Of a stretch of DNA of 64,000 nucleotides, positions 1 to 64,000 are shown piece by piece; the first letter of the stretch is position 1; every line of letters starts with the position of its first letter. This stretch comes from Hyphomonadaceae bacterium. Lineage in GTDB: Bacteria; Pseudomonadota; Alphaproteobacteria; Caulobacterales; Hyphomonadaceae. The DNA lies in the NCBI GenBank assembly GCA_947478925.1, contig CANJXY010000002.1:1-64000 (forward strand), given 5' to 3'. The position numbers were made by a program, and so were the translations under genes. A model generated the notes under the pieces. The model was given only the letters and a program-made list of their open reading frames with translations, searched no databases and was not told where the DNA came from.

Positions 1-127
1 GACTGATCGAACAATGGCGGATCCCAGGGACGCCATCTCGTTCGCAAGCACCAATAAGGCAGTCCACAGTCTTGCCGAGATTGAGGACGGCTTGAGCCTC
101 GGCCGCGGATAGGTAGCGCCGGCCCAT
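1..127 (-). CDS. Partial ORF of unknown function (N-terminus [42 protein letters not shown]), runs off the left edge
   Basis: Open on the minus strand to the window edge; its ATG (127..125) overlaps the thiS stop codon as ATGA. Does not read like ThiG. Confidence 0.5.
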   Translation of the reverse strand, partial: MGRRYLSAAEAQAVLNLGKTVDCLIGACERDGVPGIRHCSIS

Positions 128-327
128 CAGCCGCCTCCAACAAACTGCACGATTTCGATCCGGTCGCCTTCGGCCAAGGCCGTGGTTGCATACAACGACT
201 TGGGCACGATTTCCCGGTTGCGTTCCACGGCCACGCCCTTCAGCGGCAGGCCCAACTGTTCGAGGAGCAACGCCACCGTGGATATTTCGGGCGCGGAAGT
301 CGCCTCGCCGTTGAGAAAGAGGTTCAT
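127..327 (-). CDS. thiS: Sulfur carrier protein ThiS
   Basis: 66 aa, MNLFLNGE...[13 protein letters not shown]: MoaD/ThiS fold pattern with C-terminal GG. Confidence 0.9.
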
Positions 328-476
328 TTAACCAACTCGGGCAACCAGCTCAGATAGCCAACTCAGGCATTTGATCTCTCTCGGGATTCGCCTATTCATT
401 CGCCTGCGCGGCCCCATTCTTTCGCTGCGCGGCGCGGGGCTTTGGCCCCCGCATCGGGTTCCGGTAAGGGTCTTCC

Positions 477-926
477 ATGAGCTTGACCATCTACCTCCTG
501 AACGGCCCCAACCTCAACCTGCTGGGTGAGCGGGAACCCGCCATCTATGGCAAGGGAACGCTGGCCGACCTGGAAAAACTGTCGCAGGTTGCGGCGGCGG
601 AGGCCGGGGCAAATCTCGTTTTTCGTCAATCCAATCACGAAGGCGAGCTTGTGGACTGGATTCAGGAAGCCCGTAGACAGGCGGGCGGCCTGATCATAAA
701 CGCGGGCGGCTATACCCACACCTCGGTCGCGATTCACGACGCGCTCAAGGTGTTGACCATTCCTGTCGTGGAAGTTCATCTCAGCAATCCCGGGGTTCGG
801 GAAGAATTCAGGCACAAGAGCCTGGTGTCTCCAGCAGCTTCCGGCGTGATCGCCGGTTTTGGCCCCCTGGGCTATCGACTTGCCATCGAGGCGGTCGCAG
901 CCCTGTCCGAACAGAAGAGAGTTTGA
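477..926 (+). CDS. aroQ: Type II 3-dehydroquinate dehydratase
   Basis: [49 protein letters not shown] motifs. Confidence 0.96.
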
Positions 927-931
927 CGATC

Positions 932-1426
932 ATGGCCGACAAGCCTCCCGAGAAGACCGGCAGGTTCGATACCGGACTCATCCGCGAGCTCGCGGCGATC
1001 CTCCGGGAAGCGGACCTTGGCGAGATCGAGATCGAACAGGGCGGCCTGCGCATCAAGGTCGTAAAGCCCGAAGCCAAGGCGGTTCACATGGCGCAAGCCT
1101 ATGCGCCAGCTCCGGCGGCTGCTGTGCCGAGCGCTGCGCCTGCTGCTACCGCAGCACCGGTCGGGGTCGGCAAGGCTGCGCTGCGTGACCATCCGGGCGC
1201 GGTGAAGTCGCCGATGGTCGGCACGGTCTATCTGCAGGCTGAAGAAGGCGCGCCGAAATTCGTCAAGGTCGGCGACACGGTGAACGCAGGCGCGACGCTG
1301 TTGCTGATCGAAGCGATGAAAACGTTCAACCCGGTCACGGCGCCGAAGGGCGGCAAGGTCATCCAGATCCTGGCGGAGAACCAGCAGCCGGTCGAATTCG
1401 GCGAACCTCTCGTCATCATCGAATAG
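932..1426 (+). CDS. accB: Biotin carboxyl carrier protein of acetyl-CoA carboxylase
   Basis: C-terminal biotinyl domain with EAMK motif; directly upstream of accC. ATG at 932 preferred over the TTG at 923. Confidence 0.95.
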
Positions 1427-1436
1427 CGGCGCCGCT

Positions 1437-2780
<1,344 letters not shown>

Positions 2781-2874
2781 GAGGTTGTCGAGCCCGCGTT
2801 TCGGACTGGCGCCTTGAAACTCCGGCAACAACGCGCAACGATCTTGAACTATTCGCCCTTCAGGAACGCCTCGC

Positions 2875-3522
2875 GTGAGCCGCGTTTTCGGCCCCATAGA
2901 ACTGCTCGACTGCTATCGGCGCGGCGTCTTTCCGATGGCGGATGCGCGCGATGATCCGCGGCTGTTCCTGGTCGATCCGGACTTGCGCGGCGTGCTACCG
3001 CTGGATCGGTTTCACTTATCGAGAAGCCTGCGTAAAACGATCCGGCGCGATCCGTTCGAAATGCGGATCAATACGTCGTTCTCGCGCGTCATGGAGCTGT
3101 GCGCGGAGTCTGCGCCGGATAGGCCCAACACGTGGATCAACTCTCCGATCCTGAACCTCTACAGCGCGCTGCATCGTATGGGCCATGCGCACAGCGTCGA
3201 GGCGTGGCTGGAAGGAGAGCTGGTCGGCGGACTTTATGGGGTCAGCCTCAAGGCGGCGTTCTTCGGCGAGAGCATGTTCTCGCGCGTGACCGATGCGTCG
3301 AAGGTCGCGCTGGCGCATCTGGTGGCGCGGCTAAGGGTGGGCGGGTACCGGCTGCTCGATACGCAATTCGTGACAGGCCATTTGGAGACGTTTGGCGTCG
3401 AGGAAGTGCCGCGCGAGGACTTCCACGGGCGGCTGAATACCGCCCTGCTGTCAGACGCAACGTTCGGAACGCAAACCTATTGCGGGGCAGATGTGGTGCA
3501 GCTGATCACCCAGACGTCGTAG
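2875..3522 (+). CDS. aat: Leucyl/phenylalanyl-tRNA--protein transferase
   Basis: GTG start; YRRGVFPMAD, GLYGVSLKAAFFGESMFSRVTDASKVALAHLVARL motifs. Confidence 0.95.
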   Translation: MSRVFGPIELLDCYRRGVFPMADARDDPRLFLVDPDLRGVLPLDRFHLSRSLRKTIRRDPFEMRINTSFSRVMELCAESAPDRPNTWINSPILNLYSALHRMGHAHSVEAWLEGELVGGLYGVSLKAAFFGESMFSRVTDASKVALAHLVARLRVGGYRLLDTQFVTGHLETFGVEEVPREDFHGRLNTALLSDATFGTQTYCGADVVQLITQTS

Positions 3523-3995
3523 GTCGGATGCTCAAGGGCGTTAAGGCCCGGCGAGGACGCGTACATCCAGCCCGAGAACAGCAGGCCATCGGGCCCGATC
3601 GGCTCCGGCCCGCGATGCATGGGCGTGTTGGCGACCTGCTTGGGCGCCTGCTGCCCCTCTTTCGGAACCGCGTGGATTTCGAGGAAAGCGGCGGACTCCG
3701 GCGCGTCCTGCGGGCTCGACTGGTAGCAGGCGCGAACAGTGACCTTGATGCGGCCATGCGCAACCGTCTGCCCAACCTTGGCCGTGATGTCGTTCGAGTT
3801 TCCGGTAATCTTGTCGAGGGCGCGAAGCTTAGCGCCGGAGGCGGCCTGCAGGTGGGCAGCCGGCGCGTCCTGAACCTGCGGCAGCGGTTGAGGCGGCTGA
3901 AGTGGTTCCTGGGCCATCACGCCGGTCGTCAGGACGCCAGCTGTGAGGGCGGCGGCCGATGCGGCGACAATGGCAAGTCGGGCAAGCAATCTCAT
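3477..3995 (-). CDS. DUF2155 domain-containing exported protein
   Basis: Signal peptide, then ALDKITGN...VRACYQSSP...FLEIHAV...LFSGWMYASSPGLNALEHPTYDVWVISC. 3' end overlaps the aat 3' end (convergent). Confidence 0.85.
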   Translation of the reverse strand: MRLLARLAIVAASAAALTAGVLTTGVMAQEPLQPPQPLPQVQDAPAAHLQAASGAKLRALDKITGNSNDITAKVGQTVAHGRIKVTVRACYQSSPQDAPESAAFLEIHAVPKEGQQAPKQVANTPMHRGPEPIGPDGLLFSGWMYASSPGLNALEHPTYDVWVISCTTSAPQ

Positions 3996-4492
3996 AGGGG
4001 AGCCTCTTCCGCTTTCGCGTTGGCCCCTTGATCGCCTCCGCCGGTCGCATTGCCAACAGCTTCAAGCAGCAGGCTCATGATATCGACGGTTCCACGCGTG
4101 TAGTCGAATACACCTGTTCCGTCCTTTGGCAGGTTCTCGTCCGGATCGCCGCCGGCCAGCACGTAGATGTAGCTGCCGCCGAGCAGGCTGTCGGACTGGA
4201 TCTGCGCGGTGGAATCGACCGGGAGGCTGATGTCCTTGCGGACATTCATCTTCACGATCGCCTTCATCGACTTGGGGTCGACGTCAACCGACGTGACCGC
4301 ACCAACCTTTACGCCCGCGATGCGAACATCGGTGCCCGGACCCACGCCGTCGGCGCGACCGAACTTGCCCATCAGGACATAATTGTCGCCGGTCGATGCA
4401 CCGGACTGCTGGGACAGCGAGAACAAGAGGAAGAAACCCGCCACGACGATGACGACTAGGCCGACCAAGGTTTCGAACAGCGACTCACGCAT
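3992..4492 (-). CDS. mlaD: Outer-membrane lipid asymmetry MlaD-family (MCE domain) protein
   Basis: N-terminal TM helix then MCE domain (FGRADGVGPGTDVRIAGVKVGAVTSVDVDP). ATG at 4492 overlaps the upstream stop. Confidence 0.9.
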   Translation of the reverse strand: MRESLFETLVGLVVIVVAGFFLLFSLSQQSGASTGDNYVLMGKFGRADGVGPGTDVRIAGVKVGAVTSVDVDPKSMKAIVKMNVRKDISLPVDSTAQIQSDSLLGGSYIYVLAGGDPDENLPKDGTGVFDYTRGTVDIMSLLLEAVGNATGGGDQGANAKAEEAPL

Positions 4493-4878
4493 CAGGGCTT
4501 CCAGGATTCGTAATCGCCAGTGCTCTTCGCGCGCTCGCCCCCTTCGGCAAGCGAGCCCTTTGGACGATAGGCGTCGAGGGTGCCCGTAAGGTTCGGCTTG
4601 TGATCGATCTCCCACGTGCGGCGCAAAAGCGGTTCAACAGTGGGGGGCTTATCGAAGGTGTGATGCAGCCAGCCATGCCATTCGGCCGGCACTTTCGTGG
4701 GCTCGGCATAGCCATTGTAGATCACATAGCGGCGCTTACGGCCCTCGAGGCTCGGGCGGCGCTCCTCGTAGTATTTGTTGCCGGTGTTGTCCGTGCCGAC
4801 ATAGCCAGCGCGGCGACCGATGTCGAAGCGCGCGCCAATGGTGGCTCCGTTCCACCAGGTGAAGATCGACTTCAGCAT
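4492..4878 (-). CDS. NADH:ubiquinone oxidoreductase 17.2 kDa (NDUFA12) family protein
   Basis: FTWWNGATIGAR...GNKYYEERRPSLEGRKRRYVIYNGYAEPTKVPAEWHGWLHHTFDKPP. Confidence 0.93.
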   Translation of the reverse strand: MLKSIFTWWNGATIGARFDIGRRAGYVGTDNTGNKYYEERRPSLEGRKRRYVIYNGYAEPTKVPAEWHGWLHHTFDKPPTVEPLLRRTWEIDHKPNLTGTLDAYRPKGSLAEGGERAKSTGDYESWKP

Positions 4879-5079
4879 CTCGGCTCCGCTGCGAATTCAG
4901 ATAGATAGGCACGATTGGCGAGGCGCGAATATGGCGCCCGCGAAGAAACGGGTCCAGCAGCGCGAATGCCATGGCTGATGCGACAAATTCCTGTGTGCAG
5001 GCAAGGCCGAAGCACCCCATCATATGGGTGATTCGCGTCCGGCGCCCCAATCTTGGGACGCTGACACGCGGGAGGTTAA

Positions 5080-7497
5080 GTGATGGCTGAATCCCGGACC
5101 AAGTCTTCGACGCGGCATCTGGCCCGGGTCCTCGAAACCGGGGCGGCCTTGCTGGAGCATGGCGACGCGGAAGCGGCCCCGGCCCGGATGGTCAATGCAC
5201 ACCTGACCGCTATCCGGACACTGGGCGGGGAGAGCGAGGCTGCCGAGGCCGTTTGCGAGGCGATCCGTACGCGGCGGATCACACCGATTGCGCCCGCCAG
5301 CCTGATCGAAGCCATCGTGCCCACACGGATCGAAAGCGGGCAACTCCTGGCGGCCATTGCCGACGCAACGGCTGTGGCGTCGGCCCGCGCGGTTGCGACG
5401 CAGGCGTTCGTAGCCGTGGCCGATGCGCTGGAAGCGCTGACCATCGAGACAGACGATCAGGGACGGCCGACGACGTCCGCGCTGATCGATGCTTTCCGGG
5501 CCGGAGCGGATGCGGAGCTGGTCGAGATTGCCTTGTGCACGCCGGGCGGTCCTCGCGCCGCTGCGATCACGCTGCGCCGCCAGGCGACGGGCGCGCGCGA
5601 GCCAGGCCGGCAAGCCTATGTCATTCCCGGCTGGAGCGGGCTTGAAGCAGGCGATGTCGCGACCGCGATGGAACGGGTCAGCCGCACGCGGCTTGCGGTT
5701 CGCATTGGTATCGGTGCGGAAGCTGGCGATCCTGCCGCGCCGACGGCAGCGATCAACGCGGCGCGCTATGCGGCGACCGGCGATTTCGGGCTGCTGGCGG
5801 CGGACCTTTCGGCTTTGTCGAGCTTCATTCCGGCCTGCACGGTTCACATTGCGGGGCTCGCGGCTGCAGTCATGTCGCAAGGCATTGCATTCGACAGCGA
5901 AGACGGGATCGCGGCGGCGGTGAAGATATGTGGCATTGCGAAGGACGCCATCGGAGCGGTCACGATCGACCCCGCCTCTGCGGCGGCCATCTTCTGGCTC
6001 TCCGCAGAAAGCAGCGGAGCGGATCCGGTCGACCTGTTGTTGGCGAGCGAGGACGAGCAGACGCCGGAATTGTCATCGTGCGTTTCCTCCGCGCTGTCCA
6101 CGGCGGCGAGCAAGACCGAGGCGGACGATGTGCGCCTGCGCATTCTGGGTGCGCGCACACTGGACCAGATCGATGGGCTGGAGCGTCACAGACTTGAATC
6201 GCGTGGCATGACGGATGATGCGATGGACCGCGTGGAACAGGCCCTGAAAGAAGGCCTGAGCCTTGCAGCGGCGTTCTCACGCTGGGTTGTCGGCGATGAA
6301 GTCATCCGAAAGAAGCTGGGGCTTAATCCGGAAGCCTACGACACGGATGGGGAAAGCCTATTGCGTGCGCTCGGCATTTCGACGCGCGAGATCGACGAGG
6401 CGCGTGTCGCGGTGCAGGGTCGCCGGCGGCCGGTGTCGAACCCGAAATCTCCGCTGGCGCGTATTCTCGCCCGCTCGGACGGTCTGACGCCGGAAGCACG
6501 CGTGCGCATGGCGAAGGCGGTGGCGCCACTGCTGTCGCGCCAGCCGGTCATCACCATCGCCAACGGCGAGCAGTCGGATACCTCGCGCATGACGGTTCAT
6601 GCCTCTGTCCGCGCTGCAATGGGCGCAGGCCTGGGTGTCCGGATCGAGGCGGGGCGTCCTGCCGTCGACACCGAGTTGCAGCAGCGCATCTCCGAAGCAA
6701 AACGCCGAGCGCGGGCGCCGCTCGCCGCCGAGACACAGGCGCCGACCTTCGAGCGCCAGCCGCAACCGGCGCCCACGGCCCCTCTCTACGCACAGACACA
6801 TGCCGAAGAGTATATCGCCGAGCGTCGCCGCCTGCCGGATCGACGCAAGGGCTACATCCAGAAGGCAACCGTCGGCGGCCACAAGGTCTACCTGCATACC
6901 GGCGAGTTCGACGATGGCGAGTTAGGCGAGATCTTCATCGACATGCACAAGGAAGGCGCCGCCTTCCGGTCGCTGATGAACAACTTCGCCATCGCGATCT
7001 CGATCGGCCTGCAATACGGAGTGCCGCTCGAAGAATATGTCGACGCCTTCGTCTTCACCCGGTTTGAACCGGCCGGAGAAGTCACCGGCAATGATCACAT
7101 CCGCAAGGCGACCTCGATCCTGGACTACATCTTCCGCGAGCTAGCAGTGTCCTACCTTGGCCGTGACGACCTAGCGGAGGTTGAGAACCTCAGCCATGAC
7201 GGGTTGGGAAGCGGCGCGAATGAAGGTGAGGAGCCGACTGTGCCGGCGCCGCCAGTGCGCCCCGAACAGCTCATCTCCAAAGGCTTCAGCCGTGGCGTTA
7301 TGCCTGACAACATCGTTCCGTTTACGGCCAGGCGAGTGGCGGAAAGGCTGGAGGATGCAGATGGACCTTCTGTAACCCCGCAGCGCGGACCGGACTATCT
7401 GTCCGACGCCTGCCCGACCTGCGGACACTTCACGCTGCGCCCGGATGACGGCATTGCGGTGTGTGAAGCGTGCGGCGCGACGGTGCAGACCGCCTAG
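5080..7497 (+). CDS. Class II ribonucleotide reductase (NrdJ)-derived protein, probably non-catalytic; C-terminal TSCPD-like region plus zinc-finger
   Basis: C-terminus ([85 protein letters not shown]...[31 protein letters not shown]) reads as the NrdJ C-terminal region. Upstream, [18 protein letters not shown] and [14 protein letters not shown]...[15 protein letters not shown] look like eroded NrdJ segments. No N-x-C-x-E motif is visible. Confidence 0.8.
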
Positions 7498-7792
7498 GCA
7501 ATTTCTGCCGGGCCTGATTTCTGGAATCTTTTTGATATCCGGAATCAAATTTCGCAGATGCGGCATCAATGCTGCTTGTGCCGCATTGGCGGAGCAGGTA
7601 GCAGCCGCGCGCTCAGTCCGGGACGTTTGGAATTCAGTAACCTGCCTGAGCGATTCTTACCGCCTCGACATCCAACGAACGCCTTTCGCGCAAGATACGG
7701 CCTGCAATCTGCCTCGATTGAACTCTTTCTTCTGGGCTGCGTTGGTTAGCGACGCCCGCGGGTTATCCGGTAAACTCTGGAATGGGACTTGA

Positions 7793-7858
7793 ATGGTTCA
7801 GCGCATCGTCATCGCAGTCGTGGCCATCGGCCTGATGAGCTTATCAGTTCTGGTTTAA
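7793..7858 (+). other. 21-codon mini-ORF (MVQRIVIAVVAIGLMSLSVLV*) resembling a duplicated signal-peptide segment
   Basis: Ends in TAA exactly abutting the ATG at 7859; 13/21 residues identical to the signal peptide that follows (hand alignment). Confidence 0.6.
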
Positions 7859-8383
7859 ATGTATCTTCGAATACTGATCGCGGTCGCGGCCATCGGCGCC
7901 ATGAGTCTCACGGCTCTGGCGCAGACGTCCGAAGAGAACGACGTCACACGCAAGGCCACAGCCGAGCGGCTCGTGATGGGCGAAAAGGCCTGTTATCGCT
8001 GCGATCTCTTTCAGGTCGACCTCTCCTATCAGGATCTCGATGGCCGTGACCTCTCTGGCGCCCGATTGCGCCAGGCTGATCTCAGCCTGTCCACATTCGA
8101 TCACGCGAAGTTCGCCGGCGCCAACATGTCGATCGTGAACGGGTTCGGCATGCGGGCCGAAGGCTCGGACTTCACGGGTGTCGATTTTCAGGATGCCGTG
8201 CTGGTCGGCGGCTGGTATGGCGGGTCGAAATTCGACAACGCCAAATTCAACAACGCCAACCTCTCCGGCTCGGATCTCTCGACCGCAAGCGGTCTGACGC
8301 AAATCCAGCTCAACACAGCCTGCGGCGATGGCGAGACGAAGCTGCCGAAGGGCCTCGTTCTCGCGCCTTGCAAGGCCAACTAG
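7859..8383 (+). CDS. Exported pentapeptide-repeat protein
   Basis: Signal peptide MYLRILIAVAAIGAMSLTALAQ, then A(D/N)LxX repeats (DLSYQDLDGRDLSGARLRQADLS, NAKFNNANLSGSDLS); paired cysteines CYRC. Confidence 0.9.
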   Translation: MYLRILIAVAAIGAMSLTALAQTSEENDVTRKATAERLVMGEKACYRCDLFQVDLSYQDLDGRDLSGARLRQADLSLSTFDHAKFAGANMSIVNGFGMRAEGSDFTGVDFQDAVLVGGWYGGSKFDNAKFNNANLSGSDLSTASGLTQIQLNTACGDGETKLPKGLVLAPCKAN

Positions 8384-8390
8384 CGCGACA

Positions 8391-8921
8391 CTAGGTCGGC
8401 GACGGGTCCGTTGGCTTTAAGCCCTCCAGCACCGTCTGGAAGCACGAGCACTTTGCAAGATCTGCGCAGGCGAGCGCTTCGAGCCTTTCAATCAGGCCGG
8501 CGGTCAGGATTTCCTGCTGCGGCTTGTCGAGGATCAGCGCCGCCAGCTTGACGGCGCGCGCCTGCGCGTGGGTCAAGCGGATCGTCGTCTTGAACGGCAC
8601 GCCGAGGCTACTGAGGTTGAGCTGTGTGTGCGCGCGGTTGGGCACCCAGCCCGTTCCCTCATTGTCGGATGGGTAGACCGCCTTGCCCAGGGGCCAGGTC
8701 TTCGCCACCTCGTTGAGCTGAACCTTCATCTTCGCAATGTCGAGCTCGCCTTCTGGTTCAGGCGGCATGACGGCGCGAGTATTCGACGGCAACGGGACCG
8801 GCGCGGGAACGACGGGAGGCTGCCACGGCTTGTGCCCGAAGCTTGGCTCCTTCGACGGCTGGGCTTCGCCCTTGCGAGCGAGCATTCCAGCATTCAGTGA
8901 TGCGAACTGAGGAACTGACAT
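8391..8921 (-). CDS. Hypothetical protein, ParA-linked partner
   Basis: Starts 10 bp after the ParA stop; N-terminal FASLNAGMLARKGEAQP segment, C-terminal helical region (IRLTHAQARAVKLAALILDKPQQEILTAGLIERLEAL). Confidence 0.7.
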   Translation of the reverse strand: MSVPQFASLNAGMLARKGEAQPSKEPSFGHKPWQPPVVPAPVPLPSNTRAVMPPEPEGELDIAKMKVQLNEVAKTWPLGKAVYPSDNEGTGWVPNRAHTQLNLSSLGVPFKTTIRLTHAQARAVKLAALILDKPQQEILTAGLIERLEALACADLAKCSCFQTVLEGLKPTDPSPT

Positions 8922-8931
8922 GGCGCTGACC

Positions 8932-9924
8932 TCAGTGCGTTGGCCGGCGGCCGAAGCTGCGCGGCTGGCGGCGATCAACCTGGCCAGCCGGCGGACCCCG
9001 ATCGGATTTACGGCGGTCGAGCTGGGTGACGCGATCAGGCGGCGGGGCCGTCATCACCCCTCCCGGTGCGCGCTGGATTTGAGGCGCAGCAATGCGCGGG
9101 GCCGGCGCACGGCGATCGACATTCGAGGCGTTGGCGACGGCAGCGCTGGCCCAGGCCGGGAGTTCGTTCTCCCAATCTTCCTCGTCCTCTGACATCGCGG
9201 CGGCTGAAAGGCCTGGCGTTTCGGGGGTGAGAACCGCCGTCGAGAAATCGGCGCGCGGCTTCTGGGCCCAGCGTGCGTCTGTTCCGCCATGGAGTTTTGC
9301 GAGACGGCCACGCAGGAAGAGCCAGAGCGCGGAGACTTCCTGCGCCGAACGGCTTTCCGGCATGATGTCGCCAACTGTGCGACCGTCGATCATTGAGGCG
9401 GCGAAGTCGACGCGGTGGTGAAGCGTGACGGGAGCAACAACGCCATGCTGTGACAGGGCGACGGCGGTTTCAGACGTGATGCGTGCGCGCGCGGTAGCGG
9501 AGTTCACCACGAAGACCAACGGCTTGTTGAGGGTGTCTGCAATATCGACAGTGGGACCGACAGCGCGCAGATCGTGTGGGCTGGGGCGGGTCGGCACAAC
9601 TACGAGATCAGCGCGCTGGACGACGTGGGCGATGGTCTGGGTGACGGCAGGTGGCGTATCGATCACGATCAGGCGGAAGCCGATGGACTTCAGGTGGTCG
9701 AGACAAGAATCGAGTTCCTCAAGCGAGGCCTGGGCAAAAGCTGGCGTCGAGGCGGTGCGGGCGTTCCACCATTTCGCTAGCGAGCCTTGCGGGTCGGTAT
9801 CGATCAGGGCGACCGGGCCATCGCCTGCACGTTCTGCTTCTACCGCGATGTGACCGGAGAGCGTCGTCTTGCCGGACCCACCCTTCTGCGAGGCAAACAC
9901 AAGAACCCGAACGCCATCAGTCAT
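8932..9924 (-). CDS. ParA/MinD-family ATPase with long C-terminal extension
   Basis: Deviant Walker A QKGGSGKTTL, ALIDTDPQGSLAKWW, VIDTPPAVT; about 130-residue low-complexity C-terminal tail. Confidence 0.9.
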   Translation of the reverse strand: MTDGVRVLVFASQKGGSGKTTLSGHIAVEAERAGDGPVALIDTDPQGSLAKWWNARTASTPAFAQASLEELDSCLDHLKSIGFRLIVIDTPPAVTQTIAHVVQRADLVVVPTRPSPHDLRAVGPTVDIADTLNKPLVFVVNSATARARITSETAVALSQHGVVAPVTLHHRVDFAASMIDGRTVGDIMPESRSAQEVSALWLFLRGRLAKLHGGTDARWAQKPRADFSTAVLTPETPGLSAAAMSEDEEDWENELPAWASAAVANASNVDRRAPAPRIAAPQIQRAPGGVMTAPPPDRVTQLDRRKSDRGPPAGQVDRRQPRSFGRRPTH

Positions 9925-10181
9925 CCGCCAGCTCCAGCCTGTATCCCTTCCGGTCGCGTGACGCACGGCTCAGGACAGGTTGAGGGTCGCCACGCCGCTT
10001 TGACGCAGACTTAGGTTGATGCGGTGATTTTGGTGTCCGTCGTTAACAGGCGTGAATGTTAATCGGGGTGCGGCAACACACTGCGAATGCTGCTGTGATA
10101 GCTGGGCTTGCAATGGTTTACGGCATGGCTTGCGCGATTGTTAGCGCGCGAAAAGACGTTCAACGAAATAATGAAGCAGGC

Positions 10182-10219
10182 GCAAAAACAGAACGCCCGG
10201 CCGTTGCGGGCCGGGCGTC
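10182..10219 (-). terminator. Rho-independent terminator downstream of the HU gene
   Basis: ACGCCCGGCC-loop-GGCCGGGCGT stem (10193..10218) followed on the minus strand by TTCTGTTTTTG. Confidence 0.8.
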
Positions 10220-10249
10220 TGGATTTTGGGTCAGTGAACTAAAGAGAGA

Positions 10250-10564
10250 CTAGATCGACTCTTTGAGTTCTTTAGCGGCGCGGAAAGCGACCTTTTTGGA
10301 AGCCTTGATCTGCACCGGCTCGCCCGTCGCCGGATTGCGGCCCATGCGGGCAGCGCGCTTGCGCACAACGAGGACGCCGAGACCGACGAGGCGGATCCGG
10401 TCACCTTTTTTGAGTTGCTTGGTGATCAGCGCGACGAGGTCGTTCAAGATGGCTTCCGACTGCTTTTTCGGAATCTCGTGGTTTTCAGCGAGCGTTGCAG
10501 CGAGGTGCTTCAGGCTGACGGTGTTCTGCTTGGCTTTCGCAGCAGCTTTGGATGCAGTGGCCAT
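10250..10564 (-). CDS. HU family DNA-binding protein
   Basis: VSLKHLAATLAENHEIPKKQSEAILNDLVALITKQLKKGDRIRLVGLGVLVVRKRAARMGRNPATGEPVQIKASKKVAFRAAKELK. Confidence 0.95.
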   Translation of the reverse strand: MATASKAAAKAKQNTVSLKHLAATLAENHEIPKKQSEAILNDLVALITKQLKKGDRIRLVGLGVLVVRKRAARMGRNPATGEPVQIKASKKVAFRAAKELKESI

Positions 10565-10738
10565 TGTCTTATCGACTCCCTTGGCAAGAACCGCCCCCTG
10601 CATACACGTAAATACAGGGGGCAAAAGCGTATAAACCCCGATTTACAAGGGAAAACGTGAATTTTCACAGCAAAAAGCCTGTAAAATCGCGCTTTTTGGG
10701 GCTGGACAGCCTGAGTGAGGACCGAAAAGGCCCGTTTT

Positions 10739-12754
10739 TCAGGGAATCAGAGCCATCTGAGTCGCGGGCCTGAGCAAGGGCCTGCGGTGGGACCAACGCA
10801 CCCAGTAAGGTGTCTCCACACGCTCAGCATAGTGAGCGTCGAGCCAGCCGGAATAAAGCGAGCGCAGACGGATCGCAGTATCCGGTTCGACGAAGAGTTT
10901 CGGCGACATGACGTGATCCGCGTCAGCGAATAGCGCTTCGGGTTTCGGGAATGTCTTGCCGTCGATCGTGCGGCCATCGTCGAACGTGATCCAGTAGCCC
11001 TCCGCCGCCCGCGTGCCCGTGAGGAAAGCGAGCGGGCTAGCGAAATCGAGATCTACCACGGTTTCGTTCGCCTTCATCAGCGGCTGGAGGTCGGCCATCG
11101 CCGCCATCAATGACGCCATGTATTCGCCGGAACGCAGATACTGTCGGCGGCCAAACACGGCAGCATTGCGGAAGGCCTGAACCTTGGTGTCCTCGTCGCT
11201 TGCCGCCTCGATACGGGCAAGGATGCTCTCACGCTCCTGCGCGAAAACGTTCTTCATGGCGGGGATGACCGCCCATGCGGGCTCGGGACGCGCTTCCTCG
11301 CGACGCGCCACGGTGGTCTGGCCGAGGAGACCTGCACTGCGATCCATCACGTAGGTGGCGGCCGGAAGGGCGAGGCTGAATGCCGCGATCAATCGGAGGG
11401 CCCGGCTCTCATCGTCGCGCAGACGCCAGATGGCGTAGGCGGAGGCGACGAGCATGGTCGGAAGGCCGGACGTCTGGGCGTTCTGGTTGATGATGAACAG
11501 GGTGCCGCCAAAGATCATCCCCGTGACCCATAGGTCAGTCGGCCTAAGGCGGCCGAGCAAGGCCATAGCGAGCATAGGCGCCAGAGCGACGAGTAGCTCG
11601 AGCATGTTGTCCTTGATAAGGCTTGCAAGATCGGCGAAGCGCAGCCCCGAGACGCGACCCACGGCGAGGATATCGGCGACATAAGCGATGAGATTGCCGG
11701 TCAGCAGACCGATCAGCGCGATGCCAGCAGCTGCACCACCAGCGCCAAACATCAGCGTGCGCCACGGCTTGGCGCCTAGATACGCGTAGAGCACCGCTGC
11801 GCCAGCAGCGATGGCGAAGTAGGAGATCTTTAGCCAGAAAAGGAAGACGAGGAGGAGCCCGAGGGTGATGATCTCAGCAAGCGGAGTTCCGTCTTCGTCG
11901 CGGCGGGGGGTAAGAAAGGCGAAGACTGCGATAAGGGCGCCCCAGCCCCAGCGGTTGTAGAACATCGCGTTGGCGAAGTTGTCGTTGACTGCGACCAGTT
12001 CGCCGGCTTCGAGCGTAACGCTGCGGGGGGCGTCATAGCCCTCCAGCATGCTCGGCACGACGATGAGGAAAACCGCGGCCACTAGCAGGGCGGTAACGGC
12101 CCCCCCGTGGCGCGCGGCACAGGCCTGGGCGCAGGCCAGACACAGCAACAAGGCCACAAAGGCTGACGCCAGCTCGATCGCGCCGGCATAGCCGCCGACA
12201 AGCTTGGCAGCGAGCCAGGGCAGATAGAGCATTGCTGCGCCGAGCGCGGTGGGGAAATCGATCGACGGGCGCTGGCCCTGTTCGATCCGCTGCATGGCAT
12301 CGAAGAAGATGAATGTGTCGTGCATCATCAGCGAAACGGCCGTGACCGGCGTCCAGACGAAGGCGACATAGCCGATGGCGAAAGCGCCCGCGTAGGCCGC
12401 AGCGACGCCGAAGCGGGCGTTGAAGGTTCGCGCGTAGACCGGCGCAGCGTTGAGGACACGGACATGCGCCAGCGTCAGCAGCAGGATCAACCCGGCAAGC
12501 GCCCCCCACTGCACCATGCCCGCAGTACGCGCGAGCCCGGCGCCATCGACGCGCTGTCCAATCCAGCCAGCCAGCCCGGAGACGTCGCCATGGTGAGCAG
12601 CCAGGACTGCTGGGCGCAGGACAAAAGCCAGCACCAGCCAGAACAGCGCAATCCAGATGAGATGATCCGTCGCCAGTCTGGCCGCTAGCGGGGCTCCAAG
12701 ATTGGACGGGCGCGGAGGCGGCGTTTCGCCTGCGGCATCGCTTGGGTCTGCCAT
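10739..12754 (-). CDS. Large polytopic membrane protein with C-terminal soluble domain, unknown function (GT-C-like topology possible)
   Basis: 671 aa, many hydrophobic helices, then about 200 aa soluble tail. Confidence 0.75.
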   Translation of the reverse strand: MADPSDAAGETPPPRPSNLGAPLAARLATDHLIWIALFWLVLAFVLRPAVLAAHHGDVSGLAGWIGQRVDGAGLARTAGMVQWGALAGLILLLTLAHVRVLNAAPVYARTFNARFGVAAAYAGAFAIGYVAFVWTPVTAVSLMMHDTFIFFDAMQRIEQGQRPSIDFPTALGAAMLYLPWLAAKLVGGYAGAIELASAFVALLLCLACAQACAARHGGAVTALLVAAVFLIVVPSMLEGYDAPRSVTLEAGELVAVNDNFANAMFYNRWGWGALIAVFAFLTPRRDEDGTPLAEIITLGLLLVFLFWLKISYFAIAAGAAVLYAYLGAKPWRTLMFGAGGAAAGIALIGLLTGNLIAYVADILAVGRVSGLRFADLASLIKDNMLELLVALAPMLAMALLGRLRPTDLWVTGMIFGGTLFIINQNAQTSGLPTMLVASAYAIWRLRDDESRALRLIAAFSLALPAATYVMDRSAGLLGQTTVARREEARPEPAWAVIPAMKNVFAQERESILARIEAASDEDTKVQAFRNAAVFGRRQYLRSGEYMASLMAAMADLQPLMKANETVVDLDFASPLAFLTGTRAAEGYWITFDDGRTIDGKTFPKPEALFADADHVMSPKLFVEPDTAIRLRSLYSGWLDAHYAERVETPYWVRWSHRRPLLRPATQMALIP

Positions 12755-12888
12755 GCTGGGGCCCCCGGCCTCGAATTCCAGCGATCTGGCCTGCCCGTGG
12801 TTAATACATTGCTGAACGGGTTCTCAGGAAAGAGCTGGTCGGCATGCCGGGCCTTGTGAATCGGTGCGGGGCAGCTGACATTAAGGGT

Positions 12889-13350
12889 ATGGCCCATGCG
12901 CACCTTGCCTGCTCTCCTCACGACCTTCCCGTCAGCCTCCTTGAGGCGGAATCGCTCTGCGAACAGCGCGGTGGACGCCTGACCCCTTTGCGGAAGAAGG
13001 TTTTGCAGCTGTTGCTGGAGTCCGAGGGGCCATCCAAGGCCTACGACCTTCTGGAACATCTGGGCGAGGATGGTGCGGCCAAGCCGCCCTCGGTCTATCG
13101 CTCGCTGGATTTCCTGCTGGAGATGGGTCTGGCGCATAAGATCGAGAGCCTGAATGCGTATGTCGCCTGCGGTCACTGGAAGCACGGTCACGCGGCGGTG
13201 TTCCTGATATGCGACAAGTGCGGGATTGCGGGTGAACTGCACGCGAACGACAGCGTGAAGAAGTTGACGCAGGAAGTTGAAGGCGTGAACTTCAAGATGC
13301 GTAGCGCCGTTATCGAGATCCGCGGGCTCTGCGAGAAGTGCGCAGCGTAA
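12889..13350 (+). CDS. zur: Fur-family transcriptional regulator, Zur-like
   Basis: RLTPLRKKVLQLLLESEGPSKAYDLLEHL...KPPSVYRSLDFLLEMGLAHKIESLNAYVACGH; metal ligands and CDKCG/CEKC pairs. Confidence 0.85.
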   Translation: MAHAHLACSPHDLPVSLLEAESLCEQRGGRLTPLRKKVLQLLLESEGPSKAYDLLEHLGEDGAAKPPSVYRSLDFLLEMGLAHKIESLNAYVACGHWKHGHAAVFLICDKCGIAGELHANDSVKKLTQEVEGVNFKMRSAVIEIRGLCEKCAA

Positions 13351-13351
13351 G

Positions 13352-13783
13352 ATGACCAATGCGCGGGACAGCAATGTCATGCTGCGCCTCTGCGTGATCG
13401 ATCCGCCGAAGGGCGTGATGCACAGCCTGCAGGGCAAGGACGGCGCAGCGGTCGATGCGCGCATGTCAGTGGGGACGACGTTGGTGTTCGAGATTCCAGC
13501 AAGGCTGGAGGCAGGCAATGTTGCCTGGCGCTTTCTCGGCGAGTTCGTACGCACGGAAGGCAAGACCCGGCGCTTCGTCTATGTCGCGACGGGTCAGCAG
13601 GCCGGACAGCATGTGGAGGGCGGTCGCCGCGCGAAGGTTGACCTGCCCGAACCGACTCCCGCCATGATCAGAGCGTCCGGTGCGGGCAGACTTGTGCTCG
13701 AGGCGAGCTATGCGGGGACCGACGCCAAGGGCGGGGCGATCTGCGCGACGGTGAAGGTGGACTGGAAAATCGTGACACTATGA
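13352..13783 (+). CDS. DUF5990-like protein
   Basis: LRLCVIDPPKGVMHSLQGKDG...FEIPARLEAGNVAWRFLGEFVR...RRFVYVATGQQAGQ. Confidence 0.7.
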   Translation: MTNARDSNVMLRLCVIDPPKGVMHSLQGKDGAAVDARMSVGTTLVFEIPARLEAGNVAWRFLGEFVRTEGKTRRFVYVATGQQAGQHVEGGRRAKVDLPEPTPAMIRASGAGRLVLEASYAGTDAKGGAICATVKVDWKIVTL

Positions 13784-14709
13784 TCGAGCTCTATCGTGGC
13801 AGCATCAATACGTGGGAATGCGATGAGATGGGGCACATGAATGTGCGCTTCTACATCGCGAAGATGATGGAGGGCCTGGCGGAGCTGGGCCATGCCGTGG
13901 GACTTGGGCACGCCTTCCGCACGCGCGCGCAATCGACGCTGCGGCCACGCGACCAGCATGTCCGCTTCATCAAGGAAGCTCACGCGGGCGCGCCGTTCAC
14001 GATGACGGGGTGCGTTCTCGAGGTGAGGGATACGTCGGTGCTGGTCTACCAACAGATCACGCACCAGGGCGATGAGCCATGCGCATCGTTCCGCACATGG
14101 GTCGATCATGTCGACGTGGATTCGGGTGCTCCGTTCGGGTGGACAAGCGAGACGCGAAAACGTCTGGAAGCGCTGAAGGATGAACCGCCAGCGGCAACAG
14201 CACCGCGATCGGTGGACATGGGAATCGCCGTGCGTCCATCGGCGACGATGGCGGATGCCGACGCGATAAAGGCGCCGGTGATCGGGCGTGGTGTGGTCCT
14301 GCCGCAGCAGCTCGACGTCACCGGCGTGATGATGCCGGAGTTCTTCATCGGACGTGTGTCGGATTCAATCGGCCACTTGCTGCGGCCATGGCGCGAGAGG
14401 GTCGCCGCGGGAGCGGCAACGCGGGGCGAAACGCTGCGGATGGGCGGGGCGGTGCTGGAGTACCGGATTGTCTATCGGCGCTGGCCGCGCGTGGGAGACC
14501 GGTTCGTGATCCGGTCTAGCAGCGGCTTCCAGAAGGAGAAGACGCATTCATTCGTGCACTGGATCATCGATCCTGACACGGGTCTGGCGTGGTGCACGAG
14601 TGAGGCAGTGGCCGTGTCGCTAAACCTCGACACGCGCAAGATCGTTCCGAGTTCGCCAGAGCTGATGACGTTGCTGGCCGAAGTGGCGCCTACGGGGCTG
14701 TCGGTCTGA
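13780..14709 (+). CDS. Hotdog-fold acyl-CoA thioesterase family protein (double hotdog)
   Basis: NTWECDEMGHMNVRFYIAKMMEGL; second thioesterase-like half. ATGA overlap with the upstream gene. Confidence 0.8.
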   Translation: MIELYRGSINTWECDEMGHMNVRFYIAKMMEGLAELGHAVGLGHAFRTRAQSTLRPRDQHVRFIKEAHAGAPFTMTGCVLEVRDTSVLVYQQITHQGDEPCASFRTWVDHVDVDSGAPFGWTSETRKRLEALKDEPPAATAPRSVDMGIAVRPSATMADADAIKAPVIGRGVVLPQQLDVTGVMMPEFFIGRVSDSIGHLLRPWRERVAAGAATRGETLRMGGAVLEYRIVYRRWPRVGDRFVIRSSSGFQKEKTHSFVHWIIDPDTGLAWCTSEAVAVSLNLDTRKIVPSSPELMTLLAEVAPTGLSV

Positions 14710-14911
14710 GCCTTACTGCCGCGGCGGCTTGCGCGAATTGAACAGGCGCAGCGCAACTGCGGCGACGACCGCGGCTATCACGAGATAGATGATCCACTTC
14801 AAGGATTGGCCCCCTGCGGCCCGAGGACCTGTGAGGACATTAGAGTGACAATTGAGAGTCGTGAAGTGTGACGCGTTGTACGGCGGGGGTTCTTCGGCCG
14901 CGTGATCCCGG

Positions 14912-15424
14912 TTAGCACGGGCTGACGGGCCAGCCCTTTGCCTCGAACTCTTTCGCGGCGGCCGTCTTGGCCGCTTTCACGAACTTCTCGAGGACAGCGA
15001 GATCGATATCGGCGAGCTTGTTGACGTAGATGCAGCCCCCGTCCCGCTTCGTTTTCCCGAGCTTATCATAAAGTACCTGCGCCTCGAGCGTGCGCGTGCC
15101 CAGATACAGGGTGATCGCCGCCTTGCGAGGGGAAAAGCCGACCAGACAGGCATCGCCCTGGCGGCCGGATTCGTACGTGTACGCGTAGCGGCCAAAGCCG
15201 ATGATGGTGGGGCCCCACATCTGCGCCTTCCAGCCGGTGGCCTTTTCGAAGATCTTTACCAGGGATGCCGCTTCAGTGCTTCGGCTGAGATTTTCGAGCC
15301 CGGCGATGAAATCCGCGACCGATACCTTTGTCGCGACCGTCTTGTTCGCTGATTTGGCTGGCTTCTTCGCCGCGACCTTTTTTGCGATCGCCTTGTTGGC
15401 CGGCGTCATGCGCTTCGAGGCCAT
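14912..15424 (-). CDS. DUF1801 domain-containing protein with Ala/Lys-rich N-terminus
   Basis: VADFIAGLENLSRSTEAASLVKIFEKATGWKAQMWGPTIIGFGRYAYTYESGRQGDACLVGFSPRKAAITLYL. Confidence 0.85.
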   Translation of the reverse strand: MASKRMTPANKAIAKKVAAKKPAKSANKTVATKVSVADFIAGLENLSRSTEAASLVKIFEKATGWKAQMWGPTIIGFGRYAYTYESGRQGDACLVGFSPRKAAITLYLGTRTLEAQVLYDKLGKTKRDGGCIYVNKLADIDLAVLEKFVKAAKTAAAKEFEAKGWPVSPC

Positions 15425-15550
15425 CGTGTTCTCCCCTTGATGGGAACCACCTTAGACCAGTGCGTCGCACCAATTGTAGTAGTTTTCCGTCGTTAAGCGC
15501 CGTTAGGCGAATCCGGGCAGACTGACCGGCGAATCATTCATGAGGCTTCC

Positions 15551-15838
15551 ATGACCGCCCCTATCGGCTCCAAGGCCAACCCGTCGAAATACGACGCTTA
15601 CCCGAACCTAGCGGAAGATGAGCCCTACTTCGTCATCCGGGCGCATGACCTGCTGTCGAGCGCGCTGGTCGAGCTGCACGCGTATATCGGCGCGGGCCAG
15701 GCGGGCGCGGCCCATAACAAGCTGGCCGAGATCATGGCGCTGACCTCGCAGAAAGCCCCCCGCCCGTCGGACTCGCCGAAGTATCGCGAGACGTTTGCGA
15801 TCTCGGCGGCGATGGAAAAATGGCGGAACGCACAGTAG
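15551..15838 (+). CDS. Small hypothetical protein
   Basis: 95-aa ORF, MTAPIGSKANPSKYDAYPNLAEDEPYFVIRAHDLLSS; plausible composition, fills the intergenic gap. Confidence 0.6.
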   Translation: MTAPIGSKANPSKYDAYPNLAEDEPYFVIRAHDLLSSALVELHAYIGAGQAGAAHNKLAEIMALTSQKAPRPSDSPKYRETFAISAAMEKWRNAQ

Positions 15839-15851
15839 GGACGCGAGACGA

Positions 15852-16625
15852 CTAGGTCGATCCAACCGTCATGCCGCCGTCGACGACCATCTCCTCCCCC
15901 GTCATATAGCTGCTTTCGTCGCTGGCGAGGAAGAGCACCGCGTTGGCGATGTCAGCTGGCATGCCCTTGCGACGGAGCGGGACGCGGAGCGCGGACATGG
16001 CGTCCAGGTCGAACGGTTCGTTCGCGCCGGGTACGACCTGCCCCCAGATCGGCGTTTCAATGAGGCCGGGGTGGATCGAGTTGCAGCGGATCCCATCCTG
16101 CATCACGGCGCATTCAATGGCGACGGATTTGGTGAAAAGACGCACGGCGCCCTTCGAGGTGCAGTAGGCGGAGAGATTGGCTGCGCCGCGCAGACCGGCG
16201 ACGGACGAGATGTTGACGATGGAGCCGCCACGATTTTTACGCATCAGCGGCAGTGATGTCTTCACGCCGAGAAAGACGCCGTCGACGTTCACGGCCATCT
16301 GGTGTCGCCACTGCTCGAGCGTGAGTTCGTGGATCAGGCCGGCGACGGCGATGCCCGCATTGTTGACCAGAATATCGAGCCGGCCTTCTGTTTTCGCGAT
16401 GCCGGCGACGATGGACGTCCATTCGCCTTCGCTGGAGACATCGTGCGCCACGAAGCGCGCCTTGCCGCCTGACTTGCGGATGCCGGCGGCGACATCTTCA
16501 CCCATCGCCTGAACATCGGTGAGAATGACGCTGGCGCCCTCGCGCGCGAGCACCTCTGCCGAGGCGCGGCCGATGCCACTCGCAGCGCCCGTGACCAGCG
16601 CAACCTTGCCCGCAACACGACCCAT
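15852..16625 (-). CDS. SDR family oxidoreductase
   Basis: ALVTGAASGIGRASAEVL, LVNNAGIAV, YCTSKGAV. Confidence 0.95.
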   Translation of the reverse strand: MGRVAGKVALVTGAASGIGRASAEVLAREGASVILTDVQAMGEDVAAGIRKSGGKARFVAHDVSSEGEWTSIVAGIAKTEGRLDILVNNAGIAVAGLIHELTLEQWRHQMAVNVDGVFLGVKTSLPLMRKNRGGSIVNISSVAGLRGAANLSAYCTSKGAVRLFTKSVAIECAVMQDGIRCNSIHPGLIETPIWGQVVPGANEPFDLDAMSALRVPLRRKGMPADIANAVLFLASDESSYMTGEEMVVDGGMTVGST

Positions 16626-16637
16626 TTTTTTCTCTCC

Positions 16638-17372
16638 CTAGCCTCTTCCGATGAAAGGCATGTTTGTCGCCATAACGGTCATGAACTGGACGTTGGAAGC
16701 AAGGGGCAGCTGCGCCATCATCAGCACAGCTTTCGCAACATCATCGACATTCATGGTTGGTTCGGGCGCTATCGTTCCGTTGGCCTGCGGCACACCCCTA
16801 GTCATTGGCGCCGCCATTTCGGTGAGCGCGTTGCCGATGTCGATTTGGCCGCAGGCAATCGAAAATGGGCGGCCATCGAGTGACAGGGATTTGGTGAGAC
16901 CGGTGATCGCGTGCTTCGTCACCGTATAGGGCATCGAACCGGGTCGCGGCGAATGCGCAGAGATCGATCCGTTGTTGATGATGCGACCGCCTTGCGGGCT
17001 TTGCGCTCTCATGTAGGCGAAGGCGGCGCGGGCGCAGAGGACCGCGCCGGTGAGGTTGACGTCGAGGACGGCGTGCCAGTCGCCCAGCGGCATCTCGTCG
17101 ATGGTTCGCGGGTGCGAGCCGCGGCCGGCATTGTTGAACAGCGCGTCGAGGCGGCCGAACTGCGCGACGGCCGACGCGAAGATGGCGTCGACCTGATCCG
17201 GCTTCGTGACGTCTCCTGGCAGGACGAGGCCGCCACGAGCGAGCCGAGCGGTTTCCTCAAGCGCATCCTGCCGGCGGCCAACAAGCGCGACGTTCCAGCC
17301 AGCAGCGACAAAAGCCGCAGAGGTCGCGCGGCCAATGCCGCTGCCTGCGCCGGTGATGAGAATTGAATTCAT
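16638..17372 (-). CDS. SDR family oxidoreductase
   Basis: [35 protein letters not shown]. Confidence 0.95.
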
Positions 17373-17449
17373 GGGTTACGTCCCGCTCGCGATGAACTAA
17401 CATTTCCCGATGGATCATCGGGCGCAAGTCCCGAGCATAGGAGACGCTG

Positions 17450-18076
17450 ATGCTTGTCGTGCACCATCTGAACGAGTCGCGCTCGCAGCGCATCCTGTGG
17501 CTGCTGGAAGAGTTGGGCACGCCTTACGAGATTGCGCAGCACCAGCGCGATGCGAAGACGCGCCTGGCGCCGCCCGAACTGAAGGCGATCCATCCGCTCG
17601 GCAAATCGCCGGTGATTACCGACAATGGCTTTCCGGTGCACGAGACAGGCGCGATCATCGACTATGTGATCCGGCGCCATGGCGGCGGAAAGCTCCAGCC
17701 CGATCCAGCCTCGCAAGATTACGACGTGTACGTGCAATGGCTGCACTATGCCGAAGGCTCCGCGATGCTCCCGCACATGCTGAACATGTATGTCGGGCGG
17801 CTGGGCGAGGCGGGCGCGCCGCTGCAGCCGCGCATCGAGAGCGAGATCGCGAACCATGATAGCTATGCGGACGCGCACCTGAAGGGACGGGAGTTCTTCG
17901 TCGGCGATAGCCTGACCGGCGCGGACATCAATATGAGCTTCGTGGCGGAAGTCGCGCGGGCGCAGAAGAAGCTGGAGGCGTATCCGAACTTCAACGCGTG
18001 GCTGGATCGCATGCACGCGCGTCCGGCGTGGCAACGTGCGCTTGAAAAGGGCGGAGCCTACGCGCTGGGGCGGTAA
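17450..18076 (+). CDS. Glutathione S-transferase family protein
   Basis: VHHLNESRSQRILWLLEELG...HPLGKSPVITDNGFPVHETGAIIDYV; C-terminal GST helices. Confidence 0.93.
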   Translation: MLVVHHLNESRSQRILWLLEELGTPYEIAQHQRDAKTRLAPPELKAIHPLGKSPVITDNGFPVHETGAIIDYVIRRHGGGKLQPDPASQDYDVYVQWLHYAEGSAMLPHMLNMYVGRLGEAGAPLQPRIESEIANHDSYADAHLKGREFFVGDSLTGADINMSFVAEVARAQKKLEAYPNFNAWLDRMHARPAWQRALEKGGAYALGR

Positions 18077-18110
18077 GATAGCCTGATTGCATCGACCTAT
18101 GTGACCCCGA

Positions 18111-18254
18111 GCCCTCGTGGTTCGACGGGCCCGCCCTGCGGGCGCTGCTCACCATGAGGGCTCTCCTCACCTTCGCTGGTGTTGGCATACGCTGGCGTTG
18201 GCGTAGACCTCAGGGTGAGCAGGCCCAAAGGGCCGCCCGTCGAACCATGAGGGC
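18111..18254. repeat. Imperfect inverted repeat, about 50-bp arms, REP/BIME- or MITE-like
   Basis: Left arm GCCCTCGTGGTTCGACGGGCCCGCCC..GCTGCTCACCATGAGGG (18111..18162) matches the reverse complement of the right arm (18208..18254: GCCCTCATGGTTCGACGGGCGGCCC..CTGCTCACCCTGAGG). Lies between convergent genes. Confidence 0.8.
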
Positions 18255-18276
18255 GATAGGGATCTGAGCCTAAGCC

Positions 18277-19443
18277 CTAGTAGCTCTTCGGCAGACCTAG
18301 TACACGCTCGCTGATGTAGTTCAGGATCATCTCGCGGCTTACGGGCGCGATGCGGGCGATCATGGCTTCGCGCATGTAGCGTTCCACGTCGTACTCTTTC
18401 GCATAGCCCATGCCGCCATGGGCAAGCACGGAGGCTTCGCAGGCGTTGAAACCGTATTCGGCGCCGAGGTATTTTGCGGCGTTGGCTTCGGCGCCGCACT
18501 CAAGGCCCTGATCGTAGAGACGCGCGGCCTTGTAGGCGAGCAGTTCTGCGGCCGAGAGTTCGGCCCAGCACTTGGCGAGCGGATGGGCGACGCCCTGGTT
18601 CTGGCCGATCGGGCGGCCGAACACGACGCGCTCTTTCGCGTAGGTGGTCGCACGCTCCAGTGCGCAGAAGCCGAGGCCGATGGCTTCGGCGGCGAACAGC
18701 ACGCGCTCGGGGTTGAGGCCTTGAAGCAGGTATTTGAAACCCTGCCCTTCCTCGCCGATTAGCGACTCCTTCGGGATCTCGATGTTGTCGAAGTACAGCA
18801 TGTTGCACTCGACAGCCTTGCGGCCCATTTTGGGGATCGGCTTCGCGTCGACGCCCTTCATGTCCATGTAGAACAGCGACAGACCCATATAAGGCTTGGC
18901 GACCTTGTCCTGCGGCGTCGTGCGCGCGATCAGGATGATCTTGTCGGCGCGCTGGGCGCCCGTCGTCCAGATCTTGCGACCGTTGATGACGTAGCCCGTG
19001 TTCGTGCGCTCGGCGCGCGTCTGCAGGCTGGACGTATCGAGGCCAGAGTTTGGCTCGGTGACGCCGAAGCACATCTTCTGTTCGCCGGAGATGATCTTGG
19101 GTAGATATTCCTGCTTCTGTTCCGACGTGCCGAACTTCTCGATTGGCTTTGCGCCAAAGATGTTGAGGTGGATGGACGAGCATCCTGTGAAGCCGGCGCC
19201 GGAGCGCGCGACGGTCTGCATCATGATGGAGGCTTCCATCAGCCCCATGCCCGAGCCACCCACGTCCTCCGGCATGGCGATGCCTAGCCATCCGCCCTCT
19301 GCCATCGCGCGGGTGAATTCTTCCGGCCAGTCACCGGTATCATCGCACTTGCGCCAGTACTCAGCCGGGAACTGTGCGCAGACCTTGGCGACCGCATCGC
19401 GGATTGCTTCCTGGTCTTCGGTCATGGGGGCGATGTTGTGCAT
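18277..19443 (-). CDS. Acyl-CoA dehydrogenase
   Basis: CFGVTEPNSGLDTSSLQTRAER, RVVFGRPIGQNQGVAHPLA, LAHGGMGYAKEYDVERYMRE. Confidence 0.95.
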   Translation of the reverse strand: MHNIAPMTEDQEAIRDAVAKVCAQFPAEYWRKCDDTGDWPEEFTRAMAEGGWLGIAMPEDVGGSGMGLMEASIMMQTVARSGAGFTGCSSIHLNIFGAKPIEKFGTSEQKQEYLPKIISGEQKMCFGVTEPNSGLDTSSLQTRAERTNTGYVINGRKIWTTGAQRADKIILIARTTPQDKVAKPYMGLSLFYMDMKGVDAKPIPKMGRKAVECNMLYFDNIEIPKESLIGEEGQGFKYLLQGLNPERVLFAAEAIGLGFCALERATTYAKERVVFGRPIGQNQGVAHPLAKCWAELSAAELLAYKAARLYDQGLECGAEANAAKYLGAEYGFNACEASVLAHGGMGYAKEYDVERYMREAMIARIAPVSREMILNYISERVLGLPKSY

Positions 19444-19481
19444 GTAACTCTCCCGGAACCCTGGCAGTCTGCTTGGGCGGT

Positions 19482-20675
19482 CTAACTATCGAGACCCGCG
19501 CCGGAGGGCGAGTGCGGCACCTCGCCTCCGTTGTCAAACCTGCGCGGGTCGAACGCGACGGCCATCGGGCTCACTTTCCCGTCAATGATCTGGTCAGCGA
19601 TGATTTCGGCTGTCGCCGGAGCCAGCAAGACCCCATTGCGGTAGTGGCCAAGGGCGGCAACGACACCCGGAATGGCAGTCTCGCCGATCAGAGGCGCGTC
19701 GTCGGGGGTGGTGGGGCGAACTCCGGCCCAGGCAGAAACTTCCGGAGCATCCGCGAGGACGCCGACCAGTTCTGCGGCTTTGGCGCGCAGGCGCGCGATG
19801 GCGTCTCGGTCGACCGCGGCGTCAGCGCGGCCACGCTCAACGGTAGCGCCGATAAGGGTCCAGCGCGATTTGGGGGCGATGTAGACGTCTCGGGTATGGA
19901 TCACGTGGCGCGGTCCGCCGGAGACGGTCGCAAGCGCTAGCATCTGGCCTTTGACCGGGATCGGCTCGGGCAAGCCGCTCTGCAGCGGCGCGCCGCGCGG
20001 GCCAACGAAGCCGGGGACAGTGTGTGCGCCGGTCGCGAGGACGACGCGGTCGAAGCGCTCGCCATCGGGCATCAGGAATTGCTGACCGCCGACAATGCGT
20101 TCAACATGGCGGCCGAACTTCAAGGCAACTCCCGACCGCGAGAGAGCCGCACCGAAGCGTTGCAGCACAAGGGCGGGATCGACCTGCTGATCATCCGGCA
20201 GGAGCAGCCCACCGCGCGCCTGTCCGGTGAAGCCGGGTTCGAGCCGGGTGAGCTGGGCTGCGGTGAGGCGGCTGACCGGCAGGCCGCGCGCCTGGCAAGC
20301 AGCGGCGAGACTTTCCAGCCATTCGGTTTCGGCTGCGGTACGCGCAACGACAAGCGCGCCCTCGCGTGAGAATTCGACAGAGCCGCCGCCGAGACGTTCG
20401 ACCCGCGCAGCGAGGTCTGGCCAGAGCATACCGGAATGTCGGGCGAGCGCGGCAAGCGACCGCTGCTCATCTTCCGCCGCCCACTCGAAGGCAGCCCCCA
20501 GCATGCCAGCAGCGCGGATGGTAACCCCCGCCCCGAGTTCGAGGCCACGATCGTAGACCGCGACCTCGACGCCGCGCGTCCGCAGCTCCAGCGCGATGCT
20601 GAGCCCGATGATACCAGCGCCGACCACGGCCACGCGCAGCGGCGTGGCTTTCCGGGTGGAATTGTGTGCTGCCAT
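19482..20675 (-). CDS. thiO: FAD-dependent glycine oxidase ThiO-like
   Basis: VAVVGAGIIGLSIALELRTRGVEVAVYDRG, ASAWAGVRPTTPDDAPLIGET-type C-terminus (WAGVRP, GHYRNGVLLAPATAEIIAD). ATG at 20675. Confidence 0.85.
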   Translation of the reverse strand: MAAHNSTRKATPLRVAVVGAGIIGLSIALELRTRGVEVAVYDRGLELGAGVTIRAAGMLGAAFEWAAEDEQRSLAALARHSGMLWPDLAARVERLGGGSVEFSREGALVVARTAAETEWLESLAAACQARGLPVSRLTAAQLTRLEPGFTGQARGGLLLPDDQQVDPALVLQRFGAALSRSGVALKFGRHVERIVGGQQFLMPDGERFDRVVLATGAHTVPGFVGPRGAPLQSGLPEPIPVKGQMLALATVSGGPRHVIHTRDVYIAPKSRWTLIGATVERGRADAAVDRDAIARLRAKAAELVGVLADAPEVSAWAGVRPTTPDDAPLIGETAIPGVVAALGHYRNGVLLAPATAEIIADQIIDGKVSPMAVAFDPRRFDNGGEVPHSPSGAGLDS

Positions 20676-20692
20676 GGGGCCTCTATATCGTC

Positions 20693-20749
20693 GCAGTGGC
20701 GAAGGGCCAGCGGGTTTGTTTACCCACACGGCCCTTCTGGCTGCACTGC
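20693..20749 (-). promoter_or_regulatory. Extended leader hairpin 5' of thiO
   Basis: Minus-strand RNA GCAGTG..GAAGGGCC.GTGGGT-AAACA-ACCCGC.GGCCCTTC..CACTGC; no U-tract follows; ends about 17 nt before the thiO ATG. Confidence 0.45.
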
Positions 20750-20842
20750 ACAAGGAACCCTTGAAAAATCCTCACTGAAGGCGAACCGGGGCTAGCCAGC
20801 CGGAGTGCCGGACCGAGGCAGACTGACCCCGCGCGAGGGAGA

Positions 20843-21121
20843 TCAGGCGTTGGTGGCGGCGATTTCGGACGGGCGGGCGCGTTGGCGTTCGGCGCGCCAG
20901 AAAACGAGAAAGCGAGCGGCGTGGTCGCGCTCCTGGAAAACCAATTTCCGGCGCATTTCACCACCGGCGAATTCGGACTTCATCATGATATCGGGCGCAT
21001 CGCCAGATTCGGCGGAAAGCCCTGATTCTGCGGCCCATTTCGCGAATGCATCGAGCGCCTTCATGAGGCCAGACGGGTCGCGGCTTTCTTCAGCGCCGAT
21101 AAGGACAACGACTTCCGACAT
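20843..21121 (-). CDS. Hypothetical protein (about 92 aa)
   Basis: MSEVVVLIGAEESRDPSGLMKALDAFAKWAAESG...MRRKLVFQERDHAARFLVFWRAER. Confidence 0.65.
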   Translation of the reverse strand: MSEVVVLIGAEESRDPSGLMKALDAFAKWAAESGLSAESGDAPDIMMKSEFAGGEMRRKLVFQERDHAARFLVFWRAERQRARPSEIAATNA

Positions 21122-21401
21122 TACCACCCCCCGGACACTGACGCCGGTTCATTGCGAACTGCGTCCCAGGCACAACCACCAACCAGCGTGAAACGCGAGT
21201 TCCCGTTCTGGCAGTTCATTACGCAAGCACCGCGCCACTTCAGGGGTGACCGCCGTCTCGCTGCAACGCAACATAACTGGAGAACTAACGCTGCGTCGCG
21301 GAGATTCAACCTCCCGGAGGCGCAATAGCGCCGGTTGGGTGAAAACAGGCGATTTCACCTGAGGGGTGCTGGATGCGCCAACGTCTGTGGGACGGGGCGA
21401 C

Positions 21402-22436
21402 TCAGCCCGAAATGCGCTTGCGGGCCATTTCGTCGGCGACCCGGTTGGTTGCGCGGCCTTCGGATTTTGCCCGGTCGAGCACGTCGCCAAGTGTCAGAAC
21501 GAGACGCTGGACCTTTGCCTCGACCCAGGCTGGGTCGTACGCGCCAGAGATCTCGGCCGCGACGTTGATGATGCCGCCGCCGTTGATGACGTAGTCAGGC
21601 GCGTACAGTACGCCCTGCTCGTGCAGGCGGTCGCCCATGTCCGGCGTTGCGAGCTGGTTGTTGGCGCCGCCTGCGACGACCTTGACGCGCAGGCGCGACA
21701 GCGTGTCGGGATTCAAGATTGCGCCAAGCGCGTTGGGCGAGAAGATGTCGGCCTCGACATCGTAGATTGCGTTGGGCGCGACGATCCTGGCGCCGGTGGC
21801 CCTGGCGACAGCTTCCAGCGCTTCTGCGTTCACGTCAGTGATGGTGAGCTTCGCCCCTGCGTTGGCGAGATGGCCGCAGAGAAAGCCACCGACATGACCG
21901 ACGCCCTGCACGGCGATGTGGCGGCCGTTGAGATCGTCGGTGCCGAAAGCGCGAAGAGCCGCAGCCTTGAGGCCGAGAAACACGCCCTTCGCGGTTACCG
22001 GAGATGGGTCGCCGCTGGCGGCCCTGCCGGTCGAAAGGCCGGAAACGTATTTTGTTTCCTCGGCCGCAAAAGCCATATCCTGAACGGAGACGCCAACATC
22101 TTCGGCTGACCAGTATGCTCCGTTGAGCGATTCGATCGCACGACCAAGCGCGCGGAACAGGTCCGGCGTCTTGTCGGTTTTCGAATTGCCCCAGATCACC
22201 GACTTGCCGCCACCCAGCGGCAGATCCGCCATCGCATTCTTGTAGCTCATGCCCTCGGAGAGACGCAGCGCATCGACGAAGGCATCGTCAGCTGTCGCAT
22301 AATTCCACATGCGGCATCCGCCCGCCGCGGGACCACGCACGGTCGAGTGGATCGCGATGATCGCACGAAGGCCCGTCTTCGCATCGAAGACATGATGGAC
22401 GCTCTCGTGGCCTGCAAAGGCCGTCTTGTCGAACAT
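21402..22436 (-). CDS. Glu/Leu/Phe/Val dehydrogenase family protein (leucine dehydrogenase-like)
   Basis: GLRAIIAIHSTVRGPAAGGCRMW, MSYKNAMADLPLGGGKSVIWG, VAVQGVGHVGG-type Rossmann motif (IAVQGVGHVGGFLCGHLANAGAKL). Confidence 0.92.
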   Translation of the reverse strand: MFDKTAFAGHESVHHVFDAKTGLRAIIAIHSTVRGPAAGGCRMWNYATADDAFVDALRLSEGMSYKNAMADLPLGGGKSVIWGNSKTDKTPDLFRALGRAIESLNGAYWSAEDVGVSVQDMAFAAEETKYVSGLSTGRAASGDPSPVTAKGVFLGLKAAALRAFGTDDLNGRHIAVQGVGHVGGFLCGHLANAGAKLTITDVNAEALEAVARATGARIVAPNAIYDVEADIFSPNALGAILNPDTLSRLRVKVVAGGANNQLATPDMGDRLHEQGVLYAPDYVINGGGIINVAAEISGAYDPAWVEAKVQRLVLTLGDVLDRAKSEGRATNRVADEMARKRISG

Positions 22437-22681
22437 GGGGCAGCTCCGGGGCGCAGAGGACGCGCGCGTTGGCGGGCGTATAGCCCCAAGACCCGAGCGC
22501 GTGAACCGTAGCCAGTAGCATGAATTTGCGTATCCCAGGCTGTTCATGGGCCATCCTGCAAGGATCGACCTTCGGGCGTGGCCGTCGCGTAACTGGAACC
22601 TCGATCTCGTATCGGACGCGTCTCGCTTGCTCTCTCGCCGCTCTCGACCCATTGGTAGACGCAAAACGAGGAAACACTCTG

Positions 22682-23686
22682 ATGAAGGCCATGCGTCTCA
22701 AAAAGCCCGGCGGGCTGGACAATATTTTTGCCGGCGAGGCCAGCGCAGGTGCGCCGGGGCCAGGCGAGATCACCGTGCGACTACACGCTTCCTCCCTGAA
22801 CTTTCACGACTACCTCGTCGTGAAAGGCATGATCCCCGTCGAGGAAAACCGCATCCCCATGTCGGACGGCGCGGGCGTTGTGACTGCGGTGGGCGCGGGC
22901 GTCACGCAGTTCGCGGCAGGCGATCATGTCGTCTCCACATTCTTCCCAGACTGGCATGGCGGGGAAGCAAATGTTGAGCTCCTCGGCGCCGTCCCTGGTG
23001 ACCGTGCCGACGGCTATGCGCGTCAAAGCGTAACGGCGCCAGCGACGTCGTTTACGAAATCTCCCAACGGCTATTCACACGCTGAAGCGGCGACGCTCAC
23101 CTGTGCGGGCCTGACGGCGTGGCGTGCGCTCGTCGTTGTCGGAAATATCAAGGCAGGCGACGTGGTGCTGACGCAAGGCACGGGCGGGGTCTCGATCTTT
23201 GCACTGCAGTTCGCGAAGGCGGCGGGCGCGACTGTGATCTCCACGACATCGAACGCGGACAAGGCGGCGCGCCTGAAGGCGCTGGGCGCCGATCATGTGA
23301 TCAATTACAAGGACGACGTCGAGTGGGGCCGCACGGCCAAAAAACTCACCGGCGGGCGCGGTGTCGATCACGTTGTGGAAATCGGCGGCGCAGGCACGAT
23401 CGAACAGTCTATGCGCGCGAGCCGGATCGGCGGACACATCTCCCTGATCGGCGTGCTCGCCGGCTACGCCGGGCCCATCAACACGGCCTTGCTGATGAGC
23501 ATGCAGATCCGTCTCATCGGCATCACTGTCGGGGCGCGGCAGCATCAGCATGACATGATCCGCGCCATTGATGCCAACGGTATCAAGCCGGTACTCGATC
23601 AGTCATTCCCGCTGGACGGGCTCGCTGACGCATTCCGCCGACAGGAATCCGGCCAGCACTTTGGCAAGATCGTCGTGGAGTGGTGA
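22682..23686 (+). CDS. NAD(P)-dependent alcohol dehydrogenase / quinone oxidoreductase (MDR family)
   Basis: MKAMRLKKPGG, SDGAGVVTAVGAGVTQFAAGDHV, VVLTQGTGGVSIFALQFAKAAGATVISTTS. Confidence 0.92.
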   Translation: MKAMRLKKPGGLDNIFAGEASAGAPGPGEITVRLHASSLNFHDYLVVKGMIPVEENRIPMSDGAGVVTAVGAGVTQFAAGDHVVSTFFPDWHGGEANVELLGAVPGDRADGYARQSVTAPATSFTKSPNGYSHAEAATLTCAGLTAWRALVVVGNIKAGDVVLTQGTGGVSIFALQFAKAAGATVISTTSNADKAARLKALGADHVINYKDDVEWGRTAKKLTGGRGVDHVVEIGGAGTIEQSMRASRIGGHISLIGVLAGYAGPINTALLMSMQIRLIGITVGARQHQHDMIRAIDANGIKPVLDQSFPLDGLADAFRRQESGQHFGKIVVEW

Positions 23687-23718
23687 CACGCTGCAGTTGA
23701 ACGGGCCAGGCGCCCGTC

Positions 23719-24798
23719 TCATGCCTTGTCGAACAAGGCGTCAGCGGCGCCAGCATCGTCGGGGCGCACGACCATGTCGAGCGACACGCCCAGCGGCGCG
23801 TTCTGTTCGGTCTTGTCCGCCACCCAGAGATTGATCTCGAGTGCGCCGCCCTCGATGGCGCGTGTGCGGGCGCGCCAGCTCTGGGCTTCCCATGCGAGTT
23901 CTTGCAGGAAGAGCGCCCCTTCGCGGCCGGTCATGCCGGAGGTTGCAGCGCGTTCAAGCACGTTGGTGAGGTTGGCGTAGCCCTGCCTTGCGGCGGCGAG
24001 CACGAGATCGCTGGCGGGCACGCGACGGACGGACTTGAAGCCGGCCAGCGTCAGCAGTTCCTCGATCTCGTCATTGGTGGAGAGCTGTGGCTCAGCCCAC
24101 GCCGACGCGAAGGCTTGCGGCGGTGTCTTCTTGGTGCGGCGCGTGGTGTCGAGAAAAACCCAGCGGCCCCTGGCGTCGAGCGCACGGAACACGCGGCCGA
24201 CGAGGCCAGCCTTGTGATCCGCATAAGCGAAGGCTTCCACGCTAACGATGGCGGGCATGCTGCCCTCTTCGAAGCCGCGCGGGCGATCAACCTCGCCGAG
24301 TGTAACGATGGCGGTGGGTACGAGTTCGGTTATGCGGGAGATGCAGGCGCGACGCCATTCGGTCGAGCGAGGCTTGCGATCGGACAGCGCCACGAACGCG
24401 TTGAGCAGGGCGCCGTCGCCACCAATGAAGCCGATGTCGCCTGGGCGGTCTGTAAGTTCGAGTGTTGCGTCGATGATGCGCGTGTCGAGCGCGAACGAGC
24501 CAGGCGCGAGGCGGCCTTCGCCCCATAGTGTTTCGAGCGCGCGAATGCGGACGGCGCCGCCATCGAGATCTTCGGCGGCAGCCGCGGCTTGAACGGGCTT
24601 GGGCGCGGGTGGGACTTCGACGGGTTTTTCGGCCGGTTTCTCTTCGGCCTTCGCCTTGCCCTTGGCAGGCGCGCTGGCCGCGTCGGTGGCGGGTTCGCCT
24701 TCGGTCTCGGCAGGGGGCGTGTAGTCGCGGCCATTCCACCAGGCGCCGAAGCGCCCGCCGATGTCCCCGCCCGCCATCTTCTTCATTTGCGCAAGCAT
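23719..24798 (-). CDS. Hypothetical protein with Ala/Pro/Lys-rich N-terminal linker, possible methyltransferase-like fold
   Basis: 359 aa, FGAWWNGRDYTPP, LDARGRWVFLDTTRR; family not recognised with certainty. Confidence 0.65.
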   Translation of the reverse strand: MLAQMKKMAGGDIGGRFGAWWNGRDYTPPAETEGEPATDAASAPAKGKAKAEEKPAEKPVEVPPAPKPVQAAAAAEDLDGGAVRIRALETLWGEGRLAPGSFALDTRIIDATLELTDRPGDIGFIGGDGALLNAFVALSDRKPRSTEWRRACISRITELVPTAIVTLGEVDRPRGFEEGSMPAIVSVEAFAYADHKAGLVGRVFRALDARGRWVFLDTTRRTKKTPPQAFASAWAEPQLSTNDEIEELLTLAGFKSVRRVPASDLVLAAARQGYANLTNVLERAATSGMTGREGALFLQELAWEAQSWRARTRAIEGGALEINLWVADKTEQNAPLGVSLDMVVRPDDAGAADALFDKA

Positions 24799-24887
24799 GC
24801 CGCGCAGGGCCCCTCAAGAACGCCATTCCAATGCCGGTACTGTAGCGAACGTTGGTTAATATTCGGGTGGCGCTGAGCGGTTGAATT

Positions 24888-26021
24888 TCAAGGTTTTTCG
24901 GCGTGCCGGGCGAGCCATGGCAGGGGGGGCGAACGGGATGGCAGGGGTGATTCCGGCTGGCGGACGAAAGCCAGGATATCGCTCCAGACGGTCTCGGCCT
25001 GAAGGTCGTTCATCAGCATATGATAGCCCTTGGCGTACCAGGCCGTGCGCACATGGGGGCTCATCCTGAGGGTGGCGTGTTTCACGCTGTCCTCCGGGAT
25101 GACCTGGTCCTTGGCCCCCCGAAGCAGCAGGGTCGGGATGCTGTCCGGCAGGTCGGCGATCTTCTGGTCGGCCTCGTCCATGATCGAGACGACGCCGTAG
25201 ACGCTGTCGATCCGGTTGGTCTTCTGGACCAGCGGATCGAACCACATTTCGTTTAGTTTGCGGTTGTTGTCGGTCGCGACGATGTGGACCCCCTCGGGCG
25301 GCACGACAATCCAGTCGGGGCGGACGTGGGAGCTGACCCACAGGCTTGCGCTGTAGTACCAGGGCAGTGCGCTCCAGCCCCAGAGGCCGGGGCCGGACAG
25401 GACGAGTGCGTCGGCCTTCGGTGCGCCGGGGTCGGCAAAGGCTGTGATGGCAACGGCCGCGCCCATGCTTTCACCCACGACGGCAATGCGGGCCTTGGGG
25501 TGGGCTCGGCGGGCGGCCTCGACTGCGGCGTCGAGGTCCTTCCGCATCACATCGGGACGTGGCCATAGCATCCAGCCGGGCGAACGGCCGAAGCCGCGCT
25601 GGTCATAGGCATAGACGGTCGCACCATGGGCAGACCACCACGCGCCAGCGGCGTTGAAGGCGCCGGCATAGTCGTTCATGCCGTGGACAGCGATGATCAC
25701 CGCGTCGGGTTCGGTGCTGTAGATATCGGATGCGGCGGCGCAGGCCGACGCAACGGTGCTGATGTTGAGACCTGCGCCGTTGTCGCACGGACCGGCGCCG
25801 GTGGCCGGTGGGCGAGCGGGATAGATGTTGAGGCCAAGGCGGGCGCCGTCAAATGACGTGAACCAGTTGTCCGAAAAGCCCGGCTCGAGCGGGGTGACAG
25901 GCGTCAGGGCGGCCTGCTGGAGCGGGGCACAAGCGGACAAGGCGAGCACGGCAAGCGCCAACGCCCAAGTCATCGGTCTCCACCTGTTCAAGTCACGTTG
26001 CATAAATCCGCTCGTCGCCAT
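24888..26021 (-). CDS. Exported alpha/beta hydrolase (monoacylglycerol lipase-like)
   Basis: Lipoprotein/signal-like N-terminus (LSACAPL), IIAVHGMNDYAGAF, AYDQRGFGRSPG, VVGESMGAAVAI (GxSxG). Confidence 0.88.
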   Translation of the reverse strand: MATSGFMQRDLNRWRPMTWALALAVLALSACAPLQQAALTPVTPLEPGFSDNWFTSFDGARLGLNIYPARPPATGAGPCDNGAGLNISTVASACAAASDIYSTEPDAVIIAVHGMNDYAGAFNAAGAWWSAHGATVYAYDQRGFGRSPGWMLWPRPDVMRKDLDAAVEAARRAHPKARIAVVGESMGAAVAITAFADPGAPKADALVLSGPGLWGWSALPWYYSASLWVSSHVRPDWIVVPPEGVHIVATDNNRKLNEMWFDPLVQKTNRIDSVYGVVSIMDEADQKIADLPDSIPTLLLRGAKDQVIPEDSVKHATLRMSPHVRTAWYAKGYHMLMNDLQAETVWSDILAFVRQPESPLPSRSPPLPWLARHAEKP

Positions 26022-26086
26022 GCCTACAGTTTCCCAACCCTGCAGACGTCGTCCATACTCTTCTGCAGAAGCGGGAAAGGAAAGCG

Positions 26087-27022
26087 ATGTCCGACGCTGT
26101 GGAACTCCTTATCGAGCCGCGAGTACGCGACCTGGGCGGGTTCAACGTGCGCCGGCTCTTGCCCTTCGCAACGCGCCGGAATATCGGCCCGTTCGTGTTT
26201 TTCGATCATCTCGGGCCTGCCGACATGCCGCCCGGCAAGGGCATCGACGTGCGCTCGCACCCGCATATCGGTCTCGCAACTGTGACCTGGCTGTTCGAGG
26301 GCGCTCTGGAACATCGCGACAGCCTTGGCACGATCAAGACGATCCGGCCCGGCGCGGTGAACTGGATGACGGCCGGCCGGGGCATCGTGCATTCCGAGCG
26401 GACGCCGCATGAAGAGCGCGAGGCGGGGCACAGGATCGAGGCGATCCAGACGTGGGTGGCGCTGCCGCAAGCGCATGCAGAGCAGGAACCGAGATTCGAG
26501 CATTACTCTGCCGAGGCACTGCCGCTGCTCGACCTGGGCGGCGCGACAGGCGTGCTGATCTCTGGGGCCGCTTACGGACGTACCTCGCCGGTAACGTTTC
26601 CAAGCGGAATCTGCCTGCTGGTGCTGACGGCGGAGCGCGCCACGGCGATCGCAGCGCCAGAGGCCGAGGAGCTTTGCCTCTATGTTGTCGAGGGCTCGGC
26701 TGAAGTCGATGGGCAGATTGTTGGCGAAGCGATGATGGCAATCCTGGCGCCAGGGCGGCCGTGCGTGGTGAAGCTGAAAGCGGGAACGCGCGTGATTTTC
26801 GCGGGCGGCGATGCGCTGGATGGGCCGCGCTTTCTCGACTGGAATTTCGTGGCGTCGTCGAAGGAGCGGCTGGAGAAGGCGTCCGCTGACTGGCGCGCGT
26901 CGATCGCAGGGGGATTTGACGGGACGTGGTTCGCGCAGCCTCCGCACGAAACCGCATGGATCCCCCTGCCAGGCGATCCGCAGCCGCCGGGCATGGACCA
27001 CAATCCGGAAGATGATCACTGA
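26087..27022 (+). CDS. Pirin family protein
   Basis: VRRLLPFATRRNIGPFVFFDHLGPADMPPGKGIDVRSHPHIGLATVTWLFEGALEHRDSLG. Confidence 0.95.
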   Translation: MSDAVELLIEPRVRDLGGFNVRRLLPFATRRNIGPFVFFDHLGPADMPPGKGIDVRSHPHIGLATVTWLFEGALEHRDSLGTIKTIRPGAVNWMTAGRGIVHSERTPHEEREAGHRIEAIQTWVALPQAHAEQEPRFEHYSAEALPLLDLGGATGVLISGAAYGRTSPVTFPSGICLLVLTAERATAIAAPEAEELCLYVVEGSAEVDGQIVGEAMMAILAPGRPCVVKLKAGTRVIFAGGDALDGPRFLDWNFVASSKERLEKASADWRASIAGGFDGTWFAQPPHETAWIPLPGDPQPPGMDHNPEDDH

Positions 27023-27136
27023 TCGGTCGCAGCGGGGCTCAACAAATGAAGACCCGACCGAAAGGCTGCGTCTTCATTTCTTGTGTCCCCCGAATTCTCC
27101 AAAACACACGCCCGTTTCTTGAAATCGACTGTATTT

Positions 27137-27166
27137 AGATATATCTCTTTTTTCGATATATCGAAA
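27137..27166. promoter_or_regulatory. Putative PadR operator: two perfect AT-rich palindromes
   Basis: AGATATATCT (27137..27146) and TTTCGATATATCGAAA (27151..27166), immediately at the padR-like gene start. Confidence 0.6.
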
Positions 27167-27177
27167 TGGAGACAACG

Positions 27178-27765
27178 ATGCACGGTATCGGACGTCATGG
27201 AGGCCAGCACGGCAGGCATTTCGAGCGGTTTGCTCGCAAGATGCGTGGGCTGGAGGAAGGTCTGGGTCGCGGCCGGGACCGTCACATGGGCGGTGGCAGG
27301 CACATGCTGGGGCGGTTTTTTGCCCATGGGGACCTGCGGCTGGTGATCCTCAATATGATCGCCGAGAAGCCGCGTCACGGCTATGAGCTGATCAAGGAAA
27401 TCGAGGACTCGGTTGCCGGCGCCTACACGCCGAGCCCGGGCGTAATCTACCCTACCCTCACCCTGCTGGAAGAACTCGGCTATGTCGTCGCCGAAGCCGA
27501 TGGCGCCAAGAAGCTGTACGCGATCACAGACGAAGGCCGCGCCTTCCTGACCGCCAATCAGGCGACGGTCGACGCGCTGCGCGAGCGCATGGCGGAAGCC
27601 AGCCACACGCATGGCCGCGGACGCGCCGTCAGCATCATGCGGGCGATGGAAAATCTGAAGATGGCGCTGCGCCTGCGAGCGGCGAGCGGCAACCTCAATG
27701 AGGAAACGATCGAAGCCGCGGCTGCGATCATCGATGAAGCCGCGAAAAAAGTGGAGAGGCTGTGA
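27178..27765 (+). CDS. PadR-family regulator with His/Gly-rich N-terminus (YqjI-like)
   Basis: MHGIGRHGGQHGRHFE...FFAHGDLRLVILNMIAEKPRHGYELIKEIEDSVAGAYTPSPGVIYPTLTLLEELGYV. An alternative ATG at 27166 overlaps the palindrome. Confidence 0.88.
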   Translation: MHGIGRHGGQHGRHFERFARKMRGLEEGLGRGRDRHMGGGRHMLGRFFAHGDLRLVILNMIAEKPRHGYELIKEIEDSVAGAYTPSPGVIYPTLTLLEELGYVVAEADGAKKLYAITDEGRAFLTANQATVDALRERMAEASHTHGRGRAVSIMRAMENLKMALRLRAASGNLNEETIEAAAAIIDEAAKKVERL

Positions 27766-27783
27766 TGGTCGCTAGGCAAACCC

Positions 27784-28089
27784 GTGCCATGGCCGCCATG
27801 CAATCGCACGCGCCTTGCGACTTCGCCTGACAAGGCGCGGACCTACATGATTCAGATGTGCAAGCACTTCGGACACACGGTCGAGGCGACGTTCGACGAT
27901 ACGCATGCTCGCATCGCGCTCGGCGAGCGTGTTTGCGAACTGGAAGTCAGCGCTCCGGATTTGTTGCGCATCAGCCTAACAGCGGACAGAGAGGCCAGTC
28001 TGCATGCTGTGGAAGAAGTCGTGGATCGACACCTGCGCCCGTTTGCGTTCAAGGAGGAGCTGACCATCCAGTGGGCGGAAAGCGCCTGA
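27784..28089 (+). CDS. DUF2218 domain-containing protein
   Basis: RLATSPDKARTYMIQMCKHFGHTVEATFDDTHARIALGERVCELEVSAPDLLRISLTADREASLHAVEEVVDRHLRPFAFKEELTIQW; GTG start likely. Confidence 0.8.
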   Translation: MPWPPCNRTRLATSPDKARTYMIQMCKHFGHTVEATFDDTHARIALGERVCELEVSAPDLLRISLTADREASLHAVEEVVDRHLRPFAFKEELTIQWAESA

Positions 28090-28090
28090 T

Positions 28091-28618
28091 CTAGCTGTGG
28101 TCGCGAGGCCCTGAATGCGGAGCCGTTTCCAGGACTGCGACCAGCAAGGCGAGCGCCGCCTCTGCAAACAGCCACATGTTGGTGACGCGATCGTCGAGGC
28201 CGGTTTCGAGCGTACGGACGATGCTAACCGGGCCGGAGACGGCCATGCAGGTGTGGCCTGACGCGTCGCCATAGGGATTGCCGCCGGGACCAGCAGCGCC
28301 CGTTTCAGATAATCCCCACGTGACCCCGCTGCCATGCCGCTCGCGAATGGTGGCGGCGAGAAGTTCGGCATAGGGCTCGGAGCTGGAGCGGATGCCTTTT
28401 GCGCGCATGTCGTCGATGGAGATTCCCGCGAGGCCGCGGATCGAGCGCACCGAATAGGTGATGGCGCCGCCTGCGAAGTAGGCTGAAGCGCCGGGCACGG
28501 CGAGCAGGCTGGCTGAAATCAATCCGCCTGCGGAGGTTTCCCCGACCGCGATACGCTCGCCGCGTTGCTTGAGCAGCGCGCCAGCGCGTTCGCCCATGGC
28601 ATAGATGTCTTGCTTCAT
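28091..28618 (-). CDS. CinA family protein (C-terminal NMN amidohydrolase-type domain)
   Basis: RIAVGETSAGGLISASLLAVPGASAYFAGGAITYS...WGLSETGAAGPGGNPYGDASGHTCMAV. Confidence 0.92.
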   Translation of the reverse strand: MKQDIYAMGERAGALLKQRGERIAVGETSAGGLISASLLAVPGASAYFAGGAITYSVRSIRGLAGISIDDMRAKGIRSSSEPYAELLAATIRERHGSGVTWGLSETGAAGPGGNPYGDASGHTCMAVSGPVSIVRTLETGLDDRVTNMWLFAEAALALLVAVLETAPHSGPRDHS

Positions 28619-28731
28619 GGCGTTGGCTCCCGTTGTGCTGAAGGCTTGCCTGCCGGAAACAAGCCGCGCAAGCCGCCCCTTGCCGCTTGAGTTTTGCGGG
28701 ATAATGTCCCCCGCAATTCAGGGAGTAGCGA

Positions 28732-30420
28732 ATGAGACTTCTAACATTGTCAGCCGTTGGGCTGCTGGCTGCCGCACTGGGCGCGTGCAGCGGTGAAAAA
28801 GCGCCCGAACCGGTTGCGGCGGCAAGCCCGACCACCGCTGACATTACGCCGGCCGACCTCGCCTATCGTGTGAAGGAGCTCGCCGACGACAAGTATGAGG
28901 GGCGCGGCCCCGGCACGCCTTCGGGCGAAGCAGCGGCGGACTGGATCGCGGCTGAGATGAAACGCATCGGCCTCGCGCCGGGCAATCCGGACGGCACCTA
29001 CTTCCAGACCGTGAAAATGGTCGCGCAGACCGTTGACCCGACCAGGTCGTCGCTGTCGATCAGCGGCCCAGGCGGCAAGACATTCGACCTGAAGTACGGA
29101 CCGGAGACCGTCTATGCCACCAAGGACCAGAAGGACACGACGGTGTCGTTCGCCGACAGCGACCTCGTGTTCGTCGGCTATGGCGTGGTCGCACCGGAAG
29201 CCAAGTGGAACGACTATGCGGGCGTCGATGTGAAGGGCAAGACGGTCGTGATGTTCGTCAACGACCCCGGCTTCATCACCAACGACGACACGCTCTTCAA
29301 CGGCAAGGCCATGACGTATTACGGCCGCTGGACCTACAAGTTCGAGGAAGCGGCGCGTCAGGGCGCGGCGGCTGCACTGCTGATCCACGAGGACAAGCCG
29401 GCAGCCTATGGCTGGAACGTAGTTGAAGGGTCGTGGAGCGGCGAACAGGCCGACCTGGTGCGGGCGGATGCGGGCGCATCGCGCGCGAAGCTTGAAGGCT
29501 GGATCCAGCTCAAGAACGCAACTGAGCTATTCAAGGCGGCCGGGCTCGACATCGACAAGATGCGCGCAGCGGCGAACAAGCCCGGCTTCAAGGCCGTGGC
29601 GATGAAAGGCCTCAAGGCGAAAGCGACGATCACACAATCGATCACACCGAAGGACTCGCGCAATGTGGTCGGGACGATCAAGGGCACGGACGCGCCGGAC
29701 GAGCACCTGCTGCTGATGGCCCATTGGGATCACCTCGGCAAAGGCGTGAGCGACGATCCGAAAGCCGACGTCATCAACAATGGCGCAGTCGACAATGCGA
29801 CGGGCGTGTCCGCCATTCTCGATATCGCGGAGAAGATGGCAGCCGGGCCGAAGCCGAAACGGTCTGTGACGTTTCTCGCGGTGACGCTGGAAGAGTCGGG
29901 CCTGCTGGGGTCGGACTATTTCTCGGAGAATCCGCTGATCCCGCTGAAGAACATTGTGGGCGGGATCAACATCGACGCGCTGCAGCCCTCGGGCCCAGCG
30001 AAGGACATCATCGTGATCGGCTTCGGCGCCTCGCAGATGGAGGACATGCTGAACGCTGTGCTGACCGAGAAAGGCCGAACGATCAGCCCGGATGCGCATC
30101 CGGAGAACGGCTATTTCTACCGTTCGGACCACATCAGCCTCGCCAAGAAAGGCGTGCCGATGCTCTACATCGACAGCGGCGAAGACCTGGTGGCAGGCGG
30201 CAAGGACGCCGGCGAAGCCATCGCCAAGGAATACACCGAGCACGCCTATCACAGCCCGGCTGACGAGTTCTCCGACAAGTGGAATCTCGATGGCATGGCC
30301 CAGGACGTGAACGTTGATTACGAAGTGATCAATCGCTTCGCCAACTCGGCGGACTGGCCGAACTGGTATGAGAAGAACGAGTTCAAGGCGATCCGTGACG
30401 CGTCACGGGCCGCGAAGTAG
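28732..30420 (+). CDS. M28 family peptidase, lipoprotein
   Basis: Lipobox LGACS; YEGRGPGTPSG, LLLMAHWDHLG, NNGAVDNATGVSAILDIAE, TLEESGLLGSDYF. Confidence 0.93.
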   Translation: MRLLTLSAVGLLAAALGACSGEKAPEPVAAASPTTADITPADLAYRVKELADDKYEGRGPGTPSGEAAADWIAAEMKRIGLAPGNPDGTYFQTVKMVAQTVDPTRSSLSISGPGGKTFDLKYGPETVYATKDQKDTTVSFADSDLVFVGYGVVAPEAKWNDYAGVDVKGKTVVMFVNDPGFITNDDTLFNGKAMTYYGRWTYKFEEAARQGAAAALLIHEDKPAAYGWNVVEGSWSGEQADLVRADAGASRAKLEGWIQLKNATELFKAAGLDIDKMRAAANKPGFKAVAMKGLKAKATITQSITPKDSRNVVGTIKGTDAPDEHLLLMAHWDHLGKGVSDDPKADVINNGAVDNATGVSAILDIAEKMAAGPKPKRSVTFLAVTLEESGLLGSDYFSENPLIPLKNIVGGINIDALQPSGPAKDIIVIGFGASQMEDMLNAVLTEKGRTISPDAHPENGYFYRSDHISLAKKGVPMLYIDSGEDLVAGGKDAGEAIAKEYTEHAYHSPADEFSDKWNLDGMAQDVNVDYEVINRFANSADWPNWYEKNEFKAIRDASRAAK

Positions 30421-30474
30421 ATGATCCAGGGCGGGGCTGCGAGGTCCCGCCCTTTTGATGTCTGGAGATGAGCG

Positions 30475-30810
30475 ATGGCGCTGGACCGCACGAAACTTCA
30501 CAAGGGCTTCACCTCTTACCTCAACAACGCCGAGCAGGCCTCTGGCAAGAAGTATGACGACTTCGCGCTTGCGCTGTCTAAGTCAGGCCTCAAAAGCCAT
30601 GGCGATTTGCGTGCGCACATCATGGATACGTTCGGCGTGGGCCATGGACATGCCAATGCCGTAGTTCACATCTGGCGGGAGTTTGACGGCGGTGACGCGC
30701 TGATCGGCTCTGCGTCAGCGAAGACTGCAAAGCCTGCGAAGAAGGCAGCCAAGGCGCCCGTGAAGAAAGCCGCGAAGGCCGCAAAGAAAGCGCCACCGAA
30801 AAAGAAGTGA
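30475..30810 (+). CDS. DUF4287 domain-containing protein with Lys/Ala-rich histone-like tail
   Basis: KKYDDFALALSKSGLKSHGDLRAHIMDTFGVGHGHANAVVHIWREF; tail KPAKKAAKAPVKKAAKAAKKAPPKKK. Confidence 0.85.
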   Translation: MALDRTKLHKGFTSYLNNAEQASGKKYDDFALALSKSGLKSHGDLRAHIMDTFGVGHGHANAVVHIWREFDGGDALIGSASAKTAKPAKKAAKAPVKKAAKAAKKAPPKKK

Positions 30811-30826
30811 TGCCTGGATCGCCGAT

Positions 30827-31294
30827 CTACAGCTTGCGCATCATGAACACGCTGAACGGGTCGAGCTTGTAATCGGCGAACGGGCCGCAGACTTCAAATC
30901 CGGCGCTCTCGTAGAGCTTGATTGCGGGCGTGAATGCATCCGTCGAGCCGGTTTCGAGCCAGAGATTGGTGATGCCAGCACGCTTCGCTTCGGCGACGAT
31001 GTGCTCGAGCATCGCCCTGCCCGCCCCCGTTCCCAGGAAGGCGTCGGCGACGCGCATCGATTTGATCTCGCCGTTGGTTGCGTCGAGCTGCTTCAGGGCG
31101 CCGATGCAGACGATCCTGTCAGCGGACCAGCCCGACCAGAAGGTGACGCCCGGCTGGCGCAGCTTGTCGAGATCGAGCGCGTGAACGCTGCAGGCGGGCG
31201 AATTGGCGTGCATGCCGGCCAGATGCATCCGTACCAGCGCCTGTGTTGGCTCGCCGGAGAGATCGTCGATGCGAAAGACCGGCGCGATCGCCAT
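30827..31294 (-). CDS. GNAT family N-acetyltransferase
   Basis: KSMRVADAFLGTGAGRAMLEHIVAEAKRAGITNLWLETGS...LYESAGFEVCGPFADY. Confidence 0.92.
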   Translation of the reverse strand: MAIAPVFRIDDLSGEPTQALVRMHLAGMHANSPACSVHALDLDKLRQPGVTFWSGWSADRIVCIGALKQLDATNGEIKSMRVADAFLGTGAGRAMLEHIVAEAKRAGITNLWLETGSTDAFTPAIKLYESAGFEVCGPFADYKLDPFSVFMMRKL

Positions 31295-31296
31295 AC

Positions 31297-33069
31297 CTAC
31301 ATCCGCTCCGGCGTATCGATGCCGATGAGGCCGAGGCCGAGTTCGAGCTGCTTCAGCGTCGCTATGGCGAGGGCAAAGCGGGATGCGCGTTTGGCGAGGT
31401 CAGTTTCAGCCATGATCTGGGCGACCGCGTAGAAGCTCGAGAAAGCCTGCGCCACCGTGTAGATGTGATCGCACAGGATATGCGGCATGCGCTTGTCATA
31501 CGTGCCGCGGAGCGCTTCGTTGAAGCCGTCGAGCGCAAGAACGAGCGCCCGCTCGGCGTCCAGTTCCACATTGATCGGGCCCGGCTTCACGCCTGCGGCC
31601 TCGGCGCGGCGGGCGAGCGATTTGATGCGGACGGCGGCGTAGAGGAGGTAGGGGCCGGTCTTGCCTTCGAAGGAGACGAAGCGGTCGAGGTCGAAGATGT
31701 AGTTGGTCAGGCGGCCGTTGGAGAGATCAGAGAACTTGATCGCAGCAACAGCGACCTTGTGGGCGATGTCCCGCTGCTCGGCTTCCGAGACGTCGCCGCC
31801 GAGTTCGGCCTCCTTCATGCGCGCAGTCGCGGTCGCATCCGCCTGTGCGATGAATTCGTGCAGCTTGAGGATGCCGCCGTCGCGGGTCTTGAAGGGCTTG
31901 CCATCCGGGCCGTTCACCGTGCCGAAGCCGAGGTGCTCGAGGTCCTTCTCCGGCATCAGGCCAGCACGGTCGCTGGCGCGGAACACCTGTTCGAAGTGCA
32001 GCGCCTGCCGCTGGTCGACGACGTACAGGACTAGCTGCGGATCGATGCTCTGCTTGCGGTCGATGATCGTTCCGAGGTCGGACGTATGATAGCCGATCGC
32101 GCCATCCCGGTTGACCAGGATGATCGGCGGCATTTCCTTCTTGTCGGTCTCGCGCGCGACGCGGACGATCCACGCGCCGGCGTCGAACTCTGCGATACTA
32201 CGGGCCTTGAGATCTTCCACGAGGGCCGGAACGAAAGGTTCGGCGTCGCTCTCGCCCTTCCACAAGTTGAAACGCACGCCGAGGCTGGCGCATTCGCGCT
32301 CGAGGCCAACACGGGTGACGTCGCAGAAATGGCGCCACAGGGCGCGATAACCAGGGCGGCCAGATTGTAGTTCCTGCGTCGCCTTGCGGTCTTCGTCGCG
32401 GCGCGCTTCGTCGGCCTTCGACTTGGCGGAGGCCTGCGGATAGAGACGGCCGAGATCGTCCATCGTGACCGGGCTGATCTCGGGGTATGGGCCGGTGTTG
32501 CTGGCGTCGAAGTATGGCAGGCCCGGCTGTTCCAGCTTCACTTCGTTGATCAGCTGACCCATCTGCAGGCCCCAGTCGCCGAGGTGGACGTCGCTGGTGA
32601 CAGTGTCGCCCATGAAACAAAACAGGCGTTGCAGGCTGTCGCCGATGACGGTCGAGCGTAGGTGGCCGATGTGCATTTCCTTGGCGACGTTCCAGCCGCC
32701 GAAGTCGATCACCACGCGGCGCGGTGTTTCCGTCGTGCGCGCGCCGGAGCGCGGATCGGCGGCGATCTGTTCGGCGCGTTGCGAGAGGGCCTCTGCCGAG
32801 AGCTTCACGTTGATGAAGCCGGGGCCAGCCACGTCCGTTGTGGCAACGAGCGGCGAAGATTTCAGCGCTTCGACGATGGCGGTGGCGATCTCGCGCGGGT
32901 TCTTGCCGAGCTTCTTGGCGGCAGCCATGGCGCCGTTGCACTGGAAGTCGGCGAGGTCCGGGCGGTCCGAGCGACGCATGGCGCCGAGTGCGGGATCGAG
33001 GCCGAGCGCGGCGAAGGCAGCGCCCGCGGCTTCCGACAGCTGGTCGGCAAGATCTGTTGATTTGGTCAT
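31297..33069 (-). CDS. argS: Arginyl-tRNA synthetase
   Basis: HIGHLRSTVIGDSL class I signature, VDQRQALHFEQVF, C-terminal DALR domain. Confidence 0.97.
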   Translation of the reverse strand: MTKSTDLADQLSEAAGAAFAALGLDPALGAMRRSDRPDLADFQCNGAMAAAKKLGKNPREIATAIVEALKSSPLVATTDVAGPGFINVKLSAEALSQRAEQIAADPRSGARTTETPRRVVIDFGGWNVAKEMHIGHLRSTVIGDSLQRLFCFMGDTVTSDVHLGDWGLQMGQLINEVKLEQPGLPYFDASNTGPYPEISPVTMDDLGRLYPQASAKSKADEARRDEDRKATQELQSGRPGYRALWRHFCDVTRVGLERECASLGVRFNLWKGESDAEPFVPALVEDLKARSIAEFDAGAWIVRVARETDKKEMPPIILVNRDGAIGYHTSDLGTIIDRKQSIDPQLVLYVVDQRQALHFEQVFRASDRAGLMPEKDLEHLGFGTVNGPDGKPFKTRDGGILKLHEFIAQADATATARMKEAELGGDVSEAEQRDIAHKVAVAAIKFSDLSNGRLTNYIFDLDRFVSFEGKTGPYLLYAAVRIKSLARRAEAAGVKPGPINVELDAERALVLALDGFNEALRGTYDKRMPHILCDHIYTVAQAFSSFYAVAQIMAETDLAKRASRFALAIATLKQLELGLGLIGIDTPERM

Positions 33070-33104
33070 AGATAGATCCGAGGGCTTCCGGGAGCCCCGC
33101 CGGA

Positions 33105-33695
33105 CTACTTCGGCTGAGCGGGCTTCGCAACGTTGATCGTAAAGCGGGTGCCGGACCGGTTGTAGGCAAGCTGTTCCGGCGTCAGGTCGAAGCCCACGAA
33201 GACCTCGAAATTAGAGCCAGAAACGGTGTCGTTGGCGCGCGGAATCACGATGCCCGGAATGGTTTCGGTGTGACGGACGACGTCCTTGCCTGCGGGCCAG
33301 GCGACGGCAATGTCGAACTTCTGCTTGGCCAGCACGCTCTTGTCCCGGCGCGTGACGGTTATGTACACCGGATAGGTGCGGCTGGACGTCGTCGCCTTCG
33401 GGCCCTGGCCGAATGCGAAATCGACTTCGACTTCCATGGTGATAGGATTGTTGCCGACATAGCGGCAATAACCGCGAACCCCTTCAACTGCACCGGTGAA
33501 CACCACGTTCTCGTGCTTCTCGGCGCCGTTGATCTCGACCAGGCGGCTGGTGTCGTAGAGGGCGGCCGCAACCGGGCACGGGCCGACGTTTGGCTTGTCG
33601 TCGAGGCTCTCGGCAACCGACCCGCATGCCGACAGCAGTGTGGCCGACAGCAACATGGCCGAAAGACCCAGACAGGCGGGGGCAAAACGCTTCAC
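33105..33695 (-). CDS. Hypothetical lipoprotein
   Basis: GTG start proposed (VKRFAPACLGLSAMLLSATLLSACGS lipobox); 3' VGFDLTPEQLAYNRSGTRFTINVAK. Confidence 0.75.
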   Translation of the reverse strand: MKRFAPACLGLSAMLLSATLLSACGSVAESLDDKPNVGPCPVAAALYDTSRLVEINGAEKHENVVFTGAVEGVRGYCRYVGNNPITMEVEVDFAFGQGPKATTSSRTYPVYITVTRRDKSVLAKQKFDIAVAWPAGKDVVRHTETIPGIVIPRANDTVSGSNFEVFVGFDLTPEQLAYNRSGTRFTINVAKPAQPK

Positions 33696-33914
33696 TGGCA
33701 CATCCTGACGCAGGGCCGGCCCGGGATTCGCCGGGCATCGACATTGAGTATCCTTCGCGGTGATAGCCCTGAACCGAGGGTGGGCGCAACGCCGGTAACT
33801 GCCCAAGAAATGCCGCTTTTCGGAGGCGACGGCCGGGAACAGTGAATAGGCAATGGCGAGGTGGCCGGAATGCGACTATTCCGTTTTCTCAACTTACCCT
33901 GGCCCCTGCAAAGT

Positions 33915-34862
33915 ATGTCGAAACCGCCTCTGCTCATCCTCCTTGCCGCACCCCGAGGCTTCTGCGCCGGCGTCGACCGCGCGATCCAGATCGTGGAACA
34001 GGCGCTGTCGAAATGGGGCGCGCCCGTCTATGTGCGGCATGAGATCGTGCACAACGCTCATGTGGTGAAACGCCTTGAAGCGATGGGCGCGATCTTCGTT
34101 GAAGAGTTGACCGAGTGTCCGGATGAGCGGCCTGTGGTGTTCTCCGCCCACGGGGTGCCGAAGGAGGTGCCAGCTGAGGCGTCGCGGCGGCAGATGACGT
34201 ATGTCGACGCGACCTGCCCCCTCGTCTCCAAGGTTCACGCCGAAGCGCAGCGCCATGCGCGCAACGGGCTGCACACACTGTTGATCGGGCACGAGGGCCA
34301 CCCGGAAGTCGTCGGCACGATGGGGCAGATCGCGCCAGGTTCGATGACACTGATTGAGACCGTCGAGGATGCGGAGACTTTCCTGACCGCCGATCCCCAG
34401 CGCCTCGCCTATGTCACGCAGACGACGCTGAGCGTGGACGATACCAAGGACATCGTTGCGGCGCTGCGCCGGCGTTTCCCGCATCTGAACGAGCCGCGCA
34501 AGGACGACATCTGCTATGCGACCACAAACCGCCAGGAAGCTGTGAAGGCAATCGCAGAACAGGCGCAACTGGTTCTGGTCATCGGTGCGGCGAACTCGTC
34601 CAATTCGGTACGGCTGAAGGAAGTAGCTGAACGTTCGGGCGCGAAAGCCGCCTACCTGATCGCGTCAGCGGATGATATCGACTGGGCGTGGTTTAGCGGT
34701 GTGACGACGCTGGGCCTGACTGCGGGCGCATCAGCGCCCGAAACGCTCGTGCAGGGTGTGATCGCCGCCTGCCGCGCCCGGTTCGAGGTTTCAGTGCAGG
34801 AAGTCGTCACCGCGCAGGAAGATGTGGTCTTCCGCGTGCCGCGTGTGCTGGAAGGCGCTTAA
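33915..34862 (+). CDS. ispH: 4-hydroxy-3-methylbut-2-enyl diphosphate reductase
   Basis: [56 protein letters not shown]. Confidence 0.97.
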
Positions 34863-34962
34863 CCTCCATTGAATGCTGGCAAGCAGGCTCTGGCATTACC
34901 CGCCACGGCCGCTAGAGTTCGCGCCACGCCACTCATCCACGAAGCGGCGACGGGAGAACGCA

Positions 34963-35874
34963 ATGGACATAGCGCTGGTTTGCGAGGGACTCCAATTTCC
35001 AGAAGGGCCGATCGCCATGGCGGACGGCTCTGTCATCCTGACAGAAATTCAGGGCAAGACCCTCACCCGCGTAACGCCTGACGGAAAGCGCGAGACAATC
35101 GCCGATCTGGGTGGCGGCCCCAACGGCGCAGCAATCGGGCCGGACGGCGCTGTCTACATCACCAACAATGGCGGCTCCTTCGCGTATCACGAGGTCAACG
35201 GCATCAACATTCCGGGCGCCACACCTGCGGGTTACACCGGCGGCTCGATCCAGCGCGTCGATCTCAAGACGGGCGCCGTGACGACGCTGTACACCGAGGT
35301 CGGCGGCAAGCGTCTTGAAGGGCCCAACGACCTTGTCTTCGACAAGCATGGCGGCATGTGGTTCACAGAGCATGGCACAACAACACCGACGGGCCGCAAC
35401 TATGGCGGCCTTTGCTATGCTGCGCCCGACGGGTCGAAGATCACGCGCCTGCGCGAAGGCCTTATCTCGCCGAATGGCGTCGGCCTGTCTCCCGACGAAA
35501 AGACCGTCTATGCGGCGGACACTTACCTAGGCCGCCTCTGGGCGTTCGATGTCGCGAGCCCTGGCGGACTGGCCGAACCGCCGCCGTTCCAGCCCGGCCG
35601 TGTTGTCTGCAACCTACCGGGATACCAGCTGCTCGACAGCCTCGCGGTCGAAGCTGGCGGCAAGGTGTGCGTCGCGACCATCATCAACGGCGGCGTCACC
35701 GCTTTCGATCCTAATGGGTCAACCGAGCATTTCCCGTTCCCGGATCTTCTCTGCACCAACATTGTCTTTGGCGGCGCCGACATGCGCGATGCCTGGGTCA
35801 CGGCGTCGGGAACGGGCAAGCTCTACAAATGCCGCTGGCCGCGTCCCGGCCTGAAGCTCAACTTCAACGCCTGA
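34963..35874 (+). CDS. SMP-30/gluconolactonase/LRE family protein
   Basis: CEGLQFPEGPIAMADGSVILTEIQG, GPNDLVFDKHGGMWFTEHG, SPNGVGLSPDEKTVYAADT. Confidence 0.92.
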   Translation: MDIALVCEGLQFPEGPIAMADGSVILTEIQGKTLTRVTPDGKRETIADLGGGPNGAAIGPDGAVYITNNGGSFAYHEVNGINIPGATPAGYTGGSIQRVDLKTGAVTTLYTEVGGKRLEGPNDLVFDKHGGMWFTEHGTTTPTGRNYGGLCYAAPDGSKITRLREGLISPNGVGLSPDEKTVYAADTYLGRLWAFDVASPGGLAEPPPFQPGRVVCNLPGYQLLDSLAVEAGGKVCVATIINGGVTAFDPNGSTEHFPFPDLLCTNIVFGGADMRDAWVTASGTGKLYKCRWPRPGLKLNFNA

Positions 35875-35883
35875 AGATCCATC

Positions 35884-37218
35884 ATGAACCGTCGCCAGTT
35901 CCTGCTTGCCTCCGTCGCCACGGCCGCCCTTGCCGCCTGCGCCTCCCAACCCGCTGCCGGCGGACCGGCGCGCAAGCCGAATGTGATCGTCATCCTGTGC
36001 GACGATCTCGGCTATGGCGACCTCGGCGCCTTCGGCAACGGCATGATCCGGACGCCAAATATCGACCGTATGGCCGCACAGGGCGCAAAGCTCACGACGT
36101 TCTATGCGTCTGCTAACGTGTGCACGCCCTCGCGGGCCGGACTGATGACGGGGCGCTATCCAATCCGCACGGGTCTGGCCCGTGATGTGATCCGGCAGAC
36201 CGACACGAATGGCCTGCCGCTGTCCGAGATCACCATTGCGGAGGCGCTGAAGCCTGACTATGCGACGGCGCTCGTCGGCAAATGGCACCTCGGACACGTC
36301 GCGCCATTCTGGCCGCCGACGCAGCATGGCTTCGACCTGTTCTTCGGGCTGCCCTACAGCCACGACATGCAGCCGCTACATCTTTACGATGCCGAACCCG
36401 GCGTTGAGATCACGCAGGAAGAGCCGGAGATGGACCGGCTGACCGAGCGATTTTTTGCGCGCGGTTTCAAGTTCATCGACGCCAACAAAGATCGCCCCTT
36501 CTTCCTGATGCTGACGTTGACGGCGCCACACGTGACGCTTGACCCGCATCCCGATTTTGCAGGGCACAGCGCTGCCGCCGAGTATGGCGACGTGGTGGAA
36601 GAGATCGATGCGAATGTCGGCAAGCTGATGCATCAGCTAAAGACACTGGGCATCGACAACGACACGCTGGTGATCCTCACCTCGGACAATGGTCCATGGT
36701 GGGAAGGTTCATCCGGCGGACTGCGCGATCGCAAGGGTGGCGCGGGATGGGAGGGTGGCTATCGCGTGCCGTTCGTCGCACGGCAACCGGGGCGCATTCC
36801 GGCGGGCCTTGTGAACGACTCGATCGCGATGAACATCGACCTGCTGCCCACCATCGTGCGCTGGACAGGCGGCACGGTTCCGGACGTCGAGCTGGATGGC
36901 GCCGACATCGCCTCGCTGCTGACCATTCCGCGCGCGCCCTCACCCCATGACGAACTGGTGCTGTTCATCAACGAGGATGTCGCCGCGGTGCGAACGCAGC
37001 GCTGGAAGTATGTCGTGCGGAGTTTCTATCGCGCGTATGAGGGGGTTCTCGACGCTCCTGGACGCAATGACTGGGCCTTGCTCGTGGACATAGAGAAGGA
37101 TCCGGCGGAGTCGTACGACGTCTCCTCGCTGCACCCAGACGCACTGGCCGACATGGCGGCGCGCGTGGCGAAGGCCCGGGCGACATTCACGCCGCTGGCG
37201 ACACCGAAGACCCGTTGA
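35884..37218 (+). CDS. Sulfatase (arylsulfatase family)
   Basis: VIVILCDDLGYGDLGAFGN, CTPSRAGLMTGRYPIRTGL (formylglycine C-x-P-S-R), GKWHLGH. Confidence 0.95.
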   Translation: MNRRQFLLASVATAALAACASQPAAGGPARKPNVIVILCDDLGYGDLGAFGNGMIRTPNIDRMAAQGAKLTTFYASANVCTPSRAGLMTGRYPIRTGLARDVIRQTDTNGLPLSEITIAEALKPDYATALVGKWHLGHVAPFWPPTQHGFDLFFGLPYSHDMQPLHLYDAEPGVEITQEEPEMDRLTERFFARGFKFIDANKDRPFFLMLTLTAPHVTLDPHPDFAGHSAAAEYGDVVEEIDANVGKLMHQLKTLGIDNDTLVILTSDNGPWWEGSSGGLRDRKGGAGWEGGYRVPFVARQPGRIPAGLVNDSIAMNIDLLPTIVRWTGGTVPDVELDGADIASLLTIPRAPSPHDELVLFINEDVAAVRTQRWKYVVRSFYRAYEGVLDAPGRNDWALLVDIEKDPAESYDVSSLHPDALADMAARVAKARATFTPLATPKTR

Positions 37219-37265
37219 ATCACGCACCGCTTGCCTCCGGCGGCCTCTCCCCCTAACCAGCCTGC

Positions 37266-38225
37266 ATGGCCGTCTATACCGACATTGATGACACGACACT
37301 GACGACGCTGCTGGAGGCGTATGATCTCGGTCCTCCGCTGGCGTTCAAGGGCATTGCCGAAGGCGTCCAGAACTCGAACTTCCTGCTCGAGACGCCGAAG
37401 GGCCGCTATATCCTTACCGTGTTCGAGGAACGCACGCAGAAGGAACATCTGCCCTTCTTCATGGGCATGATGGGACACCTTGCGTCAAAGGGCTTTCCCG
37501 CACCGCTTCCCGTGCCGGCGAAGGACGGGAGCCCGCTTCGCATCGTGCACGGCAAACCGGTGGTGATCTGCACGTTTCTGCAGGGGATGAGCCCGCGCCG
37601 GCCCGACATTGATCAATGCCGCGCGCTGGGCCAGGGGCTGGGGCGTTTCCATGTGGCGCTGGGCGACTTCCGGATGCGACGTCCGAACGACCTGTCGATC
37701 TCGGCCTGGCCGAAGCTATGGGAAGGACGAGGCAGCGAGGCCGACGCCCTGTCACCGGGACTGGCATCGCAGATAGACGGCGACATCGATTTCCTGAAAG
37801 CAAACTGGCCGAAGACGCTGCCCGGCGGCGCCATCCATGCCGACCTGTTTCCGGACAATACCTTCTTCCTGGATGGCAAACTCTCGGGCGTGATCGACTT
37901 CTATTTCGCTTGCTCGGATTTCCTCGCCTACGATCTTGCTGTCTGCCTCAACGCGTGGGCGTTCGAGCGGCGCGGTGAGTTCAACCTCACCAAGGGCCGC
38001 GCCCTGATCGCGAGCTATGAGACCGTGCGCAGGCTGGAGCCGCGCGAGCGCGCGGCGCTGCCGATCCTGTGTCGGGGCGCCGCGATGCGGTTCTTTCTGA
38101 CGCGCCTTGTCGATCTGGCCGCAACGCCGGAGGATGCGCTGGTGAAGCCGCACAATCCCCTCGACTACGCCGAACGCCTCGGCTTCCACCGGCAGGCAAA
38201 ATCGCCGGAGGACTATGGGGCTTGA
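37266..38225 (+). CDS. thrB: Homoserine kinase (ThrB type II, APH fold)
   Basis: MAVYTDIDDTTLTTLLEAYDLG, FKGIAEGVQNSNFLLET, IHADLFPDNTFFLDGKLSGVIDFYFACSDFLAYDLA. Confidence 0.95.
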   Translation: MAVYTDIDDTTLTTLLEAYDLGPPLAFKGIAEGVQNSNFLLETPKGRYILTVFEERTQKEHLPFFMGMMGHLASKGFPAPLPVPAKDGSPLRIVHGKPVVICTFLQGMSPRRPDIDQCRALGQGLGRFHVALGDFRMRRPNDLSISAWPKLWEGRGSEADALSPGLASQIDGDIDFLKANWPKTLPGGAIHADLFPDNTFFLDGKLSGVIDFYFACSDFLAYDLAVCLNAWAFERRGEFNLTKGRALIASYETVRRLEPRERAALPILCRGAAMRFFLTRLVDLAATPEDALVKPHNPLDYAERLGFHRQAKSPEDYGA

Positions 38226-38261
38226 GTGAGGAGGCTGCCATTGAGCGGCGGATTTACTGGC

Positions 38262-38441
38262 ATGCAGATGCTTGCTTCTATCGGTCCCGGCCGCGCCGGT
38301 ATTTTTGGCTGGTATGTCGTCACGGGCGCTTGCGCAGGCGTCATCGCGGGTCTCGTCTTCTGGCTTGTCCGACACCCGGATCGTGAAGTGCTCAGCGCGC
38401 CACTGAGACCATGGTGGCGACGCCGACGGCGGCAGCGATGA
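38262..38441 (+). CDS. Small single-TM protein (uncertain)
   Basis: MQMLASIGPGRAGIFGWYVVTGACAGVIAGLVFWLVRHPD; Arg-rich tail overlaps the 3' end of the opposite-strand gene. Confidence 0.4.
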   Translation: MQMLASIGPGRAGIFGWYVVTGACAGVIAGLVFWLVRHPDREVLSAPLRPWWRRRRRQR

Positions 38442-38988
38442 CTAGCATCACAACCCACATGGGAATGAAGCGCTGTGCCGCTTGTTCGGGCCGCGCTAAG
38501 ACCGTCTCGCCGCGCAAACGCACGGGGCCCTCCGGTTCATAGTCCGTCATCGTGCGGCGTTCGCCCAGACCAATCGCGTCGAACTCGTCATCGGCTTCTG
38601 CGCGGGTGACGCCTATGCGACGGAGGGCCTGATTGATCGGGCCGCTTCCCTTCGCCGTTTGAGGCGCTACGACCTCGTGGGCTTCAACAAAGGCTATTGC
38701 GGCCTGTCCTCCCGTTCCACCGAAGTAATCAGTCTCGACATAGGCAAGGCCGCCGCCTTGCGCCGTGGCTTCGGCGAGCGCCTCCGACAGGCCGAGGGGC
38801 GAGGCGCCGAGCCCTGAGGGACGGATGGCGCCGGGATACTTCGCCTCGATAGCGACGTAGAGCACTTCATCAACAGGGATTGCCTGCCAGCTGCCACGCA
38901 GATCAACGGCGCGGGCAGCGGGCCACTGCATCAGGAAGGCCGTGATCGCCGAGCCTTTGCCGATGATGAGGTGAACGCTGTGTCCCAT
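38392..38988 (-). CDS. Hypothetical protein with C-terminal TM helix
   Basis: MGHSVHLIIGKGSAITAFLMQWPAARAVDL...RFIPMWVVMLVIAAAVGVATMV. Confidence 0.7.
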   Translation of the reverse strand: MGHSVHLIIGKGSAITAFLMQWPAARAVDLRGSWQAIPVDEVLYVAIEAKYPGAIRPSGLGASPLGLSEALAEATAQGGGLAYVETDYFGGTGGQAAIAFVEAHEVVAPQTAKGSGPINQALRRIGVTRAEADDEFDAIGLGERRTMTDYEPEGPVRLRGETVLARPEQAAQRFIPMWVVMLVIAAAVGVATMVSVAR

Positions 38989-39044
38989 GACGATACGTTA
39001 GCACGAGTCTTGACGCGCCAAGCGAACCCGCAGACGTCAGCGGC

Positions 39045-39491
39045 ATGAGCGATGTGATCGAGATCTGGACTGACGGCGCATGTTCCGGGAACCCGGGGCC
39101 GGGCGGCTGGGGCGTGCTGATGCGGGCCGACGGCGTCGAGTCCGAACTACATGGGGGGGAGCCGGGCACCACCAACAACCGCATGGAACTCATGGCGGCA
39201 ATCGCGGCGCTGGAGTCGCATCCGGCGGGTGCGAAGATCATCCTGCATACGGACTCAACCTATGTGAAAGACGGGTTGACCAAATGGATCATCAACTGGA
39301 AGCGCAATGGCTGGAAGAACGCGTCCAAGGAGCCGGTGAAGAACAAGGACCTGTGGGTTCGCCTGGAAGCCGCCGCGGCTTCTCACAAGGTAGACTGGCG
39401 CTGGGTGAAAGGTCACTCCGGCCACAAGGAGAATGACCGGGCGGACGCGCTCGCCCGCCTCGGTTGCGATGAGAACAAAGGCCGGCGTTAG
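39045..39491 (+). CDS. rnhA: Ribonuclease HI
   Basis: [69 protein letters not shown]. Confidence 0.97.
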
Positions 39492-40258
39492 CCGCCGAAC
39501 GACGCGATCCAGCCAGCCACACCCTTCCAGGCGTCGGACCCGCCGATGATCGGCACGGTCAGCTGGAATGCGAGCACGGCGCCTCCCGCGATCAGGTAGA
39601 CCGGATGCGGTTTGCCGCGCGTGCGCCAATCATTGATGATAGCCGCGACGATCAGGAGGTCAGCGACGATGCCCGGCGGGATCGTCAGGGGTAGCGGCGG
39701 CGGCAGGGCGACCCCGCCCGGCGGCGTGGGCGGCGCGAGGGCGACCTGGAACCAGCGGGCAATCGGCGCCTGAAGCAGGCTTATCGTGCCAACGAGAAGC
39801 AGGCGCTTGTGCACCTCCGGCTTTCTGACGTTGACGATGGCCAGGACGAACATTGCCGCGAACAGCAGGATGCCGCCGATCTGGACCCAGCTGAACTCAA
39901 GAGCTTCATCGCGATGTCCAGCGGCGCTCAACATGGCGACACGCGACACGACGGTTGCGAAGACAGCAAAGACCATGGCGGTGGCCCACGAGACACCCAG
40001 CAGGCCCCAGCTGCGGTGAGCAAGCGTGCGGCCGGATGCGATCAACCAGGTCTGGGCTGCGAACAGCAGGGTCCAGCCGAAGAAGATCATGCCGTGAATA
40101 TGGACGATGGGCGGTGCGGCGAACTGCCCCTGCATCAACGGCATGAAGTAGGTCGGCATGAAGCCAAGAACCGCCACGGCAACGCAGGTTGCTGCCATCC
40201 ATGCATAGAACCAGCGCGTCGGGACTTTCGCCGCGCGGCCGATTGCAGCTTCCGTCAT
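39488..40258 (-). CDS. Polytopic membrane protein, unknown function
   Basis: [29 protein letters not shown]..., [25 protein letters not shown]; 4-bp convergent overlap with rnhA. Confidence 0.8.
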
Positions 40259-40416
40259 GACATCTTCTTCCCCGTTCAAAGTGCGTCACTGTCCCACGAA
40301 TCCGGGCTTGTTAGAAGCGCCAACCTCGAAATGGGAGTCGAGACCGCGGCTTCGTATCTCGCTTTTGTGTTGCGACGCAGGCTGTTATGACTATGTGCCT
40401 GGATGCCGGGGCACGC

Positions 40417-41259
40417 ATGAACGTCGAACTTGCTGAAGAACGCATTCTGCTTCTGCCGGACAAGCTGGGCGCGCCGCAGGCGGAGGCTCGTTCCGCGGCC
40501 AAGCGGACGGAAGCTTTCGGCGCTTTCGCCCGGCTGGGCGGCTTGCTCCAGAAGCCCAAAGACGAAGATTTCGAAGTCATCTACCGCGAGCTACGGCTGC
40601 AGCCCTTCTGGCGGATCAGCGCATCGACCACTTATGTCTATGAGCGCGTGAAGCAGCACAAGGTGAAGGTTGGCGCCGAGGTGCAGTCGGTGACGCTCGG
40701 CGCGCAGAACTTCCCGGTCGTTCATCGCGAGGCGACCGTGCCAGTGACGGAGTGTTGCCGCGAATCGAGCCAGAAAGACTGGCTGTTCGACGGCATCACG
40801 AAGAAGTACGACAGCACCCTGAAAACCTATGCCGGCATCGAGACGGCGACGGTCACGGCCGAAGAGCTCAATGAACAGGCCAAGGCCGGCGCGGTCGTGG
40901 TACCGCCAGAGGCGCGGGCATCGATGCTGACGCGCGAAGTGATTTCGCGCTCCATCCGAAAGATCGAGGCGGACCGGATCATCGAGGAGACGATGCGGGT
41001 AGACGCCATCGATCTCGTTTATCGCCCCGTCTACGCCATGCGGTATCGCTGGCAGCAGAAGGAAGCCGTCGTCGAAGTCGATGCCGTGACGGGCGAGACC
41101 CGCGTAGGGGGTACAACCTTTGAAGGCTATGTCGGCAAGCTGGTCGACCGCGACTTCCTGCTCGATGCGGGTGTCGAGGCGGCGAACATGTTCATTCCCG
41201 GCGTGAACCTCGCCAAGATCATCGTGACCAAAGGCATGCAGAAGCTGGCAAAGTCCTAG
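40417..41259 (+). CDS. Hypothetical protein
   Basis: 280-aa ORF; no family recognised. ATG at 40417 or 40387. Confidence 0.7.
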   Translation: MNVELAEERILLLPDKLGAPQAEARSAAKRTEAFGAFARLGGLLQKPKDEDFEVIYRELRLQPFWRISASTTYVYERVKQHKVKVGAEVQSVTLGAQNFPVVHREATVPVTECCRESSQKDWLFDGITKKYDSTLKTYAGIETATVTAEELNEQAKAGAVVVPPEARASMLTREVISRSIRKIEADRIIEETMRVDAIDLVYRPVYAMRYRWQQKEAVVEVDAVTGETRVGGTTFEGYVGKLVDRDFLLDAGVEAANMFIPGVNLAKIIVTKGMQKLAKS

Positions 41260-41269
41260 GGGCCGGGTC

Positions 41270-41749
41270 CTAGGCGCTGATCGGTCGGACAGTAAGTATG
41301 CCGCCTTCGGATCCGGTCACCACGATGGCATCGCCAATCGTAATGCTCGCGGCATCGGCCAGAGCCGCCAGCCACATGGTATCGCCGACCTTCACCTTGC
41401 CACGCCTGTCGACGAAGGCGGTTGCCGCCTCGCCGTGCTGGCCCACCATGTTGGCCAAACGGTCATTGAGATGGGGATGCGAGGTCTGCTTGCGGCGAAC
41501 CCCTTTGAACAGTGTTCGCCCACAGATAACGAAGATGATCGCCGCCACGCCAAAGAACACCATCTGCCCTTGCCAACCGCCGACAGGCAACGGCACGAGC
41601 AAGGCAAACAGAGCGGTAAGGAATGCGCCGACGGAGACCCACAGCAGATCGAATGTTCCCACAGCGACCTCGATCGCGAGCAGGATGATGCCCAAGCCGA
41701 GCCAGTGCCAGACAGTGAGTCCATCCAGGAAACCTACGATCGCCTCCAT
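41270..41749 (-). CDS. NfeD family protein
   Basis: Hydrophobic N-terminus WHWLGLGIILLAIEVAVGTFDLLWVSVGAFLTAL then OB-fold (GQHGEAATAFVDRRGKVKVGDTMWLA). Confidence 0.9.
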   Translation of the reverse strand: MEAIVGFLDGLTVWHWLGLGIILLAIEVAVGTFDLLWVSVGAFLTALFALLVPLPVGGWQGQMVFFGVAAIIFVICGRTLFKGVRRKQTSHPHLNDRLANMVGQHGEAATAFVDRRGKVKVGDTMWLAALADAASITIGDAIVVTGSEGGILTVRPISA

Positions 41750-41751
41750 CG

Positions 41752-42744
41752 CTATCCTCGCGTGACGAACGGGCTACCGCCGGTGGGCGGCGTAATGCCT
41801 GCGTTGTTTGCCCGCACATTATCGGTCAGCGCTTTCACGCCTTCGATCGCGCCAACAAGACCAGCAAAGTCGGCGGGAACAATGACCGTGCGTTGCTGCG
41901 GCGAACTCGCGAGCTTGGCGAAGGCTTCGACGTATTTCAGGCCAAGGAAGTAATTGATCGCGTTGACGTCGCCCTTGGCGATGGCTTGCGAGACGACCTC
42001 GGTGGCCTTGGCTTCCGCTTCGGCAGCACGCTCACGCGCCTCGGCATCGCGGAAAGCGGCCTCGCGACGACCCTCTGCTTCTAGGATCTGCGACTGCTTC
42101 AGACCTTCGGCCTTGAGAATGGCGGACGCGCGATCGCCTTCGGCTTCGAGAATCTGCGCGCGCTTCAGACGTTCCGCCTTCATCTGCCGCGCCATCGCTT
42201 CGGTGATGTCGGCCGGCGGCGTCAGGTCCTTGATCTCGATCCGCGTGACCTTCACACCCCACGGATGCGTCGCTGCATCGATCACCTTCAGCAGACGCGC
42301 ATTGATGTCGTCACGGTTTGACAGAACCTGGTCGAGGTCCATCGAGCCGACGACGGTACGGATGTTGGTCATCGACAGGTTGGTAATCGCGCGGATGAGG
42401 TCGTTCACCTCGTAAGCCGCCGGCACCGCGTCAACGATCTGGGTAAAGACAACGGCGTCACAGGAAACTTGCGCATTGTCCTTGGTGATGACTTCCTGCT
42501 GCGGGATGTCGAGCACGGTCTCCATCATGTTCAGCTTATGGCCGATGCGGTCCACGAACGGCATGATGAAGGCGAGGCCAGGCGACAGCGTGCGCGTGTA
42601 CCGCCCGAACTGTTCGACCGTGAACATATAGCCTTGTGGCACCACTTTTACGGCGCTGAAGATCAGCAGCACGCCAAGGATGACAAGTCCGACCGGGATG
42701 ATCGCCCACACGTTCTGGTTGAAGTCGAAATCCATCCCACCCAC
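41752..42744 (-). CDS. SPFH/band-7 (slipin, QmcA-like) protein
   Basis: VVPQGYMFTVEQFGRYTRTLSPGLAFIMPFVDRIGHKLNMMETVLDIPQQEVITKDNAQVSCDAVVF. Confidence 0.95.
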   Translation of the reverse strand: MGGMDFDFNQNVWAIIPVGLVILGVLLIFSAVKVVPQGYMFTVEQFGRYTRTLSPGLAFIMPFVDRIGHKLNMMETVLDIPQQEVITKDNAQVSCDAVVFTQIVDAVPAAYEVNDLIRAITNLSMTNIRTVVGSMDLDQVLSNRDDINARLLKVIDAATHPWGVKVTRIEIKDLTPPADITEAMARQMKAERLKRAQILEAEGDRASAILKAEGLKQSQILEAEGRREAAFRDAEARERAAEAEAKATEVVSQAIAKGDVNAINYFLGLKYVEAFAKLASSPQQRTVIVPADFAGLVGAIEGVKALTDNVRANNAGITPPTGGSPFVTRG

Positions 42745-42855
42745 TCCTCTGGCGTCACGCCAGGCAATAATGGGGAAAGATGGGGGACAATACCACCGGA
42801 ATCAATGCGGGGCCCAAAAGGCCCCGCACCGGATTATTGCAGTTGCGTGAAAGGA

Positions 42856-43338
42856 CTACAGCTGGCCGAGCATGTAGTCGGCTGCGCTAACCTTGAACTC
42901 GCCCGGGGCCTCTACGTTCAACTGCTTCACTACGCCATCCTCGACAACCATCGAGTAACGCTGCGAGCGCGAACCCATGCCGAAACCCGAGCCGTCCATC
43001 ACCAGGCCAACAGCCTTGGCGAAGGCGCCATTGCCGTCCGCCAGCATGATCACGTCGTCGCCGACCTGCTGGTCCTTGCCCCAGGCGTTCATGACGAACA
43101 CGTCGTTTACCGACACGCACGCAATTGCGTTGACGCCCTTGGCGCGCATCTCCGCTGCGGCTTCCTTGTAACCCGGCAGGTGGCGCGCCGAGCAGGTCGG
43201 CGTGAAGGCTCCCGGCACAGCGAACAGAGCGAGCTTCTTGCCTGACGTGAGATCAGCCACCGTCATGTCGGCCGGCTTGCCTTCCTTCATCACCTTGAAG
43301 GTTGCTTCCGGCAGCTTGTCGCCCACCTTGATTGTCAT
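42856..43338 (-). CDS. Peroxiredoxin (Prx5/AhpE-type)
   Basis: LFAVPGAFTPTCSARHLPGY, SVNDVFVMNAWGK, MGSRSQRYSMVVEDGVV. Confidence 0.95.
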   Translation of the reverse strand: MTIKVGDKLPEATFKVMKEGKPADMTVADLTSGKKLALFAVPGAFTPTCSARHLPGYKEAAAEMRAKGVNAIACVSVNDVFVMNAWGKDQQVGDDVIMLADGNGAFAKAVGLVMDGSGFGMGSRSQRYSMVVEDGVVKQLNVEAPGEFKVSAADYMLGQL

Positions 43339-43466
43339 GCGGCAGTCTCCTCCGAAGGGAATGGAACAGGAGGGGATGTAGTGGATTTCAGGGCCGAAGG
43401 CGAATCCGTTCATGTCCGAACCGATACCCGCTTGCCTTGCGACCTCCGAAAGCCCAGCATAACGGC

Positions 43467-44054
43467 TTGGCCCGATCAGGAGAGATCACACTGCTGGAAG
43501 GCTCCCTCGCCGGAAAACTTCTGATCGCGGCGCCCGCGATCGAAGACGCGCGGTTCAGCCGTGCGGTCATCCTGATCTGCACCCACAACAACGATCACGC
43601 GATGGGCATCGTCCTCAACAAGGCGAGTGACGATGAGAACCTGCCCGACCTGCTCGACCAACTCGGTGTCGACGGTCACGAGGCGCCAGAGGATGCCCAC
43701 ATCCTGATCGGCGGCCCGGTCAGCCGCGAGCGCGGGTTCGTGCTTCACTCGGAAGACTATGACAGTGACGGCGCGACGCTGAGCATTTGTGAGGGGGTCT
43801 GCCTGACGGCAACCCGCGACGTGCTGCACGCAATGACATCGGATTCGCCGCCGGAGCGGTTCGTGCTGGCGCTGGGCTATTCAGGCTGGGGCGCGGGACA
43901 GCTGGAGCAGGAATTGATGGACAATGTCTGGCTGGTCGGCGAGCCGGACGTGGCGCTGGTCTACGACCCGTCGCTGGACACCAAATGGAGCCGCGCTCTC
44001 GCCCGGATCGGTGTCTCGCCGGACCGCCTCCAGATTTCGGGCGGAAAAGCCTGA
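43467..44054 (+). CDS. YqgE/AlgH family protein (UPF0301)
   Basis: LLEGSLAGKLLIAAPAIEDARFSRAVILICTHNNDHAMGIVLNKASDD, GGPVSRERGFVLHS; start is non-ATG (TTG 43467 or CTG near 43491). Confidence 0.9.
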   Translation: MARSGEITLLEGSLAGKLLIAAPAIEDARFSRAVILICTHNNDHAMGIVLNKASDDENLPDLLDQLGVDGHEAPEDAHILIGGPVSRERGFVLHSEDYDSDGATLSICEGVCLTATRDVLHAMTSDSPPERFVLALGYSGWGAGQLEQELMDNVWLVGEPDVALVYDPSLDTKWSRALARIGVSPDRLQISGGKA

Positions 44055-44148
44055 TTTCACCTTCGCTGCACGACACCACGCGTCCAGAGCTTGAGTTGGC
44101 AGGCGAGGCCGTCTAGGGCAGGCTCTTGAAAAGTCCGAGGACCCATTC

Positions 44149-44436
44149 GTGAGCGTCGACAAGAAAACCGTCAGCAAAGTCGCGCGCCTGGCGCGTATTG
44201 CCGTTCCCGAGGACCGGCTGGAGCCCATGGCAACGGAGTTGAACACCATCCTCGCCTGGATCGAGCAGCTCAATGAGGTCGATGTCGAAGGCGTCGAGCC
44301 GATGACGACGCCGGTGGCCATGGAGTTGCCCATGCGCGATGACGTGGTGACGGACGGCAACATCCGCGACCAGGTCCTGTCCAACGCGCCCCGCACCGAA
44401 GACGGGTTTTTCGTGGTGCCGAAGGTGGTGGAATAG
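44149..44436 (+). CDS. gatC: Asp-tRNA(Asn)/Glu-tRNA(Gln) amidotransferase subunit C
   Basis: [45 protein letters not shown]. Confidence 0.95.
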
Positions 44437-45051
44437 ATGTCTACGGCGGCGCCCAACACAGCTGACGATCCGCGCTGGCTGGAATTCAACCGCGCCGGCT
44501 TCGAATGCTCGTGCGGCCAACGCCATGTCGGCTTGTTTCCGATCAACATGCTCGTTCCGGTCGGCTGGACCGGCGGACGCGACTATGCGCCGGATGATGC
44601 GCTGGACCTGACAGGCAATTTTCTGTCCGAAAATTTCTGCGTCTGGCAGGGCCAGTACTACGCGATGCGCATGCGCCTGCCGCTCCAGATCCAGGGCGCA
44701 GCGCCGGCTGCCTTCATGTATACAGTCTGGGCAGGCGTCTCGCGGGCGGACATGGAAACCTACGTCGCCGCGCGCAAGGACGGGGCGCTGTGCAACACCA
44801 CGCAGTTCTCGGCGCGTCTGGTGAACCGCATTGCCGGATATCCGGAGACGTCCAACCTGTTGGGCATCGCATTCCAGCAGGAAGATGGCGGACCACCGCT
44901 TCTCCTGCTCGCTGGTCCGCAACCGGGGGCGAATCCGGGCCATCCGCTGATTGGTGAAGAGCGCAACGGCATCGGTCTCGACCGCGCACTGGAGCTATTC
45001 GCGGCCTATGGTCACGATATGCAGACCAATCCCTCTACGAGATCGCACTGA
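44437..45051 (+). CDS. DUF2199-like domain-containing protein
   Basis: FECSCGQRHVGL, LSENFCVWQGQYYAMRMRLPLQIQG, FMYTVWAGVSRADMETYV, GHPLIGEERNGIGLDRALELF. Confidence 0.75.
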   Translation: MSTAAPNTADDPRWLEFNRAGFECSCGQRHVGLFPINMLVPVGWTGGRDYAPDDALDLTGNFLSENFCVWQGQYYAMRMRLPLQIQGAAPAAFMYTVWAGVSRADMETYVAARKDGALCNTTQFSARLVNRIAGYPETSNLLGIAFQQEDGGPPLLLLAGPQPGANPGHPLIGEERNGIGLDRALELFAAYGHDMQTNPSTRSH

Positions 45052-45552
45052 ATGCTTGCGGAGCGCGCACCTCTCACGTCGGACGTGACAGTCGCCGAGG
45101 AAGACCCTCTTTCCGCAGACGCCATCGCTTTGTCCGACGCCATGTCAGAGATCGTGAATCGCATCTATCCTGAGGATGCCAAGAACGGGATCATTCCAAC
45201 TACGAGCGAAGAACTGGCGCGCCATGGGGTGCTCGTCATTGCGCGTGTGAATAGCAAGGCGGCGGCGTGCGGCGCACTGATGGCGCATGCGCCGGTCGAT
45301 GGCCTCGGTGCGCTCGAAGTGAAACGCATGCTGGTTCTGCCGGCGTATCGTGGGCGCGGGCTTTCACGGCTGGTGCTGAACAGTCTCGAACGGATTGCGC
45401 GTCAGCGCCACACGCAGAAACTTGTCCTCATGTGCGGACCGCGACAACCCGAAGCGTTGCGACTCTACGAGACCAACGGCTTCGACCGTCGCAACGCCTA
45501 CGGCAAACACACAGAACACCCACTAAGCATTTTCTTCGAGAAGACCCTCTAG
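45052..45552 (+). CDS. GNAT family N-acetyltransferase
   Basis: LEVKRMLVLPAYRGRGLSRLVLNSLERIARQRHTQKLVLMCG..EALRLYETNGFDRRNAYG. Confidence 0.93.
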   Translation: MLAERAPLTSDVTVAEEDPLSADAIALSDAMSEIVNRIYPEDAKNGIIPTTSEELARHGVLVIARVNSKAAACGALMAHAPVDGLGALEVKRMLVLPAYRGRGLSRLVLNSLERIARQRHTQKLVLMCGPRQPEALRLYETNGFDRRNAYGKHTEHPLSIFFEKTL

Positions 45553-47031
45553 ATGACCAACCTCACCCAGCTTTCCCTCTCCGACGCGGTCGATGGACTG
45601 AAGGCGAAGAAATTCTCGTCGCAGGAAATCACGCAGGCGTTCCTGAGCAGCATCAATGCATCGAACGCGACGCTGAACGCCTATGTCGTCGTGACGCCGG
45701 ACAAAGCGCTCGACATGGCGAAGGCGTCCGATGCCAAGCTGGCAAAAGGTCAGGGTGGCAAACTCGAAGGCGCCCCGCTTGGCATCAAGGACCTGTTCTG
45801 CACTAAAGGCGTTCGGACTACAGCATGCTCCAACATCCTCGGCGAGTTCACGCCGACCTATGAAAGCACCGTGACGCAGAACCTTTGGGATCAGGGCTCT
45901 GTGATGCTGGGCAAGCTCAACATGGATGAGTTCGCGATGGGCTCGTCGAACGAGACGTCGCGCTTCGGCCCGCCGACCAATCCGTGGCGCCGCGAGAGAT
46001 CGGATGTGAAGCTGACCGCGGGTGGTTCGTCGGGTGGTTCGGCGACGGCTGTTGCGGCTGATCTCTGCCTCGCCGCGACGGCGTCGGACACGGGCGGCTC
46101 GATCCGCCAGCCGGCGGCGTTCACCGGTATTGTCGGTATCAAGCCAACCTACGGCCGCGCCAGCCGCTATGGCATGGTGGCGTTCGCCTCGTCGCTCGAT
46201 CAGGCGGGACCGCTGGCGAAGACGGTGAAAGACGCCGCCCTTATGCTCGAAGTCATGTGCTCGGGCGACATGAAGGACTCGACCAGCCTGCACCTGCCCG
46301 TGCCGCAATGGACGAAATCGGTCGGCGCATCGGTCAAGGGCATGAAGATCGGGGTACCAAAGGAGTATCGCGTCGATGGCATGCCGGAGGAAATCGAGAA
46401 GCTCTGGCAACAGGGCATCGCGTGGATGAAGGCGGCCGGCGCAGAGATCGTCGACGTCTCGCTGCCGCATACGAAGTATGCGCTGCCTGCCTACTACATC
46501 GTCGCGCCTGCTGAAGCTTCGTCTAACCTCGCCCGCTATGACGGAATTCGCTATGGCGCGCGTCAGTCGGGCGACGGCTCGCTCACATCGACCTACGAAA
46601 CGACACGCGCGAAGGGCTTTGGAGCAGAGGTTCAGCGCCGCCTGCTGATCGGCACCTACGTGCTGAGCGCCGGGTATTACGACGCATACTACCTTCGCGC
46701 GCAGAAAGTGCGGACGCGGATCCTGCAGGACTTCGAGGAAGCGTTCAAACACTGTGACGCGCTGCTGACGCCCGCAACGCCGAGCGCAGCGTTCGGCTAT
46801 GGCGAAAAGGGCGATGATCCGGTCGCGATGTACCTCAACGACATTTTCACCGTCACCGCCAACCTGGCTGGCCTGCCCGCGCTTGCCCTTCCGGCTGGGC
46901 TGGACGGACAGGGCCTGCCGCTCGGCTTGCAAGTGATCGGCAAAGCGCTGGACGAAGCATCCTGCTTCAAGGTCGCCGCCGCCATAGAAGACGCCGCCGG
47001 ATTCAAGGCCAGACCGGACAAATGGTGGTAG
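45553..47031 (+). CDS. gatA: Asp-tRNA(Asn)/Glu-tRNA(Gln) amidotransferase subunit A
   Basis: Amidase signature [51 protein letters not shown]. Confidence 0.97.
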
Positions 47032-47252
47032 ACACCCCGCCTCCACGCAGGCCTGCCGCGATGGCGCTGACCGGCGCTATTCCGGCGCTTGCGTTGTCGG
47101 CTGGACTTCTGTCGCTGGAGCCAACCAGCGCGCTCCGCCAGGAATACTGGCCGTGGTTGCCGCTGGTCGTGCTGGCAATCGGGATGGGATCGAGCGCGGT
47201 GTTCTGGCTGATTCTGGCGCCGCGTCGGGGCAGGCATGATCGCGATTCCTGA
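47022..47252 (+). CDS. Small two-TM hypothetical protein
   Basis: 76-aa ORF overlapping the gatA 3' end; two hydrophobic helices. Confidence 0.5.
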
Positions 47253-47338
47253 CGAAGCTCCGGGAGTCTCGGTGCTTTGAGGCCAGCTAATCAAACCGTC
47301 GCGTTGACCTGACCGTTCCTGCGCTGTTTCTGCGTAAC

Positions 47339-48139
47339 ATGATCCGCTTTGACGACTCCATCCATCTGACCGCAGCAGGCGACACCACCTGGACCGGGGA
47401 GGTCGACCCGAATTATCGTGGGTTCGGCAGCCAGTTCGGCGGGTGGACCGGCGCCGCCCTGCTCAAGGGTGCGATGGTCGAACCCGAGGCAAACGGCGAT
47501 CCGCTGTCGTTAAGCGTGCTATTCACCGACGCGATCGGCGAGGGTCCGTTCCAGATTTCGACCCGCCTGCTCCGCTCCGGTGCGCGGTTGCAATTCTGGC
47601 GATCAGAGTTGAGCCAGAACGGAAAGGTCTGTGCACATGCGCAGGCGACATTCGGCGTCCGGCGGGAGACGACGCGGTTCACCGATGCAGTGATGCCAAA
47701 TCCGCTCCCTCCAGAAACACCCGGACTTGGCGAGTTCGTGCCGCCGTCGGGCTTTGGTGCGATGTTTCAGTCACGTTGGACAACGCCGGGTCCGCTCGAT
47801 CCGGATCTTGATCCAACCAAGCCGGCGAGTTCATTGGTGTGGATGCGGGACCGGCCAGGGCGACCGCTCGACATACTGATGCTTGCCGCACTGGCGGACC
47901 TCGCACCGCCGCGCGTGATGTGGAAACGGAAGCGCCCGACGATGTCGTCGACGGTTTCGATGACGACGCACTTTCATGCAACGCCCGCAGAGATCGCGGC
48001 CGTCGGCAACCGCTTCATCCTGAGCGAGGTTCACTGCCGGCGTTGCGAGGGCGGATACTTCGATCACGAGTTGAAGCTGTGGTCGCCCGATGGCGCGCTG
48101 CTCGCGACCAGCGAACAGGTGGCAGCGTTCAGGGATTAA
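47339..48139 (+). CDS. Acyl-CoA thioesterase family protein (TesB-like)
   Basis: DPNYRGFGSQFGGWTGAALLKGAM, WRSELSQNGKVCAHAQATFGVRR, double-hotdog layout. Confidence 0.85.
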   Translation: MIRFDDSIHLTAAGDTTWTGEVDPNYRGFGSQFGGWTGAALLKGAMVEPEANGDPLSLSVLFTDAIGEGPFQISTRLLRSGARLQFWRSELSQNGKVCAHAQATFGVRRETTRFTDAVMPNPLPPETPGLGEFVPPSGFGAMFQSRWTTPGPLDPDLDPTKPASSLVWMRDRPGRPLDILMLAALADLAPPRVMWKRKRPTMSSTVSMTTHFHATPAEIAAVGNRFILSEVHCRRCEGGYFDHELKLWSPDGALLATSEQVAAFRD

Positions 48140-48145
48140 CGCGGC

Positions 48146-48694
48146 CTACTTGCCCAGCAGGCCTTCGAATGGGCGCTTGCCGTCTGGCGGCGTATAGCCG
48201 TTGAAGTTGACGGCGCTGGCCTGACGGATGGCTTCATCTTCTGAGAGGCCCTTATACTTCACGAGGTAGGCCGCCCACATCTGGCTCGCGCGCCAGCCGA
48301 CAGTGCAGTGAAGCAGGACGTCGCCTTTCGAGGCCGCGATCGCATCGGCAACCTTGGTGACAGCGGCCGGCGTATAGGGCGTGTCGGGACCACCGAGCGG
48401 CACGTGGACATAGGTGAGCCCGAGCTCTTTCGCGAGGGCAGCCTCGTCGAACGGGACGGCCTTGCGGTTATCCATCTCCTGCTGCGTGCGCAGGGAGATG
48501 ACGGTGGTGACCCCCTTGGCGGCAAGGTCGCGCAGCGCCTGCTCGCTGGGCTGGCCGGCGATGTAAGCGGGGCCGGCGTCAGCGATCACGGCCTGGAACC
48601 CGGGGGTGGTCAGCTTCTCCGGAAACTTGACGGCGTCCTGCGCAAACGCGGGCGCGGCGAATGCAAGGGCGGCGGCGAGAAGAACGAAGCGCAT
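48146..48694 (-). CDS. Exported DSP-PTPase/beta-lactamase-hydrolase-like phosphatase
   Basis: Signal peptide; LHCTVGWRASQMWAAYLV (HCxxGxR phosphatase loop). Confidence 0.85.
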   Translation of the reverse strand: MRFVLLAAALAFAAPAFAQDAVKFPEKLTTPGFQAVIADAGPAYIAGQPSEQALRDLAAKGVTTVISLRTQQEMDNRKAVPFDEAALAKELGLTYVHVPLGGPDTPYTPAAVTKVADAIAASKGDVLLHCTVGWRASQMWAAYLVKYKGLSEDEAIRQASAVNFNGYTPPDGKRPFEGLLGK

Positions 48695-48819
48695 GGGCGT
48701 CTCCTGACGGTGTTGCGCGGACTAGGGATCAGGCCGACCGGGTTGGCAAGATGGGCTGTGCACACGGGTGCGCGAGCGAAACGCATGACAGTCGCAGGGA
48801 TTTTCGCTACGCCAGCATC

Positions 48820-49275
48820 ATGCTGGTTGCAACGCTACAGGACCTTCCCCCGCGCGGCGCGTTGCTCGGGCTCGACCCAGGGGCGAAGACGATTGGCGTG
48901 GCGGCCTGCGACCCCAGCCGAATCATTGCGAGCCCGCTCGAGGTGATCCAGCGGGGCAAGAAGCTGGCTCCGTCACTCGACCGGCTGTTCGCGCTTTACG
49001 ATGCGCGGCAATGCGTCGGGCTCGTGATGGGGCTGCCCGTCAATATGGATGGTTCAGATGGGCCGCGTGTGCAGTCGGCGAGGTCGCTGGCGCATAACAT
49101 TATCGGGCGGCGCGATGTGCCGGTGGCGTTCTGGGACGAGCGGCTATCGACGGCCGGGGCTGAGCGAGCGCTGCTGGACGCGGATGTCAATCGTGCAAAG
49201 CGGGACGAAGTGATCGATATGATAGCCGCGGGGTGGATCCTGCAGGGGGCAATTGACCGTCTGGCCTACCGCTGA
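48820..49275 (+). CDS. ruvX: Putative pre-16S rRNA nuclease / Holliday junction resolvase RuvX (YqgF)
   Basis: LLGLDPGAKTIGVAACDPS, LVMGLPVNMDGSDGPRVQSAR, FWDERLSTAGAER. Confidence 0.95.
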   Translation: MLVATLQDLPPRGALLGLDPGAKTIGVAACDPSRIIASPLEVIQRGKKLAPSLDRLFALYDARQCVGLVMGLPVNMDGSDGPRVQSARSLAHNIIGRRDVPVAFWDERLSTAGAERALLDADVNRAKRDEVIDMIAAGWILQGAIDRLAYR

Positions 49276-49390
49276 AGTCGCCATGCGATGGTGAGCGCGC
49301 CAACCACGGCGCCGCAACGAAGCATGCAGCTCCTTCTCCAGGGGAACACCGCACGACTCCTGCGCGTTGCTCCGCCAGAGGTGACACCAC

Positions 49391-49870
49391 ATGGCTGTAA
49401 TTCGTAATGAAGCGCGCCCGGCAGAACTGACCGAAAAACGAATCGTCGAAGTGACGCAGGACGGAAAGATCGTCAGTTCCGAACCCTTGGGCGCCTTTGT
49501 TCAAACAGCGGCGCCCCAGCCCACAGTTCAGGTGACACGCGAAAAACGAGGATCGGGAGCGATGATGCTGCTGTCTCTCGTGCTCGTACTGGCGATCGCT
49601 GGACTTGGCTTCTACATTTATCAGACACGGGACGACACAGCAGCCAAACAGGCGGCGGAGTCGCAGCTGCAGCAACAGCGCTCTGTTGCAGAGCAGAAAC
49701 TGCAGCAACTGGGACAAGCTGCCGACAATCTGAGCGATCAGGTGCGCGATACGCAGAAGGATCTCGGCATTCCAGCGTCACCCTCCCCGACGTCTGTCAA
49801 ACCTACCCCAGCGACGACGGCGCCTGTCCAACCTGCGGCGCCGACGCAACCGCAAACCTCGCCACGGTAG
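49391..49870 (+). CDS. Hypothetical single-TM protein with coiled-coil region
   Basis: TM MMLLSLVLVLAIAGLGFYIY followed by Gln-rich heptads and a Pro/Thr tail. Confidence 0.7.
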   Translation: MAVIRNEARPAELTEKRIVEVTQDGKIVSSEPLGAFVQTAAPQPTVQVTREKRGSGAMMLLSLVLVLAIAGLGFYIYQTRDDTAAKQAAESQLQQQRSVAEQKLQQLGQAADNLSDQVRDTQKDLGIPASPSPTSVKPTPATTAPVQPAAPTQPQTSPR

Positions 49871-49890
49871 ACTTAACCACTGCTCTACGA

Positions 49891-49917
49891 ACGCCCTGCC
49901 GAAAGGCGGGGCGTTTC
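49891..49917 (+). terminator. Rho-independent-type terminator
   Basis: ACGCCCTGCC-GAAA-GGCGGGGCGT followed by TTTC. Confidence 0.6.
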
Positions 49918-50001
49918 GGCATTTGGGGAACGGCGAAGCCGAAGCGCGCTTGCCCTTCGGCGACTCCCTCGCTATGACCCCCAAAATCGCGAGACAGCAG
50001 C

Positions 50002-50979
50002 ATGGCGGACTACGCCTTTCCCCATCGACACCTCCTGGGTATCGAGGGCCTGAACCGGCTCGACATCGAGACATTGCTGGAATTGGGCGACAGGTATGTC
50101 GAGCTCAACCGGAGCCGCGTGAAGCACGCGGATGTTCTGGCAGGGCGGACGCTGGTCAACCTGTTCTTCGAGAACTCCACTCGGACGCAGGGATCGTTCG
50201 AAATCGCTGGGCGCAGGCTCGGCGCGGACGTCGTGACGATGCCGATCGCAACTTCGTCCGTGAAGAAGGGCGAGACGCTGATCGACACGGCAATGACGCT
50301 GAATGCCATGCGACCAGACCTGCTGGTGATCCGACATGGATCCTCGGGCGCGGTGAAGCTGCTCTCGCGCAAAGTGGATGGCGCGGTGATCAATGCAGGC
50401 GATGGAACACACGAGCACCCGACGCAGGCCTTACTCGATGCGCTGACCATCCGCCGCCGCGTAGGCGACATTGGTGGGATGCGGATCGCGATCTGCGGCG
50501 ACATTCTCCATAGCCGTGTCGCGCGCTCGAACGTAGCGTGTCTGAACGTGCTTGGCGCAGAGGTTCGCCTGATTGCGCCGCGTACGTTGACGCCTCCGGG
50601 CGCCGCCGACTGGGGGGCAGAAGTGTTCACCGACATGCGCAAGGGCCTCGCTGGCTGCGACGTGGTGATGATGCTTCGCCTGCAGCAGGAGCGGATGGAT
50701 GGCGCGTACCTGCCCTCCGCCCGCGAGTTCTTCCATTTCTGGGGGCTCGACGAAGAGAAGTTGAGCAATGCCAAGCCGAATGCGTACGTGATGCATCCGG
50801 GGCCGATGAACCGTGGCGTCGAGATCGAGAGCGGCATCGCCGATCACAAGACGCGATCGCTGATCACCGAACAGGTGGAGATGGGCGTCGCCGTGCGGAT
50901 GGCGGTGCTGGAAACGCTGGTGAAGAACGCGCCGGAATTCGGGGCTCAAATCGCGAACAAGGCCGGAGCGAAGACATGA
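50002..50979 (+). CDS. pyrB: Aspartate carbamoyltransferase catalytic subunit
   Basis: [50 protein letters not shown]. Confidence 0.97.
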
Positions 50980-52262
50980 CCGGTCGCACAGTCATCTATA
51001 ACGCACGCGTCATCGATCCAGCCTCGGGTCTGGACAACAAAGGCGGCGTGGTGATCGAGTCCGGCGTGATTGCCGACGTGGGCGCCGGCGTCACCAAGGC
51101 GACGGCGGGCGACCTGAAGATCGACGCCAAAGGCAGGGTTCTGGCGCCTGGTCTCATTGATCTGCGCGTCAAGACAGGCGAGCCCGGGGCTGAGAACAAG
51201 GAGACCCTGGCGACGGCGGGAGATGCGGCGGCGGCGGGCGGCGTCACAACATTCGTGGTGATGCCCGACACCGATCCGGTGATCGACTCGGTGGCGTTGG
51301 TCGACTTCATCCAGCAGCGCGGCGAGAGCGTCGCCAAAGTGAAAGTGCTTCCTTCGGGCGGGCTGACGGTCAGCCTCAATGGCCTGAAGATGTCGGAGAT
51401 CGGCCTCATCCAGGAAGCCGGCGCGGTGTTTTTCTCCAACGGTGACAGACCCGTGGAGGATGCAGGCGTGCTGCGTCGGGCAATGACCTATGCGGCGAGC
51501 TTCGATGCCCTGGTTGCGTCGCGGCCGGATACGCCGGCGCTGTCGAACAACACGGTGATGAATGCCGGCGCGTTCGCCGCACGTCTTGGATTGAGGGGCA
51601 CGCCGCCGGAAGCGGAGTGGATTGCACTCGAACGCGACCTGATGCTCGCCGAGACGACGGGCGTCCGCCTGCTGGTCGACTGCATTTCGACTGGCCGTTC
51701 GCTTGGCGCGATTGAACGTGCGCGCAGAGAGGGCGTGAAGGTGTCTTGCTCGGTGGCGGCATACTCGCTGTTCTTCAACGAGCTCGATGTCGGGGACTAT
51801 CTCACCTACTGCAAGGTTCAGCCCCCCTTCCGGAAGGAAGACGACAGACAGGCGCTGATCGATGGCCTCAAGCGCGGAGCGATCGATGCCGTTGTGTCAG
51901 CGCACGATCCGCAGCCGACTGAGGATAAGCGACTGCCGATCGCCGATGCGGCCTTCGGCGCGGTGGGGCTCGAGACGCTGTTGCCGGCGCTGCTGAGCCT
52001 CGCCATCCGCGAAGAGATCCCGCTGACGACTGCGCTGAAGCCCGTGACGTCTGGCCCGGCCGACCTGCTCGGGCTGCCGCAAGGACGCCTCGCAAAGGGC
52101 GCGCCGGCCGACCTGGTGTTGTTCGATGCCGCGGCGCCATGGGCGTGCGATCGCGATGATCTGTCTTCGCGCTCCAAGAACTCGCCGTTCGACGGACGGA
52201 AGCTCGAGGGCCGAGTCTTGCGAACGTGGGTGAATGGCGCAACCGTGTTCGAACGGGGCTAG
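50976..52262 (+). CDS. pyrC: Dihydroorotase
   Basis: [17 protein letters not shown]...[18 protein letters not shown] overlaps pyrB stop (ATGA). Canonical DxHxH is degenerate ([12 protein letters not shown]), so it may be a pseudo-dihydroorotase (PyrC'). Confidence 0.88.
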
Positions 52263-52273
52263 GGACTTAAAGC

Positions 52274-52984
52274 ATGACGCTACCACAGACGGTTGAGCTT
52301 GCGCTCTCCATCGGGTTTGCCGTGATCGGCTACCTGCTAGGCTCCATTCCGTTCGGCCTGGTGCTGACAAAAATGGCAGGCCTTGGGGACATCCGCTCCA
52401 TCGGCTCGGGCAATATCGGCGCGACGAACGTGCTGCGCACCGGGCGCAAGGATCTCGCACTGGCGACATTGCTCCTTGACGCGGGCAAGGCGGGAGCGGC
52501 CTTCTTCATCGGCTGGGGCGTGGCGCAGCATCTCATCCAGAATTACATACCCTTAGGTCTCCGGGTCGACCTGTGGAGCACGCCCTACACCGTTGGGTTG
52601 TGCGCAGGGGCGGCCGCCTTCATTGGTCACTGCTATCCGGTGTGGTTGAAGTTCAAGGGCGGCAAGGGCGTGGCGACCTATGTCGGCCTCCTGTTTGCCG
52701 CGATGTGGCAGGTCGGGCTGGCGTTTGGCGCGATCTGGCTGCTGACGGCTGCGCTCTTCCGTATGTCGTCATGTGCCGCACTGGTGGCGACGCTGGTTAC
52801 GCCGTTGATTGCTTACTTCATCGTGCCGTACAGCAACGCATGGATCGTAACGGCTGCTTTGGCCGTGCTGATCTATTGGCGCCATCGCGCCAACATACAG
52901 CGCATCCTCGTCGGGACCGAACCCAAGATCGGATCCAAAAAGAAGGATGCCGCGCCGCCTGATGCCGAAAACGGCGCCGCATGA
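52274..52984 (+). CDS. plsY: Glycerol-3-phosphate acyltransferase PlsY
   Basis: [60 protein letters not shown]. Confidence 0.97.
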
Positions 52985-53039
52985 AGCGGCGCGCGCTTGC
53001 AGGGGGAGAGCGAGCAAACTGGTTGAGGCTGTCGCCAAC

Positions 53040-53291
53040 GCGGGACCTTCCCAGCGCAACCGCATAATCTCTGACTTGTCGCTAGCGACCATCATTGTGG
53101 AGACGGCGGAGGCGCCGGGCGAGCTGTCGCGCGCTCGGCGCGAGGCGCTTTAGCCCAAGCCGATGCGGATCGACGAGATCGTCGGCGCGATGGATCCGCA
53201 GCACCGACGGGTGCTCGCAGCGCAGGCCGAACTGGAACTGGCCGGGGAAGCGGTAACGCATGTGGAGAGCACGACGTCGTGGGCGGTTTGA
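53040..53291 (+). pseudogene. dprA: Remnant of DNA-processing protein DprA (Smf)
   Basis: Single frame: PSQRNRIISDLSLATIIVETAEAPGELSRARREAL* then [38 protein letters not shown]. This matches the DprA FPxRNRIISGLS..VVEAA segment and C-terminal winged-helix; internal TAG at 53151..53153 and the body is missing. Sits between plsY and topA. Confidence 0.75.
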
Positions 53292-53463
53292 CCGCCAGAG
53301 CTGGATTTCCAGCTGCTTCGACGCCCCGTCTTCACATCCTGCAAATTATCTCCCCCTACGGGGGAGGCGCGGGCGTCACCTTTCCGCGAATTGACATTCC
53401 AGGTCGCCGCCCCCAACTTCCGGCCGCAACCTCCCCACAAGTCACCTGAATCTATGAGGAAAA

Positions 53464-56178
53464 ATGCAGGTCGTCGTCGTAGAGTCGCCTGGTAAGGTCA
53501 AGTCCATCAACAAGTATCTGGGCCCCGGGTACAAGGTGATGGCGTCGTACGGCCACATCCGGGACCTGCCCTCGAAGGACGGTTCGGTGAGGCCGGACGA
53601 AGACTTTGCGATGCTCTGGGACATCGACGGGAAGTCCGCCAAACACGTCAAGGAAATCGCCGACGCGGTGAAGGAGGCCGACGGCCTTATTCTCGCAACC
53701 GACCCTGATCGCGAGGGCGAGGCGATCTCGTGGCACGTGCTCGAGGCGCTGACCCAACGCAAGGTGCTGAAGGGTAAGACCGTTCAGCGTGTCACGTTCA
53801 ATGCCATCACCAAGAAGGCGGTGACCGAGGCGATCGAGAACCCGCGCCAGATCGACCAGCAGCTTGTGGATGCCTATCTCGCCCGCCGCGCGCTCGACTA
53901 TCTCGTGGGCTTTTCCCTCTCGCCCGTGTTGTGGCGCAAGCTGCCTGGCACGCGCTCGGCCGGCCGCGTCCAGTCCGTGGCGCTGCGCATCATCGTGGAC
54001 CGCGAGATCGAGATCGAACGGTTCATCAGTCAGGAATACTGGGACGTTGCCGCAAAACTCGCAGTGAACGGCTCCGAGTTCGAAGCGCGCCTGACCGAGC
54101 TCGACGGACAGAAACTGACGAAATTCTCGTTGCCGAATGCAGAGACCGCCGCCCGCGCGCTCGCGGCCGTGAAGACCGGCAGCTACAAGGTCGCCTCGGT
54201 CGAAGCCAAGCCGCACCGCCGCAATCCGCCGCCGCCCTTCACCACGTCGACGATCCAGCAGGAAGCTGCACGCAAGCTCGGCTTCTCGGCCAGCCGCACG
54301 ATGCAGGTGGCGCAGCGCCTCTATGAAGGCATCTCGATCGACGGTGAGACGGTCGGCCTGATCACCTACATGCGTACCGACGGCGTCCAGATGGCGGAAG
54401 AAGCCTATGCCGCGGCGCGCAGCGCCATTGGCCGCAACTATGGCAAGGAATACCTGCCCGACGGCCCGCGCCGCTACACGTCCAAAGCCAAGAACGCGCA
54501 GGAAGCCCACGAAGCCGTGCGTCCCACCGATTTCAACCGTCGCCCAGGCGACGTGTCGATGGAGCCGGACATGGCGCGGCTTTACGAACTCGTGTGGAAG
54601 CGCGCCGTCGCATCACAGATGGAAGCCGCTCTCATCGAGCGCACGACTGTCGAAATGCCGTCCAACGATGGCCGCGCCGTGCTTCGCGCCACGGGTCAGG
54701 TGATCAAGTTCGACGGCTTCCTGAAGCTGTATCAGGAAGGCAAGGACGAGAGCGACGACGAGGATGGCGGCCGCCTGCCGCCGATCAGCCAGGGCGACAC
54801 GCCGAAACTGGTCGAAGCCACCCACACGCAACACTTCACCGAACCGCCGCCGCGCTATTCGGAGGCCTCGCTGGTGAAGCGCCTGGAGGAGCTCGGCATC
54901 GGCCGCCCTTCAACTTACGCCTCTACGCTGTCAACGCTGATCGACCGCGATTACGTGAAGCTCGAACAGAAGCGCTTCATTCCCGAGGACAAGGGCCGCC
55001 TGGTCACTATCTTCCTCGAGAAGTTCTTCGCGCGCTATGTCGAATACGATTTCACGGCGGCGCTTGAAGAGAAGCTCGACCTCGTTTCGGACGGCAAAGT
55101 AGCGTGGAAGGATTTCCTCCGCGATTTCTGGACAGACTTCTCGGCCGCAATCGGCGCTACCGCAGAGCTGCGCGTCACCAACGTGATCGATGCGATCAAC
55201 GATGTGCTGGGGCCTTATCTCTTCCCGCCGCGCAACGATGCGGAAGGCAACGCCGTCGATCCGCGCGTGTGCCCGACATGCGGCACAGGCCAGCTGTCGC
55301 TGAAGCTCGGCAAGTTCGGCGCGTTCGTCGGCTGCTCCAACTATCCCGAGTGCCGCTTCACCCGCCCCTTCGGCGGGGACAAGCAGGGCAACGGCGACAT
55401 CCCGCCGGACGGCAAGGTGCTCGGCGCCAACCCGGACGGCATTCCCGTCCTGCTGAAGAACGGCCGTTTCGGCGCCTACGTGCAGCTCGGCCCGGACCCG
55501 ATCGAGAAGGGCGAGAAGCCGCGGCGTTCGTCCATTCCCAACGGATGGTCGGTGCCAGATCTCGACCTTGAACAGGGCCTCAAGCTGCTGTCGCTACCGC
55601 GCGAAGTGGGCAAGCACCCCGAAGACGGCGAGCCAATCATCGCCAATCTCGGGCGCTATGGCCCCTACGTGCAGCACATCAAGACCTACGCGAACGTGCC
55701 GGATGTGAACGAACTTTTCGAGATCGGGCTCAACCGCGCAGTCACCCTCATTGCCGAGAAACGCGCCGGAAAAGGTGCTGGCCGTGGACGCGGCCAAGCC
55801 GCCCCGCCGCTACGGGAAATGGGAAATCATACGGATGGAGAGCCGATACGCCTTCTTTCCGGCAGATTCGGTCCCTATCTGAAGCATGGGATGATCAACG
55901 CGAACATCCCGCGCGGCGCAGACCCGGCAACGATTACGCTTGAACAGGCGATCGAGCTGGTCGACACCCGCGCAGCCGCCGCACCTTCCACAAAATCGAA
56001 GGGCAGGAAGCCCGCAAAGAAGGCCGCGGCCAAGGCGCCAGCCCCCAAAAAGGCAACTGGGAAGGCTGTCGCCAAATCCACTGGAGAAACGAAATCAACG
56101 ACCACGAAGAAAGCCTCCGCCAAGAAGGCGCCGGCAAAATCAAAACCCGCCAAGAAGGCGACAAAAGAGAAGGCATGA
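53464..56178 (+). CDS. topA: DNA topoisomerase I
   Basis: VVESPGKVKSINKYLGPGYKVMASYGHIRDLP, LATDPDREGEAISWHV, LITYMRTDG, C-terminal zinc-finger and Lys/Ala-rich tail. Confidence 0.98.
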   Translation: MQVVVVESPGKVKSINKYLGPGYKVMASYGHIRDLPSKDGSVRPDEDFAMLWDIDGKSAKHVKEIADAVKEADGLILATDPDREGEAISWHVLEALTQRKVLKGKTVQRVTFNAITKKAVTEAIENPRQIDQQLVDAYLARRALDYLVGFSLSPVLWRKLPGTRSAGRVQSVALRIIVDREIEIERFISQEYWDVAAKLAVNGSEFEARLTELDGQKLTKFSLPNAETAARALAAVKTGSYKVASVEAKPHRRNPPPPFTTSTIQQEAARKLGFSASRTMQVAQRLYEGISIDGETVGLITYMRTDGVQMAEEAYAAARSAIGRNYGKEYLPDGPRRYTSKAKNAQEAHEAVRPTDFNRRPGDVSMEPDMARLYELVWKRAVASQMEAALIERTTVEMPSNDGRAVLRATGQVIKFDGFLKLYQEGKDESDDEDGGRLPPISQGDTPKLVEATHTQHFTEPPPRYSEASLVKRLEELGIGRPSTYASTLSTLIDRDYVKLEQKRFIPEDKGRLVTIFLEKFFARYVEYDFTAALEEKLDLVSDGKVAWKDFLRDFWTDFSAAIGATAELRVTNVIDAINDVLGPYLFPPRNDAEGNAVDPRVCPTCGTGQLSLKLGKFGAFVGCSNYPECRFTRPFGGDKQGNGDIPPDGKVLGANPDGIPVLLKNGRFGAYVQLGPDPIEKGEKPRRSSIPNGWSVPDLDLEQGLKLLSLPREVGKHPEDGEPIIANLGRYGPYVQHIKTYANVPDVNELFEIGLNRAVTLIAEKRAGKGAGRGRGQAAPPLREMGNHTDGEPIRLLSGRFGPYLKHGMINANIPRGADPATITLEQAIELVDTRAAAAPSTKSKGRKPAKKAAAKAPAPKKATGKAVAKSTGETKSTTTKKASAKKAPAKSKPAKKATKEKA

Positions 56179-58526
56179 GCCGACCACCCCGCCCCCCTCG
56201 CGCTCCCGCGACAGGGGGCCCGCCTACCCGCGAGATGGTCCTCGGCTATCTCGAGAAGAATCCGCACCACGGTGCTAAGCGTGATATTGCGCGCGGTCTT
56301 GATGTTGCGGTTGAGCACAAGCCCGAGCTGCGCCGTATACTGAACGAACTTGAAGCAGATGGCGCGCTGGTGCGCACGGCCAAGCGGGAATTCTCGCCAG
56401 CCGAACAGCCGCCCCCCACGGGCATCGTGCGCTTCGAGCGTATCGACCGCGATGGCGAACTGATTGGCCGCACCATGGGCAAAGACGGTCCTTTCGGACC
56501 GGACATCATGTTCACCGGTCCCTCAGGCGCAAACCACCGCAAGGGCGGCATTCCGCTGGCGCTCGGCGTCGGCGAGCGCGCCCTCTGCAAGATCGAAAAG
56601 GGCCGGGACGGCATCTGGCGCGCACGCGCGATCCGGAAGGTCGACGCGACGCCTGAAACCTCGTTGATCGGCGTCTATCGTGCGAACCGCCATGGCGGCA
56701 CGGTCGAGCCGACCTCGCGCAAGGAAAAGAGCGAGTTCATCGTCGAGCGGTCGGATGCAAAAAATGCCGCCGATGGCGATCTCGTACGCATCCAGGCGCG
56801 GCCTGCCCGCGGCTACGGCCCGCGCCGTGCGAGCGTCATCGAGATCCTCGGCCGGCTAGATGATCCCCGCGCGGCATCCATAATCGCGATGCACACACAT
56901 GGCGTGCCAGATGAATTCCCTGAGGCTGTCGTAAACGAAGCCAACAAGGCCAAGCCGGCTCAGTCGCCGCGTGAAGACCTCACCAGCATTCCGCTAATCA
57001 CCATCGACCCCGAAGACGCACGCGATCACGATGATGCCGTCTATGCCGAATCTGATGGTCATGGCGGTTGGCGCGTGATCGTCGCCATCGCCGACGTGTC
57101 GGCCTATGTCCGTGTAGGCACAGCGCTCGATCGTGAAGCCTACAAGCGCGGTAACTCGACTTACTTCCCGGATCGCGTGTCGCCGATGCTGCCGGAACAC
57201 CTGTCGGCGGACCTCTGCTCGCTGAAGGAAGGCGAGCTGCGCGAAACATTTGCGGTGGAGATCTTCTTCAGCGCGGGCGGCCACAAGACGAAGCATCGCT
57301 TCATCCGCGGCAGGATGCGGTCGGCGGCGAAGCTATCCTACGCTCAGGCGCAGAACGCCATCGATGGCAAAACGGACGACAAAACCGGGCCACTTCTGGA
57401 GTCCGTGTTGAAGCCGTTGTGGGCCGCTTACCACACCGTCTCGAAGGCGCGTAATTTACGTGCGCCTCTGGATCTCGACCTGCCTGAACGCCGGGTGCGC
57501 ATCGGACCTGACGGCAAGATCGCCTCGATCAGCCTGCGCGAACGTTTCGACGCTCACCGCCTGATCGAGGAGTTCATGATTCAGGCGAACGTCTGCGCGG
57601 CCGAGACACTAGAGTCGAAGCGTACGCCGCTGGTCTATCGCGTGCACGAGGAGCCGAGCGAAGAGAAGATCAACAACTTGTCCAACTTCCTGCCAACGAT
57701 CGGCCTCAAATGGACACGCGGCGAAAAGATCACCGGCTCACGCTTCAACAAGCTGCTGGCCGATGCGCGTTCATCCGAGAACGAGCACCTCGTCAACGAA
57801 ATGGTTCTGCGCACACAGGCGCAGGCCCGCTATGCACATGAGAACCTTGGACACTTCGGGCTCAACCTTCTTAAATATGCACATTTCACCTCGCCTATCC
57901 GCCGCTACTCTGATCTCATTGTTCACCGCGCACTGATCCGCGCACTGGACCTCGGTCCCGATGGCATGAGCGATCAGGATGCGGTGCGACTCGAAGAAAT
58001 GGCGGAGCACGTCACGATGACGGAGCGGCGCTCGATGGCGGCCGAGCGCGAGGCGACGGATCGCTATCTCGCTATCTACATGGCCGACCGTGTCGGCGCG
58101 ATCTTCGACGCGCGCATCGCCGGCGTCACCCGCGCGGGACTGTTCGTGCGCGTTGCCGAAAATGGCGCCGACGGCTTCATTCCGGCATCTCGCCTGAGTG
58201 AGGAATACTGGGTCCACGATGACACCAGCTCCGCACTTGTTGCCCAGCGTTCCGGCCAGCGTTACGAGATGGGCATGAACGTGCAGGTGAAACTGATGGA
58301 GGCAACGCCTGTCACCGGCGGCTTGCTGTTCTCCATGCAGTCGCCCCCGCGTCCACGCCGGACGGACCTCAAAGCGCCACGCCGCGAAGACGACCGTCGT
58401 GGAAGCCCTGCGCGCAAACGGCCGCTTGATGGCAGCGGTCGGCCGCCTAACATTCGGCATTCGACCAAGCCGGGCGGCGGCGGAAAACCGAGCTACGGTA
58501 AGAACGCGAAGCGGAAGGGCAGATGA
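56175..58526 (+). CDS. rnr: Ribonuclease R
   Basis: ITIDPEDARDHDDAVYAESDGHGGWRVIVAIADVSAYV, HFTSPIRRYSDLIVHRAL, S1 domain; ATGA overlap with topA. Confidence 0.97.
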   Translation: MSRPPRPPRAPATGGPPTREMVLGYLEKNPHHGAKRDIARGLDVAVEHKPELRRILNELEADGALVRTAKREFSPAEQPPPTGIVRFERIDRDGELIGRTMGKDGPFGPDIMFTGPSGANHRKGGIPLALGVGERALCKIEKGRDGIWRARAIRKVDATPETSLIGVYRANRHGGTVEPTSRKEKSEFIVERSDAKNAADGDLVRIQARPARGYGPRRASVIEILGRLDDPRAASIIAMHTHGVPDEFPEAVVNEANKAKPAQSPREDLTSIPLITIDPEDARDHDDAVYAESDGHGGWRVIVAIADVSAYVRVGTALDREAYKRGNSTYFPDRVSPMLPEHLSADLCSLKEGELRETFAVEIFFSAGGHKTKHRFIRGRMRSAAKLSYAQAQNAIDGKTDDKTGPLLESVLKPLWAAYHTVSKARNLRAPLDLDLPERRVRIGPDGKIASISLRERFDAHRLIEEFMIQANVCAAETLESKRTPLVYRVHEEPSEEKINNLSNFLPTIGLKWTRGEKITGSRFNKLLADARSSENEHLVNEMVLRTQAQARYAHENLGHFGLNLLKYAHFTSPIRRYSDLIVHRALIRALDLGPDGMSDQDAVRLEEMAEHVTMTERRSMAAEREATDRYLAIYMADRVGAIFDARIAGVTRAGLFVRVAENGADGFIPASRLSEEYWVHDDTSSALVAQRSGQRYEMGMNVQVKLMEATPVTGGLLFSMQSPPRPRRTDLKAPRREDDRRGSPARKRPLDGSGRPPNIRHSTKPGGGGKPSYGKNAKRKGR

Positions 58527-59305
58527 GCAAACCGTTCGACCCCGATGATGATCCGGCGCAAGTCGCAGCGGCCAAGGCTGCGGCGAAGGCTGGCGCGCTT
58601 GGTGAGGACGATCTACTGCGCGAAGACCCCGTCAACCTGGTTGTTGACCCGGCCGTGCCGCGTGATGCGGCAACGTTGATCCTCTATCGGATCGAGCCCG
58701 ATGGTCCGCGCATCCTGATGGGCTGCCGGTCCGAGGGGCACGATTTCATGCCCAATAAATACGTTTTCCCCGGCGGACGCGTCGATGACGAAGACACCGG
58801 CATCCCGATCGCGAGCGACCTTCCTGAAGATTGTGCTCGCCGCATCGGTCTTGGCGCTCGGCGACCAGCGCGTGAATTCGCGCTCACTGCCGTGCGCGAG
58901 ATGTTCGAAGAGACAGGCCTCGTAGTCGGCGAACGCGGCGCCGTCACAAGCGATGCTTCGCCCAGCTGGCGCAGCTATTTCGAGCAGGGCGCAACGCCCA
59001 GCCTGCGCCACTTCCAGTTCCTTGGGCGCGCCATCACCCCGCCAATGCGCCACAAGCGATTCGACGCACGCTTCTTCATTGCCAACGCCGGCGAGGCGCT
59101 GATCGACGACCGCGCGCCTGCGGACAGCCGCGAACTCGCTGACCTGCGCTGGTTCACGCTGGCGGAGGTAGCAGATCTCGATCTACCAAACGTCACGCGC
59201 TTCGTGATTTCGGAGATCGAAGTTAAGCTTGCGGGCAATGAGCAGGCGGACCCGTTCTACCTTTACTGGACGCAGAGCGGTCACGTACGGGAGCGCATCA
59301 GCTAG
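58523..59305 (+). CDS. NUDIX hydrolase
   Basis: FPGGRVDDEDTG...REFALTAVREMFEETGLVVG; ATGA overlap with rnr. Confidence 0.92.
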   Translation: MSKPFDPDDDPAQVAAAKAAAKAGALGEDDLLREDPVNLVVDPAVPRDAATLILYRIEPDGPRILMGCRSEGHDFMPNKYVFPGGRVDDEDTGIPIASDLPEDCARRIGLGARRPAREFALTAVREMFEETGLVVGERGAVTSDASPSWRSYFEQGATPSLRHFQFLGRAITPPMRHKRFDARFFIANAGEALIDDRAPADSRELADLRWFTLAEVADLDLPNVTRFVISEIEVKLAGNEQADPFYLYWTQSGHVRERIS

Positions 59306-59314
59306 ATTTACAAC

Positions 59315-59851
59315 CTACACCGCTGCCAGAAACATTGCTTCCTCATAGTCGCCACCGAAATCAACGCGCATTATTTCGGCAAACGGAATTTCGCGGAGAA
59401 AGTTCTCCCACTGCCCATCACGTGTGATGTGGCAGAAATCCACGGTCTCCGGGTTCATGGCGATGACCTTGCCGATGAAGCATTCGTAGCGGATCTCGTC
59501 GGAGGGCACGTGCAAAGTGATGATGGGAAACGCCTTTGCCGAACTCTCGACGATCGACTGCAGCGAACCGAGATCCACCGGCGCCTGCGTGGCGCGGACA
59601 GCGCCGCGCGCCTCCAGCGCGCGCTCCAGACAACCGGTGTGGGGTTCGGGGTCGACGCTGGTGACGTCGGCGTAGCGCATGCAGGCCATACCGTCGAACC
59701 GCGCGCTGGCCGTCACCAGTTCAAGCACGAACCAGGATCGCCCGGTCGCCACAACGTAGCCGGCATTGCCCTCCTCATCAAAGGCAGCGCGCACCACGTG
59801 CACGAGGCGACAGGCCGTCTTTGCCGCCCGTATGTCCTTTGCGAGCGCCAT
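59315..59851 (-). CDS. Hypothetical protein
   Basis: 178-aa ORF, IITLHVPSDEIRYECFIGKVIAMNPETVDFCHITRDGQWE; no family recognised. Confidence 0.65.
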   Translation of the reverse strand: MALAKDIRAAKTACRLVHVVRAAFDEEGNAGYVVATGRSWFVLELVTASARFDGMACMRYADVTSVDPEPHTGCLERALEARGAVRATQAPVDLGSLQSIVESSAKAFPIITLHVPSDEIRYECFIGKVIAMNPETVDFCHITRDGQWENFLREIPFAEIMRVDFGGDYEEAMFLAAV

Positions 59852-60084
59852 AACCCCTCCGACAAGTCCAGCTGAAGCGTTAGACAGTCCCGGGCGCGAT
59901 CACCACCCCGGCCCGCAGCCATCGGCAGGTTCCGTCTGCTTACCCCCCTGCCAGCTTGGCCTCATCGAAGAAAAATTGATGTTTTACAGAAACTTAGAAT
60001 CGCCGCCCATCGTCCGGCTTGACTCGAACGCCTAGCGACTGTCTAAGCACGCTTCCGATTTTCAAGACCAGTCCGAGACCGACC

Positions 60085-60252
60085 ATGGCAAAATCCGCAA
60101 CCATCAAGATTCGCCTGAATTCGTCGGCGGATACGGGCTTCTTCTATGTCACGAAGAAGAACCCCCGCACCCAGACCGAAAAGCTCGTGCTGAAGAAGTA
60201 CGATCCCGTCGTGCGCAAGCATGTTGAGTTCAAAGAAGGCAAGATCAAATAG
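60085..60252 (+). CDS. rpmG: 50S ribosomal protein L33
   Basis: [55 protein letters not shown]. Confidence 0.97.
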
Positions 60253-60320
60253 GCTTTCCGGCCACATCTGCCGTCGCAGGTCAGACCGCTGGTAAGACCG
60301 CACTGTAGACCCAAGAATCG

Positions 60321-60352
60321 AAAGGCCCGGAGCGATGCTCCGGGCCTTTTGC
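60321..60352 (+). terminator. Rho-independent terminator after rpmG
   Basis: AAGGCCCGGAGC-GAT-GCTCCGGGCCTTTT. Confidence 0.9.
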
Positions 60353-60360
60353 TTTGGGTC

Positions 60361-63138
60361 CTATTTCGTGCCGTCGGGCAAAGCGAAGGCGATGACGTAG
60401 CCGCCCTTCGGATCAGGATCGTTCTCCTCGCCGGCCGACGGACGCGGGTAGCGCCAGCTGGGTGTCGGCAGGGTAATCACGACGTACTGTTTGCCGTTCT
60501 TGCCGACATAGCTCATCGGCGTGGCGTGAGCGCTGCCCGGCAGGTCGAACGACCATTTGACCTCGCCCGTGCGCTCGTCGAACGCGCGTATGGTGGAGTC
60601 CATCGCGCCGGCATGGAAGATCAGGCCGCCACGCGTCGTCATATTGCCGGCCTGCAGCGGCGTGCCGACCATGAACGGCAGGCCCGTGGCGATGCCGAAC
60701 GGGCCCGACTCCTTCATCGACCCTAGCGGACGCTTCCAGAGCAACTTGTTGGTGTTGAGGTCGATGACGCCGAGCTGGCCGTATGGCGGCTCGAAGCACG
60801 GCAGGTTGGTGCTGAGCAGCTGGTGGTCCGCATCCTGGATAAATGGAAGCGGCAGACGCCAGTCGGACATGAACGGCGCCGTGTCACCGCGATAGAGCAC
60901 GCGCTTCTGATCGAAGCGCTTGTTGTGCTCGATCGTCTCGGGGCTTGGCGTACGCACAGGAGCCGGCGGGCCGGCGTCATGTTCGTCCTTGGGCTTGGCG
61001 CGTTCGGCGCGGGCCTTCTGTTCGGCGTCGCGATCCTCGAGGCTGCGCAGCACAATGCGGTTTCCCATCAGCATGGGTGCACCGATCAACAGGCCATTGT
61101 CGGCATCGACCGAGACGGAGCCCCAGTTAAAGCCGCCGGCATTGCCAGGATACTGGAAGGAACCGCCCCACGTATCCCGCGCTTGGCCATAGCCGCCGCC
61201 GCCCGGCATGGGCGGGGTGAAGTGCCCTTCATAGCGCATCTTCTTGAACTCGATGCGGCAGTGAAGCTGGTCCAGCGGGGTCATGCCCCACATGTCCTTC
61301 TCGACGCGGTCCTCGCGGAAGTTCGGCAACGGCGACATCGGTTGCGTCGCTGTAACTTTCTCGCCCTCGGCCGGGTTCTGCGGCACGGGCACTTCCGGAA
61401 TTTCGTAGATCGGAACGCCAGTGCGACGGTCGAGCAGAAAGATCTCGCCGCGCTTGGTAGCCTGCGCTACGGCCGGGATCAGCTCGCCTTCTCCATTCTT
61501 GCGGATATCGACCAGTACGGGCTGCGAGGGGACGTCATAATCCCAGATATCGCGGTGAACCGTCTGATAGACCCAGCGCCGTTCGCCCGTGGCAGCATCG
61601 ATGGCGACGATGGAGCTGGCGTTTTCTTCAGCTTCCTTGGTGCGAAGTTCGCCGTCGAAATAGTCGGGCGAGGAGTTGCCGGTCGGGGCGTACACCAGGT
61701 TCAGCACGGGATCATACGCGGTGTTCGACCAGACGTTCGGGGTCCCACGCGTGTATTCGCCACCTTCGTCGGGAAGGCCGTGATAGCCGGCATTGCCCAT
61801 GTCCCACGCCCACGCGAACTGGCCAGTAACGACGTCGTAGGCGCGCAGGACGCCGGACGGGTTGCCGATCTGCTGGTTGTCGGTCACCCAGCCGCCGACC
61901 ACGATCTTGTCACCCGCCACCAGGGGCGTCGACGTCACCATGAAGTTGCCGAGTGGCGAATAGCCGAGGCCCGAGACGAGGTTAACTGCGCCGCTGAAGC
62001 CGAAGCTCTCGCAGGGGCGGCCCGTCAAGGCGTCGACCGCCAGCAGGCGCGCATCCACGGTGCCCGCGACGATGCGCTTGGCGCATTCGCCAGTATAGGT
62101 CGCCGGCGCCTCGTAATAGCCGAGGCCGCGGCAGGTGCGAGCGAAGGTGGAGGCCTTGTTGATGCCGCCGGGTACGTTCGTCTGCGTCTCATGACGCCAG
62201 ACCTCCTTGCCCGTATCAGCATCGACTGCGATCAGCGTCGAGCCGGCCGTGCAGATATAGACCATTCCATTGGCCATCTGCGGCGTCTGTTTGAAGTCAT
62301 AGCCGACGCCAGTGCGGAATTCCCACGCCTTCTCCAGTTTACCGACATTTCCGGTATTGATCTGGTCGATCTGAGCGAAGCGCTGTCCGCCCGGCACGCC
62401 GCCGTAATTGCGCCAGTCGGTGACAGCCGGGCCTGTCGCAGCCGCATTCTTTGTGCCCTCGACGACCGGATAGGTCTGGAATGCGCCGACCACGAGCAGC
62501 AAAGCCGCCGCCGCCGTTGCGATCCCCACGAAGAGACCGCCAGCGTTGACTGGCGTCTCGGCCGTCTTGCCCATTGCCGCGCGATGCCACGGCGACAGGA
62601 ACCAAAGGCCGACAACCGCCCACGCCGCGAGACGCGGCAACAGGGCGATGAAATCCAGACCCGCTTCAAGGATCGACACTGCGACCCAGAAAGCCAGGAT
62701 GCCGGCATAGATCAGCGCGCCGAGCGGCTTGCCGCTGAACAGGAAGAAGGCCGAGGCCAGCAGTGCGATACCCGACAGCGCGTAGGCAAACGAGCCGCCC
62801 AGCATCAGCAGCTGTGCGCCATACCAGAGCAGATAGACGCCCACTATGGCGAGGAAGGTCGAGAAGGCGGTATTGAGCCCTTTCACCAGCCCCCCCGGCT
62901 TGTCCGACAGCGTGTCGCGGACAGCGAAGAAGGCGCAGGCGCCGAAGGCCGCCGCCGTGAGGAAGTAGAACATCGCCGCGGTGAACATCGCAGGGTTCAC
63001 CAGCGTCACCGGGTTCGGATCAAACGGGCTTGGCGATGGCGCAGGCGGGGTCAGCTGGACCACACCTCCCCACAAAGCAATCAGCGCCACGATGCCGTAA
63101 ACGACCGCAAACGCCCAACGGGCGACACGCGAAGCCAT
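60361..63138 (-). CDS. gcd: Membrane-bound PQQ-dependent dehydrogenase, glucose/quinate/shikimate family
   Basis: Five N-terminal TM helices then a PQQ beta-propeller: WRNYGGVPGGQRFAQIDQINTGNVGKLEKAWEFRTG, WGGSFQYPGNAGGFNWGSVSVD, LIFHAGAMDSTIRAFD. Confidence 0.95.
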   Translation of the reverse strand: MASRVARWAFAVVYGIVALIALWGGVVQLTPPAPSPSPFDPNPVTLVNPAMFTAAMFYFLTAAAFGACAFFAVRDTLSDKPGGLVKGLNTAFSTFLAIVGVYLLWYGAQLLMLGGSFAYALSGIALLASAFFLFSGKPLGALIYAGILAFWVAVSILEAGLDFIALLPRLAAWAVVGLWFLSPWHRAAMGKTAETPVNAGGLFVGIATAAAALLLVVGAFQTYPVVEGTKNAAATGPAVTDWRNYGGVPGGQRFAQIDQINTGNVGKLEKAWEFRTGVGYDFKQTPQMANGMVYICTAGSTLIAVDADTGKEVWRHETQTNVPGGINKASTFARTCRGLGYYEAPATYTGECAKRIVAGTVDARLLAVDALTGRPCESFGFSGAVNLVSGLGYSPLGNFMVTSTPLVAGDKIVVGGWVTDNQQIGNPSGVLRAYDVVTGQFAWAWDMGNAGYHGLPDEGGEYTRGTPNVWSNTAYDPVLNLVYAPTGNSSPDYFDGELRTKEAEENASSIVAIDAATGERRWVYQTVHRDIWDYDVPSQPVLVDIRKNGEGELIPAVAQATKRGEIFLLDRRTGVPIYEIPEVPVPQNPAEGEKVTATQPMSPLPNFREDRVEKDMWGMTPLDQLHCRIEFKKMRYEGHFTPPMPGGGGYGQARDTWGGSFQYPGNAGGFNWGSVSVDADNGLLIGAPMLMGNRIVLRSLEDRDAEQKARAERAKPKDEHDAGPPAPVRTPSPETIEHNKRFDQKRVLYRGDTAPFMSDWRLPLPFIQDADHQLLSTNLPCFEPPYGQLGVIDLNTNKLLWKRPLGSMKESGPFGIATGLPFMVGTPLQAGNMTTRGGLIFHAGAMDSTIRAFDERTGEVKWSFDLPGSAHATPMSYVGKNGKQYVVITLPTPSWRYPRPSAGEENDPDPKGGYVIAFALPDGTK

Positions 63139-63342
63139 ACTATCCTCCCTCGTGGTCGTTTTTGTCCGCGCCCAAACCCCGCGCGACCCGACCTTTGCGC
63201 CAGCCTAGCGTTTCTGGAGGCGAAATGGAAAGGCGCCAGGAGAGGCGGCAAATCGGGAGTATCGCTAGGGAAACGCACACAATGGCGTGCGATCGAGATT
63301 GCGCGGCCGCGTCAAAGACCGACACAGCACGCCTTACGCGGT

Positions 63343-64000
63343 TCAGGCGAACGGACGCATCGGCTCCGCCTTGTGCTCGGCATAGACGGTCGAATCATCC
63401 GCCTCGACCAGTCGCACCTCATAACCCCAGAGATCGGCGAGGTGCTGGAGCACGCGGTCGGCGTCCTTCTCTTCAAGCGTCACGCCGTCCAACACGTTGT
63501 GGCGCAGCTCCAGCCGGCGGTCGCCTGCCAGGTCAACGTCAACGATCTGGATATCCGGATCGCGCCGCGCGACGTCGTAGTGCCGCGACAACGCCCGCCG
63601 GACCTCGCGATAACCGCGCTCGTCGTGGATGGCGGAAACCTCCATCTCGTCGACGCTGTGGTCGTCGGTGATTTGGAACAGGCCGAACTTCCGGATCAGG
63701 TGGGGCGACAGGTATTGCGAGACGATGCTTTCGTCCCGGAAGTTTGCCCACACTTCGCGCAGCGTGCCATAGGGATCGCGATTGCCGGCGATGTCGGGGA
63801 ACCACGAACGGTCCTCGTCTGTCGGCGTCAGCGAGATACGCTCGATGTCCTGCATCATCGCGAAGCCGAGCGCGTAGGGATTGATGCCCGAATAGCGGCG
63901 ATCATCGAACTCGGGCTGCAACACAACGCTGGTGTGCGAGTGTAGGAATTCGAGGTACGAGCCATCATTGATAAGCCCCTTCTCGTGAAGGCGCGTCATG
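63343..64000 (-). CDS. SpoVR family protein, C-terminal part (truncated by window edge)
   Basis: MTRLHEKGLINDGSYLEFLHSHTSVVLQPEFDDRRYSGINPYALGFAMMQDIERI; likely continues upstream beyond 64000. Confidence 0.93.
   Translation of the reverse strand, partial: MTRLHEKGLINDGSYLEFLHSHTSVVLQPEFDDRRYSGINPYALGFAMMQDIERISLTPTDEDRSWFPDIAGNRDPYGTLREVWANFRDESIVSQYLSPHLIRKFGLFQITDDHSVDEMEVSAIHDERGYREVRRALSRHYDVARRDPDIQIVDVDLAGDRRLELRHNVLDGVTLEEKDADRVLQHLADLWGYEVRLVEADDSTVYAEHKAEPMRPFA

Follow-up and report, generated by a model that had tools for sequence, protein, structure and literature searches.

Anatomy of the plsY-topA interval

The window analysed here is a stretch of 64,000 nucleotides from a member of the Hyphomonadaceae (assembly GCA_947478925.1, contig CANJXY010000002.1, positions 1 to 64,000 of the forward strand). 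Its gene order and GTA type would likewise place the organism among the Alphaproteobacteria. In the ORF listing of the window, plsY and topA are separated by 479 bases which hold no intact gene (Table 1). Judged from its sequence, the feature lying between them is a dprA pseudogene in the orthologous plsY-dprA-topA position.

Table 1. Genes and dprA relic pieces of the plsY-topA interval (positions in the window).
Feature	Position	Strand	Description
plsY	52274..52984	+	Intact upstream neighbour; 236 aa ORF; stop overlaps the dprA start codon (ATGA)
dprA relic, piece 1	52981..53051	+	Start codon and first ~20 codons, deletion junction 1, RDLP stub of the core
dprA relic, piece 2	53052..53120	+	Rossmann-core motif QRNRIISDLSLATIIVETAE (intact counterpart KRNRVISGLSLASIVVEAAE)
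dprA relic, piece 3	53121..53291	+	C-terminal winged helix to the native stop; in-frame TAG 53151-53153
topA	53464..56178	+	Intact downstream neighbour; 904 aa ORF; full-length match in each genome searched

A sequence-only reading of the interval had proposed such a pseudogene on the strength of two peptide blocks, QRNRIISDLSLATIIVETAEAPGELSRARREAL up to a stop codon and a second block following it, in the frame of position 53052. Both blocks are real, and the identification is upheld by tblastn with the DprA proteins of sister genomes, which gives similarity over three pieces collinear with the N-terminus, core and C-terminus of DprA, and by the intact gene which relatives carry in the slot. 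Its extent has to be revised. The last two pieces had been seen, while the N-terminal piece, beginning with the ATG at 52981, had been missed, and the relic as a whole spans 52981-53291. The second block was indeed present, but instead of ending after THVE it continues through STTSWAV to a TGA (53289-53291) which is the native dprA stop position; the sister proteins end ..GGTASRAV-stop.

Piece 1 was recognized by its match to the sister DprA N-terminus (62% over 29 aa, tblastn E 1.2e-8) and by nucleotide alignment to the dprA gene of genome G010, which is the nearest relative available (81% identity in PlsY) and possesses an intact dprA in the same slot. The sister DprA counterpart of this piece reads MKRRTLTGGERADWLRLSRTRGIG. 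When intact DprA proteins of the same genus were compared with the 700-base slot, tblastn E values lay between 1e-8 and 6e-8 for the core and between 1.8e-19 and 1.2e-16 for the C-terminal part. On these matches and the slot alignments a chance resemblance of the slot to DprA was rejected. The profile matches are weaker: piece 2 corresponds to positions 147-175 of PF02481 (DNA_processg_A; E 1.1e-4) and piece 3 to positions 25-58 of PF17782 (DprA_WH; E 1.7e-3). Both scores fall below the curated cut-offs, as is expected because the pieces are fragments. No complete Rossmann-fold DNA_processg_A domain is found in an open frame, positions 147-175 being all that remains of it.

Lesions of the pseudogene

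The alignment to the G010 gene reveals two internal deletions of roughly 570 and 230 nt, which leave 311 of 1,104 nt; together with a 1-nt frameshift and the TAG these constitute the lesions. In the G010 gene a copy of GCGCGGGAT stands at each edge, 5' and 3', of the first deletion, and the window genome has one imperfect copy of it. Since a repeat at both edges with a single copy left makes slippage or short-repeat recombination likely, two short direct repeats probably gave rise to the first large deletion. The resulting fusion preserves the reading frame over a few codons (TRDLP, cf. ARDFP), after which the loss of one A (AAG to AG) puts piece 2 one frame off piece 1. The TAG occupies a serine codon of the sisters. 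In G010 itself (contig C307), inspection of the alignment by eye revealed approximately 1.8 kb between dprA and topA, containing a putative serine hydrolase or beta-lactamase-like gene.

Over 99 comparable codons the pN/pS values between the relic and its sisters are 0.26-0.51, and those between intact pairs 0.12-0.24. The raised values fit a gene on which selection acted for the greater part of its history and was relaxed at a later time. They also bear on whether translation of the C-terminal remnant might still yield a small winged-helix protein that has taken on a new role. A 42-codon stretch is open from the ATG at 53163 to the native stop, and its similarity to DprA_WH is still visible; against this, pN/pS is roughly doubled and related genomes contain differently frameshifted remnants or none, so that we regard a surviving product as very improbable.

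The dprA and comEC slots within the genus

Intact dprA genes scoring above the Pfam cut-off were detected in nine of the 15 genomes of the genus. PlsY orthologues are present in all 14 genomes other than that of the window, at 62-81% identity, and in all five slots which were closely examined, including that of G010, the intact dprA lies between plsY and topA. The six genomes without dprA display four distinct slot states. Besides the relic in the window genome (G000), in G006 and G012 N- and C-terminal remnants are preserved about 1.1 kb downstream of plsY, separated in G012 by a glycosyltransferase-like ORF; G014 retains DprA residues 10-92 and 252-364; and G011 and G004 possess no remnant, their spacers measuring roughly 150-175 bases. 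In a PlsY-LexA-TopA tree these six genomes fall into four lineages, with lineages that have an intact dprA between them. The same tree pairs the window genome with G010 at moderate support (84/88), and the comparison of their slots would place the loss of dprA in the window genome after its split from this dprA-keeping sister.

The six genomes without dprA are also precisely those of the 15 from which the ComEC domain is missing. The window genome has a comEC relic in the lexA-gltX slot (contig C46, roughly 5448-6225) in which residues about 1-308 are spread over three frames and the remainder is deleted. Other comEC remnants occupy this slot in G006, G012 and G014, and none is found there in G011 and G004. 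In profile searches of the window genome ComF and ComM gave background matches only; this genome lacks an intact comEC, comF, comM and dprA import module.

The conclusion of the sequence-only reading that the lineage lacks DprA is borne out by a whole-genome profile search, in which no second intact dprA and no match to the DprA domain (PF02481) was found outside the slot. Its suggestion that another locus might supply the function finds no support, given the state of comEC, comF and comM. Second DprA-domain proteins, shorter, SLOG-like and encoded outside the plsY-topA slot, are present in G003 (contig C44) and G008 (contig C340); no protein of this type was found in the window genome.

The assembly is a draft of 344 contigs, and an intact dprA might have been dropped or collapsed in it. 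The sequence from plsY through the relic to topA is continuous, with diverged nucleotides and several independent lesions; the comEC relic lies on another contig; different relics occur in other lineages of the genus; and PF02481 has no other match in the genome. An assembly artefact, by which the pseudogene might have been refuted, can accordingly be given hardly any weight.

GTA status and import genes across the family

DprA loads imported DNA for recombination. In the reception of the virus-like gene transfer agent (GTA) in Rhodobacter the DNA is brought into the cell by ComEC, ComF and ComM and is recombined by DprA with RecA. Because receipt of RcGTA needs DprA, ComEC, ComF and ComM, the genomes were also searched for GTA markers. 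A genome was scored as GTA+ if either tail marker, GTA_TIM (PF13547) or DUF2460 (PF09343), was complete, the score thus referring to two markers and not to the full cluster. Both markers are absent from the window genome in profile searches. G006 and G056 were scored as GTA-, as they keep the edges alone of a deleted tail region: in G006 (contig C6, 95000-110668) the N-terminus of DUF2460 (1-120) adjoins the end of GTA_TIM (1106-1242), the middle having been deleted, and G056 has a similar deletion. Scoring the 73%-complete G010 as GTA- from PF13547 was rejected, since its DUF2460 match and a contig end show that its GTA cluster is cut by the contig.

The comparison covers 80 genomes (53 GTA+, 27 GTA-) on a TopA tree, which is a single-gene tree from a quick search. 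Outside the genus, losses were called from whole-genome profile searches, and the slot was inspected for three dprA relics only. No loss of dprA, comEC or comF, and no loss of comM by deletion, is seen in any of the 53 GTA+ genomes. Of the 27 GTA- genomes, 13 have lost dprA and 13 have lost comEC (Fisher 6e-8 for each over the 80 genomes, uncorrected for kinship). The full set of four import genes is retained in ten GTA- genomes, one of which, G003, has a frameshifted comM.

Dollo parsimony on the TopA tree yields 22 losses of GTA, 10 of dprA, 11 of comEC and 6 of comF, and every loss of dprA, comEC or comF falls inside a GTA- lineage. If the losing lineages are drawn at random from 75, the probability of this outcome is 8e-7 for dprA, 1e-7 for comEC and 4e-4 for comF. 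A stricter paired test has only 5-6 informative pairs and a median p of 0.03-0.06; none of the pairs for dprA or comEC runs against the expected direction. Losses of a single import gene are seen in G045 (dprA), G069 (comEC), G056 (comF) and G051 (comM). In a second genus the dprA relics differ from one another and from those of the window genus: the G066 relic retains nearly its whole length and carries a stop and a frameshift, and those of G065 and G059 have suffered larger losses.

The comM gene was dropped as a fourth clean marker. It is interrupted by elements of 3.7-4.9 kb in four GTA+ genomes belonging to three genera: G009 (C94), G075 (C1), G031 (C4) and G021 (C38). The elements encode an IS1595-type transposase (PF12762, PF12760) together with varied passenger genes. 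Because of these disruptions the main claim rests on dprA, comEC and comF. The insertion point is nearly identical in all four (about 304-308 of the TIGR00368 profile), and looks like a recurrent insertion site. A frameshift divides comM in G003 (contig C2, 31000-33100), a GTA- genome with intact dprA, comEC and comF; this may represent an early step of decay.

Order and cause of the losses

On its own the relic is an ordinary pseudogene. Set in the family-wide distribution, it is best explained as a single step in the breakdown of an entire DNA-reception module, in which GTA would have been lost first and the recipient machinery would then have decayed stepwise; we assign this reading a probability of roughly 0.7. 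The import module of the family would be maintained by selection for receiving GTA DNA. Once GTA had been lost from a lineage, for example through takeover by non-producing cheaters, selection on reception would end, and dprA, comEC, comF and comM would then decay singly through ordinary deletions, frameshifts and nonsense mutations. What the data show is the pseudogene, the missing or decayed partner genes, the lack of both GTA markers and the one-sided distribution; the GTA-first order, the selective cause and the loss of the phenotype we infer. A GTA-first order predicts that GTA- genomes keeping the import genes should exist and that GTA+ genomes lacking dprA, comEC or comF should not, as is the case here. 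The four genomes which have lost a single gene suggest intermediate stages, with no fixed order among the four genes.

The order is read from present-day tips, and loss of the import genes followed by very quick loss of GTA, or joint loss with a third trait, would look alike. In the former case GTA production would have become useless or harmful once import had failed, and GTA would have been rapidly deleted; the set contains no GTA+ import-negative genome, which very quick deletion could also bring about. GTA loss is, however, about twice as frequent as import loss (22 versus 10-11 Dollo events) and often occurs without it, and in G056 GTA is partly deleted while comF is the sole import gene lost. 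We therefore consider an import-first order quite improbable.

A less remote alternative, though still an unlikely one, is that natural transformation was lost and that GTA had no causal role: lineages for which free DNA had ceased to be profitable would have lost their com genes, the com genes and GTAs fading in the same lifestyles. ComEC, ComF, ComM and DprA are classical transformation proteins, and their joint loss with GTA would give a similar correlation. The dependence is one-sided, however: every import gene persists in 10 GTA- genomes, and a loss of dprA, comEC or comF is seen in no GTA+ genome. This asymmetry, which a shared lifestyle does not predict, argues against that explanation. 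The sequence-only reading had likewise connected the relic with natural transformation; dprA is gone, as it stated, but the distribution points rather to GTA reception.

The more general form of the GTA-first reading is that in this alphaproteobacterial family dprA, comEC and comF are kept mainly for the receipt of GTA DNA and not for natural transformation, and that GTA loss comes first and is followed by a recurrent, stepwise and often complete decay, as would be expected under cheater collapse. To this we give even odds. The pattern amounts to a natural experiment on what maintains altruistic GTAs and on what the com genes of the Alphaproteobacteria are for. Some ten independent losses of dprA, all in GTA-less lineages, together with the GTA-less keepers would speak for GTA reception being the function under selection; the same pattern would fit a cheater-driven collapse of GTA. 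The close-relative pairs with intact and decayed genes are available for direct tests.

Comparison with known systems

Relative to the DprA/Smf family (PF02481, PF21102 and PF17782; TIGR00732), the relic matches the N-terminus, the Rossmann-core motif and the winged helix, in that order and in the conserved slot, but with about 70% of the gene deleted, a frameshift and a TAG it is unable to make DprA.

The role of dprA, comEC, comF and comM in GTA reception is already published, and so is the finding that the evolutionary rates of comEC, comF and dprA covary with those of GTA genes. In the open-licence papers searched, we found no report of a recurrent series of import and GTA co-losses or of its order. 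As cited in PMC10883770, the work of Brimacombe (2014, 2015) established that receipt of RcGTA in Rhodobacter capsulatus needs ComEC, ComF, ComM and DprA; the same genes are likewise listed for GTA uptake in Bartonella (PMC6899734). The four genes of the R. capsulatus machinery, as given in that citation, are those missing or decayed in the window genome; here they have been lost together with the GTA markers.

Decay of a natural-transformation gene in nature has also been described for comEC of Piscirickettsia salmonis (PMC12955456); there the gene is interrupted by transposable elements in one species, which differs from a recurrent co-loss with GTA. A further parallel is the work of Kogay and Zhaxybayeva (2024, PMC10883770) on the covariation of rates between GTA and host genes, in which comEC, comF and dprA are likewise tied to the GTA. 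The same authors mention pseudogenization and loss of the GTA cluster in several lineages, and cheater takeover has been proposed there as the cause of GTA loss. That study dealt with evolutionary rates in GTA-containing genomes, whereas the evidence presented here is a one-sided pattern of loss, with relics, in genomes from which GTA is absent.
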